From: Candidatus Gastranaerophilales bacterium
GTDB lineage: Bacteria; Cyanobacteriota; Vampirovibrionia; Gastranaerophilales; Gastranaerophilaceae
NCBI GenBank assembly: GCA_944323875.1
Contig: CALUUH010000010.1
Span: 1 to 57,041 of the forward strand
DNA length: 57,041 nucleotides
Reading direction: 5' to 3'
Made by a program: the position numbers and the translations under genes. The stretch's first letter is position 1; every line of letters starts with the position of its first letter. The notes under the pieces were generated by a model. That model saw only the letters and a list, made by a program, of their open reading frames with translations. It was not told the origin of the DNA and did not search any database. This document shows positions 1 to 57,041 of the stretch, in pieces.

Positions 1-585
1 AAACAATGGGAAACAGAGTTTATCGGCCAGTTGGAAACCTGGAATAATAATGTAAATATGGCGCATAACAATTATCAAGAAGCAATTGATAATTTGCCGC
101 CAGCAACAATTCCTGATGAAGATGATCCAAAATATCAATGGTATACAAATCTTTGGTTTAGGATGGGGGGCATTTCAGAAAATAAAAAAGAACCAGATCC
201 AAATAGCTACAAAATACTTGAAGATTTTTATGTTGATAATGATGACTGGTTAAAATTTGCGTTAGAACACGGTATTGTGACAATGGAACAAGTTCAATAT
301 CAAGAAGAAGGAGAAACCATAAGTGAAGAAATGAACCAGTATGCCTGGGTATCAATCCAGTATAATAATTGCGCTGACTTATATGAAGAAACTGATGATA
401 TAAAAATTGCAATAGCAGAAACTAATTACAAGAGAAAAACTCAAGAAATACAATCTAAAGACAAAGAATATGACTCTGATTTGAAGAAACTTGACACAGA
501 ACATAGTGCTCTCCAAACAGAATATGACTCTATAAAAGCTGTAATTGAAAAAAACACAGAGCGCTCATTTAAGGCTTTTTCGTAG
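1..585 (+). CDS. C-terminal part of a lineage-specific coiled-coil protein (5' end outside window)
   Basis: The reading frame is open from the first base, so the start lies outside the window; the in-frame TTG at 31 is not a credible start because the frame continues upstream. The visible part has an aromatic motif (QWYTNLW), an acidic middle and a C-terminal amphipathic helix of about 50 residues ending ERSFKAFS. The same order of blocks and the same last residues occur in the 600-residue protein at 34069-35871, so the two are paralogues. I know no assigned function. The family looks specific to this lineage, and the charged helical tail suggests assembly or export of a filament or surface structure, which is inference only. 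Confidence 0.8.
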   Translation, partial: KQWETEFIGQLETWNNNVNMAHNNYQEAIDNLPPATIPDEDDPKYQWYTNLWFRMGGISENKKEPDPNSYKILEDFYVDNDDWLKFALEHGIVTMEQVQYQEEGETISEEMNQYAWVSIQYNNCADLYEETDDIKIAIAETNYKRKTQEIQSKDKEYDSDLKKLDTEHSALQTEYDSIKAVIEKNTERSFKAFS

Positions 586-1344
586 CGTTTAGCAATTACT
601 AAAAACCGGAATTAATCCGGAAAATCCGAGATAAGTGACTATGTGACTAAGTAGTCCTGAAGTAGTGAACAGTTGTATCAAAAGGCACTAAGGCACTAGC
701 GGATTTGCGGACAGATGGCGCGAACGAAGTGAACAAATCCGGGTAGCGAGCAGATTGAGCCGACTTGTGCGCTAGCACTATAGGCGAAACTCTGTGAGCG
801 TGAAGCAAATCCAAGACAGGGGGCTAAGGCACTAAGTAGTTAATAAAGGCGTTAAGACGCTAAGACGTTAGGACGTTAAGTTCATTAATGCGTGACTATG
901 TGATTAAGTGATTGAGTGACTAAGTGGTTACAGGAATAAGGCAACGAGAAAATTCTCACATTGCCGATAAAATTTCCCTCGCCCCTTGGGAGAGAGTGAA
1001 AGAATTGTCTTCTCCGAGGGGGAAGACAGAAATTTGTTGGCGAGCAAAGCGAGACTAGAAATTTCAGATGGGGGTCAATTGTGGACGCTACGCGTTCAAC
1101 CCCCTCCCGAAATTCCTGTTTCGCTACGCTCACGGAATTTCGACCTCCCCCTTGGAGAGGTTAAAAAAGGCAAGGAGAAAATAATCTCATTACCTAAAAA
1201 AGACGTTAAGACTTTAAGACGTTAGGACGTTAAGTTCATTACAAAATAAGGCAACGAGAAAATAATCTCATTGCCTTATTCCTTTAACCACTTATTCACC
1301 TAGTCACTTAATCACTTAGTCACGTCCAACTAAGGACAAAGTCC
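586..1344. repeat. Repeat island of 8-9 bp tandem units and palindromic modules
   Basis: There is no credible gene here; short ORFs such as one at 986-1225 are made of repeat sequence. From left to right I see: a weak hairpin (CCGGA/TCCGG, 606-620); units of GTGACTAAG type around 637-655; a 29-base block at 664-692 that recurs at 38984-39013; GGCACTAA units; GTTAAGAC units at 845-880 and 1203-1233; a truncated palindromic core at 931-963; a GC-rich mosaic with inverted arms at 965-1170; and an intact palindromic core at 1243-1282 followed by CACTTA/TCACTTA units up to the end of the pilin gene. It resembles a dead-end collection of non-autonomous interspersed repeats. Confidence 0.8.
1243..1325. 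repeat. Palindromic repeat core, copy 2, with flanking tandem arm
   Basis: An AATAAGGC/GCCTTATT stem encloses a second inverted pair GAGA/TCTC. The right side continues into TCACTTA-type tandem units. The same core is at 39071-39112 with both arms intact and at 931-963 truncated after the inner stem. Confidence 0.75.
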
Positions 1345-2874
1345 TTAGTTGGAAATACAAACAGCGCGGCGAATGTTGCTGTCCTTGTCGCCCCAGGCAC
1401 TGTCACTGCCGGACGTGATGGCAGTGAGGAAGCTCCGGTTGTACGCGCGGTTAGCACTGTGCTCCTCACTGGACCAGTAGCGGTAGCCAAGAGTGATAGG
1501 AGGATTATCTTTGTATTCGTCCTTTACTTTGAGGCCGTTTTTCTCTTCTGTTGCCCCTATCGTCACTGCGCTTCCATCGCTTGAGTTTACATATAATTCG
1601 CTCGCTAATTGTGCTAATTGGGCTCTCGTTGGTAAGCTCATACCTTTTTCTTGGCAAGTTAGTTTTGCGCCTGCCCAATAGTTTGTTGAACAATAATTTC
1701 CATGTTGTTCTTCCATATCTTCGTATTCACTTCCTGCACATGTGTCAATCGCTCTATTCGCTTGGAACTCAGTACTCCAGCACATGTCGCCTATTGGGTT
1801 ATCGCAGGTTGAAAACGCTACGCCAGAGCTTAGTTGAATATCTTTTCCTACTCTATTAGGTCCTTTCTTTCCGTTTACATCTACCATATATCCCATGCAA
1901 GATACTTGAGATCCTGTATCTTCTATAGGGTCTGCATAAGGACATTCCGGCTGGTATGCCATAATAACAGTTGTTCCATCTGCTACGACAAAAGACATTG
2001 TATTTGTATTCGTTTGCCAGTCGCTCAAGCCCATGCTGGACGCTGAGGTAAGGCTGTCTGTTTCGACTTCCAAAGGCTCTTCGTTGCTTCCTGTGGTAAC
2101 GACTTTTGGTGAATAGCACTTGTTAATGTCTGTGTTGTCACAGGTTTTAATAACTTTCATGTACTGCTTGAAAGTATCCATAAAGTCCTCTGTGGTGTCG
2201 TGTCCTGTCATGACTCCGTCGGTGTTCATTCTTCTGACTGTTTCGGTGAGTTTCTTTTCCCAGAGATCTTTGGCCGTAGACCATGCCTTCTCGTTGTGGT
2301 TCTGGATTAGGCCTGGAAGTGTCAGAGCGGCCACCACTCCAATTACCGCGAGGGTGATTAGGACTTCGGCTAATGTGAAGGCGGCCTTCTTAGAAGTCGT
2401 TAAGACGTTAGGACGATAAGACGTTAAGTCCTTTACATTTTTAGGCTCTGCGGCTTCGTGACTGGTTTCGTCATGAATTTCCTCGCCCTCTGGGGAGAGG
2501 ATAGTTGGACTTAACGAGCGTTTAGCGAGTTTAGTCCTAACTTGGTGAGGGGTCATGTCGGTCTTGTCGCATTGGTAAGACCCCTCATCCGGCCTTCGGC
2601 CACCTTCTCCCATAGGTAGAAGGGAATGCAGCGACTGTTGTTCGCCTTGTTTCGACATCTTACTCACCTCACCCACTCTACTCACTTCACTCACCTTTGA
2701 TGTGTAAGAGAGGACTACGTCCGCACCCTCATCCGGCCTGCGGCCACCTTCTCCCATAGGTAGAAGGGAATGTAGCGATTGTTGTTCGCCTTGTTTTAAC
2801 ATCTTACTCACATCACTCACTCTACTCACCTTACTCACTCCACTCACTTTTTTCCTTCTCTGTGCTTCCGACAT
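1345..2874 (-). CDS. Prepilin-like protein with a 165-residue repeat-built leader and C-type-lectin-like end
   Basis: Type IV pilin/pseudopilin-like: a class III prepilin signal lies at residues 161-190 (KKAAFTLAE, then a hydrophobic helix), with predicted PilD cleavage before Phe166 and Glu at +5. The mature part is about 344 residues, Cys-rich, and ends in a compact domain with YWSSEEH and RRAVCISN, resembling C-type lectin or DUF1566-like folds. The ATG at 2874 has a good ribosome site (AGAGGAAATAGG) directly upstream, so the odd N-terminus is probably translated. That leader contains V-S-x triplets and two copies of a roughly 29-residue block 48 codons apart, all encoded by intergenic-type repeats. 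An internal Met107 (2556) is an alternative start without a ribosome site. The last 45 codons are visibly richer in GC than the rest. Confidence 0.8.
   Translation of the reverse strand: MSEAQRRKKVSGVSKVSRVSDVSKMLKQGEQQSLHSLLPMGEGGRRPDEGADVVLSYTSKVSEVSRVGEVSKMSKQGEQQSLHSLLPMGEGGRRPDEGSYQCDKTDMTPHQVRTKLAKRSLSPTILSPEGEEIHDETSHEAAEPKNVKDLTSYRPNVLTTSKKAAFTLAEVLITLAVIGVVAALTLPGLIQNHNEKAWSTAKDLWEKKLTETVRRMNTDGVMTGHDTTEDFMDTFKQYMKVIKTCDNTDINKCYSPKVVTTGSNEEPLEVETDSLTSASSMGLSDWQTNTNTMSFVVADGTTVIMAYQPECPYADPIEDTGSQVSCMGYMVDVNGKKGPNRVGKDIQLSSGVAFSTCDNPIGDMCWSTEFQANRAIDTCAGSEYEDMEEQHGNYCSTNYWAGAKLTCQEKGMSLPTRAQLAQLASELYVNSSDGSAVTIGATEEKNGLKVKDEYKDNPPITLGYRYWSSEEHSANRAYNRSFLTAITSGSDSAWGDKDSNIRRAVCISN
2582..2668. 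repeat. Direct repeat inside the pilin leader, copy 1
   Basis: About 87 bp starting CCCTCATCCGG and ending in TTACTCAC, nearly identical to 2726-2812. Translated on the minus strand it gives GEQQSLHSLLPMGEGGRRP. The offset between copies is 144 bp, a multiple of three, so the frame is kept. Confidence 0.9.
2726..2812. repeat. Direct repeat inside the pilin leader, copy 2
   Basis: Second copy of the 2582-2668 unit with only a few substitutions. Both copies are flanked by 9-bp units of the type CACTCACYY, the same family as the tandem array at the right end of the window. Confidence 0.9.
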
Positions 2875-2970
2875 CCTATTTCCTCTTTCGCATACTCGTT
2901 ATTTTTAGTTTAACATATATTCTCTAATTTTTCAAGTCTCCGGACACGGCTCACAACTCTTAATAAACCG

Positions 2971-2999
2971 TTGACAAATAGATGTCATAGCACGACAAT
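2971..2999 (+). promoter_or_regulatory. Promoter of the gcv operon
   Basis: TTGACA at 2971-2976, a 17-bp spacer, and GACAAT at 2994-2999. The expected transcript start near 3006 leaves a leader of about 16 nt, too short for a glycine riboswitch, which often precedes gcvT elsewhere. Confidence 0.6.
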
Positions 3000-3021
3000 A
3001 TCTATAAAAAAGGGGATTGCT

Positions 3022-4125
3022 ATGACTAAAGAGACTTATTTACACGAAAAACATGTTCAATTGGGTGCAAAAATGGTAGATTTTGCAGGCTGGCACATGC
3101 CTGTTCAATACACCTCAATAATAGAGGAACACAAAACCGTAAGAGAGGCTGTGGGACTCTTTGATGTTTCTCATATGGGTGAAGTTTTTGTGTCAGGCAA
3201 AGATGCTCTTAAATTCCTCAACAAAATCGTACCTCAGGATATATCAAACCTTAATTATGAAAAAGCCGTCTATTGCCAGCTTCCTAACAAAAACGGCGGC
3301 CTGATTGACGACTTAATCATATATAAACTAGGTATTCAATCATATTTAATAATCTGTAACGCGTCACGTATCGACGAAGATTTAAACTGGATGGTCAGAA
3401 ACAAACGCGGTCTTGACGTGAAAATAGATAATCAATCCCACAACTACTCGCTTCTGGCAATACAAGGCCCTAAAGCCGCTGAACTTATGCAGAAAATGGG
3501 GCTTAATACGCAACAATCTTCTTTTACAATAAAAGCAGGTGAAGTCTGCGGAATAAAAGTTCTTGCTTCCCGTACAGGCTATACAGGCGAGGACGGATTT
3601 GAACTCCTTGTTGAAAATGAGTTTTCCGAAGATCTCTGGGATAAAATTCTTGAGTACGGCAAAGAATTTGGTATAAAACCTATCGGACTCGGGGCACGTG
3701 ACACATTAAGGCTTGAGGCCGCATTACATCTCTACGGAAACGACTTGGACGAAACAACAACGCCTGTTGAAGCAGGACTTTCCTGGTCTATTCCAAAAGA
3801 TAAACAAGATGATTACAACGGAAAAGAAGTAATTATGGCGCAATTACAAAACGGAGTGGAGAAAAAACTCGTAGGCCTGAAAATGCTTGACAAATCCATA
3901 GCGCGCCATGAATATGAAGTGTTTTTCAACGGTGAAAAAATCGGCAAAGTCACAAGCGGCGGGGTTTCTCCGATTTTAGGCGCTAATATAGCTCTCGCTT
4001 ATGTAAAAAATATTAAAGAAATTTGCACAGGTACAATTGTTCAAGTTATGATAAGAGAAAAACTTCATGATGCGGAAATTGTTAAGCGTCCGTTTGTACC
4101 AAAAAGAAATAGAATAACTATCTGA
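3022..4125 (+). CDS. gcvT: Aminomethyltransferase, glycine cleavage T protein
   Basis: Transfers the methylene group from aminomethyl-lipoyl-GcvH to tetrahydrofolate, releasing ammonia, in the glycine cleavage system. The 367-residue length is normal for the family. Conserved blocks are FAGWHMPVQY near the start, RTGYTGEDGFE in the middle, and RLEAALHLYG followed by TTPVEAGLSW. The ATG at 3022 has AAGGGG 6 nt upstream; an upstream in-frame TTG at 2971 coincides with the promoter -35 box and is rejected. It is the first gene of gcvT-gcvH-gcvPA-DUF4186, with 17 nt to gcvH. Confidence 0.96.
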   Translation: MTKETYLHEKHVQLGAKMVDFAGWHMPVQYTSIIEEHKTVREAVGLFDVSHMGEVFVSGKDALKFLNKIVPQDISNLNYEKAVYCQLPNKNGGLIDDLIIYKLGIQSYLIICNASRIDEDLNWMVRNKRGLDVKIDNQSHNYSLLAIQGPKAAELMQKMGLNTQQSSFTIKAGEVCGIKVLASRTGYTGEDGFELLVENEFSEDLWDKILEYGKEFGIKPIGLGARDTLRLEAALHLYGNDLDETTTPVEAGLSWSIPKDKQDDYNGKEVIMAQLQNGVEKKLVGLKMLDKSIARHEYEVFFNGEKIGKVTSGGVSPILGANIALAYVKNIKEICTGTIVQVMIREKLHDAEIVKRPFVPKRNRITI

Positions 4126-4142
4126 TAAAAAAGGAGAAAAAT

Positions 4143-4526
4143 ATGAGTATAACAGAAAAAATTCTGTGTTCAAAGTCACACGAATATCTTCTTGACAACG
4201 AAAACGGCACATACACTGTAGGATTAACCGATTACGCAATAGAACAGCTTGGAGATATTGTATTTTTGGAGCTTCCGGAAGTTGGTTCCGAATTTAAAAA
4301 AGGCGAAGTTTTTGCGACAATAGAATCTGTTAAAGCGGCTTCTGAAATATATCTGCCTGTCAGCGGTAAAATTGTCGAAGTAAACGAAGCACTTGTAGAT
4401 GCACCGGAAACTCTTAACGAAGATGTTTATGAAAAAGGCTGGCTTGTTAAAATTGAAGCAACAGGCGATGCAGCAGAACTCAACGACTTGATGGAATACG
4501 AAGATTACAAAGAAGAATTGGAATAA
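4143..4526 (+). CDS. gcvH: Glycine cleavage system H protein
   Basis: Lipoyl carrier that shuttles the aminomethyl intermediate between P, T and L proteins. It has 127 residues, the usual size, with the lipoylation site in ESVKAAS at Lys64 and the typical YAIEQLGDIVFLELPEVG block before it. The ribosome site AAGGAG lies about 7 nt before ATG. Its TAA overlaps the ATG of gcvPA by one base (TAATG), implying translational coupling. Confidence 0.97.
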   Translation: MSITEKILCSKSHEYLLDNENGTYTVGLTDYAIEQLGDIVFLELPEVGSEFKKGEVFATIESVKAASEIYLPVSGKIVEVNEALVDAPETLNEDVYEKGWLVKIEATGDAAELNDLMEYEDYKEELE

Positions 4527-5770
4527 TGAATAACTTTTTAGTACATGACGAAAAAACAAAAAAAGAAATGCTTGATGTAATAGGAATTAATAGTATTGAA
4601 GATTTATTCAAACAAATTCCGGCGCAGGCAAGAATGAGTAACTTAAACCTGAATGATGCGCTTTCTGAAATGGAAACGCAAAGACAGGTCAGAGCACTTG
4701 CAAAGAAAAATAAAACCGAATACGTAAGTTTTCTTGGCGGCGGAGTATACAACAAATTTATTCCGGCCTGTATCTCGCAAGTTGCGCAACGATTTGAATT
4801 TTTAACAGCATATACACCATATCAGCCGGAAATTTCACAGGGAACTCTGCAAGTCATGTACGAATTCCAGACAATGATATGCGAATTAACAGGCATGGAC
4901 ATTTCTAATGCTACTGTTTATGATGCGGCAACGGCTTGCGCTGAAGCCATTCTAATGGCCGTGCGTATCAGTAAAAAATCTAAAGCACTTGTGTCTAACA
5001 GGCTAAATCCTGAGTATAAATCAGTTGTAAAAACATACGCATGGGCAAGTGATATTGAACTTGAATGGTTTGATGAGATACCTGCAAACACGGCTGATTA
5101 CGCCTGTGTACTTATTCAAAATCCGGATTATTACGGCGAGATAACTGAAATTCCGCCGGTGGACACTTTACTTATAATAGCAACTGATGTTTCATCACTG
5201 TCAATTTTAAAACCTCCTGCACAATACGGGGCTGACATAGTTGTCGGTGATGTTCAGGGATTAGGAATTCCAATGGAATTTGGCGGGCCTCATGCAGGAT
5301 TTATTGCCTGCCGTGAAAAGTTTATGCGTCAAATGCCGGGGCGGCTTGCAGGCAGAACGGTTGATGCGGATGGCAATCAGGCTTTTTGTTTAACCATCCA
5401 AACCCGTGAACAGCATATAAAAAGAGAAAAAGCAACCAGCAACATCTGTTCAAATCAGGCTTTAATCGGTTTATGCGCGACATTATATCTTAGTCTTATG
5501 GGTAAAAAAGGATTCTATCAGGCCGGATATCTTTCAACAAAAAAGGCGCATGAGTTATCAGAAAAGCTTGCGGCAAAAGGTATAAAAACTTTAAATAAAA
5601 ATTTCTTTAACGAATTTGTCATTGAAGTAGCCGATGCTGATAAATTCTTGTCACGACTAAAAGAAAACAATATTCTTGGCGGAATTAAAATTGATGACAC
5701 GCATATACTTGTCGCTGTAACCGAGATGACAACTGATGAAGATATTGAGTTATATATAGCAAATGTATGA
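4526..5770 (+). CDS. gcvPA: Glycine dehydrogenase (decarboxylating) subunit 1
   Basis: N-terminal half of the split P protein, a PLP enzyme that decarboxylates glycine and hands the aminomethyl group to GcvH. Recognised by FLGGGVYNKFIPA near residue 70, PYQPEISQGTLQ, and the region GPHAGFIACREKFMRQMPGR. At 414 residues it is slightly shorter than the usual 440-450. The PLP lysine is carried by the partner subunit GcvPB, which is not encoded next door or anywhere in this window. Its end overlaps the following DUF4186 gene by 8 nt. Confidence 0.95.
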   Translation: MNNFLVHDEKTKKEMLDVIGINSIEDLFKQIPAQARMSNLNLNDALSEMETQRQVRALAKKNKTEYVSFLGGGVYNKFIPACISQVAQRFEFLTAYTPYQPEISQGTLQVMYEFQTMICELTGMDISNATVYDAATACAEAILMAVRISKKSKALVSNRLNPEYKSVVKTYAWASDIELEWFDEIPANTADYACVLIQNPDYYGEITEIPPVDTLLIIATDVSSLSILKPPAQYGADIVVGDVQGLGIPMEFGGPHAGFIACREKFMRQMPGRLAGRTVDADGNQAFCLTIQTREQHIKREKATSNICSNQALIGLCATLYLSLMGKKGFYQAGYLSTKKAHELSEKLAAKGIKTLNKNFFNEFVIEVADADKFLSRLKENNILGGIKIDDTHILVAVTEMTTDEDIELYIANV

Positions 5771-6116
5771 AAACGTTTTTGCAAAATTAGACAAATCGGA
5801 TTTCCGCAGAAAATTTAAGCTAAAAGACGCAGACAGGAAATATATTGCGGCCAAAGGGCTTGATGTGATAAGATCTCATGCCTGTGATTTTATCAAAAAG
5901 CGAATTGCGCCTGCTGTAATAAAAAACGATGGGAAACAAACTCCAATGAAGGGGCATCCTGTATTTATAGCGCAACATGCAACAGCAACCTGCTGCCGCG
6001 GCTGTATAAATAAATGGCATAAATTCACTAAAGGTGTTGAATTGACGCAAGAACAACAGGACTATCTGGTCGGCTTAATAATGTGCTGGATAGAAAAGCA
6101 ATTATCCTTGCATTAA
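5763..6116 (+). CDS. DUF4186 family protein
   Basis: A 117-residue protein matching the DUF4186 pattern: FRRKFKLKDADRKYI, IAPAVIKNDGKQTPM, then GHPVFIAQHATATCCRGC followed by a Trp-rich helix. The conserved His and Cys pair (GHP, QHATATCC) suggest a metal site, but the function is unknown. It starts 8 nt inside the end of gcvPA and is therefore co-transcribed with the glycine cleavage genes, in the place where gcvPB would normally stand. Its end overlaps the convergent small gene at 6102 by 15 nt. Confidence 0.9.
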   Translation: MYENVFAKLDKSDFRRKFKLKDADRKYIAAKGLDVIRSHACDFIKKRIAPAVIKNDGKQTPMKGHPVFIAQHATATCCRGCINKWHKFTKGVELTQEQQDYLVGLIMCWIEKQLSLH

Positions 6117-6350
6117 ATCATCATAATTTATATTATGTGCGCGCGCATAATCAATAAAACGATTTTCTTTTTCGGTTAAACGCCGATTAAATTGTAACAA
6201 TTCGCCCTTAGGTTTTCGGCCTGCTCCGGCCCGTTTACCTCCCCATTTAATTTCTTTGATTTCTTCATCTGCCTGGGCAAGAATTTCCTGTGCTTTTTCT
6301 TCAGAAAATCTTTTTTGGATTAAATCTTTTGTTGATATTTTATTTCTCAT
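6102..6350 (-). CDS. Small basic antitoxin/DNA-binding-like protein
   Basis: An 82-residue protein with an acidic helical N-terminus (residues 1-35), a basic hinge GGKRAGAGRKPKGE around 37-50, and a C-terminal helical segment. The GAGRKP hinge is common in small antitoxin-like and phage-type DNA-binding proteins. The gene starts by ATGA overlap with a 38-codon gene upstream and lies behind a strong promoter with twin operators, so an autoregulated toxin-antitoxin-like or accessory module is likely. The specific family is not recognised. Confidence 0.7.
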   Translation of the reverse strand: MRNKISTKDLIQKRFSEEKAQEILAQADEEIKEIKWGGKRAGAGRKPKGELLQFNRRLTEKENRFIDYARAHNINYDDLMQG

Positions 6351-6463
6351 GGCTGTAACTCCATATTTTCTTGTATATATGTAAATTCTGCATCCTCTAA
6401 TGCATTTAGTTGTTCTAATGCTTCATTTGTATATTCAGCTGTAAATAATTGTTCCTCTTTCAT
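6347..6463 (-). CDS. Short acidic protein, first gene of a two-gene operon
   Basis: A 38-residue ORF, MKEEQLFTAEYTNEALEQL at the start, strongly acidic and probably helical. It has an AGGAA ribosome site about 7 nt before ATG and its TGA overlaps the ATG of the next gene. The -10 box of a near-consensus promoter lies about 20 nt upstream. The strong initiation and the coupling argue that it is real despite its size. Function unknown. Confidence 0.65.
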   Translation of the reverse strand: MKEEQLFTAEYTNEALEQLNALEDAEFTYIQENMELQP

Positions 6464-6483
6464 ATAAGGTTCCTAATACTTTT

Positions 6484-6512
6484 ATTATACTTGATTTTGT
6501 TACAAAAATCAA
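6484..6512 (-). promoter_or_regulatory. Promoter of the small two-gene operon
   Basis: On the minus strand: TTGATT (6507-6512), a 17-bp spacer, and TATAAT (6484-6489). The spacer and -35 box are covered by operator 1, so binding there would block RNA polymerase. Confidence 0.8.
6492..6511. promoter_or_regulatory. Operator 1, imperfect palindrome
   Basis: TGATTTTGTTACAAAAATCA, a 20-bp near-palindrome overlapping the -35 element. It matches operator 2 at 6524-6543; the start-to-start distance of 32 bp is about three helical turns, placing both sites on one DNA face. Confidence 0.7.
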
Positions 6513-6523
6513 GTGCATAAACA

Positions 6524-6543
6524 TGATTTTGTAACAAAAATTA
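6524..6543. promoter_or_regulatory. Operator 2, imperfect palindrome
   Basis: TGATTTTGTAACAAAAATTA, the second copy of the operator, upstream of the -35 element. A pair of identical sites supports cooperative autoregulation by a protein of the small operon or a nearby regulator. Confidence 0.65.
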
Positions 6544-6556
6544 ATTCCTTATTAAG

Positions 6557-6595
6557 CCGAGCAAATAATAGTGCGAGAGGCCGATCCTTACCATA
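6557..6595. repeat. 39-bp direct repeat near tRNA-Val, copy A
   Basis: Begins CCGAGCAAATAA and ends CCTTACCATA; only two mismatches to 6749-6787, 192 bp away. Between the copies is a short piece, ATACGTGACTC (6658-6668), identical to bases 6828-6838 of tRNA-Val, so the interval looks like a decayed duplication of the tRNA neighbourhood. Confidence 0.85.
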
Positions 6596-6748
6596 TATAT
6601 TCAGGTTGATTTTCGTTTGGCAAAATTCAAAATCCGAATGAACACAATCGTGATTTTATACGTGACTCTCCTCCATCGTAGGCGAGCAACACGAGCCGTA
6701 CGAGGGTGGATGTCGACTTGTCGACTGAACACCGTTATTTGCGAGTTA

Positions 6749-6787
6749 CCGAGCAAATAACAGTGTGAGAGGCCGATCCTTACCATA
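6749..6787. repeat. 39-bp direct repeat near tRNA-Val, copy B
   Basis: Copy B of the repeat at 6557-6595. Its last bases run into the perfect hairpin that begins at 6782. No gene is seen in 6596-6748. Confidence 0.85.
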
Positions 6788-6822
6788 AAGTTCCGGAGGA
6801 TTAACCTCCGGAACTTTATGGT
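6782..6822 (-). terminator. Perfect 18-bp hairpin fused to the tRNA-Val 3' end
   Basis: Arms 6782-6799 and 6805-6822 are perfectly complementary around a 5-nt loop. On the minus strand the hairpin begins with the ACCA of tRNA-Val, so the tRNA tail is one strand of the stem. It may end tRNA transcription or protect the precursor, but no U-run follows. Confidence 0.55.
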
Positions 6823-6894
6823 GGGCGATACGTGACTCGAACACGTGACCCCCACAACGTCAATGTGGTGCGCTACCAACTGCGCTAATCGCCC
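6819..6894 (-). tRNA. tRNA-Val (anticodon GAC)
   Basis: Minus-strand cloverleaf: acceptor GGGCGAT/ATCGCCC, D arm GCGC...GCGC, anticodon stem CCACA/TGTGG with loop TTGACGT (anticodon GAC, Val), T arm ACGTG/CACGT with loop TTCGAGT. Discriminator A and the CCA end are encoded. It is 76 nt including CCA. Flanked on both sides by partial copies of itself. Confidence 0.95.
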
Positions 6895-6945
6895 TTAAAA
6901 TTTATTAAATTAAATTGTCAGATATTTTCAAATTACTTCTGAGCG

Positions 6946-7001
6946 GGTGCGCTACCCCTCTCAGGAAAGATGTTTTTCCTTCGGCAGAGTGCTAATCGCC
7001 C
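6946..7001 (-). pseudogene. tRNA-Val fragment with an insertion
   Basis: On the minus strand GGGCGATTAGC is followed, after about 34 extra bases containing a small inverted repeat (AGGAAA/TTTCCT), by GGTAGCGCACC. In the intact tRNA-Val these two blocks are separated only by GCAGTT. No anticodon or T arm follows, so it is a dead copy or recombination scar. Confidence 0.6.
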
Positions 7002-7076
7002 TTAAATTATTGCCCATATTAGAAAACTATTTACGGGCTGCTCTTTTGTCAATAAATTTACTATATCACAAACAAA

Positions 7077-7778
7077 TTAAAAATGCATTGCATCAATTTG
7101 TTTTAGCATTGATTGAATATCTTTCAACATCTCTGCTTCTATAAATATCAATTCCTGCTTGGTATATGTGTCTTTTTCATATTTAACTTTTGCAAGTTTT
7201 GACAAAACAATTTTGTTGAAAGATAAATAGTCTGCTACACTTTCAATAATGTCAACTGCTCTATATGGTACAGGTCTGTCATGCAGCCTTAAAATCGCTC
7301 TAAATATAACAAGCAGCGTTTTTATTACATTATTCAAAACTTTTTTCATCTCTCTGTCTGATTTGATATTCAACAGAAATTTATTTTTGTATTTTAATAA
7401 AAGCGCCTTCATTTCAGCTTCACATTGCAGACGCAAATAATACTTGTTGATAGCTATGTAAGATACCAGATCTTCACCATAAATAATACGGTGATTGTCT
7501 TTTATATCGGAATATTCAATCGCATAGACATCAAATGATGAAAACCACTCGGCTCTGTTCATAACAACCGGGATTGGATTTTTTGCATTCACCCATTTTT
7601 TTACAGGTGCGGATATTTCATAGAGATTTTCAGCGTTCAAAGTATCTGCAACAATCATAAGATTAAGATTGTTTTTAGCATCTTCAACATTGGCCTGTGA
7701 CCCGAATGCGATTATTGACACAAGATTATCACCGAGCTTATCTTTTAATTCTTCAACAAATTTGTCTAAATTTCTCAT
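7077..7778 (-). CDS. Nucleotidyltransferase-fold protein
   Basis: A 233-residue protein with an N-terminal nucleotidyltransferase (Pol-beta-like) signature: FGSQANVEDAKNNLNLMIV around residues 25-43 corresponds to the GSxx...D/E motif, although the second acidic position reads NLNL, so catalysis is uncertain. The C-terminal half is helical with many Lys, like HEPN/KNTase-linked helical domains. A ribosome site GAGG precedes the ATG. It lies 44 nt downstream of the TPM-domain gene on the same strand and is probably co-transcribed with it. Confidence 0.7.
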   Translation of the reverse strand: MRNLDKFVEELKDKLGDNLVSIIAFGSQANVEDAKNNLNLMIVADTLNAENLYEISAPVKKWVNAKNPIPVVMNRAEWFSSFDVYAIEYSDIKDNHRIIYGEDLVSYIAINKYYLRLQCEAEMKALLLKYKNKFLLNIKSDREMKKVLNNVIKTLLVIFRAILRLHDRPVPYRAVDIIESVADYLSFNKIVLSKLAKVKYEKDTYTKQELIFIEAEMLKDIQSMLKQIDAMHF

Positions 7779-7822
7779 TTTTGAACCTCATCATAGATTT
7801 GGATATATCTTTATAATACGAC

Positions 7823-8509
7823 TTACCAGCTGCCGGAACATCCGCTTCCGCCGAACCCGCCGCCTCCGCCAAAGCCGCCGAAACTTCCGGAGCGCCTTCT
7901 ACCGCCGCCAAACATTGCGCCAAGTAACAGAAATGCATAAGCCCAGCCCGGAATTTTTTCATCACTAGATGAATTTTGAGAGGATGCGCCTAAGGCCGGA
8001 GGACATTTACCCTGCATAGTTATTTTTACACCTTCAGCATTTGCTACTGTTTGGGCTAAGACATAAGCTCCGCGGGTAATGCCGTTTTGATAGTCGCTTT
8101 TTTTGTAATAAGGAATAATATCGTTATCTCTAATATTTTCCAATGTTTTAATACTTATTTTATCTTCCAGCCCGAGCCCGAGTTCTATTCTCAGCCTGCG
8201 TTCGCCTAACGCAGTCAGAAAAACCATGCCGTTGTTTTTGCCAACCGCTCCGAGTTTATAAGAACGTCCGATATCAAGGGCTACTTCTTCAACAGTTTTT
8301 CCGTTCAAAGAAGGAAGCGTAACAACTGCGATATCTGCACCGGATTTTTTTTGCAAATCCAGTAAAGTCATGTTCAAATCCTTCTTAATTTCCGGTGATA
8401 ACAGATTTGCTTCATCTGCAATAAATCCGTTAAAATGCAATTCAATAGCGTTAGCACAGTTGCTAAGCAGGATTAAACTAATAATTAATAACCAACTCTT
8501 CTTTAACAT
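7823..8509 (-). CDS. TPM domain membrane protein (YgcG-like)
   Basis: A 228-residue envelope protein: signal peptide (residues 1-21, ending ANA), TPM/Psb32-type domain at about 28-170 (FIADEANLLSPEIKKDL, SGADIAVVTLPSLNG, NNGMVFLTALGERRLRIELG), one transmembrane segment near 190-205, and a Gly-rich tail with GSGCSGSW. TPM proteins of this layout occur widely and in phototrophs are linked to photosystem repair, but this host role is unknown. The start is probably leaderless: TGATAATAT ends 6 nt before the ATG and there is no Shine-Dalgarno. Confidence 0.88.
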   Translation of the reverse strand: MLKKSWLLIISLILLSNCANAIELHFNGFIADEANLLSPEIKKDLNMTLLDLQKKSGADIAVVTLPSLNGKTVEEVALDIGRSYKLGAVGKNNGMVFLTALGERRLRIELGLGLEDKISIKTLENIRDNDIIPYYKKSDYQNGITRGAYVLAQTVANAEGVKITMQGKCPPALGASSQNSSSDEKIPGWAYAFLLLGAMFGGGRRRSGSFGGFGGGGGFGGSGCSGSW

Positions 8510-8524
8510 AGTTTCATATTATCA
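8510..8524 (-). promoter_or_regulatory. Leaderless-type promoter of the TPM gene
   Basis: Minus strand TGA-TAATAT (extended -10, 8516-8524), then 6 nt (GAAACT), then ATG at 8509. No ribosome-binding sequence in between. Confidence 0.6.
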
Positions 8525-8551
8525 CTTTAATATATACTTTGTCAATAATTA

Positions 8552-8785
8552 TTACTTATTAACTTTTGAGTGGCTAAAATGCGCCATCAGTTTTCCAAAT
8601 CCATTGCGCATTTTAATAAAAGCATTTGCCTGCGGCTGCTTTTCTTTAGAAACGAATTTGTCCGCCACATTTGTATTTTTAGGCAAATCTTTAGCGTAAA
8701 TTTTCGGAGCTTCAACTCTCATAGTACGTATTGCAGAACCTATTGTTGAGACAGGATTGTCAGATATACCAAATATTTTTCCCAT
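8552..8785 (-). CDS. Small hypothetical protein
   Basis: A 77-residue basic protein starting MGKIFGISDNPVSTIG, with no recognised domain. Two ATGs are available; GGGAG lies 7 nt before the second (8785) but only 1 nt before the first (8791), so the second is chosen. It stands alone between the TPM gene and tRNA-Cys. The composition (many Lys, Ala, Asn) suggests a soluble cytoplasmic protein. Confidence 0.6.
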   Translation of the reverse strand: MGKIFGISDNPVSTIGSAIRTMRVEAPKIYAKDLPKNTNVADKFVSKEKQPQANAFIKMRNGFGKLMAHFSHSKVNK

Positions 8786-8813
8786 AACCATTCTCCCAAA
8801 TAACTAATAAAAA

Positions 8814-8885
8814 AGGCGACACCCGGATTCGAACCGGGGGATAAAAGCTTTGCAGGCTTCTGCCTTACCACTTGGCCATGTCGCC
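8814..8885 (-). tRNA. tRNA-Cys (anticodon GCA)
   Basis: Minus-strand cloverleaf: acceptor GGCGACA/TGTCGCC, anticodon stem GAAGC/GCTTT with loop CTGCAAA (anticodon GCA), T arm CCCGG/CCGGG with TTCGAAT. The discriminator is U73, as expected for Cys; CCA is not encoded. Confidence 0.95.
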
Positions 8886-8933
8886 TCACCTGTTTCTTTA
8901 TAATACGAAACACAAAATATAATGTCAAGATGA

Positions 8934-9152
8934 TTATTCAAAATCAAACAGTACCCTAATAGGTAAATCAAGAGCATTAGAAAGTTTTATCAGGGTTTTG
9001 AGCCCCGGTTTATTTATATTAACCTCAATTTTACCGAGATAATCAAGGCTAATACCGCTTTTTTCAGCAAGTTTTTCCTGGGTAAGATGAGCGGCTTCCC
9101 GCAAATGCTTAATCCGCCTGCCTAACTTTTGATACAATTCATTTTCATCCAT
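8934..9152 (-). CDS. XRE-family transcriptional regulator
   Basis: A 72-residue protein consisting almost only of a Cro/C1-type helix-turn-helix (IKHLREAAHLTQEKLAEKS, recognition helix SLDYLGKIE). Proteins this short usually act as dimeric repressors. The upstream region carries TTACTGGA half-sites, one overlapping its own -10, so autorepression and control of the divergent pilin gene are likely. The start looks leaderless: TAAGAT, 6 nt, ATG. Confidence 0.9.
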   Translation of the reverse strand: MDENELYQKLGRRIKHLREAAHLTQEKLAEKSGISLDYLGKIEVNINKPGLKTLIKLSNALDLPIRVLFDFE

Positions 9153-9164
9153 TTGACAATCTTA
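9153..9164 (-). promoter_or_regulatory. Leaderless-type promoter of the XRE gene
   Basis: Minus strand TAAGAT (9159-9164), 6 nt (TGTCAA), ATG. The -10 overlaps the TCCAGTAA half-site at 9162-9169. On the plus strand the spacer reads TTGACA (9153-9158), a possible -35 for the pilin gene. Confidence 0.5.
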
Positions 9165-9205
9165 CTGGATATAACTGCATAATTTTACTGGATTTTTTCC
9201 AGTAA
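9162..9205. promoter_or_regulatory. Probable XRE operator
   Basis: An inverted repeat TTACTGGA (9185-9192) / TCCAGTAA (9198-9205) with a 5-bp spacer, plus a third half-site at 9162-9169. It sits between divergent genes: the XRE regulator and the pilin-like gene. Confidence 0.65.
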
Positions 9206-9265
9206 CAACGGAAGGAATAAACATTTATAATCAAAAGGATTATAACATAAGAAAAGGAGCAAAAT

Positions 9266-10288
9266 ATGAAAAAGGCTTTCACATTGGCAGAGGTGCTAAT
9301 TACAATTGTAATAGTTGGTCTAGTGTCAATACTTATAATTTCCTTTATCCCTAATATACAAAAAATAATACGTGCTGAAAAAATTCGTACAGTCAAATAT
9401 AAATTAACACAAGCAACTGAGAAAATGGCAGCAGAAGATTTAATCGGTCCTTATGAAAATACGACAGCTTTTGTTAATGAACTTAAAAAACATTTTAAAA
9501 TAATTAAAATATGTCCAGCTTCCTCATTATCCTCTTGTTGGTCATATAATACTATTAAAGTTAATGAGAACGAAACAATAGATGTTTCTTTTCTGCAAAC
9601 AGGACTTCAATTAAAGATGCAAGCTAACGAAGCAAGTGATTATAGCTCTCCAAATGTTGGCATAGTAACATCTGATGGAACATCAATGATTTTATCATAC
9701 AACACAAAGTGTGAACACTTAAATCCTCTGGAGAATTATCAGTGGTCGACAGAAAATAACAAACCCGTTACTAATGCGACAACAAGTTGTATTGCCGCAA
9801 TATTTGAAATTAACGGAGCCAAAGCACCTAACAAAATTGGAGATGATATAGGGTTATTAAATACAAACGGTCCTGGGTACTCTTGTGTATATGAAGTTAA
9901 TGGTAAATGTTACTCACAGCCATTTATTCCTACTCCAATTACCGCAGAAGAATGTGAGAAAATTAAAGACAATTTAGGGATAAAACGCTGCTGCTATGAG
10001 CATTGTTCCAATGGTGATTACTGGGCCGGTGCGATAAAACAATGTGGTGGCGTTGATAAACTTAATAGCGGAGGTAACGAAAAAACGCTTTTAAATATGT
10101 TTACTAATTATGGACAAGGTCAAACAAAAGATGTATGCTTTTGGGAAAATTATGAAAATACAACAGGTGAATATGCTCAAGGCAGTTACATTTGCAAATA
10201 TACCCCAGACTATAGTTTTTCTTTTGGTTCTAATAATAATTCATCTAGAGGTATTGCAACACACTATGCAATCTGTGAACTAAAGTAA
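9266..10288 (+). CDS. Prepilin-like secreted protein
   Basis: A 340-residue type IV pilin/pseudopilin-like protein with a short leader MKKA, cleavage before FTLAEVLI and a hydrophobic helix up to about residue 27. The body is Cys-rich (CSNGDYWAGAIKQCGG among others) and ends in a lectin-like strand set (HYAICELK), as in the pilin at 1345-2874. A clear AAGGAG ribosome site lies before the ATG. It faces an XRE repressor with an operator in the shared intergenic region. Such proteins would be processed by a PilD-type peptidase and assembled or displayed at the cell surface. Confidence 0.85.
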   Translation: MKKAFTLAEVLITIVIVGLVSILIISFIPNIQKIIRAEKIRTVKYKLTQATEKMAAEDLIGPYENTTAFVNELKKHFKIIKICPASSLSSCWSYNTIKVNENETIDVSFLQTGLQLKMQANEASDYSSPNVGIVTSDGTSMILSYNTKCEHLNPLENYQWSTENNKPVTNATTSCIAAIFEINGAKAPNKIGDDIGLLNTNGPGYSCVYEVNGKCYSQPFIPTPITAEECEKIKDNLGIKRCCYEHCSNGDYWAGAIKQCGGVDKLNSGGNEKTLLNMFTNYGQGQTKDVCFWENYENTTGEYAQGSYICKYTPDYSFSFGSNNNSSRGIATHYAICELK

Positions 10289-10318
10289 TATATACAAGAC
10301 ATTGAAACCACACAACAA

Positions 10319-10353
10319 ATAATGCTGCGAGATTACTAATTCCGCAGCATTAT
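10319..10353 (+). terminator. Hairpin terminator after the pilin-like gene
   Basis: ATAATGCTGCG and CGCAGCATTAT form an 11-bp stem in the gap between convergent genes; it can serve both directions. T-tracts are weak. Confidence 0.6.
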
Positions 10354-10426
10354 CTTTACTTAATTGCCTGCCTGACAACTACCAAAAGAATTAATTAAAT
10401 ATTTTATCTTTCAGTAGAAGCTTGTC

Positions 10427-11671
10427 TTATGAAAAAGTAAATCCGTCAGCTTTCATTCTGTCTATAACTTCTTGCAATTGTTCGTCACTGCATACATAAG
10501 ACAATCTGAAAAATCCTTCGCCATGAGTTCCAAATGCATTGCCCGGAACAAGAACAATACCGGATGTTTTCAATAAATCTTCGCAAAATTCAAATGCTGA
10601 TTTGTATCTTGGCGGAATTGGCAGCCAGAGATAAAATGTTGTGTGCGGAATTTTATTCTCATCAATTGGCCAGCCAAGTTCTTTAAAACCTTTTACCATA
10701 ATTGCCTGTTTGCGTTTGTAACCTTCGTTACCGGCTTTAATATAGTCATCGCCTTCTTTTGAGTTAAGTATTTCAGCACAAGCCTTTTGCAGCGCTTTGA
10801 ATATACCGTTGTCGATAGTTGATTTCGCTTTGCCAAAACGCTGAACAATTTCGCTGTTGCCGCAAACCCAGCCTAAACGCCAGCCGGTTACGGCATAAGG
10901 TTTAGAAAAACTGTAAAATTCCACGGCAATGTCCTTTGCGCCCTCAAGTTCAAATACACTGAACGGTTTTTCGTTTTCATCAAAATATAAATCACAATAT
11001 GCTGCATCTGATATAAGAAGAATTTCATGTTTTTTACAAAAATCAATTACTTTTCTTACATAATCTTTTGTAGTTGTTGCACCTAACGGGTTATTCGGGA
11101 AGTTTAATATCATTGCTTTTACATTTTCCGGTTTGTAACCGTCTTTGATTAAATTATCCCAGACTTCATCCATATCCGGTTTGTAGTCATTTTCATAAGT
11201 CAGCGGTATCGGGTAAGATTTTCCGCCGGAACATTTTACAAACTCAAGATATGATGCATACCCGGGATCGGGCACAAGGATTACATCCTTTTCTTTTTCT
11301 TCTTTTTTCGGAGTTATCAATGTTCTGATTAAATTTGCAATACCTTCTTTTGAGCCGACAAGTGAAAAAATCTCTGTTTCCGGATTCATATCAACGCCAA
11401 AACGGTTTTTCATACGCAATGCAACAGCGTCTCTAAAATATTTCTCACCTTTAGGCGTTGAATACATGTGAATGCCGTCCTCATCCAGAATTTCTTTAAG
11501 TCTGTCGATTAAACACTTTGGCGGATTAGCTGTCGGAGCGCCCATTGATAATGAAATAGGAGCACGGTTTTTAGCCTTTAATTCCGGTGTAAGCTTTGCG
11601 GTTTCTTCTTTTAGTTTAAACATTATATATGTGTCTAAAGACATTACGTCATCGTTAAATAAATTTCTCAT
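10427..11671 (-). CDS. Class I/II aminotransferase, probably LL-diaminopimelate aminotransferase-like
   Basis: A 414-residue fold-type I PLP enzyme. Visible motifs: MYSTPKGEKYFRDAVA, NFPNNPLGATT, SDAAYCDLYF, and the PLP lysine in YSFSKPYAVTGWRLGW. Length and the MYSTPKG motif fit DapL-type enzymes that make LL-diaminopimelate directly from tetrahydrodipicolinate and glutamate, as in Cyanobacteria, but alanine or aspartate aminotransferase activity cannot be excluded. It is the last gene of mlaE-mlaF-aminotransferase, 21 nt behind mlaF, so it may be co-transcribed by position rather than function. Confidence 0.85.
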   Translation of the reverse strand: MRNLFNDDVMSLDTYIMFKLKEETAKLTPELKAKNRAPISLSMGAPTANPPKCLIDRLKEILDEDGIHMYSTPKGEKYFRDAVALRMKNRFGVDMNPETEIFSLVGSKEGIANLIRTLITPKKEEKEKDVILVPDPGYASYLEFVKCSGGKSYPIPLTYENDYKPDMDEVWDNLIKDGYKPENVKAMILNFPNNPLGATTTKDYVRKVIDFCKKHEILLISDAAYCDLYFDENEKPFSVFELEGAKDIAVEFYSFSKPYAVTGWRLGWVCGNSEIVQRFGKAKSTIDNGIFKALQKACAEILNSKEGDDYIKAGNEGYKRKQAIMVKGFKELGWPIDENKIPHTTFYLWLPIPPRYKSAFEFCEDLLKTSGIVLVPGNAFGTHGEGFFRLSYVCSDEQLQEVIDRMKADGFTFS

Positions 11672-11692
11672 CTTTTTATCCTTCCTAATAAT

Positions 11693-12412
11693 TTATGCCA
11701 TCATTTTCATCGGGCCTTCAAGAGAGGCGGTGACAAACTGTTTAGTATAATCATTATCTTGTCTTAGCATATCCTCAGGAGTCCCTTCAAAAACTATTTT
11801 GCCGTCATACAGCATAACAACTCTGTCCGCAGTTCTTGTAATAGTTGACATCTGGTGAGTGACAACAATAGAGGCGGCCTGAGTTTCTTCCTTGAGCCTT
11901 ACAATATAATCTTCTATCAATGTAGACGAAATAGGATCCAGCCCTGATGTCGGTTCATCATATAGAATAGTGTTAGGCCCGGTCACTATGGCTCGGGCAA
12001 AACTTACACGTTTTTGCATACCGCCGGACAATTCTGACGGAAACATTTGTTCTATACCTTTAAGACCGACGAGTGCAAGTTTTTCCGTGACAATTTTTTT
12101 AATCTCGTCTTCTGTATACTTGTTTCTTAAATCACGTCTCTCGTGGAGGGCAAATGCTATATTGTCTGCAATATTTAAAGAATCAAACAGTGCAGAGTAT
12201 TGGAATACCATTGCGATATCTCCTTCTGATGTTATTATTTCGCCGCTGTCAGGTTTGATAAGTCCGCAGATAAGTTTCAGTATAGTACTTTTTCCGGAAC
12301 CGCTAAAACCGACAATCGCAAGCGTTTCTCCGTTATTAACCTTGAAAGAAACATCGTTGATAACGGTTTTATCACCAAAAGCTTTTATTAAATTTTTAAC
12401 TTCAATACTCAT
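11693..12412 (-). CDS. mlaF: ABC transporter ATP-binding protein, MlaF-like
   Basis: Cytoplasmic ATPase of a Mla-type phospholipid transporter. 239 residues with Walker A GFSGSGKST (Lys41), signature LSGGMQKRVSFARA, Walker B TILYDEPTSGLDP and H-loop VVTHQ. The GMQKR form of the signature is typical of the MlaF/Mkl branch. It follows mlaE by 23 nt. No MlaD/MCE substrate-binding protein is encoded nearby, so the periplasmic partner must lie elsewhere. Confidence 0.9.
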   Translation of the reverse strand: MSIEVKNLIKAFGDKTVINDVSFKVNNGETLAIVGFSGSGKSTILKLICGLIKPDSGEIITSEGDIAMVFQYSALFDSLNIADNIAFALHERRDLRNKYTEDEIKKIVTEKLALVGLKGIEQMFPSELSGGMQKRVSFARAIVTGPNTILYDEPTSGLDPISSTLIEDYIVRLKEETQAASIVVTHQMSTITRTADRVVMLYDGKIVFEGTPEDMLRQDNDYTKQFVTASLEGPMKMMA

Positions 12413-12435
12413 TTTTACACCTTATTATACACGGA

Positions 12436-13245
12436 TTAGAAGAAAAAAGCTATAGCAAAAATCATATCTAAAATTACAATAGCGACAAAAGACCATACCA
12501 CGGCTTTTGTTGTGGCAAGCCCGACTCCTTTGGCGCCTCCTGTTGCGTAATAACCGCAAGAACAACTGATAAGTGCGATTACGCCGCCAAAAACAAAGGC
12601 TTTAAGTAAGCTTACCCAGAGATCTTTCATATAAATGCCCAGCCACATAGAATCGAAAAAGGCACGGAAGCTTAAATCGGCCGAAAGTTTAGAGGTTACA
12701 GCACCTGCAAGAACACCTACTGTTGATGCAATTATTGTAACAAACGGCATCATGATAAAACCTGATAACACACGCGGAACAAACAGATAGCAAATAGGGT
12801 TGACCTTCAAGACTTTAATTGCATCAATTTGTTCGGTAACCCGCATTGTCGCAATCTCAGAGGCCATAGACGAGCCGATCATGGATATGAGTGCAAATCC
12901 TGACATAATAACCCCTACTTCTCTTACAATAAGAATTGTCATAAGCATTCCGACAAAATTGCCGCCGCCCTGCTTAACCATTTCCAGAGCAACCTGAGAT
13001 GCTACAATTATTGAAGTCATTCCGACAATAGAAAGTGTTATCGGAAGTGAAGTTACACCGAAACGATGACATTGCTCAATAAGTTCTTTCTTACTGATTT
13101 GCCGCTTGAGTACACACCGAAAAAATTCAATACCGTTTTCAGTAATTTTACCGAGAGTATCCAAAAAATCTTCGCAGGTTTCTAAAATACCAGTAAAAAT
13201 CTTATATGTAGCGGATTGCTTAAAATATTTGGTGAGGTTACTCAT
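12436..13245 (-). CDS. mlaE: ABC transporter permease, MlaE family
   Basis: 269-residue inner-membrane permease with an amphipathic N-terminal segment (about 1-50) and five or so transmembrane helices; conserved blocks VGMTSIIVASQVALEM, GSSMASEIATMRVTEQIDA (the EIATMRVTEQIDAL-type motif) and the C-terminal GVGLATTKAVV. Partners MlaF in phospholipid or sterol-type transport between membranes. The start at 13245 is preceded by TGATATACT ending exactly 6 nt upstream and no Shine-Dalgarno, so translation is probably leaderless. Confidence 0.92.
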   Translation of the reverse strand: MSNLTKYFKQSATYKIFTGILETCEDFLDTLGKITENGIEFFRCVLKRQISKKELIEQCHRFGVTSLPITLSIVGMTSIIVASQVALEMVKQGGGNFVGMLMTILIVREVGVIMSGFALISMIGSSMASEIATMRVTEQIDAIKVLKVNPICYLFVPRVLSGFIMMPFVTIIASTVGVLAGAVTSKLSADLSFRAFFDSMWLGIYMKDLWVSLLKAFVFGGVIALISCSCGYYATGGAKGVGLATTKAVVWSFVAIVILDMIFAIAFFF

Positions 13246-13260
13246 AAAATGAGTATATCA
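13246..13260 (-). promoter_or_regulatory. Leaderless-type promoter of mlaE
   Basis: Minus strand TGA-TATACT (13252-13260), 6 nt (CATTTT), then ATG at 13245. Confidence 0.65.
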
Positions 13261-13334
13261 CAGATGTTCTATTAAGTCTAGAGCTTTACAACTACACCTT
13301 AGAAAATCACTGACTAATAAATTCAGTCTATCTA

Positions 13335-14036
13335 TTAAATTCCGACACTCAGTCCTGCACAAATATTTATCCCCTGACCTGTTATTCCTTTTGCATCATC
13401 AGAAATAAGATATCTGCAAAGTTTTGCCACTTCTTCCGGCTTTACAAAGCGTCTTTGCGGAATACATTCCAAAATCTCATCTTTTGAAAATTCACTGTCT
13501 TCTATTGAAGCATTCCCTAAATCTGTGTCAACCCAACCAGGATTTATGGTGTTAACCGTTATATTATACTCTGCAAGTTCCAATGCCAGAGCCTTAGTCA
13601 GCCCCAGAAGCCCTGCTTTGCTTGCTGAATACAAACTCGCATTGGCTTCCCCCATTACGCCTGATATAGAGCCGATATTGATTATGCGTCCCCATTTTTG
13701 TTCTTTCATATATTTGACAGCTTTACTTATCAAATATGTCGGGGCAATGAGATTTGTCTGATAAATTTTTTGAATATCTTCTACGCTCACAGACTCTATA
13801 TTTTTATACAAATATTCTCCGGCATTATTGATAAGTACGTCGATTTGTTTTTCTTCTATAAATTGAACAAGGTTGTTTATATCTTTTGACAAATCGCATA
13901 CACAAAATCCTTTTGCGTTGCAGGCAATCAGGGCATTTTCATTGCGTCCGGTAATGAACAAATTTCCAGAAGTTTTTAATTCTTCTGCTATAGCTTTGCC
14001 TATACCTTTTGAAGCGCCTGTTACAAGTATATTCAT
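13335..14036 (-). CDS. Short-chain dehydrogenase/reductase
   Basis: A 233-residue classical SDR: TGASKGIG nucleotide-binding motif (residues 6-13), NNAGEY at 70-75, catalytic Ser123, Tyr136 and Lys140 (YSASK), and PGWVDTDLG. It resembles FabG-like NAD(P)H oxidoreductases, but its place downstream of tcdA rather than among fatty-acid genes leaves the substrate open. Its ATG directly follows the TAA of tcdA (TAAATG), so the two are translationally coupled. Confidence 0.85.
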   Translation of the reverse strand: MNILVTGASKGIGKAIAEELKTSGNLFITGRNENALIACNAKGFCVCDLSKDINNLVQFIEEKQIDVLINNAGEYLYKNIESVSVEDIQKIYQTNLIAPTYLISKAVKYMKEQKWGRIINIGSISGVMGEANASLYSASKAGLLGLTKALALELAEYNITVNTINPGWVDTDLGNASIEDSEFSKDEILECIPQRRFVKPEEVAKLCRYLISDDAKGITGQGINICAGLSVGI

Positions 14037-14795
14037 TTATTCACCTTTATCTATAATTTCTTTCACAATATAGTATGCCATAAAAATTCCTGCACAGCTT
14101 GCCACAAACGGTGTTGATGCAGGCGTAATTTTGCTGAAAATTATTTCTTCACCTGATTTAGTATAAACTTTTTCTTCGCCTGAGATTTTTTCTGTGCAAA
14201 ATGGTTTTTCACTGCTGGCAACGACCGTAATTCCGCTTTCAATTCCGCGTTTTTTAAGTTGATATAGAATATTTGATATAAAAGGTGCATTTTTGTTTTT
14301 AATATCTTTGATATCACATATATAAAGCTTTGTCGGGTCAAGCCTATTGCCTGCTCCCATTGAACTTATAACCGGAATTTCATTTGTAAAGCAATTTTCT
14401 AACAGTGCAATTTTGGAACGCATTGTATCAATTGCGTCAGCAACATAATCAATATTTTGCGGCAGTTGTAATTTTTCGGTATAAAAATCATCAACCACAT
14501 TTATTTTTATTTCGGGGTTTATGTCCCTGAGTCTGGCCGCAAAAAGTTCTGCTTTGCTTTGTCCGACAGTTGAATGCAGTGCCACAATCTGACGGTTGAT
14601 ATTGGAGGAGGAAACTTTGTCAAAATCAACAATAGTAAGTTCTCCTATTCCTGCGCGCGCAAGTGTTTCCACACAAAAACCGCCGACACCTCCAAGCCCG
14701 TATACAGCTATATGTTTGCCGGCAAGTAATTTTTGTTTTTCTTTTCCCCAAAAAAGTTCGTTGCGGGAAAATATATCTTCAAAAGAACTTTTCAC
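14037..14795 (-). CDS. tcdA: tRNA threonylcarbamoyladenosine dehydratase
   Basis: A 252-residue E1-like ATP-dependent enzyme that cyclises t6A37 to ct6A in tRNAs reading ANN codons. Motifs: GLGGVGGFCVETLARAGIG (ATP-binding Rossmann loop), DFDKVSSSNINRQ, and VADAIDTMRSK. Start codon is GTG with AAGGAG 5-6 nt upstream. It lies 9 nt downstream of secG, so it is in the nrtR-like/secG/tcdA/SDR run. Confidence 0.9.
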   Translation of the reverse strand: MKSSFEDIFSRNELFWGKEKQKLLAGKHIAVYGLGGVGGFCVETLARAGIGELTIVDFDKVSSSNINRQIVALHSTVGQSKAELFAARLRDINPEIKINVVDDFYTEKLQLPQNIDYVADAIDTMRSKIALLENCFTNEIPVISSMGAGNRLDPTKLYICDIKDIKNKNAPFISNILYQLKKRGIESGITVVASSEKPFCTEKISGEEKVYTKSGEEIIFSKITPASTPFVASCAGIFMAYYIVKEIIDKGE

Positions 14796-14804
14796 AAGTT
14801 CTCC

Positions 14805-15029
14805 TTATTTTACAATTCCGTATCCCAGAAGGAATGTGCAGACCAGAAATATTGCAGCGATTATGCCTGTTAATTTGTTAAGACCTTTTTCTGCACTTTT
14901 TTGTGACGCAAATACATGAGAGGCGCCGCCCATCCCTGCTATTCCGTCGCCTTTCGGGGAATGCAGCAATATCAGCACAATCAGTAATATTGCGGAAATT
15001 ATTTGTATAGTCCAAATAAAAGTAACCAT
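14805..15029 (-). CDS. secG: Preprotein translocase subunit SecG
   Basis: A 74-residue two-helix membrane protein, the accessory subunit of SecYEG. Helix 1 (about 5-25), a conserved loop LLHSPKGDGIAGMGGAS, and helix 2 (about 52-72). The SPKGDG form of the loop is the one I know from cyanobacterial SecG, which supports the proposed affiliation. AAGGAG precedes the ATG; the upstream NrtR-like gene ends 3 nt away. Confidence 0.95.
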   Translation of the reverse strand: MVTFIWTIQIISAILLIVLILLHSPKGDGIAGMGGASHVFASQKSAEKGLNKLTGIIAAIFLVCTFLLGYGIVK

Positions 15030-15032
15030 GGT

Positions 15033-15719
15033 TTATTTTTTCTCCTTGTTTTTTGAAATAAAATGGGCACGTTTTGAATTAAGTGTTATGTTTTCAAAAG
15101 TATAAAGCCTTGCCGGACGTTTGGAAGAAGATTTGGTAAACTCATTTAATTCAATAAGTCCGTCAGTTGAAAGGGCTTTTTTTCTGAAATTACGTTTATC
15201 AAGCTTTTTGCCCATAATAAGCTCATAAGATTTTTGCATTTCAGTCAGTGTAAATTTTTCGTTCAAGAGCTGATAAGCCACAGGACAAATTTCTAATCTT
15301 TCGCGTGTCCTTTTCAGCGAGTATTCAATAATTTCTTTGTGGTCGAAAGCCAGAGGCGGCAGGTCTGAAACCTTATGCCAGCCAATTTCCGGAGATGTGT
15401 TAATTTTGATATCTTCTGCTCTAACTAACGCAAAATATGCACAGGTTATAACCCTTGAATTAGGGTGGCGGAGCGGATCTCCGAATGTATACAATTGTTC
15501 AAGATAAATGTTATCAACGTCAGTACGTTCTTTTAATACGCGTAACGCCGCCTGATCAAGATTTTCGGATAATCTCACGTATCCGCCGGGTATTGCCCAT
15601 TTATCTTTAAACGGTTCATTCATACGTTTAACAAGCAATACATGCAAGGCGTTATTTTTCAGCGTTAAAATAACTACGTCGACTGTGATTTCGTGTGTTT
15701 TTGTCTCATTAAATATCAT
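15033..15719 (-). CDS. NrtR-like Nudix-domain transcriptional regulator
   Basis: 228 residues: N-terminal Nudix domain (about 10-140) and a C-terminal winged-helix region (about 145-220) with FTLTEMQKSYELIMGKKLDKRNFRK in pieces typical of NrtR/COG4111-type proteins. The Nudix box is degenerate: after GGYVRLSE the helix reads RVLKERTDV where REUxEExGU is expected, so two acidic metal ligands are missing or displaced. NrtR proteins repress NAD-biosynthesis genes and respond to ADP-ribose; such genes are not in this window. An active Nudix hydrolase is less likely. Confidence 0.8.
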   Translation of the reverse strand: MIFNETKTHEITVDVVILTLKNNALHVLLVKRMNEPFKDKWAIPGGYVRLSENLDQAALRVLKERTDVDNIYLEQLYTFGDPLRHPNSRVITCAYFALVRAEDIKINTSPEIGWHKVSDLPPLAFDHKEIIEYSLKRTRERLEICPVAYQLLNEKFTLTEMQKSYELIMGKKLDKRNFRKKALSTDGLIELNEFTKSSSKRPARLYTFENITLNSKRAHFISKNKEKK

Positions 15720-15876
15720 AATCTTCTACCCTGAAACTATCATATAATAAACAAAATAAAATTTCTTTACAAGCGTTTAACAATCTTTAACATAAATTTA
15801 CACAAAAATAAAAAAATGGCAATTCTTATATAACAAATTACTTTATATAAATACGGGGAATATAAAGGGGAAATAT

Positions 15877-16833
15877 ATGTGCTCAATATCAACAAATAGT
15901 TCTGTTAATAAAATGTCATTTATTAATGCTTATCTGGACGCACAGTTGGAACGATACAGACAAACCTATCAAACGCCTGTAATAAAACCGTTTCCGAATT
16001 ACCCTGTTTCGCAGATCAGAAGCATAAGCGATTTGCCGGTATGGAATTATAAACCGGAGTATCCGCCTATACAAAGTATCAATGATTTACCTGTATGGAA
16101 TTATCAGCCAGGAACATCGCATATGACATTATATTCCGCAAATCAAGGAAAAGCTTCTGGTAAAACCTCTACCCAAAAGCCAACTTCGCTTACTGATCTG
16201 GCAACAAATTGGTCGGTCAATCTTCAGTCTGCACAACTTGCTCCGGTAAGCAAACAAGGAGAACCTAAAATATCTGAAAAACAACGACTCAAAAAAGTGT
16301 CAATACCTACATATAATGGTAAAAAAACAACTAAAACATTGACAAAAGATTTTGTAGATAAAGTAAAAGATATTGCAAAGAAAGTAAATTGTGATTATCG
16401 CGATTTATTAGGTGTAATGAATAGCGAATCCGGTCTTGATCCAACAGCAAGAAACAGGCACAGCGGTGCGATAGGTTTGCTGCAATTTACCGGTATTGCG
16501 ATAAAAGACTTAAATCAGGTTTATGGTATGAATTTAACCAAAGACAAGATTGCAAATATGTCAGCAATGGAACAGCTTGATCTTGTTGAAAAATATCTGC
16601 TTCGCAGTAAGAGTTTCAAATTTAATTCAGGAGAAAAATTAGACAGCGCTGATTTGTATGCAATTGTCTACAGACCTGCTTTTGCCGGAAAAAACGTCAT
16701 CGCGACCAAAAATGACGGCAAAACATACTCGCAAAACAGAGGACTTGATTTAGACAAAGACGGTATGATAACACGTCAGGATCTGGCAATGGCCGTTCAA
16801 AGAAAGCATATAAATATAAACATGGTTGCTTAG
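15877..16833 (+). CDS. Lytic transglycosylase-like (SLT domain) protein
   Basis: A 318-residue protein with a low-complexity N-terminal half and an SLT-type domain from about residue 158. The catalytic Glu is likely E184 in MNSESGLDP, followed by GAIGLLQFT. Near the C-terminus DLDKDGMITRQDLA resembles an EF-hand loop. At residues 50-78 the phrase SDLPVWNYKP is repeated as NDLPVWNYQP. No signal peptide is visible, so export must use another route if it acts on peptidoglycan. AAAGGGG precedes the ATG. It may be an effector-like or cell-wall remodelling enzyme; this is inference. Confidence 0.75.
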   Translation: MCSISTNSSVNKMSFINAYLDAQLERYRQTYQTPVIKPFPNYPVSQIRSISDLPVWNYKPEYPPIQSINDLPVWNYQPGTSHMTLYSANQGKASGKTSTQKPTSLTDLATNWSVNLQSAQLAPVSKQGEPKISEKQRLKKVSIPTYNGKKTTKTLTKDFVDKVKDIAKKVNCDYRDLLGVMNSESGLDPTARNRHSGAIGLLQFTGIAIKDLNQVYGMNLTKDKIANMSAMEQLDLVEKYLLRSKSFKFNSGEKLDSADLYAIVYRPAFAGKNVIATKNDGKTYSQNRGLDLDKDGMITRQDLAMAVQRKHININMVA

Positions 16834-16842
16834 ATTAGATAT

Positions 16843-17205
16843 TTATCGGAATTTGCTCTGAGGCTTTTGACCTTTTTTATCTTTTACTCTCTGGATTTTT
16901 TCAGCAGACATCCAGGTTTCTCTGAGTTTTTGCAGAGTCAAACCTTTTTCCAGCCATTTCAAGACATAACGTTCAACAGGGCCCATACCGCCGGTAATTT
17001 TTTTACCGGTCTCAATACTGAATACAGCCTCGGATATACCCATTGAAACAATAATATGCGGCATACTTTCTCTGTCCGGATCCATTGTCACGTCCAGTGC
17101 ATTGAACTCGTAACGTTTTACCTTTACTTTAGAACGTGGATCATTCAGCGTATCCAAGATAAAATCTTTTAATTCAATAGTTAATTCATTCAGCGTTTTA
17201 GCCAA
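16843..17205 (-). CDS. Conserved hypothetical protein
   Basis: 120 residues, basic C-terminus (RVKDKKGQKPQSKFR). No domain recognised; the middle GGMGPVERYVLKWLEKGLT looks like a compact alpha/beta fold. It is the last gene behind UPF0210 (14 nt gap). UPF0210 genes elsewhere are usually paired with a small ACT-domain protein; this one does not look like ACT but occupies a similar neighbouring position. Confidence 0.7.
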   Translation of the reverse strand: MAKTLNELTIELKDFILDTLNDPRSKVKVKRYEFNALDVTMDPDRESMPHIIVSMGISEAVFSIETGKKITGGMGPVERYVLKWLEKGLTLQKLRETWMSAEKIQRVKDKKGQKPQSKFR

Positions 17206-17219
17206 ACTGTATTCCTTTC

Positions 17220-18581
17220 TTAGTTGTTGAGACTGTGGATAGGAGCAGGAATTCGCCCGCCGCGTCTTACGAATTTCGTTGATGACAAGGTATTTACCGG
17301 CATAACCGGAGCTTCGCCAAGCAAGCCGCCGTAATAGATTTTGTCGCCGACATCTTTACCTATAACCGGTATAACTCTAACGGCAGTCGTTTTTTTGTTA
17401 ATCATACCAATCGCCATTTCATCAGCAATAATACCCGCGATAGTGTCAACAGGTGTCTTACCGGGTATTGCTATCATATCAAGTCCAACTGAACACACAG
17501 ATGTCATTGCTTCAAGTTTATCAAATGTCAAACATCCTTTTGTCGCAGCATCTATCATGCCTGCATCTTCTGATACAGGAATAAACGCGCCGGAAAGTCC
17601 TCCGACATGTGAACTTGCCATAATACCGCCTTTTTTTACAGCATCATTAAGCATAGCAAGTGCGGCTGTTGTCCCGTGTGCTCCGGCATGTTCCAGCCCC
17701 ATTGCCTGAAAAATTCCTGCTACACTGTCACCTTCTGCAGGTGTTGGTGCCAGCGACAAATCTATTACACCAAACGGGATATCCAGACGTTTAGCAAGTT
17801 TACGTCCTACAAGTTCTCCGGTTGTTGTTATTTTATATGCAATTTGTTTTATTTTATTTGCCAGAGTGCTCATATCAGCGTCCTGCGGCAAATCCTCAAT
17901 CGCTGCTCTTACAACTCCAGGGCCTGAAACTCCAACATTCAGTGCGCATTCCGGCTCGCCATACCCGCAAAATGCTCCGGCCATAAACGGGTTATCACCA
18001 GCGGAATTACAGAATACAACGAGTTTTGCCGCCCCTATACAATCCCTGTCTTTAGTCAGTTCTGCCGATTGTTTTATTGTTTCGGCCATTTTTAAAACAG
18101 CATCCATATTTATTCCGGCTTTAGAAGATGCCAGATTTACGGAGGAACAAAGGCGTTCTGTTGTTGCAAGTGCCTCCGGTATGCTTTCTATTAAAAGTCT
18201 GTCGCCGCGTGTAAAACCTTTTTCGACAAGTGCTGAAAAACCGCCGACAAAGTTAACACCTATCTCCAATGCAGCTTTATCAAGTGTTTGAGCGATTTTT
18301 ACATAATCCGGATTTTTGCAGGATTCACCTATTATTGAAATAGGTGTTACGGCAATTCTTTTATTAATAATCGGAATAGAATAATCATTTTCCAATTCAT
18401 TTGCGTATTCCACAAGATTTTTGGCATATTTTGTTATTTTGCTATAAATTTTTTCACAAACTTCATCACAATCTTCTGATGCACAATCTCTTAAACTTAT
18501 CGCCATCGTTGTTGTTCTGATGTCGAGATTGTGAAGTTTTATCATATTTATTGTTTCTAAAATATTATCCTGATTTATCAT
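17220..18581 (-). CDS. UPF0210 / PFL family protein
   Basis: A 453-residue protein of the UPF0210 family, recognised by [16 protein letters not shown] near the start, [35 protein letters not shown] and the Gly-rich [15 protein letters not shown]. The family shows a fold related to pyruvate-formate-lyase-like barrels and its reaction is unknown. It starts 6 nt after the ZorB-like gene, so it belongs to that operon by position. Confidence 0.92.
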
Positions 18582-18587
18582 TATCTA

Positions 18588-19271
18588 TTAAAATCCCAGC
18601 ATATTTTTGATGTCCCATGTGTTGACTTTCAACTTGAGTTCAACACGACGGCTTTTTGCATAATCTTCTTTTCCGTTAACCATTATAGGTTCAGAGAAAC
18701 TTTTACCTTCAACCACGAGTTTTTGGCGCAAATCCTCACTGTGTTTTTTATCAAAATTAGTTTTAAACATATATTCCGCAACCGAATTTGCACGTTTCAA
18801 ACTCAATTCCATATTGCGGACAAACTGCTCATCTTTTGTTGAAAGTCCTGCAAAAGATTGAGAATCGGTATGCCCTTGAACAATAATATTCGCAATATTT
18901 TGGTCCAATTCAGGTTTGGTAAATATCGTATTGACATAAATCGGTACGAGTTTATCCAGATAATCCTGTCCACGTTTTGAAAGAGTCCAGCTGTTAACAT
19001 CAAACAATTCCAAATCGGAAATTTTAATATCACCGGTCATCTTATCTACTTCTGCATTTATATCTGCTTTTTTTAGTTTATCGGCTAATTCTTCAACTGC
19101 TTTCATCTGGTTTTGCTTTTGTTGGATTGATGTCTGCGTAAAACCTGTCATGGCAAGTACGAACAGCGTCATAAATACGCAGGCCAAACCAAGCATCAAG
19201 TCGGACATCGTTACCCAGAAGATATTTTCTTCTTCACCGCCTTCTCCACCTTTTTTTGCCATCATTGCCAT
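18588..19271 (-). CDS. MotB/OmpA-type stator protein (ZorB-like)
   Basis: 227 residues: short cytoplasmic N-terminus, one transmembrane helix (about 17-42) starting with VTMSDLMLGL, whose Asp is in the proton-carrying position of MotB/ZorB, a linker helix, and an OmpA-like peptidoglycan-binding domain (about 85-215) with GHTDSQ, NMELSLKRANSVAEYM and RRVELKLK. It pairs with the MotA-like gene upstream (21 nt gap). Zorya, flagellar and gliding stators share this plan; no other Zorya gene is near, so the driven partner is unknown. Confidence 0.8.
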   Translation of the reverse strand: MAMMAKKGGEGGEEENIFWVTMSDLMLGLACVFMTLFVLAMTGFTQTSIQQKQNQMKAVEELADKLKKADINAEVDKMTGDIKISDLELFDVNSWTLSKRGQDYLDKLVPIYVNTIFTKPELDQNIANIIVQGHTDSQSFAGLSTKDEQFVRNMELSLKRANSVAEYMFKTNFDKKHSEDLRQKLVVEGKSFSEPIMVNGKEDYAKSRRVELKLKVNTWDIKNMLGF

Positions 19272-19292
19272 AACTTAATTCCTACCTCCGAT

Positions 19293-20204
19293 TTAAAATA
19301 ATTCATCAACATCATCAGATTTACCGGCAGCTTTAGCGGTTTCTTTCATCTGTTTATTCAACTGGTTAACACCATAAATCAGGTTTTCCAAATACGGCAC
19401 AAGGTTACTTGCAATACCCGAATTAAGCGCTATTTTGAAGTTATCAGGCAAAACGCTTATCAGGTTTGACACTGAATTATTTTGAATCTTCGTTTCTTTA
19501 AGCAATTCCAGCAAGAATTTTTCAGATGAAATGTTATCAAATAATTTTGCCATTTTATCCTGACACATTCCTAAAGTTTTTTGACAGAACTTATTATACA
19601 GAATTTTTTCAAATGACATAAATATCAAAGAAGATGCTACCGCAAATACTGATACAAGTGCCGCAACCTGCATGGAACTCATCAATTCCGCAACTGATGA
19701 AATTGTTCTCTCTTGAGATGAAAAGTCGATTTTACCAAATGCCACTGCAATGTTCATAAATGTAAACAACGGACCGAAACCTGTCAAAATTGTCGGGACA
19801 CTTTGCAGAAATTTAAAGTTAAATTTTGATGTAATTAAACTTTCTGTATTAAAGAAGTATAACGGATCAACTGTTGTTTGGATATTTTGAACAGTCGATG
19901 ACACCTCTTTGTAAGTCAAATCATTATCTTTTGTCTTTAACGCAACCGATTCCGAGAATACAAGGGTGTTCTTAAACTCCAGCCAGCTTGCCGAAACATA
20001 AGGGTTATTACACATCCACTCGTCAATTTCTTTAAATCTGAAATTTAAATCGCTCTTTTTAAAATCTTTTATAAAATTATAAAAATGCATCAATTCTTTT
20101 TTTACATATTTGTACTTTTGCGTACAAAATATGGTTGAAAAAATGAATGTAAAAATAACGATTAATATAGGCGGGTCTTTGACGATGTGCATTAATATAT
20201 TCAT
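19293..20204 (-). CDS. MotA/TolQ/ExbB-type proton channel protein (ZorA-like)
   Basis: About 303 residues with an N-terminal membrane helix and the MotA-like pair of helices at roughly 160-215 (VPTILTGFGPLFTFMNIAVAFG and AALVSVFAVASSLIFMSFEK, each quoted in part). TGFGPLFTFMNIA is characteristic of the ZorA/MotA channel. The start at 20204 is chosen because GGAG lies 9 nt before it; a longer frame from 20240 lacks such a site. It lacks the very long coiled tail of type I ZorA. Together with the MotB-like gene it should form a cation-driven rotary or force-transmitting unit. Confidence 0.78.
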   Translation of the reverse strand: MNILMHIVKDPPILIVIFTFIFSTIFCTQKYKYVKKELMHFYNFIKDFKKSDLNFRFKEIDEWMCNNPYVSASWLEFKNTLVFSESVALKTKDNDLTYKEVSSTVQNIQTTVDPLYFFNTESLITSKFNFKFLQSVPTILTGFGPLFTFMNIAVAFGKIDFSSQERTISSVAELMSSMQVAALVSVFAVASSLIFMSFEKILYNKFCQKTLGMCQDKMAKLFDNISSEKFLLELLKETKIQNNSVSNLISVLPDNFKIALNSGIASNLVPYLENLIYGVNQLNKQMKETAKAAGKSDDVDELF

Positions 20205-20332
20205 GATATTTTTCTCCAGTTCTAGGGTCAACAAAATCATACCATAATATTGTCAACAATGCAAAGTATTAAAATTTTTAAATCAGAAATTACCAAATAT
20301 ACTTATATTAATTTATACCTAAAGGGGATTAT

Positions 20333-20692
20333 TTGGAATGTAAAAACATTTACAATTTTGGTATAGCGCAATGTTTGGAGTATTTTGACATGTTAATGGG
20401 AAACACAGATTGTACTAAATACAGTCGTATGGAGATTAAAAACGTTAATAAAAATATAGTATCCTGGCTTGAGGACATCGTAGAAGAAAATAACAGCAGG
20501 GTAGAAAAAAAGGAATGGAAAAGTAAATATAACAGCTATGTTGTTTATGATTACGAACCATTTTGCACAGACGGATTTGAGATTAACCTTGTCATAGCTT
20601 CTCACGATCCTGCCTATTTGAATTTTATTAAATATCTCTATGATGAAAAAATAAATATGATTGAATATTTAAACAGCTGTATAGGTGCATAA
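20333..20692 (+). CDS. Hypothetical protein with TTG start
   Basis: 119 residues, no recognised domain; rich in Asn, Tyr and acidic residues, probably soluble. The TTG at 20333 is supported by AAAGGGG 5 nt upstream; no ATG is equally placed. It is a single gene ended by the hairpin at 20694-20722 and divergent from the MotA/MotB-like operon. Confidence 0.6.
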   Translation: MECKNIYNFGIAQCLEYFDMLMGNTDCTKYSRMEIKNVNKNIVSWLEDIVEENNSRVEKKEWKSKYNSYVVYDYEPFCTDGFEINLVIASHDPAYLNFIKYLYDEKINMIEYLNSCIGA

Positions 20693-20693
20693 A

Positions 20694-20722
20694 AAAATTC
20701 GGAACAAATGTTCCGGATTTTT
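20694..20722. terminator. Bidirectional rho-independent terminator
   Basis: A-run, stem CGGAACA/TGTTCCG, T-run. It serves the + gene ending at 20692 and the - gene ending at 20742. Confidence 0.8.
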
Positions 20723-20741
20723 AAATTCTGAGCGATTAAGT

Positions 20742-21017
20742 TTATTGAGCGTTTTCTTTTGCGAAACAATCTTTGCAATAGACTTCTTTACCCGGAATAG
20801 GTTTGAATGGTACCTGAGTCTGTGCGCCGCATTTTGAGCAGACAGCGTCATACATTTTTCTCTTTTTTCTGTTGTTTTGCCTGCGTAATTTTCTGCAGTT
20901 TGCGCATCTTTTCGGCTTATTTACAAGTCCTTTTTCAGCGTAAAACTCCTGCTCACCCGCTGAAAAAATAAACTCACTGCCGCAATCTTCACATACCAGT
21001 TTTTCGTCTTCGTACAT
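20742..21017 (-). CDS. Zinc-ribbon protein (CxxC-x17-CxxC type)
   Basis: 91 residues with four CxxC pairs: CEDC, CANC, CSKC and CKDC, forming two zinc ribbons joined by a basic hinge RRQNNRKKRK. The second ribbon, from DAVCSKCGAQTQVPF to YCKDCF, has the 17-residue spacing of a common small family. Likely binds nucleic acid or acts as an adaptor; no specific role known. A GGAG ribosome site is present. A promoter some 250 bp upstream could transcribe both a small RNA and this gene. Confidence 0.85.
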   Translation of the reverse strand: MYEDEKLVCEDCGSEFIFSAGEQEFYAEKGLVNKPKRCANCRKLRRQNNRKKRKMYDAVCSKCGAQTQVPFKPIPGKEVYCKDCFAKENAQ

Positions 21018-21154
21018 TGTTTTTCTCCTAGGTTGTGCCTTTTTAAAAGAAATCTATTACAAAATTCCTTTATTTGAGTAATTGTAGCATACGTTTCGGA
21101 ATTATGCAAGAAAAAATTTAAGAAAATATAACAATATACACAATTAATAGTATT

Positions 21155-21263
21155 AAAGCAGTGCCGAAAAATTTCTTTTCCGACACTGCTTTTAAATCCC
21201 GGCCCCCCTTTGGTGATGCATAGTGCTGCATTGAATAATACTATAGTCGTTAAATGTCTTTAC
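21155..21263 (-). ncRNA. Candidate small RNA or long leader
   Basis: On the minus strand a near-consensus promoter (TTGACA 21293-21298, 17-bp spacer, TATATT 21270-21275) fires towards a hairpin with a 9-bp stem AAAGCAGTG/CACTGCTTT at 21155-21192. The roughly 110-nt transcript also holds a small TGCA...TGCA hairpin and a run GGGGGGCCGGG. There is no ORF in it. It could be a free small RNA or a 5' leader of the zinc-ribbon gene starting at 21017. Confidence 0.4.
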
Positions 21264-21269
21264 AAAAAC

Positions 21270-21298
21270 AATATACGTCGCAAAACTTCTATTGTCAA
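21270..21298 (-). promoter_or_regulatory. Strong promoter upstream of the candidate small RNA
   Basis: TTGACA, 17 bp, TATATT on the minus strand, located directly behind the stop codon of the U32 peptidase gene. Confidence 0.7.
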
Positions 21299-21325
21299 GT
21301 GAGCTTAAACGAAGTTTTTGAATTA

Positions 21326-22978
21326 TTATTTATTATTTCTGTTAAAAAATTTTTCCAGCAATACAGGCACAAATCGTGCATTCAAGGCGCAAAAATCAAA
21401 TACAAATTCGTTAACGCCTGCTTTTGCAAGTTCCTCCACATCAGAAAAATCTTCCATAATGCAATCCTCAAACATGTGCATTCTGCAAAATCCGTCACAG
21501 GTAAACGGATAAATCTTATCAAGCGAAGGATCGTGCAGTGCATACCCGCCTCTATGACAAGGTGCCGCACAGGAAAGCCGTGAAATAATTGCACTATCAT
21601 TATTTAACGGGCAAAGACCGAGGGTCGGAACACGCATGTTTCCTGCTATTGTATATTTTCTGTTCGGAATGATATTCTTGACTTTTTTAATTGTTTTAAT
21701 CGCGCTTTCTTTGTCCTTAAACGATGTAAAATCCACTGTTGTTAAAGGGGTCAGATTGTTTAAGCACTTAATAGAAAGACTGTTCAAAAGATTTATTCCC
21801 TGACCTATTTCAATCGGGATATCGTCCATATCAGTATCATTCAACAGCATCCAAAAATAACCGATGTTATTTACAATAAGAGATGACGGGGTTGGTTCAG
21901 AAAGTATAATTTGTTTTACATATTCATAAACCCTGTCAAAATCACGTTCTATCAAAATTCTCGGCGTTGAAAGCTGGAATTCTATACCGTATTTTGCACA
22001 GAATTTCTTCACCTTCATAACAAGTTCATTAAAACTGCTTGTCGAAAGGTCATTTGTTGCAAGAATTTCGCCGTATTCTATTGAATAAACCGGTGATTTG
22101 CCAACTTTTTTTATATATTTTTCAAGTTCCTTAACCTGAGCAAGCTCGGATAAGCGGAGATTTATACGGTATTTGTTTTTGCGTGCCGCTTCAAAATCCG
22201 ATTGTATTCGCGGAATTTTGATATCCCAGTCAAAATTCTTTATATTCTTGCTGAACTCAAAATCTTTACCCTCGGCGCTTACGACTTCTCCAAGGAAATG
22301 ATTAGTCTGGTATATGCTTTTTCTTACGTGTTTAAACGGTAATTTTTGGTTTTTGAACATTTTAGGGTTTGCCAGAATTTTTTCAACAAGTTCAATACCC
22401 TCAAGAATTTCGTCGGAACTTGCGAATTTCCCTTTTATAACAACGCTGTCTATTGCGCCCGATTTTTTGATATCTTCCGCACACCACGGCAGATTGTCAG
22501 AATCTATTGCCAGCGGCAATTTCGTATATTTCTTTATTTTTGCGATATTTTTCATGTATATTTCCTCGGTAATGATAACTTCATCAACCTTGTGGAAATT
22601 ATTTATAAAATCAATACCCGCAATATTGTGTATATCAAAATAGCTGTCAACAATAATCTTGAACGGGAGATTAAAAACTTTTATAGCTTCAAGTATCGCA
22701 AAACTGTTGATAAATATGCCGTTTATACCTGCTGTTTTAAGAAATTTCAGCATCTTTTTAATTTCTGACAGATTTTCTTCTGTTATATCATGTTTGAAAT
22801 TTATATAAATATTGCTATGGTTACTTTTTGCCGCTTCAACAAATTCGTTAACGTAATCAAAATTATTGTTCAGAAATTTTTTATAATAAACATAATAGTC
22901 GCGGCAGCCGGTCTCTTTAGCGAAGAGCGCGATATCTTCCGGTTTTTTAACAGGTGCTATAATTTTAATCTCTTTCAT
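21326..22978 (-). CDS. Peptidase U32 family protein
   Basis: About 550 residues with the U32 plan: a TIM-barrel-like N-terminal region (EIKIIAPVKKPEDI...) and a C-terminal Cys cluster (GLCPLNNDSA, SCAAPCHRGGYAL, TCDGFCRMHMFEDC) typical of U32 members that bind Fe-S and act with RNA- or ubiquinone-hydroxylation (RlhA, UbiU/V) or collagenase-like enzymes. The actual reaction here is not deducible. The ATG at 22978 is preferred over a TTG at 23005 because TGCTATAAT ends 6 nt before it, indicating a leaderless mRNA. Confidence 0.85.
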   Translation of the reverse strand: MKEIKIIAPVKKPEDIALFAKETGCRDYYVYYKKFLNNNFDYVNEFVEAAKSNHSNIYINFKHDITEENLSEIKKMLKFLKTAGINGIFINSFAILEAIKVFNLPFKIIVDSYFDIHNIAGIDFINNFHKVDEVIITEEIYMKNIAKIKKYTKLPLAIDSDNLPWCAEDIKKSGAIDSVVIKGKFASSDEILEGIELVEKILANPKMFKNQKLPFKHVRKSIYQTNHFLGEVVSAEGKDFEFSKNIKNFDWDIKIPRIQSDFEAARKNKYRINLRLSELAQVKELEKYIKKVGKSPVYSIEYGEILATNDLSTSSFNELVMKVKKFCAKYGIEFQLSTPRILIERDFDRVYEYVKQIILSEPTPSSLIVNNIGYFWMLLNDTDMDDIPIEIGQGINLLNSLSIKCLNNLTPLTTVDFTSFKDKESAIKTIKKVKNIIPNRKYTIAGNMRVPTLGLCPLNNDSAIISRLSCAAPCHRGGYALHDPSLDKIYPFTCDGFCRMHMFEDCIMEDFSDVEELAKAGVNEFVFDFCALNARFVPVLLEKFFNRNNK

Positions 22979-22993
22979 AACGGAATTATAGCA
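22979..22993 (-). promoter_or_regulatory. Leaderless-type promoter of the U32 gene
   Basis: Minus strand TGC-TATAAT (22985-22993), 6 nt (TCCGTT), then ATG at 22978. Confidence 0.7.
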
Positions 22994-23040
22994 TAAATTT
23001 TGCAAAGAGGATTACGTTATCGGCAGGAGTTGATTTGCAT

Positions 23041-23066
23041 GTTTACAAATGTAAACAATTGTAAAC
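23041..23066. promoter_or_regulatory. Three GTTTACA/TGTAAAC half-sites (operator-like)
   Basis: A perfect palindrome GTTTACA-AA-TGTAAAC (23041-23056) followed 3 bp later by another TGTAAAC (23060-23066), between the divergent U32 gene and a small gene. Likely a repressor or activator site; the binding protein is unknown. Confidence 0.55.
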
Positions 23067-23189
23067 AAAACATGTATTAAAAAAGCAATTTTCAGGGAAA
23101 GAAATACTTAGTATATATATAAGGAATATTTTGGATAATATTTTCTCACTCAAATCAATAGGAACACGAATACTTTGGGAGGACACACT

Positions 23190-23426
23190 ATGGCAATAGG
23201 TGCTGAGGATTACATTGACCAATTATTGGTTAAAAAATATGCGGATGAAAAAGTTGACAACCACGACAATATGGAATCCATGGTTGACCCGAATAAAATG
23301 ATGGGCGCTATGAATGATTATGCAAGTATGTACCGTAACATGATGGTATTAAAACAGCGGTTGAATATTGCATGTTATGCTATCAATGCGCGTACTGCGA
23401 GATACAACAAGACATCAAGATACTAA
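23190..23426 (+). CDS. Small hypothetical protein
   Basis: 78 residues starting MAIGAEDYIDQLLVKKYA, Met- and Asn-rich, helical, with a basic C-terminus. GGGAGG lies 8 nt before the ATG at 23190, so the frame's earlier TTG at 23175 is excluded. Unknown function; the size and helical pattern recall small rod/adaptor proteins of secretion systems, which is only a suggestion. It precedes maf. Confidence 0.6.
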   Translation: MAIGAEDYIDQLLVKKYADEKVDNHDNMESMVDPNKMMGAMNDYASMYRNMMVLKQRLNIACYAINARTARYNKTSRY

Positions 23427-23498
23427 TACAGTTTTTTCGAAAAAGTTTTTAAATTCAGCTTTTTTTGATATTATTTTCAAAGAAAGAGGGATTGAAAA

Positions 23499-24065
23499 AT
23501 GGGAAAAATTATCCTGGCGTCTTCATCTCCCAGAAGAGCCGATATACTAAAAGAAAGTGGATACTGTTATGAAATTATACCGTCACCGTATGAAGAACCA
23601 CATACGCGGGCGGTTTTTTCTTACGATTATATAGAAAATCTTGCATACAATAAGGCTAAAGCTGTTCTGCTTTTATTAGATGAGCCGGCAATGATTATAG
23701 GGGCTGATACAATGGTTGTTGTTGACAATGATATTCTGGAAAAGCCGCACGATAATGCTGAAGCCTGCAAAATGCTGAAAAGACTTTCGGGCAGAAAACA
23801 CAAAGTTGTGACGGCCATTGCAGTGATTAACAGAAAAACCGGTAAAGAAATAAAGCAGTCTGTGACAAGTGAGGTAGAATTTTATCCATTAAGTGAAGAA
23901 CAGATAAATAATTACGTAACACAATTCAAACCGCTTGATAAAGCCGGCGCGTACGGCATTCAGGAATTACCTGACGGATTTGTCAAATCATATACCGGAA
24001 GTCTTAAAAATATAATAGGACTCTGTCCCGTGGCACTGGAAAGGTTATTAACAGAAGTGAGTTAA
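23499..24065 (+). CDS. maf: Maf-family nucleotide pyrophosphatase
   Basis: 188 residues; hydrolyses modified or canonical nucleoside triphosphates (dTTP/UTP or m7GTP type) to prevent misincorporation. Motifs ASSSPRRADILKESG at the N-terminus, GADTMVVVDNDILEKP near residue 68, and DKAGAYGIQE near 148. GAGGG ribosome site before ATG. It stands alone between a small gene and the convergent gene at 24091. Confidence 0.94.
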   Translation: MGKIILASSSPRRADILKESGYCYEIIPSPYEEPHTRAVFSYDYIENLAYNKAKAVLLLLDEPAMIIGADTMVVVDNDILEKPHDNAEACKMLKRLSGRKHKVVTAIAVINRKTGKEIKQSVTSEVEFYPLSEEQINNYVTQFKPLDKAGAYGIQELPDGFVKSYTGSLKNIIGLCPVALERLLTEVS

Positions 24066-24090
24066 CATATTCCGATTTTCTTGTCCGGAT

Positions 24091-25209
24091 TTATGAATCA
24101 AGATGTGAAGTTACACCCATGGAGGTATTTTTATCTATTTCTATTGTGTGACGGATTATTGCATGAGCCATCAGCAAAAGATACGGATTAATTTCGTTTG
24201 TATTGGACATATTAATTTTTGCCTGCGGCTTGTCCTGAGTGACTTTCTTTTCTTCCACCGTGGAGAAATTAACATTTGACTGTACTGAATAGTGTTTTTC
24301 TTCTCCTTCAAGACGCAAAAGCAGTTCTTCTTTCGGAAATTTTTGAGAACATTCAATATTTATATGGACAGAATTTTTGCTTTCAAGTATTAAAACAGCC
24401 GTAACAATCCCGTAGTTTATTGTGCTTATGGTAATTGTTAATATACTTTCATCAGCTTCTGAGCCTTCTGCGGTTTCTATATCCAGATCAAATCCGACAC
24501 CTTCCTGCAATGGCAGCCACGGAAGATATAAAAGTAAAAGTGTTTTTAATGTCTGGGCGTTGTCACCTTGAGAGGCAAGTGCTACACTTGCGTTGATGAG
24601 CTTTGCAGTATCTTTAAGCTGGCTCAAATCCGAAACCCCTTGCTTGGCAGCTCCGGCCATTGCCATTATTAATTTAGTTACAGCGTCTTTTCCGTTGGCC
24701 TGAATAAGCGCTGAAATATCAGCAAGATTAATCATACCATTGGAGAGTATAGGCAAATTTTTCAATGAAGATGATAGTTGATTTAACAGAGTCTGATTTG
24801 TAAGCGTTGCAGTTGAGCCCGGAAGAGATAACCCCTGTAACTGAGCCAGAATTTGTGCCTGCGTCTGGGAAAGGAAATTTCTGTGAGCCGCAAGCTGTTG
24901 GTTAAATCGCTGCTGAAACTGCGCATTTGATATATTTTGCTGCAAAATAAAGATTAATTCATTAAGGTTTCGCGGCAGTTTCATCAAATCTTTTATATAA
25001 ACAGAACGATCGGCTCCGCCAAAATTAGCCATCTGAGTATTTGCAGCCGCATTTTTAGCGGTCTGCGCGGCGGCCTGAGCAGATGTTTGAGCGACATTGT
25101 TATTAAACTGTGCCTGTTTAGCTGCAGCATTTTGTGAGGCTCTGTTTACATTCAGCGCCTGATAGTTTACGAATTTAGAAATTAAATGACCCAGGTTAAA
25201 GTCGCTCAT
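24091..25209 (-). CDS. Hypothetical protein, Ala/Gln-rich with a FliK-C-like region
   Basis: 372 residues. The first 130 are Ala/Gln/Asn-rich and helical; the centre is hydrophobic (LLLLYLPWLPLQEGVGFDLDI), followed by beta-rich TITISTINYGIVTAVLIL and a helical tail. This arrangement recalls the C-terminal domain of FliK/YscP-type length-control proteins, but no flagellar gene is nearby and the match is weak. TATAAT lies 9 nt before the ATG with no ribosome site, so the mRNA leader would be only a few nucleotides. Confidence 0.6.
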   Translation of the reverse strand: MSDFNLGHLISKFVNYQALNVNRASQNAAAKQAQFNNNVAQTSAQAAAQTAKNAAANTQMANFGGADRSVYIKDLMKLPRNLNELIFILQQNISNAQFQQRFNQQLAAHRNFLSQTQAQILAQLQGLSLPGSTATLTNQTLLNQLSSSLKNLPILSNGMINLADISALIQANGKDAVTKLIMAMAGAAKQGVSDLSQLKDTAKLINASVALASQGDNAQTLKTLLLLYLPWLPLQEGVGFDLDIETAEGSEADESILTITISTINYGIVTAVLILESKNSVHINIECSQKFPKEELLLRLEGEEKHYSVQSNVNFSTVEEKKVTQDKPQAKINMSNTNEINPYLLLMAHAIIRHTIEIDKNTSMGVTSHLDS

Positions 25210-25250
25210 ATTATAACTATTATAACGATTTTTTGCAAAATGTCCAGAGG

Positions 25251-26240
25251 CTATTTACGTATTGGCAAATATGACTGCGGATAGTTATAATCTTCCTTAA
25301 AACCTAAATGACGGTACATTTTAAGCGCCTGAAAATTATTTGTTTCCGTACAGGTATTAACTTCTGTAATAGGGCGGTTTTCGTAATCAACAAGCTGTAA
25401 TATTTTTTGAAGAGAATTTTTCAGCATGTGTTTTGAAAGTCCCCGGCCCTGATGATCTTTTTTTATAGCAACAATCGGAATATTTACGATTTTCCCGCCG
25501 GTTAAATTCATAAAACAGAAACCGACCGGAATGTTATTACACAAAAGAACGCTTGTTGCTTCCGGTAAGAATTCCGCATAAATATTGTTTACGATTTTAG
25601 ACAAAATATCATGAGTTCCGTCAAGCGACTTAAATCTAGGGTCAAAAAGCGCATCCGCACTATCTTCAAAGGCCTCCTGCACAATCGGAACAGCTTCCTT
25701 AAAGTATTCGTCTGACCATTCAACAATTTTGTAGCATGCATCCATATCATTTAATCTTGAGAGGTTTAATATATCGCGGGAATTTGTTCCGTGCATCAAA
25801 AATCTCAATACTGCAATACCGACAAACCGAAATCCATATCTTGCCAGTTCACTTATTATTGTTTTTTGTTCCCCGAGCATAGGATAACATACGATTTTAT
25901 CTTCGCGTTCTTGTTTAGTCTGCTCCAGAAACTCCTGAACCAAATACCGGCTGCGGCCAAGAAGATTTTCCATATTAAGACAGTGTATTATGTTTAGCTC
26001 TATTGCTTCTGATATTGCCGTTGTATAAACGCAAAACGCAACAGCAATGGAATTTTCATACATAACCAGACAATTAATCAATCCTTTTTCATAGGATTCA
26101 ATAAAATCGTCAAATCCCAGCGGAGCCAGTTCAAATTTGTATTCAGAAACAGCTCTGTTCACAAAATCTTCATAAACGGTTTCAAAGCTCACATAATCTT
26201 TGGGTTCAAGTTTTTTTACTATAATATTTTCTTCTTCCAT
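25251..26240 (-). CDS. GNAT-family N-acetyltransferase
   Basis: About 330 residues, probably a tandem arrangement: an N-terminal degenerate GNAT-like half (1-150) and a C-terminal canonical half with KKDHQGRGLSKHML as the acetyl-CoA pyrophosphate loop and NFQALKMYRHLGFKE near the end. Substrate unknown. The second Met (26240) is chosen because AAGG lies 9 nt before it but only 3 nt before the first (26246). It lies 26 nt downstream of ribBA on the same strand. Confidence 0.85.
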   Translation of the reverse strand: MEEENIIVKKLEPKDYVSFETVYEDFVNRAVSEYKFELAPLGFDDFIESYEKGLINCLVMYENSIAVAFCVYTTAISEAIELNIIHCLNMENLLGRSRYLVQEFLEQTKQEREDKIVCYPMLGEQKTIISELARYGFRFVGIAVLRFLMHGTNSRDILNLSRLNDMDACYKIVEWSDEYFKEAVPIVQEAFEDSADALFDPRFKSLDGTHDILSKIVNNIYAEFLPEATSVLLCNNIPVGFCFMNLTGGKIVNIPIVAIKKDHQGRGLSKHMLKNSLQKILQLVDYENRPITEVNTCTETNNFQALKMYRHLGFKEDYNYPQSYLPIRK

Positions 26241-26272
26241 TGCCATAATCCTTAATTGTTTCCAGATAAATG

Positions 26273-27481
26273 TTAATTAAACATGTGGTGCATTTTTTCT
26301 TTTTTGGTGTTCATATACCGCTCATTGTACTCATTTATAAATGGCGGTATTTTAACTATATCATGAATTTTTAATCCGTAACCCTTTAAACCGATGATTT
26401 TTTTCGGATTGTTTGTAATGAGATTAAAATTATTAAAACCTAAATCCAGTATAATTTGTGCGCCGACACCATAATCGCGCAAATCAGGCTGAAAACCTAA
26501 GGAAATGTTTGCTTCAACAGTATCCTGCCCGCATTCTTGCAAATGATAGGCCTTAATTTTATTTACAAGCCCTATTCCGCGGCCTTCATGCCCGCGAAGA
26601 TAGACAACAGCACCTTTGCCGTAGTCGCTTATCATTTTAAGTGCGCTGTGCAGTTGATAGTTGCAGTCACATTTTAGACTGTGAAAAATATCACCGGTCA
26701 GACACTCGCTGTGCACGCGAATAAGCGGAATTTTATCAGAACCGTCGTCTTTTACAAGTGCAACATGCTCCTGATTAGTAAGCGTGTTTCTATAGCCGTA
26801 AATCTCAAATTCGCCAAACTGTGTCGGCAAATGCGCTTCGGCTTCTCTTACCACAATTCTTTCTGATTTTAAGCGGTACGCGATTAAATCAGCCACAGTA
26901 ATGAATTTGATATTATGTTTTTGCGCAAATTCAAAAAGTTCTTCTCTGTGCGCCATGTGACCGTCTTTAGCCATAATTTCACACATTGCGCCTGCCGGCA
27001 CATGACCTGCGAGCCTTGCTAAGTCAACAACAGCTTCGGTGTGTCCTGTTCTTTGCAGAACACCGCCTCTTCTTGCAACACAAGGGAATAAATGCCCCGG
27101 ACGACGCAAATCAGACGGTCTTGCATCAGGTGCAAGAGCTACCTCTATTGTTTTTGCACGGTCAAATGCGGAAATTCCGGTTGTAACTCCGTATTTTTCT
27201 GCCGCATCAATACTTATTGTAAAAGCGGTTTTCATACTTTCAGTATTCTGTTCTACCATTTGAGGCAACTCAAGTTTTTCCGCTATTTCGTGCGATATAG
27301 CAAGACAAACGAGTCCTTTGCATTCATTTGCCATAAAATGAATAATTTCAGGCGTAACCATTTGTCCAGAGCAAATCAAATCACCTTCGTTTTCACGTTC
27401 TTCATCATCGGCAACTATAATTGGTTTACCGGCTTTAAAATCTTCCAATGCTTCTTCAATTGTATTAAATTTGTATTCCAT
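26273..27481 (-). CDS. ribBA: Bifunctional DHBP synthase / GTP cyclohydrolase II
   Basis: 402 residues joining two riboflavin-pathway enzymes: RibB (1-200; [27 protein letters not shown]), which makes 3,4-dihydroxy-2-butanone 4-phosphate from ribulose 5-phosphate, and RibA (about 205-402; zinc-site cysteines in [25 protein letters not shown]), which opens GTP. Its ATG overlaps the TAA of ribE by one base. ribD and ribH are not in the window and no FMN riboswitch is visible upstream of ribE. Confidence 0.97.
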
Positions 27482-28122
27482 TATAAAAATCCATTCTCTT
27501 GCAAAAAGTTTTCGGTAATATTACTTACATTATTATTCGGGGATAATAATTTTTCAACATATCTTCCTAAAATATCTGTTTCAATATTTACGGCATCACC
27601 GGTATAAAGATATGAGAACGTCGTATTGTTAAATGTATGCGGTATAATAGCAGTTTTTACGATATTGCCGCTGAGTTCAGCAACAGTTAAACTGACTCCG
27701 TTTATTGCAATAGAGCCTTTATGAACAACATATTTACATTCATTTGCAGGAATTTCAAAATACAGTTCATAAAATTCATTCAGGTCTACTTTTTTTATAA
27801 ACTTTCCGACGCAATCAACATGCCCTTGAACAATGTGACCGCCCATACGTGCGGTTGGAGTAAGTGCGCGTTCAAGATTAACCGGCATTCCCTGTCTCAA
27901 ATCGTTGAAAGTAGTGACATTTAGTGTTTCTCTACTTACCTGAACAGTAAATGAAGAATTATCGAATTTTATGACCGTCTGACAGCAGCCGTTAATTGCA
28001 ATACTGTCGCCGTATTTTACATCATCAAGTATCTCATGACAGGAAACAACGAGTCTTGCTCCGCTGTATTCAGGTAAAAATTCCTTGACGTATCCTATTT
28101 CTTCTATAATCCCTGTGAACAT
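27481..28122 (-). CDS. ribE: Riboflavin synthase alpha chain
   Basis: 213 residues, two lumazine-binding repeats. Starts MFTGIIEEIGYV, the family N-terminus; GGHIVQGHVDCVG in repeat 2. Dismutates two 6,7-dimethyl-8-ribityllumazines to riboflavin. The start at 28122 is fixed by homology and by TGTTATAAT ending 6 nt upstream, so a longer frame from 28140 is wrong and the mRNA is probably leaderless. Coupled to ribBA by TAATG. Confidence 0.96.
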   Translation of the reverse strand: MFTGIIEEIGYVKEFLPEYSGARLVVSCHEILDDVKYGDSIAINGCCQTVIKFDNSSFTVQVSRETLNVTTFNDLRQGMPVNLERALTPTARMGGHIVQGHVDCVGKFIKKVDLNEFYELYFEIPANECKYVVHKGSIAINGVSLTVAELSGNIVKTAIIPHTFNNTTFSYLYTGDAVNIETDILGRYVEKLLSPNNNVSNITENFLQENGFL

Positions 28123-28137
28123 AATTAGATTATAACA
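28123..28137 (-). promoter_or_regulatory. Leaderless-type promoter of ribE-ribBA
   Basis: Minus strand TGT-TATAAT (28129-28137), 6 nt (CTAATT), ATG. The geometry leaves no space for an FMN riboswitch. Confidence 0.7.
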
Positions 28138-28185
28138 CAAAAATCTCTCTTAATTTTTTAGCCAGTCTGTTTTCAATATGTGTTT

Positions 28186-29232
28186 CTATATTACCGTTTT
28201 ATAGCAGTATTCCGGATGCTGCTTCAGAGCAATTTCTATCTGATTAAAAGAAAGAAGCCCTTGTGTTGCTCCAAATTTTGATACCGCACCTGCCGAATTT
28301 ACAGACGCATACATCAAAGATTTACCAATATCACTTCCTGTTCGGCCTAATGCAGCGCAAAATGTTGAGGCAAAAGCATCACCTGCACCAAGTGTAGAAA
28401 CTACAGGACCTTCAAAAACCGGACATATATAAAAGGTCTTACCATCATAAGCATAAGCACCATTTTTGCCGTCTGTAATGACAATTACCTGATAATCTCT
28501 GACTTTTAATTTCTTCAACATATCTTTTACATCCGGATGTATAGGCTCTTCTGAATATTTGACCTCTCTTGTATCCGGTCGTTCCTGAATTTGAGTAGCC
28601 AGTGAAGCTTCTTCTTTATTCATAACTACGATATTGGCATTTTCAAGTATTTGTTTCAGGTAGCTAAATCCTTTTTTGATACTTGAAGATCCGGCATTAA
28701 AACATACAAATACGTTATTTTCGTGTGCAAATGTCGCAATGTCATCAAGAACTTTTGTGCTGTCGCCGTTTAGCGGGGCAATATATAACAATTTTGCGTT
28801 TTTTATAGCATCAAAATTGATATCTTTCTTTTCCAGTTTTGCATTTGCTCCGCGGTGCGCCAAAACAGTTCTGTCACCCTGAAAGCTTACAAGTATTATT
28901 GAAAATCCTGTGCTTAAATTCCCATCCTGTATTATATTACTTAAATCCACATTTTTATCTTTAAAAGATTCTAAAACACCGTCAGAATATATATCATCTC
29001 CGATTTTGAATATAGCGCTTGTTTTTAATCCTAAATTGGCAAAATTCACCGCGGTATTGACACCGCCGCCGCCAACCTGAGAGGTAAAATCTGATATCTC
29101 AACTTTTGCACCGTATGGATAACTCATGAATTCTGATTTTTTATTTTTTGTGTATACAGAAACTATATTTGCATCGTCACTTTCTACAAATACGTCCATT
29201 GTTGCACTTCCGATTGTTATTACATCACACAT
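28186..29232 (-). CDS. PfkB-family carbohydrate kinase
   Basis: 348 residues, ribokinase fold. N-terminal GGGGVNTAVNFANLG, middle FNAGSSSIKKG and catalytic GAGDAFASTF near residue 290, where the Asp is the base. An acidic insertion near 205-230 is unusual. The sugar is not predictable; ribokinase or adenosine-kinase-like enzymes are closest. GAGGAGG ribosome site 7 nt before ATG. It lies upstream of ribE but ribE has its own promoter. Confidence 0.88.
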   Translation of the reverse strand: MCDVITIGSATMDVFVESDDANIVSVYTKNKKSEFMSYPYGAKVEISDFTSQVGGGGVNTAVNFANLGLKTSAIFKIGDDIYSDGVLESFKDKNVDLSNIIQDGNLSTGFSIILVSFQGDRTVLAHRGANAKLEKKDINFDAIKNAKLLYIAPLNGDSTKVLDDIATFAHENNVFVCFNAGSSSIKKGFSYLKQILENANIVVMNKEEASLATQIQERPDTREVKYSEEPIHPDVKDMLKKLKVRDYQVIVITDGKNGAYAYDGKTFYICPVFEGPVVSTLGAGDAFASTFCAALGRTGSDIGKSLMYASVNSAGAVSKFGATQGLLSFNQIEIALKQHPEYCYKTVI

Positions 29233-29353
29233 GATTAATCCTCCTCTATACTTTTATATTATCATAAAAATTGTAAATTAATATTAAATAATAGCAAAAA
29301 AATCCTTGTTTAGAAGTTAGTTTTAAAGCATAAGTTTAATATAGGAAAAGAAA

Positions 29354-31561
29354 ATGAAAATACAACCCCAATTATTTATTACCCCAAAAAACAATACCCC
29401 TAACCATTCTCAAGTCAAATCAGAAGCAGCAGAGCCAATCCGTAATAAATTATATAACCCGATTTATTACAGAGATTATAATATATCTTTTGGCGCGCGT
29501 CTTTTCAGAACACCGGCTAATTTCTATGCGCAGCCTTTTAATCAGACCGGTATGCCTCAAACAATGAAAACCTATCTCAATGACGATTATGAAGATCGTC
29601 AGAATATGCCGCCGGCTCAAATGATGAAAATAGTTTTTGAACCGCTTAAATATGCGGATAATCTGGAAGAAGTTAAAGAACTTTTTCCGGATGAACCATT
29701 GTTTGAAAATCTGAGTTCAACACCGACACGAAAAGCACGCACAGGCGTACTTGCTGAAATTGATTTAATGAAAGATGAAAACTCTATGCTTTTCAAAAAC
29801 ACTGACGATACTCTTGGCATGTATCTGCTCAAAAAAATATATCTGGAGGGTAAATCCTTAAAAGAAATTAATAAAGATTTTCAAAATGATATTTCCTCTG
29901 AATTTAACGGCTTAAGCCCTATTGATTATACAACAATGTCCGCTTACGGAATAAAGATGCCAAATCAAGGTTTCTGGAAATCTTTCCTCGCAACCCGTGA
30001 AGATTTTCCGTATGAATACAAGCCGCGTAAAGAATACAGGCGTACAGTTGATGCCGCAAATCAAAAACAAGAAAAAGAACTTTCTCTGGAAAGTATAAAA
30101 AAACACGCTGAACAAAAGCCGGTTAAAGGTAAATTTGATACGGTCAAAGACTGGGAGATTGATAAACTTGCTGATGCTATGATTACAGGCAAGGGAAATG
30201 AAGAAGAAACCCGCAGAATTTTAAAGAAAAAAAATCTCCAAAATTCAGAAAGTTCAAACTTTGTGATGAAATACATGTGGGCGATCATGCCGATTGTACT
30301 TGAAAAAACAAATGCGTCAGCTGAGATGAAAAATTTCTGGGCGACTTATGACACGGCCAACAAGTCACAAAAAGATATAATGAGTGCTTATTGGCGTACA
30401 ACTCCGCAAATGCAGGCGCTTCAATCGCTTATGATGAAAGATACTATAAAACTCTTTATGGAGGCTTATGGGGTTGACGGTAATAATGAGGAATTTCAAC
30501 AGCTCCTAAAGTATCCTGCTGAAATTGCCGAAAGACGTAAGCAGTTTGATAAAGCCCATGATCTTAAACAAAAAGAATATGATGAGATGTTTGCTGAATT
30601 AGACAGTCAGGAGCAGTTACAAAATGTGTCTGAAATACCGGAAGAAAACCCTCCTGTATCGGAAGAAATAGCAGATCCTGACAGATTTGGCCATATAACG
30701 TTTGATACTGCTACCGGCGATTTAACGATATCAGAAACAATAGAAAAACGCTATAACCAAAAAATTCTCAATAGTATGGATGTATACCCTGCTCAATTAA
30801 GAAATAAGTATCTGGCATTTTTTAATAACCACTCGCTTGTTACAAATGAATATAAACTCGTAACTGTATTAGGTAATAACGAAAACATAAGGGCTATTTT
30901 CCCTGATATAATGACAATTGATGAGGTGAAAGCGGTTACCGGTGTAATAGACAAAGATTTTACTGATGCAGAACCGGTTTTAGTTAACAATCTCAGACAG
31001 GCCTTCATTGATACTTTAGATGAATTTAAAGTTGAAAATGTTCAGAATATATATTGGGAAGATAATTTTGGCGATTTACGTGAAGGTATTGAGCTTATAC
31101 CTGATGATATGAAAGCTAAATTCAAGGCCGTATTAAACCGTAAATATGACTCTTATAAGCAGCCGTTAACTATTTCTGAAACCTTAAAAATTACAAATGC
31201 ATTTTTACAATTACTTGTTAATACTAAGGCTGATGAAATAAGTTCAAAAAATGAATATATGCATGATGCGTTTATGATTGTTCACGATTCTTTAGCACAA
31301 AATCCTCAAATACGCAAAAAATTAAAAGAATTCATGCAGCAAAATAATATTATTGCAAAACAAGGCGGCAATATGCGTGCACTGCTTGACCCAAATGTAC
31401 CGGATAAAATTAAAAAGGAAAAGGCTATTAATTTGATTACCACAAACGAAACTCTTGCAGCATATATAACAAAATATGTGATGAGTTTAGCAAATACAGA
31501 TCCTGAAATATATTTTAAACTAAAGCAGTTAAAGGCAGCAGTTGATCCGGATAAAAAATAA
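29354..31561 (+). CDS. Large hypothetical protein, lineage-type N-terminus
   Basis: 735 residues, no recognised domain and no signal peptide. The N-terminal 55 residues are polar and carry NISFGARLF, a short motif of a type I associate with many uncharacterised proteins of this bacterial group. The rest is highly charged and helical, with an acidic low-complexity stretch near 425-450 (QNVSEIPEENPPVSEE). Could be a cytoplasmic scaffold or an exported effector. Single gene ended by the GC-rich hairpin at 31576-31604. Confidence 0.75.
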   Translation: MKIQPQLFITPKNNTPNHSQVKSEAAEPIRNKLYNPIYYRDYNISFGARLFRTPANFYAQPFNQTGMPQTMKTYLNDDYEDRQNMPPAQMMKIVFEPLKYADNLEEVKELFPDEPLFENLSSTPTRKARTGVLAEIDLMKDENSMLFKNTDDTLGMYLLKKIYLEGKSLKEINKDFQNDISSEFNGLSPIDYTTMSAYGIKMPNQGFWKSFLATREDFPYEYKPRKEYRRTVDAANQKQEKELSLESIKKHAEQKPVKGKFDTVKDWEIDKLADAMITGKGNEEETRRILKKKNLQNSESSNFVMKYMWAIMPIVLEKTNASAEMKNFWATYDTANKSQKDIMSAYWRTTPQMQALQSLMMKDTIKLFMEAYGVDGNNEEFQQLLKYPAEIAERRKQFDKAHDLKQKEYDEMFAELDSQEQLQNVSEIPEENPPVSEEIADPDRFGHITFDTATGDLTISETIEKRYNQKILNSMDVYPAQLRNKYLAFFNNHSLVTNEYKLVTVLGNNENIRAIFPDIMTIDEVKAVTGVIDKDFTDAEPVLVNNLRQAFIDTLDEFKVENVQNIYWEDNFGDLREGIELIPDDMKAKFKAVLNRKYDSYKQPLTISETLKITNAFLQLLVNTKADEISSKNEYMHDAFMIVHDSLAQNPQIRKKLKEFMQQNNIIAKQGGNMRALLDPNVPDKIKKEKAINLITTNETLAAYITKYVMSLANTDPEIYFKLKQLKAAVDPDKK

Positions 31562-31575
31562 ATCGATAAGTAAAA

Positions 31576-31604
31576 AGCGGCGCGGGCTTTGAGCCCGCGC
31601 CGCT
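31576..31604. terminator. GC-rich hairpin between convergent genes
   Basis: AGCGGCGCGGGCT/AGCCCGCGCCGCT, a perfect 13-bp stem with a 3-nt loop, far more GC-rich than its surroundings. Probable shared terminator although T-runs are weak. Confidence 0.75.
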
Positions 31605-31622
31605 CGTCTATTCATTTAAGCT

Positions 31623-33764
31623 TTAACTCAAGTGAGCTTTTTCTTCTTCGGTAACGCCTTTGATTGTGAGGTTAACTCGGCCTTTGTCATCTATTTTGAT
31701 AACTTTGACAATAACTTCATCACCGATATGTAAATGCGGTTCTATAGTATCAATACGTTCTTTGCAAACCTGAGAAATGTGAACCATACCGTCTTTACCA
31801 GGTGCAAGTTCAACAAATGCGCCAATAGGGATAATTCTGACGACTTTACCTTTTAACACCATGCCTTCTTCAGCGTGGAAAGTCAGGTCTTGAATCATCT
31901 TTTTCGCTATTTCAGCGCCTTCCTGATCATTAGACGTAATTGTTACAACACCGCTGTCCTGAATATCAATTTCTGCTCCGGAAGCATCAATGATTTGTCG
32001 GATTTGTTTTCCGCCAGGTCCGATAACAGTTCCGATATCTTCAACCGGAATAGTCATAGTTGTAATGCTTGGAGCGTAAGGTGACATAGGACCAGGTTCG
32101 GTTATTGCTTCTCTCATTTTTGACAGAATATGTAAGCGTCCTTCTTTAGCCTGAGCAAGTGCACGGCGCAAAGTATCGTTTGCAATACCTTTTGCTTTCA
32201 TATCCATTTGCAATGCAGTAATTCCGGTATCGTTACCTGTAACTTTAAAGTCCATATCACCTAAAAAGTCCTCAATACCCTGAATATCTGTTAACACAAC
32301 AGGTTCTCTGCCTTCTTCGGTAATCATACCCATTGCAACGCCGCCTATCATACATTTTACAGGAACGCCCGCATTCATCAATGCCATAGAAGAACCGCAG
32401 GTTGAAGCCATAGAAGTTGACCCGTTTGATTCAAGAACATCTGATGTAACACGAATTGTGTAGCCAAATTCTTCCTGAGAAGGTAGTGCCGGAACATTTG
32501 CGCGTTCTGCAAGGTTTCCGTGACCTACTTCACGTCTGCCCGGGCCTCTCAGAGGTTTAACTTCACCGACAGAAAAGCCAGGGAAGATGTATTTGTGCAT
32601 ATAAGTTTTTTCAGTTTCCGGATCAACGCCGTCGAGTTCCTGTTTCATGCCTGGGCCTGCAAGTGTTGCTACTGAAAGTACCTGAGTTTGTCCTCTTGTA
32701 AACACAGCAGAACCGTGAGCACGCGGGATAACACCAACTTCACACCAGATAGGGCGAACATCATGCGGTTTTCTGCCGTCTGCACGAACACCTTCATCAA
32801 GAATCATTGTGCGCATAATTTTCTTTTCTGCATTTTTAAATTCTTCCGCAACAAAGTCAATGCCTGTTTCTTCAATGATTTTTTTGATATAATCATCTTC
32901 CGGCAGGGCATCAATTTTTTCTTTAACAAGAGTTTTAGCTTCTTCTAATTTGTTCTGTCTGTATTCTCTGTCAAAGTTGTGGTAAGCGTCAAAAATCATA
33001 TCATGAGCTGTTTCATCAATGATTTTTTTGATCTCTGAGGTGTCGTACGGATTAACAAATTCTTGTTTTTCAACACCGCACTGTTTTGCAAATTCAACCT
33101 GAGCTTCACATTGTTTTCTGATTTCAACCTGCGCAAATTCAACAGCGTTCATAATATCATCTTCTGTTACGAATTTACAACCTGCTTCAACCATAATAAC
33201 ACTGTCGTGCGTACCTGCAACAACAATGTCTAAATCTGATTTGTCAGCTTGCTGGTGAGTAGGGTTTGCTATCATATTTCCGTTTTCATCACGAGAAACT
33301 CTAACTGCACCAATAGGGCCTTCAAACGGAGCACCTGAAAGCATCAAAGCACAGGATGCACCTAACATAGCCAGCGTATCAGGTTGATTTTGCTGATCGT
33401 AGCTGAATAATTGAGCAACGATTTGAATATCGTTTCTATATCCTTTAGGGAATAGCGGTCTTATCGGGCGGTCAATAAGACGGGAAACAAGTATAGCTTT
33501 GTCGCTTGCCTTGCCCTCAGAACGGTTGTAACCGCCAGGAATACGTCCGATAGAAGACATTCTTTCTTCGTAATCAATCAATAACGGGAAGAAGTCAATC
33601 CCAACACGTGGTTCTTTAGATACAACACAGTGAACAAAAAGCATTGTATCACCGCATCTTACGGTGACTGAACCATTAGTTGACTTAGCATACTTTCCGG
33701 TTTCGACAGTAACTGTTTTACCGCCGATTTCAATTTGGAATTGTTTAGTTTCCGGTATAGTCAT
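31623..33764 (-). CDS. pnp: Polynucleotide phosphorylase
   Basis: 713 residues; phosphorolytic 3'-5' exoribonuclease of the RNA degradosome. Two RNase PH domains (about 8-225 and 310-540; FFPLLIDYEERMSSIGRIPGG, TRGQTQVLSVATLAGPG, SNGSTSMASTCGSS), then KH (VIGPGGKQIRQI near 570) and S1 (GKVVRIIPIGAFVELAPGKDGM near 630). Start at 33764 (MTIPETKQF) with AAAGGAAAA upstream; a longer frame to 33812 is leader. rpsO, often its neighbour, is absent. The leader contains a GTGCC/GGCAC hairpin that could serve autoregulation. Confidence 0.97.
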   Translation of the reverse strand: MTIPETKQFQIEIGGKTVTVETGKYAKSTNGSVTVRCGDTMLFVHCVVSKEPRVGIDFFPLLIDYEERMSSIGRIPGGYNRSEGKASDKAILVSRLIDRPIRPLFPKGYRNDIQIVAQLFSYDQQNQPDTLAMLGASCALMLSGAPFEGPIGAVRVSRDENGNMIANPTHQQADKSDLDIVVAGTHDSVIMVEAGCKFVTEDDIMNAVEFAQVEIRKQCEAQVEFAKQCGVEKQEFVNPYDTSEIKKIIDETAHDMIFDAYHNFDREYRQNKLEEAKTLVKEKIDALPEDDYIKKIIEETGIDFVAEEFKNAEKKIMRTMILDEGVRADGRKPHDVRPIWCEVGVIPRAHGSAVFTRGQTQVLSVATLAGPGMKQELDGVDPETEKTYMHKYIFPGFSVGEVKPLRGPGRREVGHGNLAERANVPALPSQEEFGYTIRVTSDVLESNGSTSMASTCGSSMALMNAGVPVKCMIGGVAMGMITEEGREPVVLTDIQGIEDFLGDMDFKVTGNDTGITALQMDMKAKGIANDTLRRALAQAKEGRLHILSKMREAITEPGPMSPYAPSITTMTIPVEDIGTVIGPGGKQIRQIIDASGAEIDIQDSGVVTITSNDQEGAEIAKKMIQDLTFHAEEGMVLKGKVVRIIPIGAFVELAPGKDGMVHISQVCKERIDTIEPHLHIGDEVIVKVIKIDDKGRVNLTIKGVTEEEKAHLS

Positions 33765-34068
33765 AATTTTCCTTTCCGGCGGACATCTTGCCCGCCATTG
33801 TGCCTTTGGCACCTTTTGTTATACACTTCTAATGTTCATTTTGATTATAACACAAACATATTACTAAAATAAGTTAGTTCATCACGGATTTATAATTACG
33901 AAAAAATTTATAATAAAAATTAAAAGGTTTACAAAATAAATATCTGATAGAAACAAATCCGTAAAATTTACGACCTTTGTATTCAATGTTACATTTCTTC
34001 ATACAAAAACAATTTTACTAAAGTTTTTAGAATGAAATACCGATTATTAGTCTAATGAAGGGAAAATT
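33765..34068. other. Divergent intergenic region between pnp and the 600-residue protein
   Basis: Minus strand: extended -10 TGTTATAAT near 33843-33851 gives a roughly 75-nt pnp leader with the GTGCC-AAA-GGCAC hairpin. The remaining 200 bp are AT-rich; I see no gene and no clear promoter for the + gene beyond an AAGGGA ribosome site at its start. Confidence 0.5.
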
Positions 34069-35871
34069 ATGGGACTTTCAGCATCACAAGCAAGATTATT
34101 AAGCATAACAACAAGGCTCAATAACAATGAAATGGAGTCTATGCTGATAACTAATGCAAAATTACGGTTATCAGATAAAAATTCTGATAAAAAACAAAAT
34201 TATCTTGAGGCTCTTGATGCCACAAAATTTGAATATGTTACTTATAATTCTACCGGCACAGAAAGCAATATGGCTTTTACGTTCAATGGAGTTAACCAAT
34301 ACCAGCCAATGAAAAACCAGTATACTTTCCATAATGCAACCGGTCAAGTTCTTGTAAGCGGCAAAGATGCACGTAATTTTGAACAATCCGGAAATTTGTA
34401 TGAATTCCTCGATAAATACGGACTTTTTGATGAGAGCAAAGACGAATTTGAAGAACAAATGGCCGAATACAATAAACAGATGGATGAATATAATAAAGAA
34501 AAAGCCGAATATGATAAACAGCTTGCCGATTACGAACAAAAATATCAGGATTATATGGATGACCTGAATGATTATAACCAAAAGGTTGATGCTTACAACA
34601 GAGAAATGGAAAAATATCAAGCTGATATGGCTCAATATGAAAAAGACTATCAAGAGTATTTGGATGCTTTGAATAAACCTGATTTGTACGCTACATTCAG
34701 TGGTATCGTCGGTACAAGTGATAATCCTACTGCATTTTGTTATGAACAGGCATTAAACGGCAGTAGTGGATGTTATCTGCATTTGTTAAACCACTTATTG
34801 GATTTTAATGGTCAGGGTGGCCGCTCCTTTACATATACAACATCTTCAGGAAAATCAGTCACAACCGGTACAAGTATGGGAGGAATGGGTACAACTCCTG
34901 AACTTAAAGATGTATCAGATGCCTTAAATGAGACAAATCCTGATGGCACGCCTACCAGAGTATGTGATGGTGATGATGATTTGAATACGCCGGGTGAGCA
35001 AAATATGTTAGCTCAGGCTAAGGCAAACGGCGGCACGCCTACTGAATTACAAGTATTGATGAGTGATTATATCGACAACGGTGACGGCACATATTCATTA
35101 AAATCATTGAAACAAAAAGCTATTGATATGTATTATATCTTGCAGCATATGAGTGGTTCTGTTAATACAACCGACATGAAAAATATGCTTATCAACTTCA
35201 CTGACGGTGATATGCAAAAATTAACATTACCGGAACCGACCCCGCCGACTCCGCCGACTCCGCCTGATGCTTTTGACGGTGTCAAACCGACATTTGATCT
35301 TGCGGCTCCTAATCCGCCGGAAATGCCTGTTTATACAGACAAAGTATATAACAAACCGCTTGCGCAATGGTATATCAACCTCTGGTATGCAATGGATGCC
35401 GATTCTATTAATCCGGATTCTGATACGCTCTATACAATTCACAATGAAGGTGAAAGACCATACTATACAGTTCCAAACGTTGAAAAAGCCACAAATGAAC
35501 GAAACAAATTCTATATAGTAATGGACGATAATCAGGCAAACAACGAAGAATGGCTGAATTTTGCGCTTAAAAAAGGAATAATTACTATGACTCAGGCTAC
35601 CGCTCAGGATGGCGAGGATAATGACATAACATGGGAGAACATTATCTATTCAAATGTCAGTGAGCTTGTTGAAGTTGAGGACAGCGAAAAAATAGCAAAA
35701 GCAGAAGCTGAATATCAAGACGGACTTCTTGAAGTTCAAATTAAAGACAAAAAATATGATATTGAGCTTAAAAAATTAGATACCGAACACAATGCACTGC
35801 AACAACAACTGGAATCTATAAAAAGCGTAATGGACAAAAATACAGAACGATCTTTCAAAGCTTTTTCTTAA
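34069..35871 (+). CDS. Lineage-specific coiled-coil protein with Tyr heptads
   Basis: 600 residues. N-terminal helix MGLSASQARLLSITTRLNNN without a signal peptide; residues about 124-198 consist of ten heptads, each with Tyr at the same position (for example MAEYNKQ, MDEYNKE, KAEYDKQ, LADYEQK), a coiled coil. A central region has Cys pairs, then a Pro-rich linker (PEPTPPTPPTPP), a block QWYINLWYAMD and the charged C-terminal helix ending ERSFKAFS. It is a full-length paralogue of the partial gene at 1-585. No known function; shape suggests a secreted filament-associated or scaffolding protein. AAGGGA ribosome site before ATG. Confidence 0.8.
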   Translation: MGLSASQARLLSITTRLNNNEMESMLITNAKLRLSDKNSDKKQNYLEALDATKFEYVTYNSTGTESNMAFTFNGVNQYQPMKNQYTFHNATGQVLVSGKDARNFEQSGNLYEFLDKYGLFDESKDEFEEQMAEYNKQMDEYNKEKAEYDKQLADYEQKYQDYMDDLNDYNQKVDAYNREMEKYQADMAQYEKDYQEYLDALNKPDLYATFSGIVGTSDNPTAFCYEQALNGSSGCYLHLLNHLLDFNGQGGRSFTYTTSSGKSVTTGTSMGGMGTTPELKDVSDALNETNPDGTPTRVCDGDDDLNTPGEQNMLAQAKANGGTPTELQVLMSDYIDNGDGTYSLKSLKQKAIDMYYILQHMSGSVNTTDMKNMLINFTDGDMQKLTLPEPTPPTPPTPPDAFDGVKPTFDLAAPNPPEMPVYTDKVYNKPLAQWYINLWYAMDADSINPDSDTLYTIHNEGERPYYTVPNVEKATNERNKFYIVMDDNQANNEEWLNFALKKGIITMTQATAQDGEDNDITWENIIYSNVSELVEVEDSEKIAKAEAEYQDGLLEVQIKDKKYDIELKKLDTEHNALQQQLESIKSVMDKNTERSFKAFS

Positions 35872-35898
35872 ATTAGCATTGCATTAAAAATTTTGACG

Positions 35899-35913
35899 TG
35901 CTAAAATTTTTGT
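35899..35913 (+). promoter_or_regulatory. Leaderless-type promoter of rimI
   Basis: TGC-TAAAAT (35899-35907), 6 nt (TTTTGT), ATG at 35914; no Shine-Dalgarno. Confidence 0.65.
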
Positions 35914-36447
35914 ATGAACGATACAAAGTTAAATATCAAAATCAGACGAATGAAGGTTGATGATGTAGACAATGTCATCAAAATAGAAGAAAAAGCTTAT
36001 GGTGAACATCACTGGTCAAAAGATTCTTTCTTAAGCGAAATAAGAAATGAGCTTGCCCGATATTATTGTGCTGTTGACGAAAATAAGAATCTTGTCGGTT
36101 ATGCCGGTTCGTGGCAAATTCTGGAGGAAGCACATATCACAAATATTGCGGTTTCTCCTGAGATGAGACGAAAACATATTGGCGAAGCGCTTTTGTGTGG
36201 AATAATTGAAGATTGCTACAAAAATATGGTAAAATATATCACACTTGAAGTTCGGGTAAGCAATGCGGCCGCTATTTCGCTGTATGAAAAATACGGTTTT
36301 AAGTCATTTGGAACACGTATCGGCTACTATCAAAACAACAATGAAGACGCTCTTATAATGTGGACAGAAAATATATTTTACGATAAATTTAGAGTAAAAT
36401 ATGACAAAGTTTTTAATGAGTTAAAGGGTAAAATCAATATCTTATGA
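35914..36447 (+). CDS. rimI: Ribosomal-protein-alanine N-acetyltransferase RimI-like
   Basis: 177 residues, GNAT fold. VDDVDNVIKIEEKAYGEHHWSKDSF in pieces matches the RimI N-terminus; AHITNIAVSPEMRRKHIGEALL is the acetyl-CoA loop (Q/RxxxxG), and LEVRVSNAAAISLYEKYGFKSFGTRIGYY the C-terminal signature. Acetylates the N-terminal Ala of ribosomal protein S18 in E. coli. It overlaps the next gene by ATGA. Confidence 0.92.
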   Translation: MNDTKLNIKIRRMKVDDVDNVIKIEEKAYGEHHWSKDSFLSEIRNELARYYCAVDENKNLVGYAGSWQILEEAHITNIAVSPEMRRKHIGEALLCGIIEDCYKNMVKYITLEVRVSNAAAISLYEKYGFKSFGTRIGYYQNNNEDALIMWTENIFYDKFRVKYDKVFNELKGKINIL

Positions 36448-37103
36448 AAGAAAGTGATGCAGAAAGAAGATTAAGATACCGCCAGATTTTCGGGATAAGA
36501 CCTTCACTCGGAAGTATTATGCTGATGGTGTTTTGTGCATTTTTACTAACTATTGCAACCTTTATTAAATTTAACCTGACGCATTACATAATACCGTTAG
36601 ATATTTTTGATGAAAGCGTTGTTCATCAGCCTGCTGATTTTCTGAAAACCGTAACGATTATTCCGCAAATACCTATTGTAATGTTTATCGGTGCATTGCT
36701 CGGAAGAAAGTACGGAATAACAAGTATTTTAATGTATATTCTTGCAGGCCTGTTTCTTATGCCTGTTTTTGCACTTGGCGGCGGTCCGCGATACGTGCTT
36801 GAATACGGGTTCGGGTACATTATCGGATATATCCCGGGAATATTTTTTGCCGGCACTATTCTGAAAAACGGTTTTACCTACAAAAATATTGCAAAAGCAA
36901 TGTTTGTCGGAGTGCTGATAATACACATAATCGGCGTATTATATATGCTCTTTCTTGCCGGCCTTAAACACGAAGGGAATGAATTTATAAAAGGCTGGAT
37001 CATGGCGCAAAGCGGTATTAAAATTGTTTATGATTTCATAATAAGTTTTCTGCTTGTCTTAGTCGCAAAATATGCCAGAATACTTTTATGGATTTTTATG
37101 TAA
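36444..37103 (+). CDS. bioY: Biotin transporter BioY-like
   Basis: 219 residues, about six transmembrane helices. The substrate-binding component (S unit) of an ECF transporter: FIGALLGRKYGITSILMYILAGLFLMPVFALGG in the middle and GFGYIIGYIPGIFFAG match BioY. EcfA/EcfT are not in the window, so it would act with a shared module or alone. Its ATG overlaps the rimI stop (ATGA). Confidence 0.85.
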   Translation: MKESDAERRLRYRQIFGIRPSLGSIMLMVFCAFLLTIATFIKFNLTHYIIPLDIFDESVVHQPADFLKTVTIIPQIPIVMFIGALLGRKYGITSILMYILAGLFLMPVFALGGGPRYVLEYGFGYIIGYIPGIFFAGTILKNGFTYKNIAKAMFVGVLIIHIIGVLYMLFLAGLKHEGNEFIKGWIMAQSGIKIVYDFIISFLLVLVAKYARILLWIFM

Positions 37104-37119
37104 TTTACCGGAGCAAATA

Positions 37120-37464
37120 ATGATGAAAAAATGTAAAATAACCGTTTTAAAAAAGACTTTTGACAGTGAATTAGCAAAGGAATACGGTGCTCATGGTTTA
37201 GGCGCTTGTCCGATGCTGAAAGAAGGTCAGGTATTCTATGCGGATTATGCAAAACCTGAAGGATTTTGCGATGAAGCGTGGAAAGCTATTTATCAATACG
37301 TTTTTGCACTATCCCATGGCACTGATAAAGATGTTTTCTATTACGGCGACTGGATTAGGGTACCGGGTGTTGCGATTTGCAGCTGCAATGACGGTCTAAG
37401 GCCTGTTATCTTCAAAATAGAAGCAACAGATGAACTCTCTGAGATTAATTACACACCGGTATAA
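37120..37464 (+). CDS. TIGR04076 family protein
   Basis: 114 residues; ITVLKKTFDSELAKEYG, ACPMLKEGQVFYADYAKPEGFCDEAWKAIYQYVFALSHG in sections, and VAICSCNDGLRPVIFK match the TIGR04076 family of small Cys-containing proteins of unknown role. Start at 37120 has GGAG 6 nt upstream, so the longer frame from 37072 is rejected. Third gene of rimI-bioY-TIGR04076. Confidence 0.88.
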   Translation: MMKKCKITVLKKTFDSELAKEYGAHGLGACPMLKEGQVFYADYAKPEGFCDEAWKAIYQYVFALSHGTDKDVFYYGDWIRVPGVAICSCNDGLRPVIFKIEATDELSEINYTPV

Positions 37465-37473
37465 TTAAAAGTG

Positions 37474-37503
37474 GGCGGCGGGAAAGTAAACTTTCCCGCC
37501 GCC
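37474..37503. terminator. GC-rich hairpin terminator
   Basis: GGCGGCGGGAAAG/CTTTCCCGCCGCC, perfect 13-bp stem, 4-nt loop, between convergent genes. Confidence 0.8.
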
Positions 37504-37537
37504 TTATCGTATCTTTTTAAAAAGTACCGCCTTTTAT

Positions 37538-38890
37538 TTATACAATACCCTGCGCTATCATAGCTTCTGCTAATTTACTGAATGAAGCTATATTTGCACC
37601 TGCTACATAATTGTTGCCGAGGTTATATTTTTCAGCCGCTTTTTGGCAGGAATTGAAAATATTCACCATAATATCATCAAGCTCTTTATCAACTTCTTCA
37701 AAAGTCATATAGTAACGCATACTGTTCTGGCTCATCTCTATAGCAGAAGTTGCAACACCGCCGGCATTTGCAGCCTTTGCAGGGCCCACCAGAACACCTT
37801 TTTCAAGAAAATATTCGGTAACTTCTTTTGGACAAGGCATATTTGCACCTTCACCGATTGCAATAACTCCATTTTCTACAAGTTTTTGCGCTGACTGCAT
37901 ACTGACTTCATTTTGCGTTGCGCAAGGTAAGGCAATATCGGTTTTGATTGTCCAGATAGGTGAGTTTTCGTCCGTACATTCAATATATTGCACTTCCGGA
38001 TGAACATTTAAATATTCCTTAATTCTTCCGCGCTCAACCTCTTTAATCTGTTTTATCAAAGCAATATCAATGCCGTTTTTATCGTAAATACAACCCGAAC
38101 TGTCACTCATTGCAACGACATTTGCGCCATACTGCTGTGCTTTTTCACATGCATAAATCGCTACATTGCCGGAACCTGATATTGTAACGGTTTTTCCTGC
38201 TAAAGACCTGTTGCCGTTGGCTTTCAACATTTCGCGCATAAAGTAAATAAGCCCGTATCCGGTCGCCTCCGTTCTAACCAGAGATCCGCCGTAAGACAAA
38301 CCTTTTCCGGTAATAACACCGCCTTCATACCCGTTTTTAATTCGTTTGTACTGACCGAACAAATATCCGACCTCTCTTGCGCCAACTCCGATGTCGCCGG
38401 CCGGTACATCAACATCAGGTCCGATATGACGCTGTAATTCTGTCATAAAACTCTGACAAAAATGCATCACTTCTCTATCTGATTTACCTTTCGGATCAAA
38501 ATCGCTGCCGCCCTTGCCGCCGCCAATAGGCAAGCCGGTCAACGCGTTTTTAAAAATCTGTTCAAAACCCAAAAATTTCATAATACTCTGGTTAACGCTG
38601 TGATCAAACCTTAATCCGCCTTTATAAGGGCCGATAAGACTGCTGAACTGTACACGATAACCTCTGTTTACAATAGTATTCCCCTCATCATTTATCCACG
38701 GAACTCTAAATGTAATTATCCTTTCAGGTTCGACCATCCGTTCAAGAACAGCATTAGTTTCAAATTCCGGATGAGAGTCAATAACCGGCTCTATGGAAGT
38801 TAATACTTCCTCAACAGCCTGCAAATATTCAGGTTCATGTATGTTTTTAGCTTTTGTATTTTCCAAAACTCTTTTTAAATATTCGTTCAT
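37538..38890 (-). CDS. gdhA: Glutamate dehydrogenase (NADP-type)
   Basis: 450 residues, hexameric family. Substrate domain: GPYKGGLRFDHSVNQSIMKFLGFEQ in sections, the catalytic block LPIGGGKGGSDFDPKGKSD (Lys in GGGKGG) and DVPAGDIGVGAREVG; Rossmann loop ISGSGNVAIYA. Converts 2-oxoglutarate and ammonia to glutamate. Start at 38890 (MNEYLKRVL) with AAAGGGA; a frame extension to 38953 is rejected. The next 360 bp upstream are repeats. Confidence 0.96.
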   Translation of the reverse strand: MNEYLKRVLENTKAKNIHEPEYLQAVEEVLTSIEPVIDSHPEFETNAVLERMVEPERIITFRVPWINDEGNTIVNRGYRVQFSSLIGPYKGGLRFDHSVNQSIMKFLGFEQIFKNALTGLPIGGGKGGSDFDPKGKSDREVMHFCQSFMTELQRHIGPDVDVPAGDIGVGAREVGYLFGQYKRIKNGYEGGVITGKGLSYGGSLVRTEATGYGLIYFMREMLKANGNRSLAGKTVTISGSGNVAIYACEKAQQYGANVVAMSDSSGCIYDKNGIDIALIKQIKEVERGRIKEYLNVHPEVQYIECTDENSPIWTIKTDIALPCATQNEVSMQSAQKLVENGVIAIGEGANMPCPKEVTEYFLEKGVLVGPAKAANAGGVATSAIEMSQNSMRYYMTFEEVDKELDDIMVNIFNSCQKAAEKYNLGNNYVAGANIASFSKLAEAMIAQGIV

Positions 38891-38983
38891 TGTTTTCCCT
38901 TTATCTTTTCCATTTAACACTATAAGTGTAGCACATTTATTAAAATATTTCAAATTTTATTTTTTTGTAAAATACACAATTGC

Positions 38984-39176
38984 AGTGAACAGTTGTTATC
39001 AAAAGGCACTAAGTTACTAAGGCACTAGGGCACTAAGGAGTTAATAGGTGACTAAGTGACTAAGTAGATACAGGAATAAGGCTATGAGATTATTTTCTCG
39101 TTGCCTTATTCTTGTAACCACTTAGTCACTTAATCACTCAATCACTTAATCACCTATTCACCTAGTCACCTTTGTT
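38984..39176. repeat. Repeat island 2 with a long imperfect palindrome
   Basis: 38984-39013 repeats the 29-base block at 664-692; then GGCACTAA-type units; then a palindrome at 39049-39137 whose arms carry GTGACTAAG units outside and AATAAGGC/GCCTTATT inside, with GAGA/CTC at the centre; then TCACTTAATCA and CACCTATT units. The rest of 38891-39252 holds no gene; the ribosome site and probable promoter of the next gene lie after 39190. Confidence 0.85.
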
Positions 39177-39252
39177 AACATTTTTGTACTTACGATTGAA
39201 AAGTTAATTTGAATATGTTAAAATATAAGAGTATAGGTAAGGAGTATAAATA

Positions 39253-39975
39253 ATGGGAAAAATTGAAAAGTATCAACTCGTGTTAATGGCCGCAATTCTG
39301 GCTCTCGGCATTGTATGGGCCGCTAAATCCGCAACAGCTAATTTGCGCACAGAAGGTATTTCCGTCACAGGTTCTGCTTATGAAATAGTTCAATCAGATT
39401 CCGCAAGATTTGAATTTAGCATCACAACAAGGCAGCCCAATAGAATTACTGCATACAATCTCGTTCAAAAACAAATCCCGCAGGTTGTTGAATATCTGAA
39501 AAACAAAGGATTTACAGATGATGATATCCAGATCAAAACAAGCAACGGGTACAACACATACAGATACAACGCAAACGGTACTTCTACCAATGAAATCGCT
39601 TACTACAACTTAAATCAGCCGATAGTTGTTAAGTCTAATGATGTTGAAAAAATAAAAGAAGTTGCGGTTGATATCCAGAACTTTATATCAAAAGGCATTG
39701 AAATAAATGCGATGGAGCCTGAATATTTTTATTCTAAGCTTTCTGATGTAAAAGTAAAACTTCTGCAAGATGCAACAACCGATGCGCAGCAAAGAGCTGA
39801 TGCCATGCTCAAAGCAACACGCAACAAAACCGGTAATATTCAATCCGTCAGAATGGGTGTGTTCCAGATAACTCCTGTTGATTCCACAAGTGTTTCTGAT
39901 ATGGGTATCAACGACACATCCACTATTGAGAAAAAAGTTACCGCCGTTGCAAACGTTACATTTAAAATTAAATAA
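39253..39975 (+). CDS. SIMPL domain (DUF541) protein
   Basis: 240 residues with an N-terminal membrane anchor or signal (about 8-28) and a periplasmic SIMPL domain: GISVTGSAYEIVQSDSARFEFSI at the start, LKNKGFTDDDIQIKTSNGYN, and DATTDAQQRADAMLKATRNK in sections. Family members sit in the envelope and are linked to oxidative or envelope stress; exact role unknown. AAGGAG ribosome site. Followed after 12 nt by a small secreted protein, so a two-gene operon. Confidence 0.88.
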   Translation: MGKIEKYQLVLMAAILALGIVWAAKSATANLRTEGISVTGSAYEIVQSDSARFEFSITTRQPNRITAYNLVQKQIPQVVEYLKNKGFTDDDIQIKTSNGYNTYRYNANGTSTNEIAYYNLNQPIVVKSNDVEKIKEVAVDIQNFISKGIEINAMEPEYFYSKLSDVKVKLLQDATTDAQQRADAMLKATRNKTGNIQSVRMGVFQITPVDSTSVSDMGINDTSTIEKKVTAVANVTFKIK

Positions 39976-39987
39976 GGAGATAAAAAT

Positions 39988-40281
39988 ATGAAAAAGATTT
40001 TAATAGCAATGTTTGCTCTGAGTTTGATACCTGCAATGCAGGCACAGGCTTTCTATTCTCCGTCTTCTAACGATCATAATATGATGATTTTGCGCGAACA
40101 GCAATTCAGAATGAATGAGATCGACACCAATAAAGATTTTCAGGAACAGAAAGAACAAAAGCTCAAAGAGGACGAAGAATACGTTAAAAGAATTAACGAT
40201 AAAAAAGTAATAAAAAGTTTTCAAAAGCCAAAAGAGTTTGTAGAAGAAAACGGTGAAATCAAAATAAAAGGTGTAGAGTAA
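39988..40281 (+). CDS. Small secreted charged protein
   Basis: 97 residues: signal peptide (1-22, ending AQA), then a highly charged helical region rich in Lys and Glu (QEQKEQKLKEDEEYVKRIND). No domain known; likely a periplasmic helix partner of the SIMPL protein upstream. AAGGAG before ATG. Ends in a rho-independent terminator. Confidence 0.7.
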   Translation: MKKILIAMFALSLIPAMQAQAFYSPSSNDHNMMILREQQFRMNEIDTNKDFQEQKEQKLKEDEEYVKRINDKKVIKSFQKPKEFVEENGEIKIKGVE

Positions 40282-40307
40282 GAGAGGTTAACCGCCTCTC
40301 TTTTTTT
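40281..40307 (+). terminator. Rho-independent terminator
   Basis: AGAGAGG/CCTCTCT stem followed by T7. Confidence 0.88.
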
Positions 40308-40342
40308 AATTAAAATATGCCTATACCCCAAAGACAAACGTA

Positions 40343-41035
40343 TTAGTTGTTTTGTCCTGCTCTGTAACCGCACCATGCATAAACAAGCGGCAAAATAGGT
40401 TCTACAGGCAATTTATGTATAAGCGGGAATTTTGCCAGAACAAGCGCGCCCAGAGCGTCGTCCACATTGGCCAATGCGTCTTTATAATTGAGTTTTCTGT
40501 CCGGTTCTTTGTCTTTCGGATCAATAATACGGTTTGCCAGATCAGCCGCAACAACCATTCCACAGAACAGACCGGCCGCTGTACCTAATATGTGGCAAGG
40601 TATATTATTTAGTTTTGGCGAATTTTTTATAAACTCTGTAATCGGCGGAATTGTAAACAACGGCACAGAAGCGTTTAAGAATTGGAAGATACCTTCTTTA
40701 ACTTTATGTTTGGTATTCTTCTTTTTGTCTGCAATAATACCGGCAACAGTACCGCCGGTTATGGCGCCCGTACTTACACCCAGCATTTCTTTTACACCAT
40801 ACTCCATTTTTAAAATATTTTTATTTTGCTTTCTGGCAAAAAGTATCACAGGCACAAGCGCTCCGGCCAATGCTCCGGCCGCGGCGGTTAATTTTACTTT
40901 GTTTTCAGCTTTTTCGACATTGTGATATCTGTAAGTTCTTGGTACAGTACAATTTCTTATATTGGGTTCGTTCTTAAAAGTGCTGAAAACATCAGTCTTG
41001 GGTTTGTATGAATAATTTGTAGTCTGGATATACAT
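40343..41035 (-). CDS. Hypothetical glycine-zipper membrane protein
   Basis: 230 residues. A polar N-terminus of 48 residues is followed by several hydrophobic Gly/Ala-rich stretches (LTAAAGALAGALVPVILFA, GVSTGAITGGTVAGIIA, LGTAAGLFCGMVVAADLA), probably four membrane segments with glycine-zipper character. No family recognised. It is a single gene; no ribosome site is evident before the ATG. Confidence 0.7.
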   Translation of the reverse strand: MYIQTTNYSYKPKTDVFSTFKNEPNIRNCTVPRTYRYHNVEKAENKVKLTAAAGALAGALVPVILFARKQNKNILKMEYGVKEMLGVSTGAITGGTVAGIIADKKKNTKHKVKEGIFQFLNASVPLFTIPPITEFIKNSPKLNNIPCHILGTAAGLFCGMVVAADLANRIIDPKDKEPDRKLNYKDALANVDDALGALVLAKFPLIHKLPVEPILPLVYAWCGYRAGQNN

Positions 41036-41154
41036 TTGTTTATTAATATTTAATCTTCCCGAAATAATATTATCATAAAAAAATTATATGTGTAGTAGTC
41101 AGTATCATTATTACTAAATTGTAATAAATAAAAAACAGCTTATAAAAATTTTTG

Positions 41155-41799
41155 CTATCTGCCCGCCAATTTTAAACCTTTAAGAATTAATTCCAGTTGA
41201 GGTATGACATCCGGATTGTCAAATGCGGACAAGGCTAAATTTATAAACTCCATTTTGGCTTCATCATTAGAAATACGAATTATCTCTTTCAAAAGTTGAT
41301 TAATCATAGTGTTCTTGTCGGTATTGAAAATCTTATAAGTACCGTCAGGATAATATATTATTGTATTTGCATATTTGTTGTTTTCAAAATATTCAACCGT
41401 AATTGTTTCTTTAGTTCTGACAGCCATATCAACAAATCTCTGTTCAATATATTTTTCAGAACTATTTGTCACAATATCTCTGGATTTGTTTTCTTTATTC
41501 AAAAGTTGATAGACATTTTCGGATTTTAAAACTCTATAGTTTGAGATATTATAAGTGCCGTCAAGAGAACTTTGATCAGCGTAGAGAATATCAAAATCAA
41601 ATAAATCTTTTGGTGAAACATCTAAAGCTACGCAAATACTTTCAAGAGTCTTGGCAGAAGGGAAATGAACACCTGTTTCAAGTTTAGACATTTGTCTAGG
41701 TTGAATACCGACCATTTCACTTAATTGTTCTTGACTTAAGCTTCTGGATTTTCTATACTTTTTGATATTTATACCTAACGCTTTTGCTAAATCTGCCAT
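41155..41799 (-). CDS. XRE-family regulator with C-terminal domain
   Basis: 214 residues: N-terminal Cro/C1 helix-turn-helix (about 7-65; RSLSQEQLSEMVGIQPRQMSKLE) and a C-terminal region of unknown type (about 75-214) with YFENNKYANTIIYYPDGTYKI, possibly ligand sensing or dimerisation. Divergent from the candidate RNA at 41920, which it might control. AGGG precedes the ATG. Confidence 0.85.
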   Translation of the reverse strand: MADLAKALGINIKKYRKSRSLSQEQLSEMVGIQPRQMSKLETGVHFPSAKTLESICVALDVSPKDLFDFDILYADQSSLDGTYNISNYRVLKSENVYQLLNKENKSRDIVTNSSEKYIEQRFVDMAVRTKETITVEYFENNKYANTIIYYPDGTYKIFNTDKNTMINQLLKEIIRISNDEAKMEFINLALSAFDNPDVIPQLELILKGLKLAGR

Positions 41800-41919
41800 A
41801 TATGTACCCTGTCTTGTATTCAGTATAACGTCTATATTAATCTTAAATAACGTGGTAAAAAGTTGATATATTTCTTTACAAAATATAGAAATAGTCGTTT
41901 TACGACGTATAATTTAATA

Positions 41920-42044
41920 GTAATAAAATTTAAATCAATTCGTTAAAAGCAACAACGGCCATGCAGGCCGGTTGCCGGATTACAGACAGTCCTGTAATCT
42001 GATTTCCTTAAATATACAGCAGTGAGCGTAGTCACTGCTTTTTG
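41920..42044 (+). ncRNA. Candidate structured non-coding RNA
   Basis: A TATAAT box (41908-41913) is followed by three hairpins with no ORF: 41949-41975 (GCAAC/GTTGC outside, GGCC/GGCC inside), 41978-41999 (GATTACAG/CTGTAATC), and a terminator 42018-42043 (AGCAGTGA/TCACTGCT then T5). The next gene downstream is on the opposite strand, so this is not a leader but a free RNA of about 125 nt. I do not recognise a known class. Confidence 0.55.
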
Positions 42045-42088
42045 TTTAGGCGGTCAATTATATTAACAACGAGAAAACGAAAAATTAT

Positions 42089-42988
42089 TTAATCTTTAAA
42101 AAAATCATAAAAATGATAAAATTGCAGCGGACTGATCAAAACCGTTTTTTCAACAAATTTTATATAAGCTTCCTGCAAATCCACTATGTCAGTATATTCA
42201 TACTTTTGCAGATAGATTTTGTAAGTGTCGTTTTTATCCTTCAGGGCAATAATAAAATACACAGGAACTTCCATGAGGTGTGCCAGCTTAAAGCTGCCGA
42301 CAGGAAAATCAACCTTATGTCCAAAAATCTCACCTTCAAATGTAGCGGCATTAGAATTACCTTCCGGAACTCTGTCTGCCGCAATAAATGCGATACTCCC
42401 GCTGTCAAGACTGTCTTTCAGTTTTATTGCAGTATCAACCCCGATATCCTCTACAGGATAAGGCGTCAGAGGGATTTCCTTTGCTATCTTTTTCATAAAA
42501 CCATTGAAAATTTTGCATTGATTTTTACTCAAAAAAACATTGACTTTTAAATCAGGATGTCTTGTATTGTTTATAAAAAGCGTGCGCATTACATCAGTGT
42601 TGCCGACATGTGCACAAAGAAAAAATACCCCTTTACGCTTGTCCAAATCTGAATATAACTGTTCTTTTGCGGCTTCTGACTCAAATATTATTTTATTTTT
42701 ATCAAATTCATTCGGAAAAATTTCTATTTTATCAGTCAAAACATGAGTATATGAAAGAAAATGCCTGAACTGGTTTATCACTGTAGGCTTTATACCTGTA
42801 AGCGGAGAGATTACAGTAAGGTATTTTTTGGAGTAGCCGCGGACATCTTTTGCAAAAATAAAGGCAAAGAAGGTAACGAAAAATGCAACAAAATTCACGG
42901 CTTTTTTGCCAAAAAGTTTGTATATATACCACATCAGCATTAAGCGTTTTTCGCCTGCGGCCTGTTCTTTTACCTGATACCACTGCAT
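42089..42988 (-). CDS. LpxL/HtrB-type lysophospholipid acyltransferase of the polyene cluster
   Basis: 299 residues with an N-terminal membrane segment (about 28-50), the acyltransferase HxxxxD motif as HVGNTD near residue 127, and FIAADRVPEG further on. Family members acylate lipid A or similar anchors; in aryl-polyene clusters such enzymes are thought to attach the polyene or fatty acid to a lipid anchor. It starts one base after the methyltransferase stop, so the two form an operon. Confidence 0.85.
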   Translation of the reverse strand: MQWYQVKEQAAGEKRLMLMWYIYKLFGKKAVNFVAFFVTFFAFIFAKDVRGYSKKYLTVISPLTGIKPTVINQFRHFLSYTHVLTDKIEIFPNEFDKNKIIFESEAAKEQLYSDLDKRKGVFFLCAHVGNTDVMRTLFINNTRHPDLKVNVFLSKNQCKIFNGFMKKIAKEIPLTPYPVEDIGVDTAIKLKDSLDSGSIAFIAADRVPEGNSNAATFEGEIFGHKVDFPVGSFKLAHLMEVPVYFIIALKDKNDTYKIYLQKYEYTDIVDLQEAYIKFVEKTVLISPLQFYHFYDFFKD

Positions 42989-42989
42989 T

Positions 42990-44063
42990 TTAGACGCACT
43001 CCAATAATGTATAGCAGTGAATGCCTACATTTGTGTATTTATTTTCTATTCTTAATCCTGCATTTTCTATCATGGAACACAATTCCGCTTCTGTATACAT
43101 TTTGCTGTTTCCGTTTGCCATGCAGGTAAAATACAGTGAAATATGTGCAATTGCCAAAGCAGCCCCGCTGAATTCCTGATTATCTATTATCGGCTCAAGA
43201 ATATAAATTCTGGTATTTTCTTTTGCTGCGGCTTTGACTTTTTTTAAAATATTTATTACCTGTTCTTCCGAAAAACAGTCCAAAAACTGGCTCATAAACA
43301 CTACGTCATGCAGCGGCGGTAGTTTTTTATCCGACAAAATATCAAGTCCGTAAAATGTCATACGGTCAGAATTTACATTTTTTTCGGCTATTTCTTTGTT
43401 TACGGGTAAATCTATTATATTAACATGGCAGCTTTTGTCAAAAGCAAGGCAGGCTTTTTCAAACTTGCCGGTATTGCCGCCGATATCAAATATCTGTTCG
43501 GGTTTATGTTCAAAAATTATCTTCAAAACTTCATCAAAGCAGTCGTCAGAATAATAATGATCAAAGTCATACCATGATTTTTTAGCATTTGGAGGAAGAG
43601 ACGGAACATGCGGATAGATTGTCGGAGCATCAACAAAATATTTTTGCAGTCCGCAAGGCTGTGATTTTTCAAAAGAATTGGTTAATTCACTTGCGCCAAG
43701 ATAACAAACATCACGCATAAAGTTAAAATTATTAATTGTCATTTCGTCAGTCAAAAAACATTCACCAAGAGGTGTGAGGTGGAATTTTCCATCAATTTTT
43801 TCGACAATATCCGAATAATACGCAACCTGCATAAGAGTCATTGCCGTATATTTTGAAACACCGCAGGAGGTCATAATTTCCTCAATATCAACCGGTTTTT
43901 CCGATAAGAATTTCAGTATGCCAAAATCCAGCATTGCGGCAACTGTTTGAAACGTAAATGGAGCAAAGGCGATTTTTTGAGCGTTATTCAGCGCTTCTAC
44001 CTTTAAATATTTCTTTTTATTACTTCTTCTATACTTAATTTTTGTTGATTTAACTTCCACCAT
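42990..44063 (-). CDS. SAM-dependent methyltransferase (O-methyltransferase type)
   Basis: 357 residues: an N-terminal helical winged-helix dimerisation domain (about 25-130; FTFQTVAAMLDFGIL, GVSKYTAMTLMQVA) and a C-terminal Rossmann domain with IFDIGGNTGKFEKA as the SAM-binding motif I. This is the plan of small-molecule O-methyltransferases; methylated aryl heads are common in aryl polyenes. The ATG is leaderless: TGATATAAT ends 6 nt before it, and the promoter overlaps the divergent one of the PPTase. Confidence 0.88.
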   Translation of the reverse strand: MVEVKSTKIKYRRSNKKKYLKVEALNNAQKIAFAPFTFQTVAAMLDFGILKFLSEKPVDIEEIMTSCGVSKYTAMTLMQVAYYSDIVEKIDGKFHLTPLGECFLTDEMTINNFNFMRDVCYLGASELTNSFEKSQPCGLQKYFVDAPTIYPHVPSLPPNAKKSWYDFDHYYSDDCFDEVLKIIFEHKPEQIFDIGGNTGKFEKACLAFDKSCHVNIIDLPVNKEIAEKNVNSDRMTFYGLDILSDKKLPPLHDVVFMSQFLDCFSEEQVINILKKVKAAAKENTRIYILEPIIDNQEFSGAALAIAHISLYFTCMANGNSKMYTEAELCSMIENAGLRIENKYTNVGIHCYTLLECV

Positions 44064-44077
44064 GTTATTATTATATC
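44064..44077. promoter_or_regulatory. 14-bp region holding two divergent leaderless promoters
   Basis: Plus strand: TATTAT (44066-44071), 6 nt, ATG of the PPTase. Minus strand: TATAAT (44070-44075), 6 nt, ATG of the methyltransferase. The -10 boxes overlap by two bases and both are preceded by TGn, the TG lying within the opposite ATG. Confidence 0.7.
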
Positions 44078-44761
44078 ATGGATATATTTTATACTGATAT
44101 AGAAAAATTTTATACCGGACTTTCAGCAGAGCAAGCTGAGGAATTTATTGCTATTTACGGTAAAAATTACAGGTCTGAAAAAAAACGCAAAGAGCATGCT
44201 CTGGGCCGGTTTCTGGTAAAATATATCGCAAAAAATTTTTACAACCTGCCAAATACAGATATAGGAATAAAAAACAGCAAACCGTATTTTACCGGTACGG
44301 ATAATTTACATTTTAGCATTTCTCACAGTCAAAATATTGTACTTACAGGTTTTGATACAAAACCGCTTGGAGTGGATGTAGAATTTATAAAACCGCGCAA
44401 AATAAAAGAAATTCTGGCTCATATAAATATCAAAGCCGACAATGTAAGTCCTGATTTATTTTACAGATACTGGACAGCCTATGAAGCTAAAATCAAACTT
44501 CAACAGCCGCCAAAATCTTACTGCACGGTTAAATTGCTTCCTGAATTTATGCTTTCCGCCTTGAGCGGAGAGTCTTTGGATATTAACAAAATGCTCAGGA
44601 TATATGAACTCGCAAGCCCGAGTGCAAGCATAAAACCGAGTGAACTGATTAATTTAAAACTCGTAAATGCCAGCAGCATAAACGAAAACACCGTTGTAAT
44701 GCACGAAATTAATACCGCGTCATTAGAATTTTTTGAACCGTTAAATCTGAATATTGCATAA
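44078..44761 (+). CDS. 4'-Phosphopantetheinyl transferase (Sfp type)
   Basis: 227 residues; activates the ACPs by adding the CoA-derived arm. Motifs: HALGRFLVKYI, FSISHSQ, GVDVEFI (Asp100, Glu102 for Mg) and WTAYEAKIK (Glu136). The usual Lys of WxxKEA is Tyr135 here. Residues 147-227 are encoded opposite the end of the MMPL exporter gene, an 81-codon convergent overlap, and do not look like a normal PPTase tail. Confidence 0.88.
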   Translation: MDIFYTDIEKFYTGLSAEQAEEFIAIYGKNYRSEKKRKEHALGRFLVKYIAKNFYNLPNTDIGIKNSKPYFTGTDNLHFSISHSQNIVLTGFDTKPLGVDVEFIKPRKIKEILAHINIKADNVSPDLFYRYWTAYEAKIKLQQPPKSYCTVKLLPEFMLSALSGESLDINKMLRIYELASPSASIKPSELINLKLVNASSINENTVVMHEINTASLEFFEPLNLNIA

Positions 44762-46665
44762 TCCAGCCCGAATCCGGTAATCAAAAATATTGCGAGGATA
44801 TGGAAAAGATTTAAAGGCTGAAACAGGCTTATAAAGCAAATTGCAAATAAGCTTGCAGCAACTGACGGAGCGATAATTTTCAATGCATTTTTAAATGAAA
44901 ATATAAATCCTAAAAGCAAATACAATAAAATGTAAATAGGAACAAGAATTTTTAAACAGACAAGACGGATTTTCTTAATTCCGCCGGAAATCTCAGAAGG
45001 CAGATTTACAAAATGCACATTTTCAATCCCTTCAAAAATTTCAGGGTTTTCGACATTATACACAACCATTATTGAATGAGTTTTATCAAGCATAAATTCA
45101 TTTAATTGGCTGATATTTTTATGCGCCTCGTCACTAAAATATTTTTTGTCAAAGTGTTTAATATTCCATAAATCCTCAGGCGTCAAAAGTTCGCTGAATA
45201 CATTGAGTTCACTGTCGTAAAGCTGTGTTCTCAACGTCATATTTTCAGTCTGTCTTTTGATTGAAGGTAAAAACTTACAGAGCGAATAGTACGCCAGATT
45301 ATTCTCGTTTAATTTTGCTGAAACAATTTCTTCGCGCTCCAGAATACTTTGCAAATCTTTTCCTTCAACAATTACAAATGAGGTATTGGAATTTGCAGAG
45401 GTCACTTCCTGATAAAGTTTTTCAGCCTCTAGCATCTGTTTTGAAGGTTTATACATTGTTCGGATATCATCATTAAAATGTATTCTAAACAGGCCTGCAA
45501 TTATAATCAACGCAAACAAGATAAGAAACTTTTTGTCAAATTTCAAATCGAATTTTTGTCTGGAGTTCTGTGCCGGCAAAAACGAATAGAAAAGCACAAC
45601 TATACAATATACTGTAATAAGTCCTGTTGAGGTAAAAACAGCAATCTGTTTTAGCAATTCGATACCGGAAAAAAGCAATATTAAAAGAGAAGAAACTGTT
45701 GTCAGCATACTAACGGTTAAACTCTTTATTACTTTTTTAAGATCACTTTCCATAAGGTAATGCAGTGAATAATCCACACAAATTCCGATTAATGTTGTTG
45801 AAAAAACAAAGGTCAGTATATGGATTGAAGAAAACAAAAGTGCGCAAACACAATATCCAATCCCCATGCCGGCCGCAAGACTCAACATTATCGGCACAAG
45901 TATTCTTAACGAGCGGAAGTACCACAACACCAAGCCTCCGACAAAAATTGCCGATATAATACAAATAATATTAATTTCGTTCATAGATCTTGCACTTGCG
46001 TAATAAGAATGCACCGGAGCACCGGTTAAATAAATTTTTACATTTTCATCACTCAGGGTATTCTGCATATCTATAAGCTTTTTGACTTCTTTATTTGTTA
46101 ATGAAGGAGAAAGCGCAAGTTCCTTGTCCACCTCAAGATTAATTATCTCATAATATTTACCGTTAACAGAGTTAATCACGCCGCCGTCCCCGAGTGACAT
46201 AATATAGTTTGTGAACAAAAGAAACGGATCTTGTTCCTCAGGCAGCAGCGAAAAACCAAAAGGGTTGTACAAATTATCCACGGCCTGCTGTGTTATTGCC
46301 TCGAAATCGCCCTCTTTCATGGTTTTATAATCATTGTATGATAAAAGGTTATTCCGGTATTTTTTATAAAAATCAAGCGTTTTTGCAAAATTTGCGGATT
46401 TTATTTCAAAACTTTTTTGGTCAATTTTTTTAACGAATTCATCTTTTGCCTTTTCTACCGCATCAGGGTTGCCGCTTTCTATCAGAACATTGACATTAGA
46501 GGAATATTTTCCGCTCAATTCAACAAGAATTTCATCCTTTGCATTATCAGAAAAAAATGCACGCAAAAGATTTGTCTCAACACGCTGTGGTTTAATAAAT
46601 GCTGCAATAGAAATTATTGCCAATATAGCTATAAAAATTATTCTCAGTATGTTTATTTTTTTCAT
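44518..46665 (-). CDS. MMPL-family (RND-type) lipid exporter
   Basis: About 715 residues with the 2 x 6 transmembrane RND/MMPL plan: TM1 near residue 8, a large periplasmic loop, TM2-6 at about 235-360, TM7 near 380, second loop, TM8-12 at about 580-705 (ITGFGLDYAIFRF, where Asp is the likely proton relay). In aryl-polyene clusters this exporter moves the lipidated product to the outer membrane with the LolA-like protein. ATG at 46665 follows the upstream TGA by one base; a GTG at 46674 is the alternative start. Confidence 0.88.
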   Translation of the reverse strand: MKKINILRIIFIAILAIISIAAFIKPQRVETNLLRAFFSDNAKDEILVELSGKYSSNVNVLIESGNPDAVEKAKDEFVKKIDQKSFEIKSANFAKTLDFYKKYRNNLLSYNDYKTMKEGDFEAITQQAVDNLYNPFGFSLLPEEQDPFLLFTNYIMSLGDGGVINSVNGKYYEIINLEVDKELALSPSLTNKEVKKLIDMQNTLSDENVKIYLTGAPVHSYYASARSMNEINIICIISAIFVGGLVLWYFRSLRILVPIMLSLAAGMGIGYCVCALLFSSIHILTFVFSTTLIGICVDYSLHYLMESDLKKVIKSLTVSMLTTVSSLLILLFSGIELLKQIAVFTSTGLITVYCIVVLFYSFLPAQNSRQKFDLKFDKKFLILFALIIIAGLFRIHFNDDIRTMYKPSKQMLEAEKLYQEVTSANSNTSFVIVEGKDLQSILEREEIVSAKLNENNLAYYSLCKFLPSIKRQTENMTLRTQLYDSELNVFSELLTPEDLWNIKHFDKKYFSDEAHKNISQLNEFMLDKTHSIMVVYNVENPEIFEGIENVHFVNLPSEISGGIKKIRLVCLKILVPIYILLYLLLGFIFSFKNALKIIAPSVAASLFAICFISLFQPLNLFHILAIFLITGFGLDYAIFRFNGSKNSNDAVLISCITTVFSFMLLAFTSFKLISSLGFMLALGLASSYILSILLISKDSPLKAESINSGSNLTVQ

Positions 46666-46666
46666 A

Positions 46667-47176
46667 TCAGTCACAATAGAATTTTATTTTTGTATTTGTT
46701 CCGTTAAGCGGATTTATATTTATCTGATTAATATTTTTTTCTCCGATTATAATAATATTTTTTAACTGCTGTGCGGCCGGGGATTTTGTTTTCGGTCTCA
46801 GTGCAACAGTCCAGACATCACCGTCTTTGTGATAAAAGAGTTCAAAATTCTTGTTTATAGCAGAGTAATTTTTGTTTGCCATTGCAGTAATAATTTCGTT
46901 TATCTGTTTGTTGCCTGATGATGTGTAAGATGTCGTTGTTTTTACAGGATATAAGGTTTCAAAAATTACCCCGCGGTCTTTTATAAAATGAAAGTTTCCG
47001 CCGGATTGCAGAGTTCGCTGCGGAAAAACTTTTTCCTGAGTAAATTTACAGGAAATACTGTTGAATGGCGGCAGACTGCCAACAACCGTCTGAGTGTCAG
47101 ACGGATAATCAAATATATCGGCTTGCACAGTCAATCCCAAAAACAAAAATATAAAAACTGTTAAATACTTAAACAT
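46667..47176 (-). CDS. LolA-like outer-membrane lipoprotein carrier
   Basis: 169 residues; signal peptide (1-19, ending VQA) then a LolA-type half-barrel: CKFTQEKVFPQRTLQSGGNFHF and KDRGVIFETLYPVKTTTSYT in sections. Expected to carry the hydrophobic product across the periplasm (ApeL position in aryl-polyene operons). Overlaps the thioesterase gene by 16 nt upstream and is contiguous with the exporter downstream. Confidence 0.85.
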   Translation of the reverse strand: MFKYLTVFIFLFLGLTVQADIFDYPSDTQTVVGSLPPFNSISCKFTQEKVFPQRTLQSGGNFHFIKDRGVIFETLYPVKTTTSYTSSGNKQINEIITAMANKNYSAINKNFELFYHKDGDVWTVALRPKTKSPAAQQLKNIIIIGEKNINQININPLNGTNTKIKFYCD

Positions 47177-47574
47177 TTTAATCCTTCTTTTAGTCCTTCC
47201 GGCGCTTCATATATACTCTTTCCCGTAATCGCATCAACACAAATCTGCATTGTAGAAGCCTTGAAAATAACTTCTCCGTTTTCATCAGTGATTATATATT
47301 TTATTCTCAATGAAGGTTCATACTCCTCCAGACTGGCTTTTATCAAAAGTTTTTGAGAAAGTGTCGCTGATTTAATAAATTTCATATCCATTTTTGCAAT
47401 AGGGTAAACATATCCGTCTTTTATCATTTCCGGATAACTGTAACCGATTTTCTCAAGCAGTTTACAGCGCGCAATTTCTGTATATTTAACATAATTTCCA
47501 TGCCAGACAACATTCATCGGATCTAAGTCAAAAAAAGGCACTTCTATTAGTATTTCTTCTTCCGTAAAGCTCAT
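47161..47574 (-). CDS. Hotdog thioesterase (4HBT type)
   Basis: 137 residues with the YbgC/4-hydroxybenzoyl-CoA thioesterase motif DLDPMNVVWHGNYVKYTEIAR near residues 17-37, the first Asp being the usual catalytic residue. Probably releases the finished chain from ACP (ApeK position). GAGGT ribosome site before ATG. Confidence 0.88.
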   Translation of the reverse strand: MSFTEEEILIEVPFFDLDPMNVVWHGNYVKYTEIARCKLLEKIGYSYPEMIKDGYVYPIAKMDMKFIKSATLSQKLLIKASLEEYEPSLRIKYIITDENGEVIFKASTMQICVDAITGKSIYEAPEGLKEGLKCLSI

Positions 47575-47609
47575 TTTATTTACCTCTTTTTTGAATTATA
47601 AAACAAAAA

Positions 47610-49157
47610 TTATTTTATAAAAGTACCCGATGAGAATATATTTTGTCCGTCTGTATATGTGTAATCAACCGACAGTTCATTAGACTTTAAGACAAGTTTT
47701 ATCTTTGTATCCGGCTTAATTATTCTGGTAAATTTTATTTTTTTCATTTTGCGGCAGGAAATATCAATTCCGAAAACCTTTTGTGCATAAAAATGTGCAA
47801 AGAATAATTGAACAACCCCCGGAAGTATCGGAATATCAGGAAAATGTCCCTGTAAGAAATTACTGTTTCTTAAAAATGCCAGAGTTATTTCAGCATTATT
47901 TTTATCAGAATTTATATCAAAAATCAGCGGCAGCGAAAGGTGTAATCCAAAAATTTCATTCAGTATTGCTTTATCTGTTTTGCCGGTAATTGTTTTTGGT
48001 ATCTCCGGTAAAAAACGCCACTTTTGCGGATATATTTCAGAATATTTTGTCATATATGATTTTAAACTTTTAATAAACTCTACAGAGCCGGTTTTTAGCA
48101 ACTCTTCTTTGCCATCTTTGGTCAAAACAACAGCGGCCGCAATTTTTTCGTTGTATTTAAAACAGTAACTCTGTTCCACAAATTCATTTTTATTCAGGTA
48201 TTCTTCCAATTCTGCCGCAGAAATACGTTTTTCCTGAATTTTCAAAATACGGTCAGAACGCCCGACAATTTTGAACTTGTCATCACAAATTTCAATTATG
48301 TCGCCCATCAACTGTTCATCTTCCATAAAATAATTTGATTTTACACAAATACAATTGTCAGCCCCTGTAGATATCCGAACATTCGGAAATACTTTCAGCC
48401 AATCTGTTTTTGAAGATGTCCGGTAAGCCATTACTCCGCATTCCGTGCTTCCGTAAATATCAACAACATTGGAATTGTGTTCAAAAAACTCAAAGGTGCT
48501 ATTTTTGAGTTTATCTCCGGCCGTAAAAATATATTCCGGCGGAACAGGATTAATATTATATTTTGCCATCCGATCGAGAAAGGACGGGGTTGAAACAAAA
48601 ACATAATCCTGTTTTTTGATTTGTTCAGGAAATTTTATCACGTCAGTATCAATAACAAAACCGTTAACAAACGGGTACATCAATGCAAAAGTCATGCCAA
48701 ACATGTGTGACATTTTTGTTGTTGTGACAAAAATCAATTTCTTATCAAGCGGGAATTCCGCATATAAATCAGTTGCTTCATTAATCAGGTTTTGCAAAGT
48801 TTTCCGCACTTTTTTCATCTTTCCGGTTGTACCGGAGGTATAAAAATTAACGAAAACTTTTTCCGGTTCAATATCAGGTAAGTAAGCCCCGCTGCTTTTC
48901 ACATCTGTTATAAATTCTTCTTCAAGCAGGTCTTTCTTATTTGGGTCTGACAGCAAAAACAATTCTTTACCCGAATAAATTCCGGCAAGAAAATTCAGAA
49001 TAAATTCAAAATTATCATCTTCGCACAACAAAAGATTTTTGCACTCACAATGTTTAAGATATGCCGCACGTCCTGTGACAAGCTCTCTTAACTCATGCCA
49101 GCGATATTCTTTTCCTTTATGCGTCAGTATTACTTTTTCATCACCAAAATTAAACAT
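47610..49157 (-). CDS. Fused AMP-dependent ligase and hotdog dehydratase (ApeH-ApeI like)
   Basis: 515 residues. The ligase part (1 to about 400) has NFYTSGTTGKMKK (A3), DIYGSTECG (A5), GRSDR (A7) and the C-terminal catalytic Lys393 in TITGKTDK; it would activate an aryl acid and load it on ACP. Residues about 405-515 form a FabA/FabZ-like hotdog with LQGHFPDIPILPGV (catalytic His438), but the matching acidic residue is replaced by hydrophobic ones (QLFF). The two functions are separate ApeH and ApeI proteins in the clusters I know. Overlaps the upstream membrane gene by 8 nt. Confidence 0.85.
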   Translation of the reverse strand: MFNFGDEKVILTHKGKEYRWHELRELVTGRAAYLKHCECKNLLLCEDDNFEFILNFLAGIYSGKELFLLSDPNKKDLLEEEFITDVKSSGAYLPDIEPEKVFVNFYTSGTTGKMKKVRKTLQNLINEATDLYAEFPLDKKLIFVTTTKMSHMFGMTFALMYPFVNGFVIDTDVIKFPEQIKKQDYVFVSTPSFLDRMAKYNINPVPPEYIFTAGDKLKNSTFEFFEHNSNVVDIYGSTECGVMAYRTSSKTDWLKVFPNVRISTGADNCICVKSNYFMEDEQLMGDIIEICDDKFKIVGRSDRILKIQEKRISAAELEEYLNKNEFVEQSYCFKYNEKIAAAVVLTKDGKEELLKTGSVEFIKSLKSYMTKYSEIYPQKWRFLPEIPKTITGKTDKAILNEIFGLHLSLPLIFDINSDKNNAEITLAFLRNSNFLQGHFPDIPILPGVVQLFFAHFYAQKVFGIDISCRKMKKIKFTRIIKPDTKIKLVLKSNELSVDYTYTDGQNIFSSGTFIK

Positions 49158-49551
49158 TATGCCGTCTCTTAAAAATAAGCCTTATTATATATTCAACACC
49201 AAATACCAAACCTGTTAAAAGATAAGATATACAGCCGTTGTATATAGTCCACACCTTTGAACTCATAAATATTGTAGCAAAAGAAACAAAAAAATTAAAT
49301 ATCAAAAAAACACACCATACATAAGTCAGATTTCTTGTGTACTTTTTTACGACTTCGGGCAACTCGCGTCCGCCTTCCATTATTTTTGCGAACTTCTGGA
49401 TAATCGTTTCTTTTGAAAAAAGTGAGGTAAAAAATATTGAAAAAATCAAAAGATTTATTACTGCCGGATAAAATTTAAGCGCAATAAAATTGGTAAAATG
49501 AAAAATACCGATAACGACAAATGTAAAAAGTATGGGAAAAATCATTCGCAT
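49150..49551 (-). CDS. Small membrane protein of the polyene cluster (COG4648-like)
   Basis: 133 residues, four predicted transmembrane helices (about 2-22, 29-45, 72-95, 103-125) with a cytoplasmic loop KIMEGGRELPEVVKKYTRN. Matches the small membrane protein at the ApeG position of aryl-polyene clusters, role unknown. Overlaps the ACP gene by 10 nt and the ligase gene by 8 nt. Confidence 0.8.
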   Translation of the reverse strand: MRMIFPILFTFVVIGIFHFTNFIALKFYPAVINLLIFSIFFTSLFSKETIIQKFAKIMEGGRELPEVVKKYTRNLTYVWCVFLIFNFFVSFATIFMSSKVWTIYNGCISYLLTGLVFGVEYIIRLIFKRRHNV

Positions 49552-49799
49552 AACAGTTCATCAATCGCGTTTACAACATCCTCAATAGTTCTTATTTGTT
49601 TAAAGTTTTCAGGTGAGATTTTTTTGTGAGTAAACTGCTGTACGCGCACAGCCAGATCTACAGCGTCAATACTGTCCAATTCCAAATCCTCAAACAAACT
49701 TGCCTGAGGTGTGATTTTTTTTGCATCTATTTCAAAATCTTCTGTCAGAATTTTTGTTAACTCTTTTAATATAGTATCTTTTGTAAGTCTCTCACTCAT
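49542..49799 (-). CDS. Acyl carrier protein (second)
   Basis: 85 residues, four-helix ACP; phosphopantetheine site LELDSIDAVDLA with Ser43. One of two ACPs, each probably serving a different step (starter loading or elongation). It begins 3 nt after the first ACP gene ends. Confidence 0.93.
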   Translation of the reverse strand: MSERLTKDTILKELTKILTEDFEIDAKKITPQASLFEDLELDSIDAVDLAVRVQQFTHKKISPENFKQIRTIEDVVNAIDELLCE

Positions 49800-49802
49800 T
49801 GT

Positions 49803-50060
49803 TTAATCCTGTTTTGTTTGTGCCTGAACATAATCCGCAAGGGTTTGTACCGAATAAAAATGTTTTTTATTTTCATCGTTATCCGCACCCATTTTAAGAT
49901 TATATTTTTTCTTCAGTGCCATTCCTAATTCCAGTGCATCAATAGAATCCAGTCCCAGCCCGTCAACAAACAGCGGAGCATTTTCGTCAATGTCAGCGGG
50001 TGTAATGTCCTCCAGATCAAGGGAATCTATTATAAGTTGTTTTATTTCTTCTATAATCAT
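49803..50060 (-). CDS. Acyl carrier protein (first)
   Basis: 85 residues; phosphopantetheine site GLGLDSIDALEL with Ser39. An AAGG site precedes the ATG. The longer gap upstream (51 nt) separates it from the acyltransferase. Confidence 0.93.
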   Translation of the reverse strand: MIIEEIKQLIIDSLDLEDITPADIDENAPLFVDGLGLDSIDALELGMALKKKYNLKMGADNDENKKHFYSVQTLADYVQAQTKQD

Positions 50061-50111
50061 CTTTCAGCCTTTTGACAATATGATAAACGATTAATATTAT
50101 AATGTCAAATT

Positions 50112-50843
50112 TTAAATTTCTTGCTTAATTATATCCATAATTTCTTTTCGGGCTTTAATATCAGATACTCCGGCAAAGTTTTGCGGCAAAATCTCCTCTT
50201 TAACTTCTACATTGTAATTAATAATTCTGTCCCCTATATCGTAAATCGGCTGCTGTTTCTGCAAAAACGGGTAATCAGTCGTGATTTTTACAGGCACAAT
50301 TCCTGCGTTTGAATGCAGGGATATAACGGCCGATCCTTTGTGTAATTTAACATCTTCATCCGGCTTGGTCCTTGTTCCTGTCGGGAAAATAATTATATTA
50401 AATCCCTGTTTCAAAAACTTATCGGTTTCGGCCTTAAAATCCTCTAAATCTATGTCGTTTATAATATAGATTGATTTTACTATATTATGAAACAGCGGAT
50501 TTTTAAGCGTATCTTTTTTGGCAAGACATGTAGAATTAGGGATTAAGCCTATTAATATTACGATATCTATAAATGTCGGATGACTTGCAACAATTATTTT
50601 ACCCGAAAGATTTGCCAATCTCTCTTCATCATTACAGTTTACTTTTATGAGTTTTATTTTCTGCAAAAAATTTTTAAAAAACTTCCATGATGAATGAATA
50701 ACCTCTGCATAGGCAAACTTACGCTTTTCAACAGGCACGGTAAGAGTTATGTAAGGAAAAATAAAAAAACTTATAACTCCGGCACCAAACCCGAAGAATA
50801 CAAAACAAAAAAGTATCAAAAACGAGCGGCATAACCTAATCAT
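50112..50843 (-). CDS. PlsC-type 1-acyl-glycerol-phosphate acyltransferase
   Basis: 243 residues; N-terminal membrane segment (about 5-35), HPTFID at about residue 88 (HxxxxD) and FPTGTRT near 153, the glycerophosphate acyltransferase signatures. Expected to join the polyene or acyl chain to a glycerol-type anchor (ApeD position). Its start overlaps the CLF-like gene by 8 nt. Confidence 0.88.
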   Translation of the reverse strand: MIRLCRSFLILFCFVFFGFGAGVISFFIFPYITLTVPVEKRKFAYAEVIHSSWKFFKNFLQKIKLIKVNCNDEERLANLSGKIIVASHPTFIDIVILIGLIPNSTCLAKKDTLKNPLFHNIVKSIYIINDIDLEDFKAETDKFLKQGFNIIIFPTGTRTKPDEDVKLHKGSAVISLHSNAGIVPVKITTDYPFLQKQQPIYDIGDRIINYNVEVKEEILPQNFAGVSDIKARKEIMDIIKQEI

Positions 50844-51432
50844 ACACCCTCCGCAGCGTATAAAAAGAAGCGGAATAAATATCGGTTTCTCTGTTCAAAA
50901 ATTTAATACCCCCGGCCAAATCACCTGATTTTTCTGTGTTATCAGCCGTAATGACCTCTATTTTATCTGCCCCGTCACGCGGAACTTTTCCTAACAAGCA
51001 CGCAAATGCAACAGGTTCAGAGAAAGTATCGGCATAACAGAAAAGAGTCGGCTCATCTTCACTCAGCGCTTCGAAAAATCCGCTTTCAAAAGTCGCCATG
51101 CCGGCCGACACTGCATTATATTTACTCTTTATATTATTCAGCAGGGAAAATGTTCCGGCCGCCGCGTTATGTACAGATGCACTAAACGCAACCGGAGAAA
51201 CCTCATTTTCTTCTGTATACTGTTCAATCAGTTTTTCCAGTCTGTCAAATTCTCCATATCTTGAGGCAAATACAATGTTAACTTCTTCACCTTCGTAACA
51301 TTCGTTCATGACATAAAAACTCATTTTATCCAGAAGGCTGAGTTTTCGCCGCATTAACATCGGTACAAATGACAAATCCGGTTTGGTATCGGTTAAATAT
51401 GCTGTTTTATATATGAAAAATTTTTCATTCAT
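50836..51432 (-). CDS. Ketosynthase-like protein without active Cys (chain-length-factor-like, ApeC)
   Basis: 198 residues of the truncated beta-ketoacyl synthase-like family (PF13723-type). The block VNIVFASRYGEFDRLEKLI and FSASVHNAAAGTFSLL correspond to the KS core, but Ala/His replace the active-site Cys neighbourhood, so it cannot condense by itself. In aryl-polyene systems the equivalent protein pairs with the KS ApeO. First gene of the leftward operon; TAATAT lies 6 nt before the ATG without a ribosome site. Confidence 0.85.
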   Translation of the reverse strand: MNEKFFIYKTAYLTDTKPDLSFVPMLMRRKLSLLDKMSFYVMNECYEGEEVNIVFASRYGEFDRLEKLIEQYTEENEVSPVAFSASVHNAAAGTFSLLNNIKSKYNAVSAGMATFESGFFEALSEDEPTLFCYADTFSEPVAFACLLGKVPRDGADKIEVITADNTEKSGDLAGGIKFLNRETDIYSASFYTLRRVYD

Positions 51433-51461
51433 GCTACCATATTAATATAGTTGGAGAGAAA
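51433..51461. promoter_or_regulatory. Bidirectional promoter of the polyene cluster
   Basis: Only 29 bp separate the divergent starts. The palindrome ATATTAATAT (51439-51448) supplies a -10 (TAATAT) on each strand. The leftward gene is leaderless (6 nt), the rightward gene has GGAGAG after its -10. Confidence 0.65.
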
Positions 51462-52592
51462 ATGCAAAAAAAGATTTATATCACTGATTACAATGCAATA
51501 TGTAACCTTGGCGGCGATATTGACCGAATATTTGAAAATGCAATAAAAGGTGATACAAGTTTTCTTACATTGGACAACAGTATTGCTAAAGGTAAAGAAT
51601 TTTATCTTGGCAAAATATCAGCAGAACTGCCGGAAATTAAGGAGGAGAATTACAATCTGCGCTGTAACAGGCTTTTGCTATATTTGATGAACAGTATGCA
51701 AAAAAATCTTGATATACTTATTAAAAAATACGGCAAAAACAGGGTAGCCATTGTCACGGCAACTACAAATTCAGGTATTGAAGAATATGAAAATTCACAT
51801 AACCCAAAACATTTTGAAATAGGAAATCCGGCCGAATACATAAAAAATCATTTAGGGTTAAACAATTTCTACGAATGCATATCAACAGCCTGTTCATCAG
51901 GTATAAAGACTTTTTCCACAGCACAAAAACTGCTGGAAAAAGATATTTGTGATGCGGTTATCACAGCCGGAGTCGATGCACTGGCAAAACTGCCTGTATT
52001 TGGGTTCCATTCACTTGAAGTGCTTTCCGATAAAAAATCCAATCCCTTTTCAAAAAACAGAAGCGGGATTAATATAGGAGAAGCCGCAGCAATGTTTATT
52101 ATTGAAAAACAGGGACACGGAATTTCAATAAAAGGAACAGGCGAAACCTCTGATGCATACCACGCCGCAACCCCTGACCCTAAAGGTTATGAAGCAGCCC
52201 GTGCTATAAAAATTGCGCTTCAAAATGCCAATCTGCCGCCTGATGCAATTGATTACATAAATCTGCACGGAACAGGAACTGTCGCGAACGATTTAATGGA
52301 AGCAAATGCCGTTTATAATATTTTCGGAAGCTGTGTGGAAGCAAGTTCAACCAAACCGCTGACAGGCCACTGTCTTGGCGCGGCAGCCTCGCTTGAAACT
52401 GCTTTATGCTGCCATGTGATTAAAAAACAAACATTGCTGCCGCATATCTATGACGGAGAATACGACTATACATTGCCGCAAATCAATCTTGTTACAACGC
52501 CTGCCAAAAAAAATATTGACAATGTATTATGCACATCATTTGGTTTTGGCGGAACAAATGCAGCTATGATTATAGGGAGGGAAAATGACTAA
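51462..52592 (+). CDS. Beta-ketoacyl synthase (ApeO-like)
   Basis: 376 residues, FabF-type thiolase fold. Catalytic Cys144 in ISTACSSGIK, His269 in NLHGTGT and His303 in LTGHCLGAAASLE are all present. Condenses malonyl-ACP with the growing chain, presumably as a heterodimer with the Cys-less partner encoded divergently. GGAGAG ribosome site. Overlaps the dehydratase gene by 8 nt. Confidence 0.93.
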   Translation: MQKKIYITDYNAICNLGGDIDRIFENAIKGDTSFLTLDNSIAKGKEFYLGKISAELPEIKEENYNLRCNRLLLYLMNSMQKNLDILIKKYGKNRVAIVTATTNSGIEEYENSHNPKHFEIGNPAEYIKNHLGLNNFYECISTACSSGIKTFSTAQKLLEKDICDAVITAGVDALAKLPVFGFHSLEVLSDKKSNPFSKNRSGINIGEAAAMFIIEKQGHGISIKGTGETSDAYHAATPDPKGYEAARAIKIALQNANLPPDAIDYINLHGTGTVANDLMEANAVYNIFGSCVEASSTKPLTGHCLGAAASLETALCCHVIKKQTLLPHIYDGEYDYTLPQINLVTTPAKKNIDNVLCTSFGFGGTNAAMIIGREND

Positions 52593-53040
52593 TTACGATA
52601 TGACAAAAGTTTTGCCGCACAAACCGCCGATGATTCTCATTGACGACGTGATAGAATACGACCTTGAAAATCGCTCTGTCAGTGCAATAGTAAATATTAA
52701 CGAAGATAAACTATTCTTCGACAAATCCATCAACGGCGTGCATTCAACGGTCGGTATTGAATTTATGGCTCAAACAATCGGATGTTATTCATATTTCAGA
52801 AACGGAATGAAGCCTCCGGGGATAGGTTTTCTGCTTGGTTCAAGACTTTTTAACTGTGATATTCCATTCTTTGAAAACGGAAAAACCTACAGGATAACCG
52901 CTAAAGAAATTTTTACTGATAATAAACTTGTTTCATTTGAGTGTTTAATCTATAATGATAATGACGTAGTTGCAAATGCCGTAATAAACGCATATATGCC
53001 GGCAAACCAGATAGATTTAATAGGTATGTTGAATGGATAA
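52585..53040 (+). CDS. Hotdog dehydratase subunit (ApeP-like)
   Basis: 151 residues, FabZ-like: LPHKPPMILIDDVIEYD at the start and VGIEFMAQTIGCYSY with Glu59 at the acidic catalytic position. The HFPGxP histidine motif is missing (FFDKSINGVHS instead). It therefore carries the acid but not the His, complementary to the hotdog domain fused to the ligase. GGGAGGG before ATG. Confidence 0.9.
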   Translation: MTNYDMTKVLPHKPPMILIDDVIEYDLENRSVSAIVNINEDKLFFDKSINGVHSTVGIEFMAQTIGCYSYFRNGMKPPGIGFLLGSRLFNCDIPFFENGKTYRITAKEIFTDNKLVSFECLIYNDNDVVANAVINAYMPANQIDLIGMLNG

Positions 53041-53761
53041 AACAGTATTAATAACAGGCTCAAGCCGCGGAATAGGTAAAGAAACAGCATTATATCTTGC
53101 TAAAAACGGATATGACATTGTTCTGCATTGCAACAGCAATATTAAAAACGCCGAAGAAACCGCCGCGCTAATTCATGAATGCGGACGCCGGACAAGAATT
53201 TTACAGTTCAACATAGCGGATAGAGAGCAATGTAAAAAAATATTAACCGACGATATCAAAACCCACGGCATATATTACGGTGTGATTTTAAATGCAGGAA
53301 TAGCAAAAGACAATGTTTTCCCTGCAATGGAAGATAACGAATGGGACGATGTAATCAATACAAATCTCAATGGATTTTATAATGTTCTCAAACCTATTGT
53401 AATGCCTATGATATCAGCGCGTATCAAAGGTCGGATTATTACAATGTCATCAGTATCAGGCCTTGCCGGAAACCGCGGCCAGGTAAATTACAGTGCTTCA
53501 AAAGCCGGTATAATCGGTGCGACGAAGTCTTTAGCGCTGGAACTTGCAAAACGCGGAATTACAGTAAACTGTGTTGCTCCGGGGGTAATAGAAACGGATA
53601 TGACACAGGATTTGCCGGCAGAAGAAGTCAAAAAAATCATCCCTATGAAGCGTTTTGGACAGGCAAAAGAAGTCGCAAGTCTGATAAATTATCTTATGAG
53701 TCAGGACGCTACATATATCACAGGTCAGGTTATTTCTGTAAATGGAGGGTTATATTTGTGA
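53033..53761 (+). CDS. 3-Oxoacyl-ACP reductase (FabG/ApeQ-like)
   Basis: 242 residues, SDR: ITGSSRGIGKETA, NAGIAKDN, catalytic Ser140, Tyr153, Lys157 (YSASKAG), ending ITGQVISVNGGLYL as in FabG. Reduces the beta-keto group with NADPH before dehydration. Overlaps the dehydratase by 8 nt and the next KS by GTGA. Confidence 0.94.
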   Translation: MDKTVLITGSSRGIGKETALYLAKNGYDIVLHCNSNIKNAEETAALIHECGRRTRILQFNIADREQCKKILTDDIKTHGIYYGVILNAGIAKDNVFPAMEDNEWDDVINTNLNGFYNVLKPIVMPMISARIKGRIITMSSVSGLAGNRGQVNYSASKAGIIGATKSLALELAKRGITVNCVAPGVIETDMTQDLPAEEVKKIIPMKRFGQAKEVASLINYLMSQDATYITGQVISVNGGLYL

Positions 53762-54978
53762 GACGGGTTGTTATAACAGGAATGTCACTTGTAAGCTGTC
53801 TTGGCAATGAAGTTAATCAGGCCTTTGACAGACTTAAAACATACAAAAACTGCATTCGTTATTCTCCTGAACTGGCCGAATACGACAAATTAAACACGCG
53901 TCTTTCTGCCCCCGTAGATTTTGAAGTACCAGAACATTTTACACGCAAGATAACCCGAACAATGGGCCCTATTGCAATAATGAGCGTAGCTACTTCCGAA
54001 AAAGCCCTCGCTGACGCAGGTCTTTTAGGGGCTGACATACTTACAAGCGGGCAGACAGGTGTAGCTTACGGTTCTTCTTCAGGCTCTTTAAAAACAATTA
54101 TTGATTTTTACTCAATGCAGGTTGATAAAGAAGTCAAAAATTTAAACTCCGGTTCTTACGTAAAAATGATGTCACAAACAGCGGCCGTAAACATCTCATT
54201 ATATTTCAAAACGCGCGGCCGGTTAATCCCGACATCAACGGCCTGTACATCTGGCTCTATGGGTATCGGCGCAGCTTATGAAGCGATAAAAGACGGTTAT
54301 CAAACAGTTATGATAGCAGGCGGTGCAGAAGAATTTCACGCCACACATATTGCGATATTTGATACGCTCTATGCAACAAGTTTAAAAAATGACACTCCGG
54401 AACTTACTCCGTCCCCGTTTGACAAAAACCGTGACGGGCTTGTCATAGGAGCAGGAGCAGGAACTCTTATTCTTGAAGAATATGAACACGCAAAAAAACG
54501 CGGTGCAAAAATTTATGCTGAAATTATCGGTTACGGAACAACAACCGACGGCACGCACATTACAAACCCTAATCCGGAAACAATGGGTAATGCAATAAAA
54601 GAAGCGCTTCATTATGCAAAAATTTCCCCTGATGAAATAGGTTATGTTAATGCGCACGGTACAGCCACAATTCAAGGGGATGCAGCAGAATCTCAGGCTA
54701 CATACAATATTTTCAAACGGGATGTCCCGATAAGTTCCATAAAAAGCTACACCGGCCACACGCTCGGTGCATGCGGAGCAATTGAAGCAATACTTACAAT
54801 ACAAATGATGAACAACAACTGGTATGCTCCGACGCTTAACCTTAATGAAGTCGATGAAAACTGTGCCCCGCTCGGTTACATCAAACACGAAGGCGTTGAA
54901 ATGAAAAACAATATTGTTATGTCTAACAATTTTGCTTTTGGCGGCATCAACACATCCCTGATATTCAAAAAAATCTAA
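53758..54978 (+). CDS. Beta-ketoacyl synthase II-type (FabF/ApeR-like)
   Basis: 406 residues with Cys163 (STACTSGS), His300 (NAHGTAT) and His334 (SYTGHTLGACGAIE). A complete homodimer-type condensing enzyme, thought to do the first elongation or support chain extension in aryl-polyene clusters. Start is GTG, overlapping the reductase stop (GTGA). Last clear biosynthetic gene of the rightward operon. Confidence 0.94.
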   Translation: MRRVVITGMSLVSCLGNEVNQAFDRLKTYKNCIRYSPELAEYDKLNTRLSAPVDFEVPEHFTRKITRTMGPIAIMSVATSEKALADAGLLGADILTSGQTGVAYGSSSGSLKTIIDFYSMQVDKEVKNLNSGSYVKMMSQTAAVNISLYFKTRGRLIPTSTACTSGSMGIGAAYEAIKDGYQTVMIAGGAEEFHATHIAIFDTLYATSLKNDTPELTPSPFDKNRDGLVIGAGAGTLILEEYEHAKKRGAKIYAEIIGYGTTTDGTHITNPNPETMGNAIKEALHYAKISPDEIGYVNAHGTATIQGDAAESQATYNIFKRDVPISSIKSYTGHTLGACGAIEAILTIQMMNNNWYAPTLNLNEVDENCAPLGYIKHEGVEMKNNIVMSNNFAFGGINTSLIFKKI

Positions 54979-54992
54979 GGTATGCAAATCTT

Positions 54993-55562
54993 ATGCAAAA
55001 ACAAATGACTTCTCCATTACAAAACAAAGGAAATCGTGTATCTGACTTTATGACAGATTACACTGTAATTGATATTGAAACAACGGGACTTTCCTGCAAA
55101 CAAGACGAGATAATCGAAGTTTCAGGAATTAAAATCCGCAATAATCAAATAATTGATGAATTTACCTCGCTTATAAAACCATCAAACAGCATATCTTTAT
55201 TTATATCAGACCTTACGGGTATAACAAATGAAATGCTGGTAACAGCCCCGAAAATTGAACAGGTATTGCCGGAATTTATGAACTTTATAGGCGGCGATAT
55301 TGTTCTCGGGCATAATGTCCGTTTTGATATAAACTTTCTTTATAACAATTATTTAAAACTCTTTAACAAACATTTTTCCAATGATTATATTGATACAAGA
55401 GCGCTTGCAAGGCAATATTGCAATGCAAGTAATAACAAGCTTTCCACTCTTGCACGATTTTACGGAATAGATGCAACCGGACACCACAGAGCTTTGAATG
55501 ATTGTCATATAACTTTCAATTTATACAAGAAAATTATGGAAATAAAATTGCTGCAACAATGA
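54993..55562 (+). CDS. DnaQ-like 3'-5' exonuclease
   Basis: 189 residues, DEDDh family: VIDIETTGL (Exo I, about 25-33), GHNVRFDINFL (Exo II) and HHRALNDCH (Exo III, His-based). Similar to the epsilon subunit or PolC-like exonuclease domains; as a stand-alone protein it may proofread or degrade DNA ends. 14 nt after the KS gene; overlaps the TolC gene by ATGA. Confidence 0.9.
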   Translation: MQKQMTSPLQNKGNRVSDFMTDYTVIDIETTGLSCKQDEIIEVSGIKIRNNQIIDEFTSLIKPSNSISLFISDLTGITNEMLVTAPKIEQVLPEFMNFIGGDIVLGHNVRFDINFLYNNYLKLFNKHFSNDYIDTRALARQYCNASNNKLSTLARFYGIDATGHHRALNDCHITFNLYKKIMEIKLLQQ

Positions 55563-56860
55563 AAAAGACTTTACTTATCATACTTTTATATATAATTACA
55601 GTACCATTCAGCATAGCAGCCGAAGAGGTCAAAAAAGTTGATTTGCAGCAGGCTATCAATATTGCTGTTGAAAACAACATTGATTTGCAGACCTCCAAAC
55701 TTGACATAGATATAGCAAAAAACAATATCAAACAGGCCAACCGGCTCAACAACCCTAATATAAATACATTTTTCAATCTCGGTGCAGCCGGCTGGAGCGA
55801 ACCGCAGCAGATAGGTGCTTCCGAACTCATTGAAATCGGCAAACGCGGACCGCGTAAAAATCTCGCTAAAGCCAATCTGGAGTTGATAAATCAAAATATC
55901 CAATATAACAAATTTAAATTAAAAATGGATGTAAGAGAGTCTTATGTAAAACTTGTTGCGGCCAAGTCTGTTTTATACACACTCAAGCAGCAACAGGCTC
56001 TTCAAGAGAATCTTCTGAGTATAGCGAAAAAGAGATATAAGGCTCACATGGTACCGGAAATAGATGTTATACAGGCCGAAATTGCGCTGAACCAGATGAT
56101 TACACAGGTAAACTCCGCTGATGTGGAAGTTAATGCGGCCTTCAATAATTTCAACAAGATTATTAACGACAAAAACAAAATCACTTATGATTCTGTAGAC
56201 AAAATTTTTGCGGAAGAGAATAATTTTAAAGAACTGCTGACACCTGATCCGGATATTGAATTACCGGATTTTGATGAAATAGATGAACGCGCACTTGCAA
56301 ACCGTTTTGACATCAAAATTGCACAAAATCAGGTTGATATCGCACAGAAAAATTTAATAGTTGTTGCACGGCAAAGAATACCGGACATAGAGGTCGTAGG
56401 CGGCTGGATGTACCAGAAGGCAAACCACACTGACGATAACCGCTTTAACAGCGGCGCTTATGCAGGTGCAAATGTTGTTAATATCCCGCTGTTTTATAAC
56501 TATTCACCGGAAATTAAAAACGCAAAGTTATCCCTTGATCAGGCGCTTATGAACTATGAATCCGTTAAAAACAAAGCAACAATAGACTTGCATTCTGCAT
56601 ACAATAAATTCTTAACCGCACGGATGAACTTGAACCATTACGAGAAAAAAATCCTAACCGATTCTGAAGAATTAATAAGTGTTTCAACCAAAAGCTACGA
56701 AGAAGGCAAATCCGACATTACGGCATTAATTGTTATGAAACAATCCTACCGCTCAATAATTATCGGTTATACACAAGCATTGGCCGACTATTATAACAGT
56801 TGGACAAACTTTTTAAGAGAAGTTAATGACCCTGAATTTGATTTGTACGAGGATTTGTAA
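55559..56860 (+). CDS. TolC-family outer-membrane efflux protein
   Basis: 433 residues: signal peptide (1-19, ending SIA), then two repeats of the TolC helical hairpin with QQAINIAVENNIDLQ and ANRFDIKIAQNQVDIAQKNL at the starts. Forms a trimeric outer-membrane channel. The start at 55559 is set by ATGA overlap and the signal peptide; a frame from 55502 is rejected. Adjacent to the polyene cluster and possibly co-transcribed, but partners of a tripartite pump are not in the window. Confidence 0.92.
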   Translation: MKKTLLIILLYIITVPFSIAAEEVKKVDLQQAINIAVENNIDLQTSKLDIDIAKNNIKQANRLNNPNINTFFNLGAAGWSEPQQIGASELIEIGKRGPRKNLAKANLELINQNIQYNKFKLKMDVRESYVKLVAAKSVLYTLKQQQALQENLLSIAKKRYKAHMVPEIDVIQAEIALNQMITQVNSADVEVNAAFNNFNKIINDKNKITYDSVDKIFAEENNFKELLTPDPDIELPDFDEIDERALANRFDIKIAQNQVDIAQKNLIVVARQRIPDIEVVGGWMYQKANHTDDNRFNSGAYAGANVVNIPLFYNYSPEIKNAKLSLDQALMNYESVKNKATIDLHSAYNKFLTARMNLNHYEKKILTDSEELISVSTKSYEEGKSDITALIVMKQSYRSIIIGYTQALADYYNSWTNFLREVNDPEFDLYEDL

Positions 56861-56913
56861 GATAAATATCCGGTACTGCAACGGCGGCCCCTTGTGAATA
56901 CCTGTTACTCTAC

Positions 56914-57041
56914 TCACCTATTCACCCCACTCACCCCACTCACTCTACTCACTCTATTCACTCCACTCACCTATTCACCCCACTCACCCCACTCACTCTA
57001 CTCACTCTATTCACTCCACTCACCTATTCACCCCACTCACC
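56914..57041. repeat. 53-bp tandem repeat, 2.4 copies, running off the window
   Basis: Period 53 bp with starts at 56914, 56967 and 57020. Each unit is five 9-mers and one 8-mer of the pattern CACNCYAYT. The reverse complement gives GTGAGTRRA units, the same that encode V-S-x triplets in the pilin leader at 2640-2870. 56861-56913 has no gene. Confidence 0.95.

Follow-up and report, generated by a model that had tools for sequence, protein, structure and literature searches.

Results

A probable intergenic RNA gene beside an aryl-polyene cluster

The window, by which we mean the whole 57,041-nucleotide stretch analyzed here (positions 1 to 57,041 of contig CALUUH010000010.1, assembly GCA_944323875.1, from a Candidatus Gastranaerophilales bacterium with a genome of 1.94 Mb), carries an aryl-polyene cluster at 42089-54978, in which Pfam identifies ApeI-like and ApeP-like domains, ketoacyl synthases, an MMPL exporter, a thioesterase, an acyltransferase and an O-methyltransferase. 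The 227-aa product of 44078-44761 has no match in Pfam and by eye resembles a phosphopantetheinyl transferase. The last gene of the cluster and the gene for an XRE-type regulator, whose HTH domain is N-terminal, lie on the minus strand, and a small non-coding RNA of roughly 125 bases, measured between its inferred ends, is predicted between them on the plus strand (Table 1). The first-pass annotation had described an RNA of three hairpins behind a TATAAT box, the last hairpin being an 8-bp terminator with T5, and all of these elements are present in the sequence where it placed them. In hairpin 1, the outer arms GCAAC (41949-41953) and GTTGC (41971-41975) enclose CGGCC (41956-41960) and GGCCG (41966-41970). 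The core of hairpin 2 pairs GATTACAG (41978-41985) with CTGTAATC (41992-41999) and can be extended to 10 bp, and the terminator stem pairs AGCAGTGA (42018-42025) with TCACTGCT (42032-42039) ahead of the T5 run.

Table 1. Features of the RNA locus and its flanking genes, in window coordinates.
Feature	Position	Strand	Remarks
Divergently encoded XRE-type regulator, presumed to control the RNA	41155..41799	-	Pfam HTH_19/HTH_3
Presumed XRE -10 region, invariant TCAGTATAAC (GTTATACTGA on the minus strand)	41820..41829	-	
-35-like hexamer TAGAAA, weak	41886..41891	+	
GTCGTTTTACGAC, putative XRE operator in the -35/-10 spacer	41894..41906	+	41897-41906 invariant in five species
RNA promoter -10 box TATAAT	41908..41913	+	
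Small non-coding RNA	41919..42044	+	5' end inferred from -10 box, 3' end from T-run
Hairpin 1, GCAAC-aa-CGGCC/GGCCG-GTTGC	41949..41975	+	
Hairpin 2, CGGATTACAG/CTGTAATCTG	41976..42001	+	
Invariant UUUCCUUA, putative seed complementary to Shine-Dalgarno-like UAAGGAAA	42003..42010	+	Identical in 5/5 species
Hairpin 3 plus T5, intrinsic terminator	42018..42044	+	
Last aryl-polyene cluster gene, acyltransferase-like by context	42089..42988	-	No Pfam hit; convergent with the RNA in 5/5 species

The region 41900-42060 folds with a minimum free energy of -49.7 kcal/mol, against -29.6 ± 3.8 for dinucleotide shuffles (z -5.3; none of 200 as stable). The z score is -5.3 for the transcript alone and -5.2 when the terminator is left out, and the stability therefore does not come from the terminator alone. 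Between 41000 and 43000, nine terminator-like sites were found where 1.0 ± 1.0 were expected; a scan of the same interval returned promoter-like sites at the level of chance, and the RNA promoter thus rests on its conservation, not on the scan. That no gene follows on the RNA's strand, as the first-pass annotation had it, was borne out: no likely plus-strand gene begins before 44078, which rules out a leader of a downstream gene, and the plus-strand ORF at 42113-42550 sits opposite the conserved gene at 42089-42988. At the sequence level, the locus thus presents what is expected of an independent intergenic small RNA, namely a promoter and an intrinsic terminator with neither a conserved ORF nor a gene downstream.

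The RNA had been said to match no known class, and the Rfam 15 covariance models agree: no family reached its gathering score there, and only two tRNAs were found window-wide. The best sub-threshold local match was SraB, whose 17.5 bits fall short of its gathering score of 130, and a known RNA class is accordingly excluded. A small protein is ruled out by the longest ORF inside the RNA, which is 17 aa and not conserved, and a repeat or mobile element by a 117-nt query that finds only itself in its own genome. With respect to a type I antitoxin reading, the minus strand between 41799 and 42089 holds no ORF of at least 60 aa. Our literature searches for regulatory small RNAs of Gastranaerophilales or Melainabacteria returned nothing relevant.

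Conservation across the genus

Six genomes of the genus, here called g1, were compared (G000, the window's own, and G001-G005, from a GTDB-based collection). The RNA's neighbors, the XRE regulator and the polyene cluster, were first remarked on in the window, and the same locus arrangement recurs in five species. In G003 and G002 the XRE gene is divergent from the RNA and the polyene-cluster acyltransferase convergent with it; G004 and G001 keep the same gene order with a diverged RNA in the same gap. The XRE protein has orthologues at the same place in G001-G004, and the sixth species, G005, is without a close XRE orthologue and without the acyltransferase. By blast, the G003 RNA is 82% identical to the window copy, and the G002 RNA (L010), first pointed to by a short, weak match, proved to be a true orthologue; most other weak blast matches look like unrelated sequence. 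A covariance model (R1) built from G003 and G002 only, with the window sequence left out, scored the window copy at 96 bits, G001 at 26 bits (E 0.002) and G004 at 19.6 bits (E 0.07), the latter two weak matches but at orthologous places. Searched over 288 family genomes, R1 found the RNA in three species of g1 and gave three further matches, all weak (E from 8e-4 to 0.008), around which no equivalent of the RNA-XRE-polyene arrangement was seen among the neighboring genes. One of these (L140) lies just past the start of an unrelated-looking XRE gene. A wide distribution is ruled out by these few R1 matches in 288 genomes together with the presence of the exact pattern in three of 383 family genomes. 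With a locus common to five species and a promoter and terminator conserved among them, the earlier description of a stand-alone, terminated RNA holds, and we regard it as very likely that the RNA locus is a real, conserved gene. On the evidence of its sequence, the RNA is a new candidate small regulatory RNA, narrowly distributed and restricted to its lineage.

The three hairpins fared unevenly in this comparison. They are present in the window, as described, and the terminator is kept as a stem of 8-11 bp with a T-run in all five species; as a signature of the RNA the trio does not stand, since hairpins 1 and 2 retain recognizable sequence and pairing in three of the five (G000, G003 and G002); in G004 and G001 different stems stand in their place. 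Folding of the body is strong in G003 (z -4.5) as it is in G000. The covariation check that had been proposed gave a modest result: three pairs changed on both sides, one each in hairpin 1, hairpin 2 and the terminator, counted over only three sequences in an alignment fitted to the model.

The four longest invariant runs of the five-species alignment are GTTTTACGAC (41897-41906), TCAGTATAAC (41820-41829), TTTCCTTA (42003-42010) and GTAAAAAG (41855-41862), and the sole long invariant stretch inside the transcript is UUUCCUUA. A run of eight in the RNA body was seen in none of 20,000 column shuffles, a figure that, for related species, measures clustering and not an independent probability. In every one of the five species TTTCCTTA lies a few bases 5' of the terminator stem. 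It occurs 13 times in the window and five 20-kb stretches (four of them the orthologous loci), and within these it stands ahead of a terminator hairpin only at the RNA locus. Each RNA carries one copy of UUUCCUUA, which in predicted folds is mostly unpaired in G000 and G004 (probability >0.65) and part-paired in G001, G002 and G003. Because hairpins 1 and 2 are rewritten in two species while the 8-mer is invariant, we take the pyrimidine motif to be the putative functional core, with the stems apparently serving as scaffolding whose changes are tolerated.

A motif in the promoter spacer

The invariant GTTTTACGAC lies within a 16-bp spacer, directly ahead of the -10 box of the RNA. Five of the six genus genomes contain a single exact copy of the spacer motif, always at the RNA locus. 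The -35 position reads TTTACA in G001 and G004 and TTGACT or TTGACA in other genera. Upstream of homologous XRE genes in several of those genera we found the pattern TTGAC(T/A)-spacer-TAT..T in the same orientation, its spacer holding either GTTTTAYGAC or GAC-N7-GTC: TTGACT-TAGGTGTTTTATGACA-TATCAT in g6, TTGACA-TAGTTGTTTTACACTC-TATAAT in g20, and TTGACA with the GAC-N7-GTC dyad in g14 and g19. The recurrence of spacer motifs at these homologues ties the motif to the regulator. The divergent product beside them is another RNA or a protein and, since the motif tracks the regulator while the downstream product changes, it is best read, from its position, as the putative operator of the XRE protein. 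Its place in a promoter spacer suggests repression, and the RNA is probably under the control of the neighboring XRE protein.

Candidate targets and Hfq

Each of the five genomes has between 13 and 23 sites that fit TAAGGAAA-N(3-10)-ATG; these are not consistently commoner than a reversed control pattern, and overall the counts are similar. Among the 88 such sites compared over five species, 45 of which precede an ORF, the only one common to both clades belongs to a gene that, by eye from its sequence, we take to be rplV (four of five species, 8-bp match), a highly conserved gene in any case. The other shared sites, an amidase pair and gene pairs within single clades, were all judged weak. The ribosome-binding site of the amidase-like gene at G000:C11:34101 (L118, L119), ATATTTAAGGAAA, is perfectly complementary to the seed region of the RNA over 13 bp; this match overlaps an upstream stop codon, is shifted in G002 and shorter in G003, and is not retained in G004 or G001. 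The aryl-polyene cluster genes and their neighbors showed no strong conserved match to the seed, and the best local target, the TAAGGAG site of the gene at 39253, was ruled out as a plain canonical Shine-Dalgarno sequence. A convincing conserved mRNA target was thus not found among the pattern sites of the five genomes or among the polyene genes and their neighbors. Hfq (PF17209) was absent from 29 genomes of the order, the window's own included, in a search whose control was positive for five of 14 named genomes and which a divergent Hfq could escape; the RNA chaperone is therefore either missing or unrecognized.

Discussion

Our findings describe a compact unit of a regulator gene and a divergent small RNA, for which comparison among species supports a predicted promoter, a putative seed and a terminator as parts of one conserved gene. 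Regulator-linked small RNAs are a known kind, of which the present RNA is a further case. OxyR-OxyS, GcvA-GcvB and SgrR-SgrS are enterobacterial pairs in which a regulator is encoded divergently from a trans-acting small RNA. Like OxyS, GcvB and SgrS, the RNA described here falls within 100-200 nt, is divergent from a presumed regulator gene, ends in an intrinsic terminator and offers a putative single-stranded pairing region; at the sequence level, the divergent regulator and a conserved motif in the spacer of the RNA promoter, a putative binding site, point to a possible OxyS/GcvB-like arrangement. It differs from them in that the regulator is of the XRE type rather than of the LysR or SgrR type, there is no Rfam similarity and no Hfq was found. 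RsaE and RoxS, the anti-Shine-Dalgarno small RNAs of Gram-positive bacteria, resemble it in carrying a conserved, unpaired stretch of pyrimidines that is complementary to ribosome-binding sites, although the motif is UUUCCUUA here and a C-rich UCCC there, again with no Rfam match.

The mechanism that we favor, with somewhat better than even confidence in the explanation as a whole, is that of a trans-acting regulatory RNA controlled by the XRE protein and pairing through UUUCCUUA. From the features of the locus we infer transcription, repression by the XRE protein, pairing in trans and the nature of the targets. The RNA of ~125 nt would be transcribed independently from a promoter directed away from the XRE gene. 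Between the -35 and -10 elements, GTTTTACGAC is most likely bound by the XRE protein, so that the RNA would be switched off, or adjusted, on a signal. Once made, the RNA would act in trans, with stems 1 and 2 and the terminator protecting and presenting UUUCCUUA, which would pair with Shine-Dalgarno-like UAAGGAA of target mRNAs and block their translation. This pairing would proceed without a recognizable Hfq.

The layout of the locus would also accommodate an RNA that acts in cis, as an antisense transcript covering read-through from the polyene genes into XRE across the intergenic region, thereby reducing XRE or stabilizing the 3' end of the polyene mRNA. The polyene genes and, downstream of them, the XRE gene share a strand, and the RNA, convergent with the end of the acyltransferase gene (42089), is antisense to the 290-bp gap before XRE in the same manner in five species. 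Such pairing would work without conservation of sequence or structure, but the 8-mer is invariant while the rest drifts; in addition, the conserved -10-like region of the XRE gene itself lies beyond the RNA start, outside the overlap, and XRE homologues elsewhere have quite different neighbors. We therefore consider cis-antisense action unlikely.

It is less probable still that the transcript itself is functionless and that the conserved DNA represents the XRE control region plus a terminator insulating convergent transcription. The strongest conservation does fall mostly in the terminator and in the promoter regions of the RNA and the XRE gene, and two species have most of the RNA body rewritten, but termination does not require UUUCCUUA, which equals the promoter elements in invariance, and the fact that the body folds strongly in both G000 and G003, with three covarying pairs, speaks against a functionless transcript as well. 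We give a similarly low probability to a protein-binding or decoy RNA, in which UUUCCUUA or the hairpins would bind an RNA-binding protein rather than an mRNA. The shortness of the conserved motif, together with the failure to find a conserved mRNA target or Hfq, would fit this proposal; sponge RNAs, however, usually repeat their motif, whereas each of these RNAs carries it once, and we know of no protein that recognizes the UUUCCUUA motif.

A small RNA paired with its presumed regulator and bearing a conserved putative seed offers a testable entry into RNA regulation in an uncultured gut lineage. More tentatively, and with odds that we would place below even, the XRE family in Gastranaerophilales may form a swappable cassette of a regulator and a divergent promoter with a spacer operator, in which the product slot would be filled by unrelated small RNAs (g1, g14) or by proteins (g6), with small RNAs recruited repeatedly and acting without Hfq. 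That the product behind the XRE switch varies is relevant to the origin of bacterial small RNAs, and this wider pattern, in which RNA and protein products would be exchanged behind a single regulator switch, merits a dedicated survey.

Several observations were made at XRE genes outside the RNA locus. In three g14 genomes (G018, G120 and G213; L036, L167 and L170), an ORF-free stretch of ~160-200 nt with a strong terminator lies upstream of the XRE homologue, behind a TTGACA/TATAAT promoter with a GAC-N7-GTC spacer dyad, and is partly conserved between species. We regard it as a candidate for a second, unrelated XRE-linked small RNA: it shares with the g1 locus an XRE homologue, a spacer motif between -35 and -10 hexamers and an ORF-free stretch ending in a terminator, but its sequence is unrelated to the RNA described here, it lacks UUUCCUUA, and the dyad takes the place of GTTTTACGAC. 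Viral contigs hold only distant HTH relatives. An XRE paralogue in G001 (L028) has a protein-like start behind the spacer motif. In g6 (L149-L154 and L156), a similar promoter architecture is most often followed by a gene for a protein of ~250 aa; these proteins start alike (IFTFINF..PPYINLCIKTW) and are possibly glycosyltransferase-like.
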